Part shown: piece after piece, positions 1 through 34,640 of the stretch
Layout of the letters: the number at the start of each line of letters is the position of its first letter
How positions within the stretch are numbered: position 1 is the first letter of the stretch
DNA from: an uncultured Clostridia bacterium
GTDB lineage: Bacteria > Bacillota > Clostridia > Christensenellales > UBA1242
NCBI GenBank assembly: GCA_945921465.1
Contig: CAMEKS010000010.1
Coordinates: forward strand, 1-34,640
DNA: 34,640 bases
Direction: 5' to 3'
Position numbers and translations under genes: made by a program
Notes under the pieces: model-generated
The model's input: only the letters and a program-made list of their open reading frames with translations
Databases searched by the model: none
Told to the model about the DNA's origin: nothing

Positions 1-865
1 CATCCGACTCGCTGACACGCTCACTCTCTGCCTTGCCTCTACTAGTAATATTAAGCAACTTCCCACCATTGGCAAGTACTTGAACAAACAACTTACTATC
101 CCCTTTGGTCAAATTATAATTATATGTCAGCAGTTTGCCATCTGTCCTGCCGGAATATCCTATATCATATCCAGACCAATAGTCCGACAAGCTATCCAAT
201 TTTTGTCTAGCCTCCGACTCATCAATTTCGCCCTCTAATACTTTAGGAGTCTTATTCAGCACACTATCCGAAAAAGGACCATCATATATCAAAGTTGGAA
301 TATCTGAATAAGAAGCCTCGCCATCCACTAGCCCGGCTGTAAAATTGCTACCATTATCCTCGTCATACTCTGCAGACGCAATATTTTCAGTATTAACCAT
401 ATCGCCATAGCCCTTGTTAAGGTCGTACTTAATTACCGCTACACTAGAATGCAACGCCTCCAAACTATTTAGTGCCTCATTACTCAATTTCTCATCCGCT
501 TCTATTAGACTATATGTGTATCCACCAATTTTGTTAATTAGCAAAGTAACATTATCCACCGAGCGACTATTAACAGGTATACCATTAATATTATTACCTG
601 CTAGCACACATCTAACATACACATCTTGCAACAATGCCTGTTGGCTAGTTTTGGATGTAGTGGCAATTAACTTACTTAAGCCTACTTCTATATCATCTAC
701 ATTATCCAACAATTCATTATAATTTTTCTGATACTGATTTTCTAGGCTTGTTTTATACTTAGCACTTTGCCCTATATATACTATCATCAATACAGTAGCA
801 ACTACTAGCATAGCAGCAATCACACCTATTGATATACTAATCAATATTTTATCTTTTTTTGTCAC
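1..865 (-). CDS. ypeB: Germination protein YpeB-like (3' end truncated by the window edge)
   Basis: Absent from the ORF track because it is partial. The minus strand from GTG at 865 (SD AGGAGG) reads open to base 1: VTKKDKILISISIGVIAAMLVVATVLMIVYIGQ...; contains the YDGPFSD motif and sits downstream of sleB. Confidence 0.8.
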   Translation of the reverse strand, partial: MTKKDKILISISIGVIAAMLVVATVLMIVYIGQSAKYKTSLENQYQKNYNELLDNVDDIEVGLSKLIATTSKTSQQALLQDVYVRCVLAGNNINGIPVNSRSVDNVTLLINKIGGYTYSLIEADEKLSNEALNSLEALHSSVAVIKYDLNKGYGDMVNTENIASAEYDEDNGSNFTAGLVDGEASYSDIPTLIYDGPFSDSVLNKTPKVLEGEIDESEARQKLDSLSDYWSGYDIGYSGRTDGKLLTYNYNLTKGDSKLFVQVLANGGKLLNITSRGKAESERVSESD

Positions 866-1183
866 ACATTCCTCCTATCCTTATGCCCAGATTTTACTGC
901 ATCTATATATTACATTACTTAAATTTTTCCATATACTTTATTTATAACAAAAATTATGTTTTTGCCATTATATATATACTTGTTGTCAATATGTCATAAA
1001 ATAATAACAATAATATACAATAAATTGACATTATTACAGAAGTAATCAATTGACAATTTTACTCTTCTTAAATTAAATAAATATTCAATTATTTTGAAAT
1101 TTATTGCCAACAATATATCTCCCAATAGCAACTATTTATTTGCTACATTCTTATTACTGAATATTATATTTTAACTTTCTGAA

Positions 1184-1852
1184 CTATATTGCAAATACAT
1201 GACTTCCTATTTCCACCACTGTTTTGCGTTCGAATATCCAACTACTAGTGGCAGTCGCTGGGTTATAGTAATACAAGCAACCATATGTCGGATCCCAGCC
1301 ATTCAACGCATCTTGAGCTGCCTGATACGCCGTGTCATTTGGTTCCAAATTCATTTGTCCGTCACTAACAGCAGTAAACGCCCATGGTTGATATACTACC
1401 CCATAAATAGTATTAGGGAAATCAGGACTAGCTACTCTATTAAGCACAACAGCACCCACCGCTACTTGACCTACATACACCTCGCCTCTAGCCTCAGCAT
1501 ATATACATTTTGCCAAAATATACAAATCGTTACTTGTCTGAGAGCCAAGATGGATCCCTAGCATAGATGCCGTCTGGCCGTCAACTTCACCCGTTACATT
1601 TAGTCCATAATCTGCCTGAAAATTTGCTACAGCTGTTCTTGTAATGTTTCCGTAATAACCAGTAACCTCTTCATTAAAATACCCCAATTCTTTCAAACTT
1701 TGTTGTATCTGTATCACCTCATTTTCAGTGTAAGCAGATACCTTAGTAGGCGTGCTACGCCCAACACAGATACTTATTACAATTGCAAATATCACAACCA
1801 ATATCATACTTAACGACATTATAATCTTAGAAAATCTTAGACCTTTAGACAC
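1184..1852 (-). CDS. sleB: Spore cortex-lytic enzyme SleB (peptidoglycan-binding domain + cell wall hydrolase)
   Basis: Signal/TM segment, then PG_binding_1-like repeat (IQQSLKELGYFNEEVTGYYGNITRTAVANFQADYGLNVTGEVD), then Hydrolase_2-like domain (AKCIYAEARGEVYVGQVAVGAVVLNRV...). The track ORF starts at TTG 1870; a GTG at 1852 preceded by AAGGAG is the better start. Confidence 0.88.
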   Translation of the reverse strand: MSKGLRFSKIIMSLSMILVVIFAIVISICVGRSTPTKVSAYTENEVIQIQQSLKELGYFNEEVTGYYGNITRTAVANFQADYGLNVTGEVDGQTASMLGIHLGSQTSNDLYILAKCIYAEARGEVYVGQVAVGAVVLNRVASPDFPNTIYGVVYQPWAFTAVSDGQMNLEPNDTAYQAAQDALNGWDPTYGCLYYYNPATATSSWIFERKTVVEIGSHVFAI

Positions 1853-1862
1853 AACTTTCTCC

Positions 1863-2375
1863 TTAACCAAAAACTCGATTAATTATCTCCATAATTTTGC
1901 TTTTGTATACCACATTTTGCGTGTCTTTGAAGCATAATGGCGGATATACAACACACCACCAATTATCCCCAGCCCCCTCGCCTAGCCTAATAATAACCGC
2001 ATCATATATATTCGCCTCTAGTGTACACGATTCGTAAGTACGCGTCGGGAAATATTCTTTATCCACTTCTACACTTGACTTATAATCAAATCCATTATTT
2101 TTCAGAATAGCATTTATCATTTTCTCTATATCTCTAGCCTTCGCCTTGATTACCCCTTTTACTGAGTCGAAATTATCACATTCCACCACATAAGGAGTCA
2201 AATAATCAACTACTTCATCTTTGATTATGTACTTAATGTTTTGGTCAATAGCAAAATTAGAGTTTGCCCTAATATGTATCCTAAGATAACTTTCCTCTAC
2301 TCTTCCAATACTACATGCAACACATAACCCTACACAAATAACAAGCAAAACTATTATCATTATTTTGTTTCTCAT
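1863..2375 (-). CDS. spoIIR: Stage II sporulation protein R
   Basis: 170 aa, N-terminal TM; LRIHIRANSN...D..IK..IKDEVVDYLTP and GAGDNWWCVVYPPLCF are typical of SpoIIR. Confidence 0.88.
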   Translation of the reverse strand: MRNKIMIIVLLVICVGLCVACSIGRVEESYLRIHIRANSNFAIDQNIKYIIKDEVVDYLTPYVVECDNFDSVKGVIKAKARDIEKMINAILKNNGFDYKSSVEVDKEYFPTRTYESCTLEANIYDAVIIRLGEGAGDNWWCVVYPPLCFKDTQNVVYKSKIMEIINRVFG

Positions 2376-2696
2376 ATATATTAACCTTCTTCAAATTATT
2401 TTTTAACCGCCATCCAGCCTCTCTGATAATAATTATCAATTAAATACATTGCCTAATCCTTACACAAATGTTTGATTTATTGGCGTTGTCAGACCAACAA
2501 ATAACACATCTAACCGACACCATTGCAAATTGTTATGATCAAGAATATATCCATCTTTTGTCAGATAATATTTTTAGCCCAATATCAACATAAGATAACA
2601 CCCAACTCAAGTTATCCATCTTGTATTTTACATTTTCAACATATTTTGTAACTTATCGACATTAAATACAGCAAATAATCTATTCATTTAGACAAT

Positions 2697-2752
2697 AAAA
2701 AAAGCCTATCAGAATAGCACATCTTCACATAAAAGATTCGCTTCTAATAGGC
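2697..2752 (-). terminator. Rho-independent terminator downstream of the HAD gene
   Basis: On the minus strand GCCTATTAGAA (2752-2742) pairs with TTCTGATAGGC (2714-2704), 11 bp with one G-U, followed by T7. Confidence 0.7.
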
Positions 2753-2913
2753 CATTTGGCTAAATCGTTAATATAATATATTTACTTTTTATTAATATCA
2801 ATTAGATTTTTTTATATTCATCGCTTTGCTAAATAAGACTATACAAAATCAAGTAGCCCTAAATACATCATTTTGGTAATTAATTAAAAATTATATATTT
2901 ACTATTTTTCCTC

Positions 2914-3723
2914 TTATTCCATTTTAGACAAAATCAATTTAATGGTTGCGTCTAATTCACTCCCCTCGGAATAATCGGCAGCAACCGCATAGTCTACCCT
3001 ACCATCACGCAGTAGTTCATCAGCCACCTCACAAGAGCTAGCAGATTTAGGATTTTTGACACATATACTATATCCTTTCTTAGACTTCAACATACACATA
3101 CTTGGCACATCTGTCTCGCCGTCGCCAAAATATATCATTCTGCTATATGGGATATACTGCTTTGACCTTTCTACTTTGCGATTAACACTAGCAGAATCAT
3201 ACAGTACATCACACAAGTTTTTAGAAATACGAGACAGATATTGAGTTTTTTGTGTATAATTGACCATATATGCAGGCCACAAAATTTTGCCATCACCATC
3301 AAATACATATCTACAGCCAAATATTTTGTCGATTTTGCTAGCAATTGCCGAATTTTCTATCATATCCTGAAAACCCGCACTAATTATGTAGTGTCTTATA
3401 TCCAAACCAAGCGATCTGCCAAATTCGTTAATTCTATCAAACCAACCTACAACACCCTTGTAGAAAGAGTCTATTTTGCGACCATGTTCTTGCAGAAATG
3501 CTTTGTCAAATGTAACGCCCTTTTCTTTTGCCAACATTATTGGCATATACATAGCAGTTAAGATCCCATCCACATCATTTTGCTGCATAAACTGATCGGC
3601 TCTAGCCCAGTACTCGTCGGCCGTCACGCCAAAAGCTTCCATAAAAGAATGGTCCTGCATATTTCCATCGATTAGCGTTGAATCAAAATCATATATCAAT
3701 GCCACTTTCTTCAAATTCGCCAT
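2914..3723 (-). CDS. HAD-superfamily phosphatase (phosphoserine phosphatase-like)
   Basis: DFDSTLIDG motif I, late YFGDGETDVPSM motif. Confidence 0.75.
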   Translation of the reverse strand: MANLKKVALIYDFDSTLIDGNMQDHSFMEAFGVTADEYWARADQFMQQNDVDGILTAMYMPIMLAKEKGVTFDKAFLQEHGRKIDSFYKGVVGWFDRINEFGRSLGLDIRHYIISAGFQDMIENSAIASKIDKIFGCRYVFDGDGKILWPAYMVNYTQKTQYLSRISKNLCDVLYDSASVNRKVERSKQYIPYSRMIYFGDGETDVPSMCMLKSKKGYSICVKNPKSASSCEVADELLRDGRVDYAVAADYSEGSELDATIKLILSKME

Positions 3724-4124
3724 ACAACCTCCAATATCTTACTAGTCTATGCAATTTGTCGACGCATATATAACTATATTTTAACACATACAACAACTCT
3801 TTACCAAATATTTTTAAGATAATGTGCTTGAGTCCGAGTATCTTGACATTCCAACTATACAAAATAAAATCAATTATTATATGCCGCTATATACACTACA
3901 CATAATATCTATTTTATTTCAATTTATAAGAGTTGTTATACAAAATTATAATTATTTATGCAAATATAGACATTAAGAGTGATATCTGTTAGATTTTTAT
4001 CTTTTACCATATTTAATATTGTAAAATTATTAACAAAATTATAAATATATGTTCAAATTATTGAATTAATATTTATAATAATATATAATATTAATACTTT
4101 TTTATTTTTAATAGAGGAGAATGT

Positions 4125-5120
4125 ATGGATTTACAAGATAATTTAGCAATATTTAATAGCAATCTAAAGTATATATTAAAGAAAAACGATATGTCGCAAA
4201 GAGAACTTAGTATCAAAACTGGCACCAGTTGTGCCACAATCAACAACCTAATTAACAAAAAATCTGAACCAAGCCTAAGCTTTTTGCTTAAGTTAAAAGA
4301 ACAATTTGGCATTAATATAGATAGTTTTGTTAATACTGACATAAGTAAAGCAATCGAGACACGACCAGAAATGTACAAGAGCAGCATATCCAAGTTCTTG
4401 GGATCATATATTATGTATTTCTACAACTCAGGCGAGTACAAAGGCAAATTGAGCAGTTATTCTAAGAACACCCTCAAATATGCTGTTTTGTCCCTAATTC
4501 AGCACGAATCTAGCGAACAAGTTACCGCCATTGCCAGTTTTATTCGTAATCGTGATGACGCCGAAGAGATCAAAGACAAATTGGATAGAGCGACTTCTGC
4601 CGACGAAAAAGAGCGTATACACAAGAGTTTGGATCAACTGTATTATGGCAATCTAGAAGTTAGCGACACCCAAGCATTCCTTTATCTAAAAAGCGATGTG
4701 CTTAATGATCAGAGCCTAATGATATTTAACAATCCGCCATCTACCAAACCGTACTTAGGAGGACTTGGCACAGCCAATTCGGTTAGTCGTGGCAGAGAAC
4801 ATATGCCTTGTGTACAATTCGTGCTATTATCTCGAAAAATCTTAAAAATATCTGACGGCGAAATTTATAATTTACTAGCATTGGGCGTAAGCGATATCAA
4901 TGTCGAGATTGAGGCAGAGCAACTAATCAATCTTTTCAAAAACCTATATATCAACAACGCCAACCTTAAGGACGACCTTAGTGCAATTCAAAAGCGAAAA
5001 ATTGTAGAAAACTCACTTAACAACCTTGTCGCAGATTTGATAGACGCCAATATGTTCCGATTCGCCAAAGTATCTAACATGGAAGACGATGACTATTATA
5101 GAATAATTAAGGACGAATAA
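4125..5120 (+). CDS. XRE-family HTH transcriptional regulator with a long uncharacterised C-terminal region
   Basis: N-terminal HTH_3 pattern LKYILKKNDMSQRELSIKTGTSCATINNLINKKSEPSLSFLLKLKEQFGI; no familiar domain in the remaining ~260 aa. Confidence 0.8.
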   Translation: MDLQDNLAIFNSNLKYILKKNDMSQRELSIKTGTSCATINNLINKKSEPSLSFLLKLKEQFGINIDSFVNTDISKAIETRPEMYKSSISKFLGSYIMYFYNSGEYKGKLSSYSKNTLKYAVLSLIQHESSEQVTAIASFIRNRDDAEEIKDKLDRATSADEKERIHKSLDQLYYGNLEVSDTQAFLYLKSDVLNDQSLMIFNNPPSTKPYLGGLGTANSVSRGREHMPCVQFVLLSRKILKISDGEIYNLLALGVSDINVEIEAEQLINLFKNLYINNANLKDDLSAIQKRKIVENSLNNLVADLIDANMFRFAKVSNMEDDDYYRIIKDE

Positions 5121-5124
5121 GAGT

Positions 5125-6564
5125 ATGGAAAAATACGAGATTATATACAACGACATCCTTAATGACCTAGAACAAAAACACACAGCAGATATTGGATTAT
5201 TCACCAAAGCATACAATCTAGCCAAAGAGTTGCACAAAAACCAAAAACGAAAAGGCGGCGACCCATATATCATCCACCCGCTAGAAGTTACCGCCATACT
5301 AGCCAAGTTAGACTTCGGCATCAATGTACTATGCGCTGGACTTCTGCACGATACCGTCGAAGACTGTGGCTACACAATTAAGCAAATGCGAGAAGACTTC
5401 AATCAATCTATCGCTCAAATAGTAGATGCTGTCACTGCCATAGAATTGGACTTCGACAAATATAGCGAACTTGACTTTCCTAAATTTATCGAAGAAGCAC
5501 AAACTTACAAAAAATTAATGAGCATAGGCAAAGAAAATTTATTTGCATTCTATATTAAATTTGCCGACCGATTAAACAATCTAAAGACAATTGAATGCTT
5601 TCCAAAATACAAGCAATTAGCCAAGGTCAAGGAGACTGAAAAATGGTTAATGCCTTTTATCTATATCCTTAAGACGACTTGGTTTTACAAAAATATTTCT
5701 AATATGTGCTTTAAGATAATTAACCAAGATGATATGTTGTCCTACGCCAAAATTTACGACAAATATTTTACATACAACAAACACAATTTTGACGAACTAA
5801 AAGACAACTTAACATATGCACTAACTAGATATCTGAAGAAAACAAAACAATCTAACGACTTACACAAAATATCAATAAAGCCATGTACTGAACTAGAGAC
5901 TTATAATATTATCAAAGAAGTAATGGATGTCAAAAATATTAAAGACATCAAACAGAGCTACTTGAACAAATTCCCTATTACAAAGTTATATATTACTTTT
6001 AACAACTCTAGCACGCAAAGAGAACTAAACGACTTGTTATTCAAGTTCTTAACAACAGAAAAAAATGCTCTAGGCATTAAAATCACAGGCTACGATATAG
6101 ATACATTTTGCAATCAAAATTATTTGGTTATTTCGGATAAGTATCGCAACAAATATCAACTATATATTTTTAATCTAAAAGACTATCTAACTTATCGTAA
6201 TGGAGCATTAGATGGAGTAGACTTAAGCTTCGTTGACGATGTTACAGACGAGGTGTCTAAGGCATACATCACAGTTAAGACTAGATCCGACCAACCTATA
6301 ATACTGCCCGAAGGTTCTACTATACTTGACTTCGCATTTAAGATCCACAAAGACTTTGGATTTGGAGTCAAATATGCATATCTTAATGACAGCCCATCAA
6401 AATCGCCAATTTACACTAGATTATCAGATGGTGACAAAATCAACCTTGTTCTTGACAAAGACGATAGTGGAAATGTCAAAAATATTGCACAAATCAGATG
6501 GATAATGTATGCTAAGACCGAGAGTGCACAGAAGAAATTAGTTAGGTATTTCGAATCTATTTAA
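5125..6564 (+). CDS. RelA/SpoT-like HD-domain protein with C-terminal TGS domain and degenerate or missing synthetase domain
   Basis: HD motifs RKGGDPYIIHPLEVTAIL, GLLHDTVED, KFADRLNNLKT; TGS-like AYITVKTRSDQPIILPEGSTILDFAFKIHKDFGFGVKYAYLN...LSDGDKINLVL. Canonical synthetase motifs are not visible between them. Confidence 0.8.
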   Translation: MEKYEIIYNDILNDLEQKHTADIGLFTKAYNLAKELHKNQKRKGGDPYIIHPLEVTAILAKLDFGINVLCAGLLHDTVEDCGYTIKQMREDFNQSIAQIVDAVTAIELDFDKYSELDFPKFIEEAQTYKKLMSIGKENLFAFYIKFADRLNNLKTIECFPKYKQLAKVKETEKWLMPFIYILKTTWFYKNISNMCFKIINQDDMLSYAKIYDKYFTYNKHNFDELKDNLTYALTRYLKKTKQSNDLHKISIKPCTELETYNIIKEVMDVKNIKDIKQSYLNKFPITKLYITFNNSSTQRELNDLLFKFLTTEKNALGIKITGYDIDTFCNQNYLVISDKYRNKYQLYIFNLKDYLTYRNGALDGVDLSFVDDVTDEVSKAYITVKTRSDQPIILPEGSTILDFAFKIHKDFGFGVKYAYLNDSPSKSPIYTRLSDGDKINLVLDKDDSGNVKNIAQIRWIMYAKTESAQKKLVRYFESI

Positions 6565-6620
6565 TTCAGCATACTCACTCAAAAATGTCATTCCCAATTA
6601 AATATTATTATAAAAACTAT

Positions 6621-6675
6621 AACACTATTGATATCACTGCCACACTTACTAAGCCGTTAACAATAGTGTTTTTTT
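6621..6675 (+). terminator. Rho-independent terminator
   Basis: AACACTATTG (6621-6630) / CAATAGTGTT (6661-6670), perfect 10 bp, followed by a T run. Confidence 0.75.
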
Positions 6676-6814
6676 ATATTTCTTTGTGTTGCAATTATCA
6701 ATCACTAACTGCCCGTTTTTTATTATTGGTTACATAAATTTTTTATTCATTTTTTGTTATAAATTTAACATCTTTTTTTGTATACTGACTGACTAATATA
6801 TTTTCAATTTATTA

Positions 6815-7633
6815 TCAAAGCAACCTAACCAACGCAAAGCCAATTATCACCCCAAGTAGCGTATAGACAAATGGTCTTTTGGAACAGTCTATAGCGATAC
6901 TATCGGGCAGCATTTCGCACATCGTTACTTGTAACATGGCGCCTGCTGCAAAAGCAAGAAAGAACGATGTAACAACCCCACTAATATTACCTAACCAAAT
7001 ACCTATTACTCCACCAATTATGGTAAATGCTCCTGCCAAAACAGACATTACAATGCTTTTGATTTTTTTGCCCCCGCCCGCCACCATTGGGACAGCAATA
7101 GCCATACCTTCTGGGATATTATGTATACATATTACTATGGATATAGATATGCACATTCCTTGACCAACCACTCCGGTTGTACCTATTGCAATACCTTCGG
7201 GTATATTGTGCAATGCAACCGCTAGAAATAGAAATAACCCCGCAGTCTTTAACTTATTAGAATCAATTTCATTATTACGCATCACAATACACATCAATGC
7301 TTGTGCTCTGGTCATACGTCTACGTAGCATAGCATCACTTGCTATATTAAGCAACCATAATATAACCACGCCCCATATTAAACCCAGAAGCACAATCATT
7401 GAGTCCCCAGCAAGTTCTAGACTCTCTGGAATCAAATCAAAGAACACCACCGCTAGCATTATTCCGCCGGCAATGCTAAGCACGCTGCTAGTAACTTTTT
7501 TGCCAATGCCACCTATAAGCACCCCAATTATTCCGCCTAGTCCAGTCCCAACGACACCTGCGACAAACGACATTATTACTACATTTCCCATCCTAAATTG
7601 TATGATTATAACAATGCTTTTATGCCACATCAA
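6815..7633 (-). CDS. ZIP-family metal transporter (ZupT-like)
   Basis: Multi-TM protein with two ZIP signatures, LHNIPEGIAIG and IHNIPEGMAIA. True start uncertain (ATG at 7591 or 7573 plausible). Confidence 0.85.
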   Translation of the reverse strand: MMWHKSIVIIIQFRMGNVVIMSFVAGVVGTGLGGIIGVLIGGIGKKVTSSVLSIAGGIMLAVVFFDLIPESLELAGDSMIVLLGLIWGVVILWLLNIASDAMLRRRMTRAQALMCIVMRNNEIDSNKLKTAGLFLFLAVALHNIPEGIAIGTTGVVGQGMCISISIVICIHNIPEGMAIAVPMVAGGGKKIKSIVMSVLAGAFTIIGGVIGIWLGNISGVVTSFFLAFAAGAMLQVTMCEMLPDSIAIDCSKRPFVYTLLGVIIGFALVRLL

Positions 7634-8251
7634 TCTATAGGTAATAAGTTATATGCCGATACAAACATTTACTTCAATAATTAGTGAGTGCAGCCTCAAG
7701 CTTGTCTAATTATCAACAACAACTCAACTCCACCAAACGTCTACACTTAACACCAAATATATATAACTAAAAAGCAATAAGTGTCCATATTTAAGTAAAG
7801 ATTTTTATTTATAGAATAAACGCCAGTTTGTTTTAGTCAATAGAATGAAGGCTGAAAGTAGCATAATACAGTCAAATAAATAACAAAATTTAATATAATG
7901 CATAATAACAGACTGTTTGTGTAAGGTCATACATGATAATTGTTTTGATTTAAGGCACAACAATTTAATAAAACAAGTACAAAAAAGTTTATTTAATTAT
8001 CGTTATATGTTAATATATTATATACTAATATAGTATATAGTTATCACATCGGTCAATAGATGATTGTTATTAAATAGATTTAATCTTAATAATACGATTA
8101 CAATCAATTGCGCCATATCGCAACTTATAGATTCTTGGCTGACCACAAAGGCTAATTGATTGCATATGTTCATTGTTAGATTGATTGCATACTAAACTTT
8201 CAATAATATAATATAAAACAAAAGTAAAAAGTCGATTTCTTAGAGGATAAA

Positions 8252-8839
8252 ATGGATTACATAGAAGAATTTAGGCAGACCTTTGATCTTATCAAGCGAG
8301 ATGGAGCAAAAGAGTTATTGGATTTTTTGGAAACATCAGATTTCTTTGTGTGTCCTGCCAGCACCAGATATCATTCTAATCACAAAGGCGGGCTGGTAGA
8401 GCACTCTGTTAAAGTATATAAGCGATTTCTTAAATTAATTCAAGACGAATATGGCGTAGACTATACGAACAAAATAAGTGATGAGAGTATTGCTATAATG
8501 GGACTGCTACATGATTTGTGTAAAGTCAATGTCTACAAAGAAGACAGCCGTAATGTAAAAGTTAATGGCGTATGGAATTCGGTCCCATATTATACTGTAC
8601 ACGATCAACTACCATATGGGCACGGCGAAAAATCCGTATATATTATTAGCGGATTTATGAAATTAACTAGAGAAGAAGCAATGGGTATTAATTGGCATAT
8701 GGGCTTTGCTGACGCGCGTGTAATGGGCGGAAGTTATTCTCTAAGTCCAGCATATTATTCATACCCAACCGCTATGCTTCTACACCTTGCAGATATGCAA
8801 GCGTCATTTCTAGACGAGAGTATAGACGAATTCAAATAA
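8252..8839 (+). CDS. HD-domain metal-dependent phosphohydrolase
   Basis: STRYHSNHKGGLVEHSVKVYKR...GLLHDLCKVNVYKED...INWHMGFADARVMG; SD AGAGGA. Confidence 0.75.
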   Translation: MDYIEEFRQTFDLIKRDGAKELLDFLETSDFFVCPASTRYHSNHKGGLVEHSVKVYKRFLKLIQDEYGVDYTNKISDESIAIMGLLHDLCKVNVYKEDSRNVKVNGVWNSVPYYTVHDQLPYGHGEKSVYIISGFMKLTREEAMGINWHMGFADARVMGGSYSLSPAYYSYPTAMLLHLADMQASFLDESIDEFK

Positions 8840-8853
8840 GGAGTTATTGGATA

Positions 8854-9897
8854 ATGGCTTTATATATATCAATACCACTATTTATAGTATCATTGCTTGT
8901 CATTATCAAAGGTGGTGACATATTTGTAGATGCGGCTAGCGAGATTGCAAAGAAGAGCAAAATCCCTTCGATTATAATTGGCGCTACAATAGTATCCATT
9001 GCAACTACTATGCCCGAACTAATTGTCGGTAGTATCGCTAGTATTAAGGGTACATTTGATCTAGCAGTGGGCAATGCTATAGGCAGTGTAATCTGCAATA
9101 CCGCACTAATACTTGGAGTATCGATTACTTTTGCTCCTACAGTGCTAAAACGCAAGACATCTAATATCAAGAGTTTCCTTCTTTTAGGAGTAATTATATT
9201 GTGCTTTGTATTCTGCTTAGGCATTGAGCAAGGCCGTCTTGAAGGAGTTGTTAACTGGGCAGAAGGGATATTACTACTTGCTGTTTTTGCATTATTTATA
9301 TATATCAACGTTGTCGAAGCCAAGAGAGAGAACGAATCGCGACTAGAATATGAGGATCTATTCGGCAAAGAAGCCGCTGCCGAGATGTTTGGCGAAGAAG
9401 GAATCACTGAAGTAAAAACAAAAATGTCAAAATTAATTTTTATATTCTTATTGGGTGCTGCTATGGTTGGAGCTAGTGCGTATGGTCTAGTAGAGAGCGC
9501 TACTGCTATAGCATATTCATTACATATTAGTAATGCGGTTGTAGGCTTTACTATTGTAGCAATTGGCACATCATTGCCAGAATTAGTTACCACAATCAAC
9601 TCATTGCAGCACCACGACACAGCATTGGGTTATGGCAATATCATTGGCGCAAACATCGGTAATATGGCACTTATTTTGGGCACTTGTGCATGCATTTCGG
9701 GTAATAATTCACTACCTATGAACCCTTGGACTGTTGCCGTAAGTTTTCCAGCAGCATTATTTATGACTATGATATTTGTTATACCGCTAGCAATTAAGCA
9801 ACGAACATATCGTTGGCAAGGCATTGTCTTGTTGCTATCATATGTGGCATATTTGGCATTCATCTTAATAATGACACTAAATGGTATAACAATCTAA
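8854..9897 (+). CDS. Calcium/sodium antiporter, CaCA family (YrbG-like)
   Basis: Duplicated CaCA alpha-repeats: ATIVSIATTMPELIVGSIAS...AVGNAIGSVICN and FTIVAIGTSLPELVTTINS...GYGNIIGANIGN; 14 nt after the HD gene with SD AAGGAG. Confidence 0.9.
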   Translation: MALYISIPLFIVSLLVIIKGGDIFVDAASEIAKKSKIPSIIIGATIVSIATTMPELIVGSIASIKGTFDLAVGNAIGSVICNTALILGVSITFAPTVLKRKTSNIKSFLLLGVIILCFVFCLGIEQGRLEGVVNWAEGILLLAVFALFIYINVVEAKRENESRLEYEDLFGKEAAAEMFGEEGITEVKTKMSKLIFIFLLGAAMVGASAYGLVESATAIAYSLHISNAVVGFTIVAIGTSLPELVTTINSLQHHDTALGYGNIIGANIGNMALILGTCACISGNNSLPMNPWTVAVSFPAALFMTMIFVIPLAIKQRTYRWQGIVLLLSYVAYLAFILIMTLNGITI

Positions 9898-9911
9898 AAA
9901 AAATTGAAATA

Positions 9912-9939
9912 TTGACAAAATCTTTAATTGGTTTATAAT
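9912..9939 (+). promoter_or_regulatory. Candidate sigma-A type promoter for the 10107 cluster
   Basis: TTGACA (9912-9917), 16-nt spacer, TATAAT (9934-9939). Confidence 0.65.
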
Positions 9940-9978
9940 TATACTACGAGAGGTGAATATTAACATCGTTCGCAACCA

Positions 9979-10104
9979 ATTACAATGTTGTAATCTAATA
10001 ATCAAAGCATATCAATATGATTAGTTGGCGGCTATGCCATTGTCATTGATAGGCAAGTTTGGCTCTTGGATTACAAACTATAAAATCTCAAAATAAAGGA
10101 GATT
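9979..10104 (+). promoter_or_regulatory. Candidate structured 5' leader with alternative base pairing and partly sequestered SD
   Basis: ATTACAA (9979-9985) / TTGTAAT (9988-9994) hairpin competes with TTGTAATCTAA (9988-9998) / TTGGATTACAA (10066-10076); AATCTC (10084-10089) / GAGATT (10099-10104) overlaps the SD. Confidence 0.5.
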
Positions 10105-10106
10105 AA

Positions 10107-10691
10107 ATGAAAAAATTTCTTAAAGTATTTTACAAATTTAATAAATATCTTAGCTTCGTACTAGCAGTTCTATCGTTAATAATTTTTGGCGCTGCAGCAT
10201 TCAATATTCCTTTTATTATCAATCCTGTTACTGCGATTCAAGAATGGTCAACATTTGGTCTATTTGATGGTTCAACGGATTTGATGTTACTAACCATAGC
10301 AAGCTGCCTTGGATTCTTTATTAATCAATATTTTAGTAAAATTTATTTAACGTTACAGAACTTTGATAAATATAGAGAAATAACTGGACTATATGTTGTA
10401 ATTGCTTTTGCTATTGCTCAAGTAGTTGTTAACTTTGCACTAATAGGAATATTCGCAATAATCCCATTTGTCTTTAATATTTTGGCAATTGTATTACTAA
10501 AAAAATATAACAAAGACAACCAACCAGTCAATGATTATATTAACAAATTGGCCAATGTATTTGAAGGAAATTACGCATTGCAAGAAATGAGTTTTAAGAT
10601 AGGCCAACTAAGAATGTTGAGGTCAAAAGGCAGAATAAGCGAAGAAGAATTTATGTTACACCTAAATAATATTTTGGAAAATAAAGAATAA
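10107..10691 (+). CDS. Uncharacterised membrane protein with SHOCT-like C-terminus
   Basis: Several hydrophobic segments; C-terminal IGQLRMLRSKGRISEEEFMLHLNNILENK resembles SHOCT; SD AAGGAG. Confidence 0.6.
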   Translation: MKKFLKVFYKFNKYLSFVLAVLSLIIFGAAAFNIPFIINPVTAIQEWSTFGLFDGSTDLMLLTIASCLGFFINQYFSKIYLTLQNFDKYREITGLYVVIAFAIAQVVVNFALIGIFAIIPFVFNILAIVLLKKYNKDNQPVNDYINKLANVFEGNYALQEMSFKIGQLRMLRSKGRISEEEFMLHLNNILENKE

Positions 10692-10724
10692 ATAGCCTTA
10701 AGCGAACCTAAAGGTAAATGAAAA

Positions 10725-13283
10725 ATGAGAAAAAAACTAAAGTCGACTGTAAAATTAGACAAATGCAAATTAAATAAACGATATCGATATTCACAAGAAA
10801 GTATTGATGTATTTGCTCAGGATCATATTCGTGAGATGCCTTTTATGTCGAAATATATCAAAGTAAATTATCAAAAATATTTGATGAACAAGTATCGGGA
10901 CAAACTGTGCAATATTCGCAAATTTTTGAACGCAGACAATTCACTTACTCCTACACAAATACTTGCCAAAGACTTTGAAAAATTAAATTTTATTACTATT
11001 AAAATAGCGTTGCTTGAGCGTGATATTAAGGCATATCGAATTGCACTGGCCTCTGGTTTTGATTCTGCTGATGACAATCGACTATTGCAAGAAACTATTT
11101 ATCACAAATACGGCAAATTGAGAAAGTTCGATTGCTACCGCAACCTTACACTAGCAGAAATATATGACAAATGTTTTTTGCAGCAGAAAATCGCCAGTTT
11201 CGGCCGCAAAGCAGAGAAACAATCTGCCAAATTAAAAGAAAAATATAACAGCCCCGCAATGCTCATACACTTGCAAAAAGAATATATGTTAGACCTAATA
11301 TTTGACAAAGGCAAAGAGCTGGGAATCTTCGAAGAAGATGTGCCTTTGGGCAAACTACGTAGTATTCTTGCTCACAATCCAACATATTCTCAGTCTTTGC
11401 TTAACTTAGACACATTTACTTACGATTATATCTATTCTAATCGAGGTGTGTTATCCAAGTCATTTGTTAGTTTTCAATCAAAACACAAGAATAGCACTAT
11501 TAATGTGCTTGTTCGTGATTTTTTGCAGCTTCTGGCAGACGAATTAGGGCTAAGCAACTCAGAACTTAACGAAATTCAAGATGATTTGTTACACGAATTT
11601 AAGTCTAATTTTATAAAGCAAAGTAATATATTCTCTTCTATGGAATCATTACTAAATACGAATGATATTATTTTGCGAGCCAAGACTAATTTTGTTAAAG
11701 CTGAATTAATCCGTGAATTAGAGTATTGCCTGGATATGCCAGAAATTAACAATTATTATAACATTATTAACAATCGAGATAGCATACCTCATTATAATTT
11801 TTCGAAAGAAAAAATTTTTGTAGAAAGAATAGAAAAAGAATTTCCTGAGATTAAATCTGAATCATTTGTCTATCTATACAATGAGTTGCAAGACAAACTA
11901 GAAACTTATCGTGACGAAATTGCGTCTTCTGAAACGTATTTGGTCGCAGATTTTATTAACAGCGTATATTATAACGAATTTTATGACGATATGTCAGAAG
12001 ATGAATTGCAGAATGTATTGTCCGAAATCTCAGTCAATATATTTACTAATCCTATCGCAATAAAAGCAAAGAAAAACCTAGATATGTATTGCAAAGTTTT
12101 GATGCAATTTACTTTCCACAAATTACAACACCAAATTTATTACGCCAACAAACTATCACAATCTAGATTATTTCACCAAATACTGATATCAAGTAATGGC
12201 AAACCAATTCTTCCTATAGAAGTCCAACGCAAAATTTCGCATTTGCCACTGGATGCCCAACGCAATTTGGCTAACGACTATTTCCACAATACTCTTCTTG
12301 ACTTCTTGGATGATTGTGCGGTAGATAATTATGGAGACCTATACATTAATGGAACAGCATTTGTGGGCAATAACATTTCTAACGAAGCTCTACACAACCT
12401 GGCAATGAATCTAGAGAATGGAATGCTTAAGAGCTTTGCTGAGGCTAACGCTGATGACCCTACTCTAGTTGAAGAACTAAAACTGACTGAATATATTATT
12501 GCTGGTTCTAAGGAAGACATAGCCGAATACACATTCGCCAACACTAATTTTGTCAACATAGACAAAGATGAAAATAATGTAGAAAAAAATAAGCAATTAA
12601 TTGAATCTGTAAGCACAGAAGACATAGAACGCGTCAAACATATTAGCAAAAATGTGATACAAAATGATAAAATACCTGAAGAAAATGCAAATAATTCTGA
12701 AATTAATAAAGCCAATGTATCAGAGAATACAAAACTAGATTCCTATAATGTGGCAAAAGAATACTTGACTACTCCTAAAGATACAAGTGCAGAAATTCAG
12801 AAAAATAAAGTATTACGAATACAAAAGCGTATTAATTCGGGTATGTTGCTTCTAGACGAAGTACAAATTAATAATATTAATCAAAGTCTTGACGGGTATA
12901 ATTTGTCACTAAGGACGCCTAACGATTATATCTATCACTTAATAGATACTTACAAGGAAAAAAATAGAGATCTTAGTTCGTTGGAGATAGGACTCAAACT
13001 GCGGGTAAGAACTGGTAATTTGAAATTAACAGATCAAGAAATTGACAAAATCAACGAAGACAACAACTTTAACATTATACAGAAATCTTCGCTAAAAATC
13101 GCCCGACCAAAAGCAGTCTTGGCTGATACATATCACTCGGATATTCCAACCCCTAGTGATGTAAAAGACAAGATAACCAACGTCGACGCCTTTGTCGCTA
13201 GGAAAATATACAAGAAAAATGCTAAATTAATAGCATTCGATTATCGTCTACATCAATTGATGTTGAAGAAAAATTTATGTTAG
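10725..13283 (+). CDS. Large uncharacterised protein (852 aa), probably cytoplasmic and alpha-helical
   Basis: Long open frame on the same strand as its neighbours; no signal peptide or TM seen. Two similar C-terminal segments: LRIQKRINSGMLLLDEVQINNIN and LKLRVRTGNLKLTDQEIDKIN. Confidence 0.75.
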   Translation: MRKKLKSTVKLDKCKLNKRYRYSQESIDVFAQDHIREMPFMSKYIKVNYQKYLMNKYRDKLCNIRKFLNADNSLTPTQILAKDFEKLNFITIKIALLERDIKAYRIALASGFDSADDNRLLQETIYHKYGKLRKFDCYRNLTLAEIYDKCFLQQKIASFGRKAEKQSAKLKEKYNSPAMLIHLQKEYMLDLIFDKGKELGIFEEDVPLGKLRSILAHNPTYSQSLLNLDTFTYDYIYSNRGVLSKSFVSFQSKHKNSTINVLVRDFLQLLADELGLSNSELNEIQDDLLHEFKSNFIKQSNIFSSMESLLNTNDIILRAKTNFVKAELIRELEYCLDMPEINNYYNIINNRDSIPHYNFSKEKIFVERIEKEFPEIKSESFVYLYNELQDKLETYRDEIASSETYLVADFINSVYYNEFYDDMSEDELQNVLSEISVNIFTNPIAIKAKKNLDMYCKVLMQFTFHKLQHQIYYANKLSQSRLFHQILISSNGKPILPIEVQRKISHLPLDAQRNLANDYFHNTLLDFLDDCAVDNYGDLYINGTAFVGNNISNEALHNLAMNLENGMLKSFAEANADDPTLVEELKLTEYIIAGSKEDIAEYTFANTNFVNIDKDENNVEKNKQLIESVSTEDIERVKHISKNVIQNDKIPEENANNSEINKANVSENTKLDSYNVAKEYLTTPKDTSAEIQKNKVLRIQKRINSGMLLLDEVQINNINQSLDGYNLSLRTPNDYIYHLIDTYKEKNRDLSSLEIGLKLRVRTGNLKLTDQEIDKINEDNNFNIIQKSSLKIARPKAVLADTYHSDIPTPSDVKDKITNVDAFVARKIYKKNAKLIAFDYRLHQLMLKKNLC

Positions 13284-13288
13284 ATTTA

Positions 13289-13350
13289 GTAGTCTAATAT
13301 TGTTATTGATAAGTAGATGCTTCATAGTTTTTATAGACTACAGATATTTT
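13289..13350 (+). terminator. Possible terminator or attenuator stem after the 852-aa gene
   Basis: GTAGTCTA (13289-13296) / TAGACTAC (13334-13341), 8 bp, followed by AGATATTTTT. Confidence 0.35.
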
Positions 13351-13458
13351 TCAAATCAATAATTAATTGTCTCTGCCTCTTTCAAAAGTTTTTTTTTGCA
13401 AGAAGGTATTGAAATACTTAAACAAATGATATATAATATAAAAGGACAAAATCGAAAA

Positions 13459-14019
13459 ATGAGCAAATACGAATATCACATACAAGACGATTTCGAAGAG
13501 ACCAAAAATCTTTCTACAGATTTGTACCAAGTGCTAAAAAGAGAAATAGGCGAATATTACAATCAGAAGTATGATGATTGTATGGATTTATTTGCTATGT
13601 CAACAACTATTAGCGATGTTACCTACTACGAAAACTTTGCACAAATTATTCGCAAAGACAAGATTGCACTTTGTGATAAAACCACAGCCAATTTACAAGA
13701 ATATATCGATTTTCAGAAAAGTATTATTAAGGACGGCATAATTGACCATGATAATGCCAGAAGAATAGGTGTGGTTATAGACACCTTAGGCAACACTAAT
13801 CGTTCAATTTTGCAGTTGGTATATCAAATCTTAGAAGAGGTTAAATTCGGGGTTATCAAGCGCTATAAGAGCCCATTTGAGATTATTGATGACTACTTTG
13901 AATTAGGAATTAACAAGAAATATAGCGGTGTTCAGGACTTTATCGAAGACAACTATGATTACTTGTCTAAGGCCATCAATTTAGTATATGGAGGATATAA
14001 TTATGACAAAAAATTCTAG
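13459..14019 (+). CDS. Uncharacterised protein
   Basis: ATG at 13459 (MSKYEYHIQDDFEETKN...) preceded by AAAGGA is better than the track start at 13396. Confidence 0.65.
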   Translation: MSKYEYHIQDDFEETKNLSTDLYQVLKREIGEYYNQKYDDCMDLFAMSTTISDVTYYENFAQIIRKDKIALCDKTTANLQEYIDFQKSIIKDGIIDHDNARRIGVVIDTLGNTNRSILQLVYQILEEVKFGVIKRYKSPFEIIDDYFELGINKKYSGVQDFIEDNYDYLSKAINLVYGGYNYDKKF

Positions 14020-14245
14020 CGTTTTCAAATTTGATATAATCGAGAGGATTATCGGCGATCTAGACTTCACCACCAAGGAAGAAGTAGTTAGATTGGCAGA
14101 GATAATGAAAGATGTAGCAGCAACCAAAGACTATCCTGAGGATGTAAAAAAAGCATTTGTAGATGCCTACAACGAAATCAATGCTGATGACTTTACTCTA
14201 GATAATCTATTCGAAATCAAAAAGTTAATCAAGCCAGAGAACTAA
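14003..14245 (+). CDS. Small uncharacterised protein, overlapping the upstream gene
   Basis: ATG at 14003 preceded by GGAGGA; overlaps the 3' end of the previous CDS by 17 nt, suggesting translational coupling. Confidence 0.65.
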   Translation: MTKNSSVFKFDIIERIIGDLDFTTKEEVVRLAEIMKDVAATKDYPEDVKKAFVDAYNEINADDFTLDNLFEIKKLIKPEN

Positions 14246-14420
14246 TTGGCTACATAACTTAACATTATAACCTAACAAGCAACAAATACTATTGCTATAG
14301 TAGAGAACAATTATCTCATAATCAGTTATATACAATTGCTACATGATTGTGGATAATTTGTATATTACAAATATAATCCCATATTGTATTTTGATATATT
14401 GGGATAAAGCTAATGACATA

Positions 14421-14484
14421 AAAAAATAGGTAACTATAATTTCTGACTCTAATTAAGAGTTTTTAATTATACTACCTATTTTTT
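14421..14484. terminator. Bidirectional terminator between convergent genes
   Basis: AAAAAATAGGTA (14421-14432) / TACCTATTTTTT (14473-14484), continued by TATAATT/AATTATA and ACTCT/AGAGT. Confidence 0.85.
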
Positions 14485-14544
14485 GTTATGTACTAATGTT
14501 TTGCTTATAATTAAATCGCATATGAATAATTATTTGTGTTAAAT

Positions 14545-17500
14545 TTAGTCATCTTTAGCATCTAATTTATTAAGTAATTTTGATAATATCTCTTTATCTT
14601 TCTCCAGCCGCCTTTTCTTAATTGTTCTTATAATCATTGTCAATGCAATGGCCAAGACAATAGTTCCGCCAAGGCATACGTATAGCAATGGGAATTCGTT
14701 AATTTTAACAACTATAAAAGAATTAGAATCGTTAGTAGAATAAGTATAAATATAACCAAACTTCTTTTTGACCAAAGTATCCAAATACTTCCAATTAACA
14801 GTCTCGCCTTCGCTAAGAGATTCGGTTAAGATAGCTTTTCCTTGATACATTACGGTTAAAATTCGTTGGAATATTTGATATCTTGCCTCTAACACAACTT
14901 TAGTACTACTGCTAGCATTAATTTCTTCTATTTGGCTGCGTTCAAATAGCATATTCAGATAAATAGAAGAAGTATTAAGATTCTTGTTGTTATAATATAT
15001 CCCTTCTAGCCACCAGCCCTCTATGCTAGGTGCCTGCAAATTAATAACTATATTGTTATCGTAGTCTTCTATAGTATAGTTATATGTGTAATATTGCGAG
15101 GTCGGTACATTGTCTTGTCTTACAATTAAAGTTAATGAATATATCGTTGGAGTAAAATATGGGGTCAGTTCCACATCTTTTTCCAAACCCAATTGCGATG
15201 TTGTTGTTGTCATATTTAGTAGATAGGTATCATTGTCTATATTCCAACCTGTTAGAGTATAACCAAATTTCTTTGGCGATTTGTCCGTATCAATCATTGT
15301 TGGTATATAGATAGGTGCCTTAGCGTGATAACTCATTTCTTTGATTACTACACTTGGCTGAACCATATTATTAACATACTTAACACTATATATCGAATAT
15401 GTATTAAGTATATATCCCCTAATGCTTGTTGGCACAAATGTATTCAAGTCGACAATATCGTCCCCATTATACCAAGCGCTCAATCCTCTATCTCCAGCCC
15501 TAAATTCTTCTATTGGGTCACTTATCTGTTGTGTCTGATATACTACTATCGACTTACTACCAACAACCGAATTATCTTTTCTAAAATTAATTGTTAATTG
15601 CTGCAAAGTAACACTCAGCGAGCCATTAACTAGCGTTATATCCCAATTAGAATAATCTATACCATCAATCATGCTTAAGATAATATCACAAGATTTCTGC
15701 GTATCCTCACCCGTTTGATATCTCCAAGCCGCAATCTCTGTAACAATATTGTTATTGCTATAAGTTACATTAAATTGTGGCAAATCTTCGGCATTCATAT
15801 CAATAAGATTATCTGAGCCATCATATATCATATAGCCAGGATTAGCAGGCACTGCTTCGCCATAACTATAATCATATATATCAGCCACTACACGAATTGT
15901 TCGAGGAATAATCTCAATTGTCTGAGACGCATCCCCAATTACCTCGTAATTGGCACCAAAGTTCGCATTGATAGACACAATGTATTCACCCACATTAAGG
16001 ATATTATCAACAATTTCTCCATTCTTCGTTATAGTCAGTAGCATTGCAGCAGGCTCAGCCTCAATAGTATAAGTAGCGCTTATATTATTAACAAAGTCCC
16101 TCGCTGAATATTCTGCAATATATTTGTTGTTTGATTTGGTTAATTCGCTTATTTGCCATTCTACAACGACAGGACGCTTATCAATAATTAAGTTTATCTC
16201 GTCATTACTTATTGTATAGTTATCCTTATCATAATCCAAAGCAACTGTATAAGTTCCTGCATTGATTATCTCTGTCACAACTTCTCCGCCGCTCTTAACA
16301 ACAATATTTGCAACATCTTTAACTGCCTCACTACAACTAATAGATTGCAAAATATCGCTGCCATCATATGTATAATGAACGCCATCTGCCTTGGTTGTGC
16401 TATTAGGCACTGCTAGAGTATTATCAAGTGATATTTTGTTGATTACTAATTCAGCCCCTCCACTAATTGCATTGGTTATATTGGCAGAAGTGCTGCTAAC
16501 TTGTAGGCTATATGTGCCAGAGTTCTTAACCTCAGACGCAGCCTCCCCACCTATTGTTATATTAATAGGCAAATAATGTTTTGGGCTGCTTGTAGAGACT
16601 TGCCAATATGCTCTAACTTCAGCATCATCCATTGCTCCAGTTGTGTCTAGGATTATAGACTCTCCGCTATAACTTGTTTGATACTTTCCGTTAACAAAAT
16701 CATAAGAACTTTCCCATATCACATCTACACTATCTATTGGGGATACAACCAGTTCTATAGACGGATTGATTATATTGTATATGTCTGTATCAAACCCCAC
16801 AACACTAACAGTATATGTGCCAATTCCTATGATATTATTTACAATCTCTTCATTACACTTAATTTCTAAATTACAAAAATCTTCTGTGTTATATTTATGA
16901 CCAATTTGGCTCGCAAGATCTACATCAGCGTAATCTATTATATACTGTCCCTCTGTCACCAAACTACCGCCAGTTACAGACCAATCTATCGTTATATCTA
17001 GCTTGCCTAAATTTATATAAATACTGCCGTCCGTGATATCATAATAGTCATAATTAACATCCTCTCCATTAATCGTGGCAATTTGTAATTTATACATTCC
17101 CACAGCCAACACGTTAGGTGTATTCATAATTGTGTCATTATAATAGACATCAAATGTTGCATTATAGCCATCTATTGTCGCTGAAATATTTGGCAGTATA
17201 TCAGTGCCAGTGTAGACAGTACTATATTGTTTGAAACCGCCATATATACCAGTATAACTTAATCCACTATCTAGTACCCAGTTGGCGGTTAAATGTTTTT
17301 TGACTATCCGTACTTTCAATTCCTCAGCAACTAGTTCAGATGTGTTGGTGTCTATATCCCCATTGCCAAAAGATAATGTATATATCTTGCCAATTGCAGT
17401 TGCTGGAATGCTAGTAACACTCTCGCCATCACATTCCCATTTGTCGTCACCCAATCGTACATTAACACCATTGTTGTCGTAATATGCGTATATGCCAGCA

Positions 17501-20463
17501 ATTTCATTGCCGTCATACTCTTTTTCCCATACTCCATCGATCGCGTTTTTTACTAGTCCATTTTCGGTCAACCCAGCATAATGTACCTGTATTTTTCCCT
17601 TCTCTATAGTTCCAGACAATGTATTGGCAATCACATAATTGTCACAACCTGTGCCTGACAAAGTGTAAGACAATGCCTTACCTGTCCCAACCAATTCGTT
17701 ATCGTATGTAACATTGTCAATACTAACAGTATCACCTGCCACTACTTTATTTTCTGTAACTAAGTTATTCTTAATCCAATCTATTGAGTTTTGGGACAAA
17801 GTGGTTGTGCTATCATAATCTTTGGATATAACATACTTATCTTCGCTAACAGATATATCAGCCGCACTGGTCAAATTGCTCCAATCGAAATCCAACTCTA
17901 TTGGCTTGACAATAATTCGTTTTAATTGTTGCTTATGCAGTTCTATAATAGAGTTATCTGCTTTTTTCTTCAGTGTTAAATCGAAAGTGCAAATATATGT
18001 GCCACTATCCGCAACATTCTTAATAGTTATCTGCCCATTAGAGTCTGGTATAATAATATTGCTGGCACTAATACTTCCTTTGTACCAAGTAATTGTTTGA
18101 CTCTCTAATGTATAATCGTTATTTGTTGATCCTTTAAGCGCACCAACACTTGCACTTAATTTTTCTACGCCATCATTTCCAGCCCCTGAAGTATCTTTAA
18201 TAGAATTATATACAAAACTATACCATGTCCCTGTCTGATCCACTGTTGTCTCAATTCCACTACTTGCGGCTGCGGCAGACATAGTTATCGAAGTTGAAAC
18301 TCTGATTGACGAATCATTTGAGGCATCTGTAATATTGCTTATCTCAACTATAACAGGCTTTAGAATAATCGAGAATATAGTAGAAATTTTGCTAGTTGTA
18401 TAATTGCTAAGCAAATAATTATTGCCGGTGGGCTCGCCTGATTTGGTGTATTCATATTCATATTTTAACAAATCTATTGTGGCCGTCGTCCCAGCACATA
18501 TTGTTGTAAATGTATTGTACGAAATTTGCCAATATCTAATTCTATAACCATCTGTCACAATTTGAGGCAGTTGATAAGAAGAATTGGTAGAGTAAGTTAT
18601 CTTGTCATAACTACTTAACTCGTAATCCTTAGGTAATAGCACTGTCACATGTGTCATATATGGATCGGTGGTATTAACTTCATTATTTGTCACTGCCGTT
18701 CCTGGACTAGCTATATAATGTATGACAAATGCATATTCTATCCCCGTTTCGGAAGTAAGAACTATCTTAATATTGTCTCTACCAGCAAATCGAATTCGTA
18801 TACTTCCGCCCGAATAACCACTATACTTTTCTTTTCCCAAATAGTATAATGTAAAAGATGTATTATCTATTGTTACACTCTTATCCATTACTTTATTTGC
18901 ATTATTGTCAACGACATTCCCATCCAGGCTACTAATGGCAATCATAGGCTGACCATTGGTGTCATAGCCCAATGCTGAATATGTAGCCAAATACAATTCG
19001 ACCTCATTATCTACTGTGTAGAACTCGTTGACACCAGAAATCTGTGTATTGTGATAAAGTATTCTATTCCGTCTAGTACCAGATGTAATTATACTGCCGG
19101 TATTGTTGACATTGACAGACAGCATACCCAACTCTGCCATTACTAAGAAGGGTTTTACTATTGTTGTAGAACCTACAATTATCTCTATCTTATAAGTTCC
19201 CCAGTCTAAATTCGTATCCGATTTAGAAGTAATACTAATTCTGTCTGCATTCGACACAATATCAAACATATTTGTGATGTCCATATTGCCTTGCCAAATC
19301 TTGATACTGCTTATATCAGAACCCGAAGCATTGATGCATTCGTATGTCAAACTAATACTAGTGCCAGCAGGGTTATAAGCAAAAACATTTTTCTGCTTAA
19401 CAACCATAGATTCTTTGTTGGACCAATTGGAAGTCTTGTCATATTTCTTAACTTCATAATCATTGCCGCCAACTATCTCCATTGCCGGCAAAGTAGACTC
19501 GCTTCGGTCAATCACAAAACCAGCGAATGAACCATAATTGGCTATTGAGTATGGCAAATAATATATGCCATTAGTACGGCTTTCGCAACTATAAGCATCC
19601 TCATCTGCTTTGTATGCATTCTCTCCATACGAGTTAAGAGTTATCCAAGCACCTGTACCATAATCACCGCAATCTATAGTATCATCCCAACCAATTACTG
19701 AAACAGCGTGCCCGGCACCAGAATTAACAAAAATATTTTTGTAGTCTATTACTTTTGTTCTAGACAACACTGATGTATATAGCGAACCATTTTCGTGTAA
19801 AAAATACTTTACTTGCCCTCTAATAACCTCTCTTTGGCTATCTGTGGTAGCGGCTTTGCTATAACTAGACCAATCAGTAGAAGCCTTAAAAGGCTTTATA
19901 TAATCTGGCAAGCTAAACGAATAATCAGAGTAATAATCATAATATGTTTTGTAGTTATAATTATCTATTCCATCAAAAATATCTAGCGGCAAATCACTTT
20001 CTAACATTGCGAATTGACTAAATATATCTCTAAAATATCCACCACTGCCTATATTGTAGTTGCCCGAATTAATCCCCGCAAGGTACAACGACATCCACCC
20101 CTCGGCCAAATTGTAATATTCATTCAATTGCTTAGATATTGTAGTCTCTAGTGCCGTAGTTGTGGCATGCGCCCAACATAGCCCGTATGGCTGTTGGTCT
20201 TGAGTCAAAAGCAAAATTTCATTCCGCATATTATAAGATTCGGGATAGTCAGCCCATGCAGAATTGGCTGGTTGTGTATAATTAGTAACACCCAAAGAAT
20301 TGACAAAAGCCTCGCTGGATACTCTATCCATTTCGCTATCAAATGACACATCAGTAGTGCTAGCCATCTCAACCTCTGCTTTGCACCCAATCGCAAGTCC
20401 GCCCGATATGGTCATCAATGTTAAAATAATTATGTAACTAACATATCTAATTATTTTCTTCAT
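14545..20463 (-). CDS. Very large secreted, membrane-anchored papain-like (C1) peptidase with multiple Ig/YDG/MBG-like domains
   Basis: Signal peptide; QPYGLCWAHATTTALET (Cys region), GHAVSVIGWDD (His region), WITLNSYGENAY (Asn region); repeated YDG/MBG-like segments; InlB-type FGYTLTGWN motif; C-terminal TM LLYVCLGGTIVLAIALTMIIRTIKKRR. Confidence 0.8.
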   Translation of the reverse strand: MKKIIRYVSYIIILTLMTISGGLAIGCKAEVEMASTTDVSFDSEMDRVSSEAFVNSLGVTNYTQPANSAWADYPESYNMRNEILLLTQDQQPYGLCWAHATTTALETTISKQLNEYYNLAEGWMSLYLAGINSGNYNIGSGGYFRDIFSQFAMLESDLPLDIFDGIDNYNYKTYYDYYSDYSFSLPDYIKPFKASTDWSSYSKAATTDSQREVIRGQVKYFLHENGSLYTSVLSRTKVIDYKNIFVNSGAGHAVSVIGWDDTIDCGDYGTGAWITLNSYGENAYKADEDAYSCESRTNGIYYLPYSIANYGSFAGFVIDRSESTLPAMEIVGGNDYEVKKYDKTSNWSNKESMVVKQKNVFAYNPAGTSISLTYECINASGSDISSIKIWQGNMDITNMFDIVSNADRISITSKSDTNLDWGTYKIEIIVGSTTIVKPFLVMAELGMLSVNVNNTGSIITSGTRRNRILYHNTQISGVNEFYTVDNEVELYLATYSALGYDTNGQPMIAISSLDGNVVDNNANKVMDKSVTIDNTSFTLYYLGKEKYSGYSGGSIRIRFAGRDNIKIVLTSETGIEYAFVIHYIASPGTAVTNNEVNTTDPYMTHVTVLLPKDYELSSYDKITYSTNSSYQLPQIVTDGYRIRYWQISYNTFTTICAGTTATIDLLKYEYEYTKSGEPTGNNYLLSNYTTSKISTIFSIILKPVIVEISNITDASNDSSIRVSTSITMSAAAASSGIETTVDQTGTWYSFVYNSIKDTSGAGNDGVEKLSASVGALKGSTNNDYTLESQTITWYKGSISASNIIIPDSNGQITIKNVADSGTYICTFDLTLKKKADNSIIELHKQQLKRIIVKPIELDFDWSNLTSAADISVSEDKYVISKDYDSTTTLSQNSIDWIKNNLVTENKVVAGDTVSIDNVTYDNELVGTGKALSYTLSGTGCDNYVIANTLSGTIEKGKIQVHYAGLTENGLVKNAIDGVWEKEYDGNEIAGIYAYYDNNGVNVRLGDDKWECDGESVTSIPATAIGKIYTLSFGNGDIDTNTSELVAEELKVRIVKKHLTANWVLDSGLSYTGIYGGFKQYSTVYTGTDILPNISATIDGYNATFDVYYNDTIMNTPNVLAVGMYKLQIATINGEDVNYDYYDITDGSIYINLGKLDITIDWSVTGGSLVTEGQYIIDYADVDLASQIGHKYNTEDFCNLEIKCNEEIVNNIIGIGTYTVSVVGFDTDIYNIINPSIELVVSPIDSVDVIWESSYDFVNGKYQTSYSGESIILDTTGAMDDAEVRAYWQVSTSSPKHYLPINITIGGEAASEVKNSGTYSLQVSSTSANITNAISGGAELVINKISLDNTLAVPNSTTKADGVHYTYDGSDILQSISCSEAVKDVANIVVKSGGEVVTEIINAGTYTVALDYDKDNYTISNDEINLIIDKRPVVVEWQISELTKSNNKYIAEYSARDFVNNISATYTIEAEPAAMLLTITKNGEIVDNILNVGEYIVSINANFGANYEVIGDASQTIEIIPRTIRVVADIYDYSYGEAVPANPGYMIYDGSDNLIDMNAEDLPQFNVTYSNNNIVTEIAAWRYQTGEDTQKSCDIILSMIDGIDYSNWDITLVNGSLSVTLQQLTINFRKDNSVVGSKSIVVYQTQQISDPIEEFRAGDRGLSAWYNGDDIVDLNTFVPTSIRGYILNTYSIYSVKYVNNMVQPSVVIKEMSYHAKAPIYIPTMIDTDKSPKKFGYTLTGWNIDNDTYLLNMTTTTSQLGLEKDVELTPYFTPTIYSLTLIVRQDNVPTSQYYTYNYTIEDYDNNIVINLQAPSIEGWWLEGIYYNNKNLNTSSIYLNMLFERSQIEEINASSSTKVVLEARYQIFQRILTVMYQGKAILTESLSEGETVNWKYLDTLVKKKFGYIYTYSTNDSNSFIVVKINEFPLLYVCLGGTIVLAIALTMIIRTIKKRRLEKDKEILSKLLNKLDAKDD

Positions 20464-20761
20464 ATTGTCTCTCTGATTACTTTTATTATCTTATTATGTC
20501 GCAAATTGACACTTTTTACGCTTACTATATAATATCATATCCTTATATTTTTCCCTAACCTATATCTGCATTTTATTAAAATAATAATTTTAATAAAAAA
20601 ATAATTACAAAAAAGTGGTAAACAACAAAAAAATAAAACAATAGTAATATGTTTAATTGAATTAATTACACATTTATTATTGGCACACATTTATTCACAA
20701 TTTCTAAGAGACACGATCGCAGAAATTATTGATTAGTAAATAAATATACAGAGCAAAATAA

Positions 20762-20938
20762 CTAGGCAAAGAGTCCCTAATAGGATATAATCAATACAGC
20801 AAAAAAGGTCGAGACGAAATTAAAATAATAGTATATAATGTTAGGGTATTAGGTTGAGGGCGAGACAAAGATAACCCAAGAATACAATTAGAGCCTATTG
20901 GTGAGCGTGGTTATATAGAATTAATGCCAATCAAATAA
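20762..20938 (+). pseudogene. Possible degraded coding remnant
   Basis: One frame reads LGKESLIGYNQYSKKGRDEIKIIVYNVRVLG*GRDKDNPRIQLEPIGERGYIELMPIK*; a single in-frame TGA at 20855-20857 interrupts a protein-like C-terminus. No start found. Confidence 0.3.
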
Positions 20939-20950
20939 AGTAGAATGAAC

Positions 20951-20997
20951 AAAAAAATAGATACAATAGTGCATCTTGGTGAATAACTATTGTATCT
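20951..20997. terminator. Terminator of the rplK-rplA transcript (T runs on both strands)
   Basis: AGATACAATAGT (20959-20970) / ACTATTGTATCT (20986-20997), perfect 12 bp, flanked by an A7 run and GTTTTTT. Confidence 0.85.
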
Positions 20998-21016
20998 GTT
21001 TTTTGTAATTAACCTA

Positions 21017-21697
21017 TTATTTGTAGTCTACTCTGATACCAGGTCCCATAGTGCATGCAGCAGTAACAGACTTGATATATGTACCCTTAGCAGCAGCTGG
21101 TTTTGCCTTAACAATTGCATCCATTAATGCATTGAAGTTCTCTACCAATTTCTCTTTACCAAAAGATACTTTACCAATTCTTACGTGAATAATGTTGGTT
21201 TTGTCTAGTCTATATTCTACCTTACCAGCTTTGATATCGTGCAAAGCCTTAGCGATGTCTGTAGTTACAGTACCGCTCTTAGGGTTAGGCATCAAGCCTT
21301 TTGGTCCCAAAATCTTAGCGATTTTGCCTAGTTGTGGCATCATATCAGGGGTGGTTACGACAGCGTCAAAATCCATCCAACCGCCTTGAATTTTAGCAAT
21401 CAACTCTTCTGCACCAACATAGTCAGCGCCAGCCTTCTCAGCGATTGCAACATTGTCGCCCTTAGCAAAAACCAAAACTTTAACAGTTTTACCAGTTCCG
21501 TTAGGAAGTACAACAACGCCTCTAACCTGTTGGTCTGCATTTCTGCCATCTACGCCTAATTTGATATGAAGCTCGACTGTCTCGTCAAATTTTGCTTTAG
21601 CAGTTTTTTCTACTAAATCTAGTGCAGTCTCTACATCGTATAATTTAGTTCTATCGACTAGATTAGCACTCTCAATATACTTTTTACCTCTTTTCAT
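21017..21697 (-). CDS. rplA: 50S ribosomal protein L1
   Basis: [50 protein letters not shown]...[15 protein letters not shown]...[19 protein letters not shown]. Confidence 0.96.
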
Positions 21698-21769
21698 AAT
21701 TTCTCCTTCGTGGTACATCGAATAAAATGTAATATAGATTTTTTATTCTCCCACATTAACTTTGTAATC

Positions 21770-22198
21770 TTATTCGGTTACAGTAATGCCCATACTCTTG
21801 CAAGAACCCTCGATCATACTCATAGCACTCTCGATGCTGCTTGCATTTAAGTCTGGCATTTTAGTTTCAGCAATTTTCTTGATTTGTGCCTTAGTGATAG
21901 TAGCAACTTTGTTCTTTCTAGGGTTAGCAGAACCGCTTTCGATACCTAACTCTTTCTTGATCAAAACTGCTGCTGGTGGAGTCTTAAGCACAAAAGTAAA
22001 ACTTCTGTCGGCATAGATAGTAATAACAACTGGAATTGTCAAACCTGCTTGAGCTGCAGTTTTCTCATTGAACTCCTTTGTGAATGCTGGAATGTTAATT
22101 CCGTGAGGTCCCAACATAGATCCTACTGGAGGTGCTGGGGTTGCTTTACCTGCTGGTAATTGTAGTTTTACTATTGCATTAACTTTCTTATCTGCCAT
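21770..22198 (-). CDS. rplK: 50S ribosomal protein L11
   Basis: [44 protein letters not shown]...; start at 22198 after GGAGGAG. Confidence 0.97.
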
Positions 22199-22292
22199 AG
22201 TTTTCTCCTCCTGCCAATTTAGTGGCAATTTGTGGTATAAACAAAATGCATTACAATAGATTTACATTTCTCCCACTATTTTGCTATTTTTA

Positions 22293-22310
22293 CAGAGGAA
22301 TTATCCTCTG
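22293..22310. repeat. Short perfect hairpin beside the cloverleaf element
   Basis: CAGAGGA (22293-22299) ATTA TCCTCTG (22304-22310). Confidence 0.6.
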
Positions 22311-22332
22311 GAACAGCCCATATGCTTCTTGC

Positions 22333-22432
22333 GGCGGCGAGCCTGCCGGCACGCATAGCGTGCGTGGCTGCGTCCCATCAAATTATGGGACGGGCAGCGT
22401 GTCAGCCCGCTGACACGCTTGTGCTCGCCGCC
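22333..22432. repeat. GC-rich cloverleaf-like (four-way junction) palindromic element between nusG and rplK
   Basis: Outer stem GGCGGCGAGC (22333-22342) / GCTCGCCGCC (22423-22432). Inner hairpins GCACGC-ATA-GCGTGC (22349-22363), CGTCCCAT-CAAATT-ATGGGACG (22371-22392) and GCGTGTCAGC-CC-GCTGACACGC (22397-22418). Strikingly GC-rich in an AT-rich context. Confidence 0.7.
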
Positions 22433-22560
22433 CTGCCATATATCGTACAAATAATTGTAGATGCTATCATCTTTAATACAATTATAAGTATAATATTTTC
22501 TGATTGTATCTGTTTGTATAGGTCTTTGCCTAACTCAATACAATTACAAGAACGGCTATT

Positions 22561-22641
22561 GCCAAGTGCTTAGATTTGACACATAATTCGCCCAATATCC
22601 AAATCTATCCACTTGGCTATCATTCCCAAAATATATTGGGC
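22561..22641 (-). ncRNA. Candidate structured RNA segment (H-type pseudoknot or two mutually exclusive hairpins) just 3' of nusG
   Basis: Stem A GCCAAGTGctTAGATTTG (22561-22578) / CAAATCTAtcCACTTGGC (22600-22617), 16/18 paired. Stem B GCCCAATAT (22590-22598, in the loop of A) / ATATTGGGC (22633-22641), 9 bp. Confidence 0.45.
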
Positions 22642-22653
22642 AAATCAAATTAA

Positions 22654-23418
22654 TTATTTAACTTCTTTTACTTGATCTAGCGATACATCTACTGGTGTCT
22701 CTCTGCCAAACATCTCTACTATCACACGACACTTGTTAGTCTTGTCATCAATAGACATTACTTTGCCAACAAAACCTGCCAATGCACCATCTAATATCTC
22801 TACCGTATCCCCTACATTAAGATTGATATTGACTACTGCCACTTTCTCTAGATGCATTTTTCTAATTTCCTCTTCGGTCAAATGCAATGGTCTACCTTTT
22901 GGTCCAACAAAGCCAGTTATGCCACGTGTTCGAGTTACAGCATGCCAAATATCGTCACCATAGTTCATCTTGACCAAAATATATCCTGGCATTAATTTAC
23001 GTGTTACCAATTTGCGTTTACCATCTTTCTCCTCTACAACATCTTCCATAGGGATAACGATGTCAAATATACGAAGATTAAGATTGTATTTTGCCCTAAC
23101 TATCTCTAAGTTTTCTTTGGCAACATTTTCATAACCAGAGAATGTGTGCAGAACATACCATTTTGCATCTTTCTTGGCTTCTTCTATAGCCTTCTCTTCT
23201 TCGGTTAATTCTCTTGACTCTTCGGTAGTTTCGGCAGTTTTGCTCTCCGATTCGGCCTCGTTGTTATCGATACTAGCAGTAGTCACTTCAGCCTCTGTAG
23301 TAGGCTCTTCCGCACTCTCATTTATGGCCGTATTTGGGGCAACTTCGTTTGCTTCGCTAGTTAGAATATCTTCTTTGTTCTCTTCTATCATAAATTCTCT
23401 TTTAGTGGCTGCAAGCAT
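22654..23418 (-). CDS. nusG: Transcription termination/antitermination factor NusG with acidic N-terminal extension
   Basis: KWYVLHTFSGYENVAKENLE...RKLMPGYILVKM...VTRTRGITGFVG...KOW region VGDTVEILDGALAGFVGKV. Start either 23418 or 23391 (MIEENKED). Confidence 0.94.
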   Translation of the reverse strand: MLAATKREFMIEENKEDILTSEANEVAPNTAINESAEEPTTEAEVTTASIDNNEAESESKTAETTEESRELTEEEKAIEEAKKDAKWYVLHTFSGYENVAKENLEIVRAKYNLNLRIFDIVIPMEDVVEEKDGKRKLVTRKLMPGYILVKMNYGDDIWHAVTRTRGITGFVGPKGRPLHLTEEEIRKMHLEKVAVVNINLNVGDTVEILDGALAGFVGKVMSIDDKTNKCRVIVEMFGRETPVDVSLDQVKEVK

Positions 23419-23577
23419 TTGCTCCGCCTAATCCTTTTGTTAGATTTTGTTCAGTTAACTTATTTATAGTCTTAATAATGTGATTTATTTGTCACAAATC
23501 GCCTAGGCACAATATTTAATTCGGTGTCTAAGGCATTAAGATTGCCTCCACATGCGTGAATACAATTTTAATATATA

Positions 23578-23940
23578 TTAGCCCATCAACAAGCCAAACA
23601 ACCAGAAGAATAACCTATCGGCACCAAACAACAACAGTGTGCATACAGTAACAACTAACAAAACCACACAAGTGTTCTTAACAACTTTGCCGAAAGTTGG
23701 CCAAGATACTTTCTTTAACTCGCTATATAATTCTTTGGATTTCTGACCAATGCTTTTCTTGTCTTTATTTTTCTTAGACTTTTTAGCGTCTTTCTTGCTA
23801 TTTTTATCGTCTTTGGCATCTTTGTTAGTAGCTTTGGTATCTGCAGCAGCCTTGGTCTCGACCTTTGAATCCTCTACTTTCTCTTCTACTAGATTAGTCC
23901 CTTCCACTGCCTCAATATTTTTCTTATCTTTTTTTGCCAT
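23578..23940 (-). CDS. secE: Preprotein translocase subunit SecE
   Basis: SKELYSELKKVSWPTFGKVVKNTCVVLLVVTVCTLLLFGADRLFFWL after a Lys/Asp/Glu-rich N-terminal extension. Confidence 0.93.
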   Translation of the reverse strand: MAKKDKKNIEAVEGTNLVEEKVEDSKVETKAAADTKATNKDAKDDKNSKKDAKKSKKNKDKKSIGQKSKELYSELKKVSWPTFGKVVKNTCVVLLVVTVCTLLLFGADRLFFWLFGLLMG

Positions 23941-23971
23941 TTATAGACTCCTTAATAATTATTAAATGGTA

Positions 23972-24121
23972 CTATTTAGTCTCTTTATGAGCAGTATGCT
24001 TCTTGCAAAAACTACAATACTTATTTACAGTGATTCTATCAGGATCATTTTTCTTGTTTTTCTCAGTAGTGTAATTTCTTCTTTTACATTCTGTGCACTC
24101 TAATGTAATAGTTTCTCTCAT
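23972..24121 (-). CDS. rpmG: 50S ribosomal protein L33
   Basis: Not in the ORF track (49 aa). Reads [49 protein letters not shown]; four Cys in two CxxC motifs; immediately upstream of secE. Confidence 0.95.
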
Positions 24122-24194
24122 GGTTAATTACTCCTTATTATTTAGTCGATAGCAATTCTATCATAACATTATACAATTGTCAATATAAATCTCA

Positions 24195-24218
24195 ACAAAA
24201 AAAAGGCTCAAAGACCTT
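24195..24218 (-). terminator. Rho-independent terminator downstream of the divIVA-like gene
   Basis: On the minus strand AAGG-T-CT-TTG-AG-CCTT followed by a T8 run. Confidence 0.55.
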
Positions 24219-24392
24219 CTTTATATATCAATTGTATACACAATATAACACATTATGCCTCAAATGTAAAGTGTTTTGGTAACTAATAATAAAAATACTT
24301 GTAAATTTGCACATCTTTTGCATTATAATACATCAATTTGTAATATCCAACACCCATTAGCGATGCAACAATATTTAATGATTGGTCAATAA

Positions 24393-25217
24393 TTAATTGT
24401 CTAACAAATCAAATGCCTTCATTATCTCATCCAAGTCTTCCTTAGGGTTAAGGATGGCCTCCATATCAAAAGCCTCATCATCGCCGACTTGACCGGTTAT
24501 ATTTTTGAAATATGCGTTATTTTCAGGCAGATTATCGTCACTAAGTACACTTGCAGTGGCCAAACCCAATTTGTTGGTTATATTATTAAATCTACGGTTA
24601 ATGTTAAGTAGCCTTGCGTTCTCTTTCTTGGTATCGTCCTTCATAGCGTCTACCACCTTGTCTGACTGTTTTGCAGCTTTGGTACTAGATGCATAAGAAT
24701 TAGTAACCAAGTAATCCATTCGGTTAAGCAAATTCTTTATGTAATTACCACTATTTTTCTTTAGATCGTCTTTAATTGAGTCATCATCGTCTTTGCGTTC
24801 CATATTCTCATTCTGCTCAATTATCCTAGTCAAATCATTCTCAAATTCTTGTATAGACACTCCGAATTTCCCATTCTTAATTTCCATAAGACTATCCGAA
24901 TCTAGCATATCCATAATCTCTTGCCAACGAGTATACATCAGCCTAATTCGCCTTACTTCTAATTCAAAAATTTTGTTAGAGCTCTTCTCGACCTGCTCAC
25001 TTCGCTCTACTGCAAAAAGCAGAGCACGCTCAACTTCGTCCTCTCTGATTTTAATTTCTTTTAAGTTATTTTCCAAAATCAAATTTTCGCTTAACAAAGC
25101 CGAAATTCGATTTTTTTGTTCATTTAATCGGTTCTCGTATTTTAGCACCAATTTGTCTATATATTCATCTACTTGTGACACACAATAGCCATTTTTCTCT
25201 ATATCAAATTTTGCCAT
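24393..25217 (-). CDS. DivIVA-domain coiled-coil protein
   Basis: N-terminus MAKFDIEKNGYCVSQVDEYIDKLVLKYENRLNEQ matches the DivIVA/GpsB N-terminal pattern, followed by a coiled coil. Confidence 0.7.
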   Translation of the reverse strand: MAKFDIEKNGYCVSQVDEYIDKLVLKYENRLNEQKNRISALLSENLILENNLKEIKIREDEVERALLFAVERSEQVEKSSNKIFELEVRRIRLMYTRWQEIMDMLDSDSLMEIKNGKFGVSIQEFENDLTRIIEQNENMERKDDDDSIKDDLKKNSGNYIKNLLNRMDYLVTNSYASSTKAAKQSDKVVDAMKDDTKKENARLLNINRRFNNITNKLGLATASVLSDDNLPENNAYFKNITGQVGDDEAFDMEAILNPKEDLDEIMKAFDLLDN

Positions 25218-25462
25218 AATACTCCTTTATATTACTTCTAAATACCCAAATATATACTGCTATTTAATAGTTTATTTCGCTTGTTTTACTGACTTATTAT
25301 ATTTAATTGAATTCAATCTTCCCAACCACTCACACATTCTTTTAGGCTTTAGAAAATATTATAGTTTTGTTAATTAATTCAATAATTATTGTCCGATGGC
25401 ATTAATTCAATGTCGTTATCCACAACAACTAATCAATTGTGTATAATTCAAATATACGTCCT

Positions 25463-25849
25463 TTACAACAAAGTAAATAATAATAACGCCACACAACCTG
25501 CTAGGCTAATCGCTATACCAAATCTAATCATATACATTTGTCTATATCTAACGAATACAATTAGTTGCACCAAGCCCGCCAGTATCAAAAATACACCCCA
25601 GTATTTTGCAAATAAAACATCCAAATTGTCAATTAGACACATAACCAGCACAAAGTAACTGGCAAATAGTAGTGCAAAATATAGCATAGGCTCTTGACGA
25701 TATTGCAAGTATTTGGTCATCAAAATTATAGTTATCCCCAACAGGAATGCAGGCACCCATTTATAGCCTTGCCCCAAACATACGACATACACTACAAATG
25801 CTATAATTACACTAATATTAACAATTATCTGAATGGATATTTTCCTCAA
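25463..25849 (-). CDS. Small integral membrane protein
   Basis: Four hydrophobic segments; begins 6 nt after the lgt stop. Confidence 0.65.
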   Translation of the reverse strand: MRKISIQIIVNISVIIAFVVYVVCLGQGYKWVPAFLLGITIILMTKYLQYRQEPMLYFALLFASYFVLVMCLIDNLDVLFAKYWGVFLILAGLVQLIVFVRYRQMYMIRFGIAISLAGCVALLLFTLL

Positions 25850-25855
25850 TTACAA

Positions 25856-26710
25856 TTACTTCTGCTCACTTTTCTTGCTGCCTCTGATGGCAATAATGCA
25901 TATACCTATTGTGCCCAAAATTACAAGAATTAAACTAAGCCACTTAGAAACCGCCGCACCTCCAGTCGTTGCCAATTGTGCCGAAGGATCACGAAAACTC
26001 TCAGTAAAATACCTAACAATTCCATAATAGAATAGGTATCCCGACGTCACCAGTCCAGTACTTTTGAATTTCCTTAAAATATATGCCAGCAAGAAGAATC
26101 CACCTACACACAGCACGCTCTCCCAGAAGAATGTAGCAAGATGCCATCCGCCATGAACATAGTATGCAATAGGAAACCACTGCACGGCCTTGTTAGTCAC
26201 CTCCAGCCCATAGCAACAGCCTGCAGTAAAGCAACCAATTCTTCCAATTGCTTGACCCAACAGTAGCACAGGAGCCACAATATCCATCGTTTTTAAGATA
26301 TTTACTTTTTTAATTAAGCAACAAGCAATTAAGCCCAATGCACCGCCAATTATACCACCATATACAGCCAGCCCACCCTTGGTGATGTCGAAAAAAATGT
26401 TCCAAGCATTATCAAAAATGCAATAATACAATCTTGCACCAATTAGACTACTAGGGAACACCCACCAAATTAGGTCATAAGGCAAATCTTCATTTAAGTC
26501 TCTATATTTAGTATATTTTATAGCAAATGCCAAAGCGATTAAGAATGCCAAGCCTATTAAGGCTCCGTACCAGCTGACGCCAACTCCGGCAAATTTCAAT
26601 ATCAGAAAAACAGCCAAGCAACCGCACGCTATAGCCAATGCTATCAGGCTCTTCCTTATATTAAATTCCGCACCTGCTATACAAAAAGTATCTTTGGAGT
26701 ATTTTCGCAT
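25856..26710 (-). CDS. lgt: Prolipoprotein diacylglyceryl transferase
   Basis: Multi-TM; GGLAVYGGIIGGALG and GQAIGRIGCFTAGCCYG Lgt signatures. The track starts at 26761; ATG 26710 with SD AAGGAA is an alternative. Confidence 0.85.
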   Translation of the reverse strand: MRKYSKDTFCIAGAEFNIRKSLIALAIACGCLAVFLILKFAGVGVSWYGALIGLAFLIALAFAIKYTKYRDLNEDLPYDLIWWVFPSSLIGARLYYCIFDNAWNIFFDITKGGLAVYGGIIGGALGLIACCLIKKVNILKTMDIVAPVLLLGQAIGRIGCFTAGCCYGLEVTNKAVQWFPIAYYVHGGWHLATFFWESVLCVGGFFLLAYILRKFKSTGLVTSGYLFYYGIVRYFTESFRDPSAQLATTGGAAVSKWLSLILVILGTIGICIIAIRGSKKSEQK

Positions 26711-27203
26711 ATTATCATTCCTTATATGTATTCGATATTTATCATAAAATAATTCAAACAAAATTATAATAACTGCTATAATGCAGTAGTTATTGTTTTA
26801 TTTCAATATTACAAAGTAGTATACAATATCATCCTACTATTAGTCAAACAAAGTGCCCGTTATTTGCAACAATTATAACCAAAAACATCTACATTTTTTG
26901 CACATCACTAACTGTAAATTTCTATAATACAATCCATATTTGAATGAATTATTGCAATGCTTATTTGCCTACAAGAGAAACATTGCCTATGCCAAGATAT
27001 AGCAAAAACTGAATTAGAGTAAAATATGTCAAATTATACAATTAATAGTTAATATTTTATCCTCTACAGTCAACTATACATATATAACAATGAGTTTTTA
27101 TTAATATTTTGGATATTTGTTATTGTAATTGACTACGTATAGACGCTTTATTTGTCAAATTTCTTAAATTATATTTCCAATTCTAAAATAGCAATTATAG
27201 AAA

Positions 27204-27240
27204 AATCACTCAGTAGGATGAATGTCTTATCTGAGTGATT
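27204..27240 (-). terminator. Rho-independent terminator downstream of the 701-aa gene
   Basis: AATCACTCAG (27204-27213) / CTGAGTGATT (27231-27240), perfect 10 bp; T run on the minus strand. Confidence 0.8.
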
Positions 27241-27246
27241 ATCTTA

Positions 27247-29352
27247 TTATTTATTTTTCAATTGATTAAGTTTATCTAATGACGACTGCAAACTCTTTTT
27301 CTGTTCATTAAGTGTCTTCATTTGACCTTTTAATTTCTTATTAAGGTCTTCTAGTTTATCAATATTGGTTTGCATTTTGCCAGCCAACTTCTGCTGCTCT
27401 TCTTGATTATTCGCATTTGCTATATCATTGGCAATTTTGTCAAAGTCAATATTCTCTAGTGCAGCCTCTGGTTTGATTGCATTGGCAACATTTTCTTCTT
27501 GCTTTGGCTGTGCAGCAGGCGTAGATGGTCTAATTGCATTATTTTCCGAATTCGCTTTGGCTTTATCCTTTGGCTCTGCAGCAGGTGTAGTCGCCACTTC
27601 AGACTTAGCCACAGCCACATTGGCTTGGATATCTTCGGCTTTTGCTTTTAAGTTCTCATTATCTCTCGCAATAGACTTGCCTTGACGTTCTAGTAAGCTT
27701 ACTTTCTCATTAGCAGTTGCTAATTGCTCCTCAGCACGCAACAACTTCAGACGCAACTCTTCTGCTTCGGCATATTCTTTGTATTCTTGCTTGGTGTTAG
27801 CAAGAGATACTCTTCGTCTAAATTCTTCAGATCCAAAGTATTCCTTAACACTATCTATTGATTCGATTTGGGCAAGTTTTAGTCCCAACTCTTTTTCCAA
27901 ATTTTTCAATTGATTATTCTTAGCATTAATCTCAACTTCAAATGATGCTATCTTCTGCCTCATATTCTCTATTTCGTCGGACATAACGGCTTTTTGGGCC
28001 TCCATTTCCTTGAAATGCGGTTCATTTTGCTTATTTACGATATCATTAATCAGACCATAAATTTTATTAGAATATGCTTTGCCTTCTGACAACATTATCT
28101 TCTCTAATTTCGACTTCCTGTTGTTAATCTCTTCGTCAATAGCGTCCAACTCTTCTTGCAATTCGGCTTGTTGCTTCTTAAATCTTGCTTCGCTTAATTG
28201 GTGATCTTTTTCCAATTGTTGCAATTTTCGTTGTTCTTCGTCATAACGCTTCTTCAGATAGTTAGCCTCTATCTTAACCGATGTAGCATTAAGCTGTTCG
28301 GTTATCTGATTCATACTCTCTCTTATAGTCTGTGCTTTTCGCTCAAAATCCTTAGTTACATCATCAAAGTTCTTAGAATAGTTGGCTATTTCTTGTTCTT
28401 TGCTGGTTCGTCTCTCAACTAAGTTACGTTTGATATTAAAATATTTCTCACTCTCTTGCATAGCACGCTCTAGTAGTATTGAGCCCTCTACGCCAAGCGC
28501 ATCGAAGTCATATTTCTCAAACTCTTGATTATTAAGCGCCTCTTCTTCCTTGGCTTTTTGTTCCTGAATGGCTTTCTTATCAAGATATTCTTGTAATACA
28601 GATATGCCGTCTTTGATCTCTTTTGGAGTAAATAAGATTTCATAATCAATATAAGGAGGCATTGTGGTACAAGCCTTGTTGACATAACCTTGGAATTCTC
28701 TGTACTCGTAGAACAAATCATTGGTAAACGATGCATAACTAGACTCAAATAATGCTATAACCAAATGACCTAATAATAGTAAAACTGCTGGCAAGAAAGT
28801 TACATCGAACACAGATCTTAGAATAATTGTGTGAGTGGCAATTTCATTAAGGTCCACATCGCTATAATTAGCAAACACCCTTGAGAACATAAGTACGCCA
28901 ATAATCAATGCAGCAGCCACAAACAAGTTGCGACAAATTCTAATACTAGTCTTATATCCGCTCGCTTTCGTTGGGTGATCTATCACAGTCTCAGTATTCA
29001 TATACTCACTAGGCAATTTATCTCGATTAAGCATATACTCTTGCCAACTGTGTCTTAATGCTTTTGGTGCAGACTTCATCTTAGAATTAAGGTTGACCAA
29101 ATTCTCTTCGTTAATATAAGGATTTTTCCTTAAATAAGCATTAATTCCTTTGATACTCTTCATCAATTTCTTCTCGTAGGTTACCGACTTGGCTATAGTA
29201 ATTGCTAGAGTTATCAGCACAAAAACACCAAGGGTTACAAACAGCATAACCGACTCATCCAAGCCCTTGGCAATATTGTACAAGAAATTTATAAATTTGC
29301 CGTATATGGTAGTATCACTGAAGAATTGATTTTCTAACAACATTGTAATCAT
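27247..29352 (-). CDS. Membrane protein with about three N-terminal TM segments and a long cytoplasmic coiled coil
   Basis: TMs near VMLFVTLGVFVLITLAITIA, LFVAAALIIGVLMFS and DVTFLPAVLLLLGHLVIALF, then ~400 aa of coiled coil and an Ala/Pro/Glu-rich linker. Confidence 0.75.
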   Translation of the reverse strand: MITMLLENQFFSDTTIYGKFINFLYNIAKGLDESVMLFVTLGVFVLITLAITIAKSVTYEKKLMKSIKGINAYLRKNPYINEENLVNLNSKMKSAPKALRHSWQEYMLNRDKLPSEYMNTETVIDHPTKASGYKTSIRICRNLFVAAALIIGVLMFSRVFANYSDVDLNEIATHTIILRSVFDVTFLPAVLLLLGHLVIALFESSYASFTNDLFYEYREFQGYVNKACTTMPPYIDYEILFTPKEIKDGISVLQEYLDKKAIQEQKAKEEEALNNQEFEKYDFDALGVEGSILLERAMQESEKYFNIKRNLVERRTSKEQEIANYSKNFDDVTKDFERKAQTIRESMNQITEQLNATSVKIEANYLKKRYDEEQRKLQQLEKDHQLSEARFKKQQAELQEELDAIDEEINNRKSKLEKIMLSEGKAYSNKIYGLINDIVNKQNEPHFKEMEAQKAVMSDEIENMRQKIASFEVEINAKNNQLKNLEKELGLKLAQIESIDSVKEYFGSEEFRRRVSLANTKQEYKEYAEAEELRLKLLRAEEQLATANEKVSLLERQGKSIARDNENLKAKAEDIQANVAVAKSEVATTPAAEPKDKAKANSENNAIRPSTPAAQPKQEENVANAIKPEAALENIDFDKIANDIANANNQEEQQKLAGKMQTNIDKLEDLNKKLKGQMKTLNEQKKSLQSSLDKLNQLKNK

Positions 29353-30123
29353 TTTTCCATTTTTCTCCTATAAGGAATAATAGATGAACAACTCATTAAT
29401 TTCCCACCCCATTGCACATTAGAAGTGTCTCTAACTTATGCGTTGCATCACCCAAACATTGTCTTGCAGTATACTAATCACAATAATATTGTATTGATAT
29501 ATGTATAGACAGTGCCAATAGTCTATTTTAGTATATCACATTAAATATGTTTTTACTAATATTTTCAAAATAAAAATAATTTTGTATATTTGATAACGCT
29601 ATAGATATTATGTGCAACAAAATATCCATAGTGATAAAATTATTTGGCTGAAAATGGTTGTAATTTTCTTAAGCGACGACATCTAACACAATTATTAATA
29701 TCCAATCTCACAAGTGTATTTTAATCTAATATATACTAGTTGCAAGAGAGTCCCGATGTGAAAATAATTTAGTGCAAAATAAACGAAGATATCTCAATCA
29801 TTTAACAAGCGGTTTTTTTTGTGATATACTTACTTTGTATTTATTTAACTTAGCACCATTTCTAGATTTGCTTATTTTGGACCAATTTACTAAAACATAA
29901 CTTAAGCTAATAACTCATTTGGTCAAAGACTTTTGTGATAGTTAATCTACTTTATTTGCTGTAATTATATCTATTTCAAAACTATCATATTTTTCTAGAA
30001 AACATAGGCGGTTTGTCAAGTTTATTCGTCAAATATCCACCAATTGTAGTTATTCTACCATATACCCGCAATATGCTTAATGCTAAATTGATACAAAAAA
30101 AAGATATAGGAGTAACATTAATA

Positions 30124-31317
30124 ATGGATTTATTTCAAAAATGTAATAGCAATACGCTACTAAACGAAATAAGAAAGGAAAACATCTATCCATATTTCCA
30201 GGCTCTAACCAGCGGTCAGGACACAATTGTGCAAATGAATGGTCAGAGAACCATAATGATAGGTAGCAATAACTACCTTGGCCTAACTTCCCACCCAGAA
30301 GTTATTGAAGCAGGCATCGAAGCACTTAGAAAATATGGCTCGGGCTGCTCGGGCTCTAGATTCCTTAATGGTACACTAGACCAACATATTATGTTAGAAC
30401 AAGAACTGGCCGAATTCTTGCACAAAGAAGCAGTCGTTACATTTAGCACAGGTTTTCAATCTAACCTAGGCATTATATCTGCTATTGCAGGACGTAATGA
30501 CGTAATCGTAGGCGACAAAGAAAATCACGCCAGCATTTATGATGCTTGTAGACTGTCTTATGCCAAATTGCTAAGATACAATCACAGTGATATGGAGGAC
30601 CTAGAGCGTCAATTGCAATCAATTGGCGACGACAAAGGCATCTTAATAGTTACAGATGGCGTATTTAGTATGAGCGGAGATATTTGCAAACTACCCGAAA
30701 TAGTAAAATTAGCCAAGAAATATGGTGCTAGAGTAATGGTAGACGATGCTCATGGATTGGGTGTACTAGGAGAGCACGGACGCGGGACTGCCGAATACTT
30801 TGGGCTAGAGGACGAGGTAGATATCTATATGGGTACATTCTCCAAATCTCTTGCTTCTCTAGGCGGATATATGGCATCAACCAAAGAAGTTGTAGACTAT
30901 GTTAAGCACTGCTCTCGTCCATTCATCTTCTCTGCATCTATCACCCCTGCCAGCGTAGCGTGTGCTAGAGCAGCACTTAAGATATTGCGTGAACATCCAG
31001 AGCGTGTTAAAGCACTATCTGACATTTCTAATTATATGCGTAACAAATTGAAATCATTGGGTGTAAAAATTGTAGAAATAGACAACACCCCTATTATCCC
31101 AATATATACATACGAGCCAAAAAAGACCTTCATTGCTTGCAAAATGTTGTCTGAGCGTGGCGTATATGTTAACCCAGCCGTTCCACCTGCCACCCCAGAA
31201 GGTCAATGCTTAATTCGTACCAGTTATACTGCTACTCACACTCGAGAGCAAATGGACGAGGCCGCAGAGAAGATTAAGGAAGTGTTGGATATAGTAGATA
31301 ATATGGACATAAAATAA
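30124..31317 (+). CDS. Alpha-oxoamine synthase family PLP enzyme, serine palmitoyltransferase-like
   Basis: MDLFQKCNSNTLLNEIRKENIYPYFQAL...GSNNYLGLTSHPEV...YGSGCSGSRFLNGTLDQH...STGFQSNLG...VDDAHGLGVLGEHGRG...MGTFSKSLASLGGY (PLP Lys). ATG 30124 with SD TAGGAG is better than the track start at 30013. Confidence 0.85.
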   Translation: MDLFQKCNSNTLLNEIRKENIYPYFQALTSGQDTIVQMNGQRTIMIGSNNYLGLTSHPEVIEAGIEALRKYGSGCSGSRFLNGTLDQHIMLEQELAEFLHKEAVVTFSTGFQSNLGIISAIAGRNDVIVGDKENHASIYDACRLSYAKLLRYNHSDMEDLERQLQSIGDDKGILIVTDGVFSMSGDICKLPEIVKLAKKYGARVMVDDAHGLGVLGEHGRGTAEYFGLEDEVDIYMGTFSKSLASLGGYMASTKEVVDYVKHCSRPFIFSASITPASVACARAALKILREHPERVKALSDISNYMRNKLKSLGVKIVEIDNTPIIPIYTYEPKKTFIACKMLSERGVYVNPAVPPATPEGQCLIRTSYTATHTREQMDEAAEKIKEVLDIVDNMDIK

Positions 31318-31367
31318 ATATAAATATCCATAATAGTACAAAAACTTAATATTAAAACAAATAATAC

Positions 31368-31409
31368 AAAATACGGCACATTAATCGTTTGGCTAATGTG
31401 CCGTATTTT
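31368..31409 (+). terminator. Rho-independent terminator of the SPT-like gene
   Basis: ATACGGCACATTA (31371-31383) / TAATGTGCCGTAT (31394-31406), perfect 13 bp, extended by A/T pairs. Confidence 0.88.
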
Positions 31410-31412
31410 TGC

Positions 31413-31447
31413 AAAAAAAGCGAAGTAAAATAATCACCTCGCTTTTT
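31413..31447 (-). terminator. Rho-independent terminator of the lipoprotein gene
   Basis: AAAAAGCGA (31415-31423) / TCGCTTTTT (31439-31447); T run on the minus strand. Confidence 0.75.
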
Positions 31448-31466
31448 GTTATTATCTATATTTTAC

Positions 31467-32318
31467 TTAGAAAGGCATCTCCAAATTACCTTCAGTATAT
31501 TCGCTGAAATCAGGGAAACTAATCTCGCCATCATAAGCACATAGAGTAAATGTTGCAGTACCAGTCTGACTAGACAATGTGCCCTCGCCAGCATAGTTGC
31601 CTGTAACCTGCAATGCAGTTAGTTGAAAATCTTCGTCAAGATTAACATATACTACAACATTTGTCATACCATACTCTGTTGCAGCACCAATAGTAACCTT
31701 ATATGCCAACTTGTCAGCACTTACTTCTACCACAGCATCAGAATTCGCTTTGATAAAGTCCATTACGCTCTTAACATTGCAGAAATTCTCAACTTGACCA
31801 TATTCTTCTATTGCTACATCAATGTCCGCACTGGTAACTTTAATTTTTTGCTCTTCTACATTAACACTAGAAGTTCCTATAGATGAAGCCATACTTATAG
31901 TTGTTGGCAACAAATGCACATACATTTCTCCCTCGTTAAAGTAACCCTCTATAGTGGCATTGCCATTAGCAAAAGCAGAATCCAAATCTGCAACCGCCTT
32001 CATTGCCATTTGGTTAGCGTTAGCAATAATGTTGGTAGTTATGTTAGAAGTCATCTGTACACCATCAAAAGAAGATGTCAAAGTGGCCTTATAGGTCAAT
32101 TTGTATCCAGGCTGCTTCTTAAATTGAGTTTCGTTCTCTACTGTTTTCTCTCTAACATTCTCATCAAATTCTTCCATAGAAGACGCTTGATATTTGTGAT
32201 TGGTATTGCAAGTAGCCTCTTTGTCTAATTCGCTAGCACCGCAAGCAGTAGCAATAAACATAATAGGCACAATTAGTATCATTGCAAATAATGACTTTAA
32301 TATTGTTTTTGTTCTCAT
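31467..32318 (-). CDS. Secreted lipoprotein of unknown function
   Basis: Signal peptide plus lipobox: MRTKTILKSLFAMILIVPIMFIATACGASELDKE. Confidence 0.75.
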   Translation of the reverse strand: MRTKTILKSLFAMILIVPIMFIATACGASELDKEATCNTNHKYQASSMEEFDENVREKTVENETQFKKQPGYKLTYKATLTSSFDGVQMTSNITTNIIANANQMAMKAVADLDSAFANGNATIEGYFNEGEMYVHLLPTTISMASSIGTSSVNVEEQKIKVTSADIDVAIEEYGQVENFCNVKSVMDFIKANSDAVVEVSADKLAYKVTIGAATEYGMTNVVVYVNLDEDFQLTALQVTGNYAGEGTLSSQTGTATFTLCAYDGEISFPDFSEYTEGNLEMPF

Positions 32319-32647
32319 TTTTCTCTCCTTATTTTAGTATTAATATTATTATAACAATTAATAAATAATTAGCAAATGTTTTGAATATATTTACTAAACT
32401 TGCAAACATTTAGTATTTATTACAAAAAATAAATTTATGTGACAAATTGGCACTAATTTATGTGTATTATTATATAATAATGCCTAAGATAAAGAAGTCA
32501 ATGTATGGGTTTCGCTTTGCTATCATCCTCAATAGGTCTGATATCGCAAATACTGCCCTGTACTGGCGAAATCTAGGCGTTATAAACAACTGCTACATAC
32601 AATTGGTATCCGAACACGCTTGTCAATAACTAGAACTGGCATCGCCA

Positions 32648-34306
32648 CTATGATAAAATATTGACTAAATAATTTTTTATCCCTTCCAATGTCCCCATAT
32701 CGTAACTAATTGCCATTAAGCAAAGGGCCGCAATTTGATCAGCCTCTTCCATTTCTAGCACATTTTTGGGTGTAATCATACGGAATGCCAAATAGTATGG
32801 CAAGTCTCTATCCACTTGCCTCAGAACTGAGCGTGAATACATAGTTCGCAATTTATCCATCAAACCCAGCAAATATTTTTTGTTACAATTAGGAATATGT
32901 AGATTTATATTAACCACCACTTTGTCAGATTGAATATCATAATTGACATATACAGCATCCTTATTTTTTTCATAATCTGCCATATAATTGCGATAATCAG
33001 ATTTGGCATATTTAATGAAAAAATAGTATCCATTAATCATCAAATTATTTATTAATATTGCGACATCCCCTACAAGCGAATTGCGACCAGCGGTCTCAAG
33101 GTCTATCACTTTTCCACATGATAATATATTAAGGTCTATAGGGTCACCTTGCGAAATAACGGACGGCACTCTTCTATTTTGCGACAACCGACACTTGATG
33201 TCTCTCATTATTTTAGCCAAGTTATATTGCTTGCCGTTAATCACGAATGATTTTTGCAATATAGGCAAATTCTCTAGACACTCATCAATCTTGTGTATTC
33301 TGTCATAGAAAAATTTACTATTGATGCAGTCTCTTGCTCTAACTAGAGATAATCTATCATATCCATAATTCAAATAATTATAGTCGGCAGTTCCATCATT
33401 ATATAACCTATAATGCAAGGTCTTGACAGATATGTCCTTAACCTCTTCGTACACTAGCAAACGCTTTTTGCGATCGCACGCCACCAAATGTGGGACTTGC
33501 AGCACATCCTTCACCGCCCTATAGTGCGTTAACTCCGTCACATAATCTACCTCGTTATCAAACTGCTTATAGAATCTATCTACACCATCTATTGCTATTA
33601 TTCCGTATGTATTTTTTGCAGATTGATTAGAAGATTTGATTTGCCAACTATCTCTTGCTGCAAGCAGTTTGTCCGCCAAATCATTAAGACTGTTGACATC
33701 TCCTGACGCGCTGGTTCTGTCCATCATATACGTCGTCATACCCATAGATTGCGCGGTTTTAATATTGTCAATTTTGTCATCCACAAACACACATTCTGCT
33801 GGCTCAAGGTTGTAACGATTCAATACTATTTCGAAAAATTCCTTGTCAGGCTTTGCCACCCCAATGTCGCAAGACAAGACCATCCCTCTAAGGTACTGCG
33901 ATATTCCAAATTCATCCACCAATCGTTTTGTAGACGCATGCGAATTAGAGCAAAGTATTATATCGTCTATAGCACTCAATCTCTTCAGTCCCTCTATAGT
34001 ATCTTCATACATATGGCGTAATCTATATGGAACAAATTGTCTCAATTCCCGCTCTAGTGACTTGTTACTGGCATCCACAGTGCGTGCTATCATCCTAATA
34101 ATTTTGTTATAAAATTTGTCCTCAGCCTTAATAGTTTTATACCAATATTTGCTGGTAAAACACGTCCCATAAGGATATGGATGCAAAGCGGCAATCTTGT
34201 CTGCCACAACATTTTTGTCATATCCTTTTGCTTCTAGATAATCTATTATAGCAGCTTCAGATTTCTGGCCATATATTAAGACCTTGACTAGATCTATTAA
34301 TATCAT
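32648..34306 (-). CDS. HAD-like domain fused to an aminoglycoside/choline-kinase-like phosphotransferase domain
   Basis: N-terminal HAD-like motifs (CSNSHAST, GVAKPDKEFFE, CVFVDDKIDNIKTAQSMGM) with degenerate motif I (IDLVKVL); C-terminal kinase-like SQGDPIDLNILSCGKVIDLETAG. Confidence 0.65.
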   Translation of the reverse strand: MILIDLVKVLIYGQKSEAAIIDYLEAKGYDKNVVADKIAALHPYPYGTCFTSKYWYKTIKAEDKFYNKIIRMIARTVDASNKSLERELRQFVPYRLRHMYEDTIEGLKRLSAIDDIILCSNSHASTKRLVDEFGISQYLRGMVLSCDIGVAKPDKEFFEIVLNRYNLEPAECVFVDDKIDNIKTAQSMGMTTYMMDRTSASGDVNSLNDLADKLLAARDSWQIKSSNQSAKNTYGIIAIDGVDRFYKQFDNEVDYVTELTHYRAVKDVLQVPHLVACDRKKRLLVYEEVKDISVKTLHYRLYNDGTADYNYLNYGYDRLSLVRARDCINSKFFYDRIHKIDECLENLPILQKSFVINGKQYNLAKIMRDIKCRLSQNRRVPSVISQGDPIDLNILSCGKVIDLETAGRNSLVGDVAILINNLMINGYYFFIKYAKSDYRNYMADYEKNKDAVYVNYDIQSDKVVVNINLHIPNCNKKYLLGLMDKLRTMYSRSVLRQVDRDLPYYLAFRMITPKNVLEMEEADQIAALCLMAISYDMGTLEGIKNYLVNILS

Positions 34307-34640
34307 CTTATACCTTCTCTTAATTTTTTTAATTTACAATCTTTTACAATAACAAAACCATATATTTAACTTAAGCAATTTGGAGTTGATAATAATTATT
34401 ATAAATGAATATTCTATTAATAAGATAGCGTTCAATCAACTTTAATTTGTTCAATCCCAACCTCAATTATAAGTTATATAATATCAAAAGCTTTTATTAT
34501 GAAAAGATAAGTTATTAATAATAATTAATATAATTTTTCACAACTGACAATCACTAAGAATGCATTATTTACAACCCAAGACAATAATTAACAGTATAGA
34601 GTAACTTATCACTATTAGAAAAGAAAAAATATTAACCAAC

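Follow-up and report, generated by a model that had tools for sequence, protein, structure and literature searches.

A GC-rich cloverleaf in the nusG–rplK spacer of an uncultured Clostridia bacterium, likened by topology to dispersed palindromic elements

The spacer between nusG and rplK in this uncultured Clostridia bacterium contains a GC-rich block that folds as a closed cloverleaf, and cloverleaves of the same architecture, with topology and not sequence in common, are scattered through its own genome and those of its relatives. With moderate confidence, we read the block as an inserted palindromic element of the dispersed type, REP/MITE-like in kind, which is defined by its topology rather than its sequence. 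The property conserved among such elements would be a closing stem of ~7–12 bp around three tight, near-perfect hairpins. In the cloverleaf elements of these genomes the fold is kept by covariation while the sequence changes. Below, "the window" refers to the whole 34,640-nt stretch of DNA that was analyzed.

The element and its surroundings in the spacer

The element is 100 bp in length and its GC content is 69%, in comparison to 34.6% (~35%) for the whole window. Among all 100-nt pieces of the window it ranked first for both GC content and folding strength, which bears out the composition contrast described in an earlier note on this DNA. The fold of either strand is a closed four-way junction in which the outer stem surrounds hairpins of 6 + 3, 8, and 10 pairs. 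The coordinates and pairings given in the earlier note (10-bp outer stem, three hairpins) were found to be exact, with 37 of 37 pairs being Watson-Crick, and the alternative pairing it described, GCTGC (22367–22371) with GCAGC (22394–22398), is present and able to extend hairpin 2. Hairpin 1 has three further pairs, GCC/GGC, below its internal loop. Folding z-scores were −6.1 on the plus strand and −5.4 on the minus strand, with none of 200 shuffles being equally stable, and a closed cloverleaf was obtained in 0 of 500 shuffles of the spacer and 0 of 2,000 shuffles of the element. The fold is not a chance product.

Table 1. Features of the nusG–rplK spacer and of the cloverleaf element within it (positions in the window).
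Feature	Position	Strand	Description
nusG	22654..23418	-	Gene on the upstream side of the spacer; an ORF, with 138 homologous stretches among GTDB contigs
rplK	21770..22195	-	Downstream gene of the spacer; ORF and homology, boundaries approximate
rplK leader GTGGGAG...ACCACA	22231..22276	-	Like an L1-binding leader; conserved upstream of rplK
Small hairpin CAGAGGA-ATTA-TCCTCTG	22293..22310		Between the element and the rplK leader
Cloverleaf element	22333..22432	-	Closed four-way junction, 69% GC, 37 Watson-Crick pairs
Outer stem, arm GGCGGCGAGC	22333..22342		Pairs with 22423–22432; perfect 10-bp inverted repeat
Outer stem, arm GCTCGCCGCC	22423..22432		Perfect 10-bp inverted repeat
Hairpin 1, GCC / GCACGC-ATA-GCGTGC / GGC	22345..22368		6 + 3 pairs with an internal loop
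Hairpin 2, CGTCCCAT-CAAATT-ATGGGACG	22371..22392		8 pairs
Hairpin 3, AGCGTGTCAG-CCCG-CTGACACGCT	22396..22419		10 pairs

The genome assembly (G000) is a draft of 1.165 Mb in 60 contigs that is 94.75% complete, and in a draft an assembly artefact might be suspected. That the element is such an artefact, or a chance fold, is scarcely credible, however, as it lies within its contig with intact genes on either side, shuffles never gave the fold, and independently assembled genomes show the same architecture at the same place.

The transcribed strand of the element is the minus strand, because nusG and rplK are both encoded on it. No tRNA or tmRNA was found in the window by ARAGORN, and no match at gathering score was found in the window with Rfam, whose sub-threshold matches over the element were at chance level. 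A terminator scan found no terminator at the element, and there is no T-run after it on the mRNA strand; therefore it is not an ordinary terminator. It is very improbable that the operon has an intrinsic terminator or attenuator in this element. Such a role would fit very stable intergenic hairpins and the T-run that follows the cloverleaf in two relatives (L142 and L156, see below), but is countered here by the negative scan and the missing T-run.

The rplK leader sits between the element and rplK and is conserved in almost all of the relatives examined, whether or not they have the element. We take the GTGGGAG...ACCACA leader to have an L1 role. At the position of the small hairpin in Table 1, three related loci (L033, L034, and L035) have a hairpin of different sequence. 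Separately, just after nusG, window positions 22561–22641 (minus strand) contain complementary pieces ordered a-b-c-a'-c'-b', namely GCCCAATAT, GCCAAGTG, AGATTTG, ATATTGGGC, CAAATCT, and CACTTGGC, which can be drawn as an H-type pseudoknot or as two alternative hairpins. A matching order, in different letters, is readable in L033, L034, and L035, and based on this shared order the region may be a conserved RNA of the genus.

Searches for the element by sequence

By sequence, the element is present in one copy in its own genome. In BLAST searches of 396 genomes of the order, it was its own sole match at E ≤ 0.001, and a covariance model built on the element alone found a convincing match only to itself in 88 genomes. 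The count of copies by BLAST that the earlier note had proposed gave one copy and no detectable sequence relative in the own genome and relatives. The BLAST matches in relatives were short and mostly in GC-rich DNA; the dozen best, viewed in context, had no cloverleaf and were rejected.

We also think it improbable that the element came alone by horizontal transfer, as a structured piece of, for example, a plasmid or phage (such as an origin or attachment site) that is unrelated to the dispersed cloverleaves. Such an origin would account for a GC content far above that of the genome, for the lack of sequence relatives in the own genome, and for the result of a scan of the assembly for very GC-rich 24-mers, which found two islands only, the element and one stretch at a contig end. 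However, BLAST against 50,697 phage and 72,556 plasmid records found no match beyond ~24–32 nt, which is chance level. A pattern search of viral contigs with the outer stem, which demanded only the 20 stem letters, gave 44 matches; judged collectively, these varied in spacing and were read as chance in GC-rich DNA.

Cloverleaves elsewhere in these genomes

In a fold scan over 776 kb of its total 1,165 kb, the own genome was found to contain a family of sequence-related cloverleaves, R2, each with a closing stem and three tight hairpins. A covariance model of R2 (79 positions) had matches at 31 distinct places of the own genome and at six in the sister species G003, and none in 38 other relatives. 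The places were intergenic in 29 of the 30 examined in these two genomes, and most copies in the own genome have a GC content of 44–54%, versus 69% in the window element. Among 11 copies, compensatory changes were observed in 10 of the 31 pairs, a level reached by none of 500 shuffles and not by slid versions. In 28 distinct rows of an alignment that was itself fitted to the model, at least two Watson-Crick types were present in 20 of 31 pairs. G-U cells numbered 29 and C-A cells 20; as there is no clear preference of strand, selection at the RNA level is not indicated, and the fold may be read either as DNA or as RNA.

In the R2 copies of G003, AATCTATGTGT...ACACATAGATT is retained as the closing stem and ACTGATGTTTATTC as the flank, but hairpin 1 has been swapped, GTACTGTTGTAAAACAGTAC being present instead of CAGACGACGCTAGTCGGCTG, and is still paired. 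Some of these copies have more than one hairpin swapped, and the copy in L320 differs in all three.

The window element shares with R2 the closed stem and three tight hairpins. Against the R2 covariance model with filters off it scored at best 11 bits, over hairpin 3 only. We therefore file it as the same kind as R2, as the topology agrees, but not as a member of R2, as the sequence does not. The lack of any sequence link from the window element to R2 or to another copy weighs against reading it as a dispersed element, as do its occurrence in one copy and its higher GC content than most R2 copies of this genome.

R2 cloverleaves were also observed to form BIME-like mosaics with other structured modules, at L294:15350–15640 and ~30 other places in the own genome, with CCTTGAGATAATATGACGAAGGAAAC before the cloverleaf and ATAATATCGGAAGTTAGAGACAAACG...ACTGATGTTAATTC before or after it. 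The module upstream is able to pair with the 5' arm of the cloverleaf. At L297:1654–1695 in the same genome, a perfect long hairpin consists of the 3' half of one R2 cloverleaf and its reverse complement, and looks as though it was copied by snap-back.

Additional cloverleaves were found with a topology script that ignored sequence and required an outer stem of at least seven pairs around three hairpins of at least six pairs each. Outside the nusG–rplK spacer, these were in G472 (L253:15091, L267:13846, and L267:17108), G471 (L275:2029 and L279:3026), G470 (L289:1493), and the own genome (L301:4399, just 3' of typA). AT-only calls in very AT-rich DNA were set aside as likely low-complexity sequence, and on five dinucleotide shuffles the script found no cloverleaf with GC ≥0.25. 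In G472, GGCGTCTT/AAGACGCC is common to two copies, between which two of the three hairpins differ.

Two further structures with apparent links to tRNA genes were noted. One, at L300:3185–3305 in the own genome, is a four-way junction (z −7.0) in which the first hairpin arm and the 5' arm of the closing stem resemble a tRNA gene's 3' end (CACGGGTTCGACTCCCGTC). The other, at L031:1100–1640 in G070, consists of repeated GC-rich blocks after an apparent tRNA gene, and in these blocks the tRNA 3' end recurs in both inverted and direct orientation.

The same spacer in relatives

A NusG scan of GTDB contigs provided 80 loci. In the three species nearest to that of the window, with NusG 84–88% identical, the spacer is 196–225 nt, AT-rich, and without the element, in comparison to 455 nt here. 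As to the empty site that the earlier note proposed to look for in relatives, the block is absent from these species, but the flanks are too diverged for the exact junction to be located.

Most examined spacers have no cloverleaf. At three of the 80 loci, closed cloverleaves of quite different sequence were found in the spacer, namely those of L142 (sheep colon), L156 (goat colon), and L154, and so the holders, including the window species, are four species in three lineages. Each of these three cloverleaves is single copy by sequence in its own genome, and other cloverleaves are present elsewhere in these genomes. With NusG 93% identical, L142 and L156 are closely related, and over the three stems that can be aligned they differ by seven compensatory changes and no one-sided change; their first hairpins are unalignable, yet paired in both. 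In both, the cloverleaf takes the place of the usual hairpin, ~20 nt before the leader, and a T-run lies 3' of it.

These spacers could also be explained if the cloverleaf were a fast-evolving, cis-acting RNA of the nusG–rplK mRNA, with a role in processing, stability, or decoupling, that took the place of the simple hairpin found in most relatives just upstream of the rplK leader. We consider this unlikely, despite its being suggestive of a local role that the same spacer holds a cloverleaf in four species of three lineages, that each is single copy by sequence, and that L142 and L156 replace the usual hairpin with purely compensatory differences. This is because most spacers, those of the nearest species included, have no cloverleaf, and the same architecture is present at many unrelated intergenic sites; given that dispersal, a few matches in one spacer across ~100 genomes are, by an informal estimate, roughly what is expected. 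The absence of a clear strand preference in R2 also does not point to selection on RNA.

The earlier note had named a single-copy, unconserved element with no compensatory change in close relatives as the outcome that would count against it. The window element does occur only once and is missing from the closest species, yet compensatory change is strong in L142/L156 and in R2. Its proposal of a dispersed, REP/MITE-like palindrome is upheld for the architecture, with ~30 scattered R2 copies and cloverleaves of unrelated sequence in relatives, but not for the sequence, by which the element is single copy and outside R2.

Other structures were seen in this operon. In G010 (L053/L129), the nusG–rplK spacer of 472 nt starts with AACTTTCATAA...TTATGAAAGTT, which form an 11-bp inverted repeat enclosing imperfect hairpins. 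Directly 3' of rplA, AT-rich closed three-hairpin structures with terminator-like T-runs are present at L120:3462–3551, L123:3470–3567, and L133:3328–3398, the letters being different in each.

Insertion, possible mobility and significance

We infer that the element was inserted into the spacer, because the nearest species are without the block and like elements are dispersed; the mobility of the window element is likewise inferred. The only direct repeat flanking it is ATATGG, an offset 6-mer with a chance expectation of ~18%. A Y1/REP transposase (PF01797) was not found in G000 at its 94.75% completeness; PF01797 was found in the same-genus species G001 and G007.

In the reading of an inserted, dispersed-type element, the window copy would belong to the same class as the other cloverleaves and would have arrived in the nusG–rplK spacer, upstream of the rplK leader, after the split from the nearest known relatives. 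By analogy with the way REP or IS200/IS605-like ends are recognized, its probable mode of movement was in trans, in the form of a folded single strand. At present it would be transcribed passively along with nusG and rplK, forming a very stable cloverleaf in their mRNA, where it could act as a barrier affecting stability or processing. More tentatively, and with some doubt, these gut Clostridia may have a dispersed class held together by topology only, in which the closing stem and hairpins are rewritten or exchanged but still paired, either by an unknown enzyme that recognizes the junction or by a hairpin-copying process that remakes the arms, with the window element being a single-copy representative in a core operon.

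The window element appears to be one of many scattered shape-keeping elements in these bacteria. Keeping a cloverleaf shape while the letters change is unusual for DNA repeats, and since sequence is the basis on which repeats of bacteria are found and classified, elements defined by fold only would escape such searches. If the fold alone is kept, it must be asked what reads it: a single-stranded-DNA transposase, a repair process, or selection at the RNA level. Because sister species have exchanged hairpins while the closing stem stayed fixed, this question can be tested directly.

Comparison with known kinds of element

R2 is like the window element in its closing stem, three tight hairpins, and intergenic location, and is covarying, but it differs in having no detectable sequence relation to it, a lower GC content, and >20 similar copies. 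Mobile GC-rich palindromes in AT-rich genomes are also known from mitochondria (yeast GC clusters, double-hairpin elements, and sponge RHEs, as partly described in PMC4478555 and PMC2800124); these are organellar, and the likeness drawn here is in the GC-rich, palindromic hairpins. Titles and abstracts of the open-access literature gave no comparable bacterial cloverleaf MITE or REP, which is weak evidence.

REPs measure 20–40 bp, carry a GTAG or CGTC tag at their foot, and are alike in sequence within a family (PMC3733652). The window element resembles REPs and BIMEs in being short, palindromic, and probably transcribed, and in the mostly intergenic location of such elements, and R2 copies, though not the window element, are BIME-like in their mosaics with other modules. 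In contrast to REPs, the window element is a 100-bp four-way junction with no tagged foot hairpin, is single copy in its genome, and has no Y1 transposase found alongside it in G000. MITEs are typically AT-rich, with terminal repeats (23–29 bp in QMITE2) and flanking direct repeats (PMC10969869). With MITEs (e.g., QMITE2, Correia, and RU/ERIC), the window element shares terminal inverted repeats, an intergenic location, a very stable folded transcript, and a lack of coding capacity, but it has 10-bp arms, 69% GC, and no clear duplication, and cloverleaf copies have topology, not sequence, in common. Among known elements, REPs/BIMEs and MITEs are the nearest in kind.
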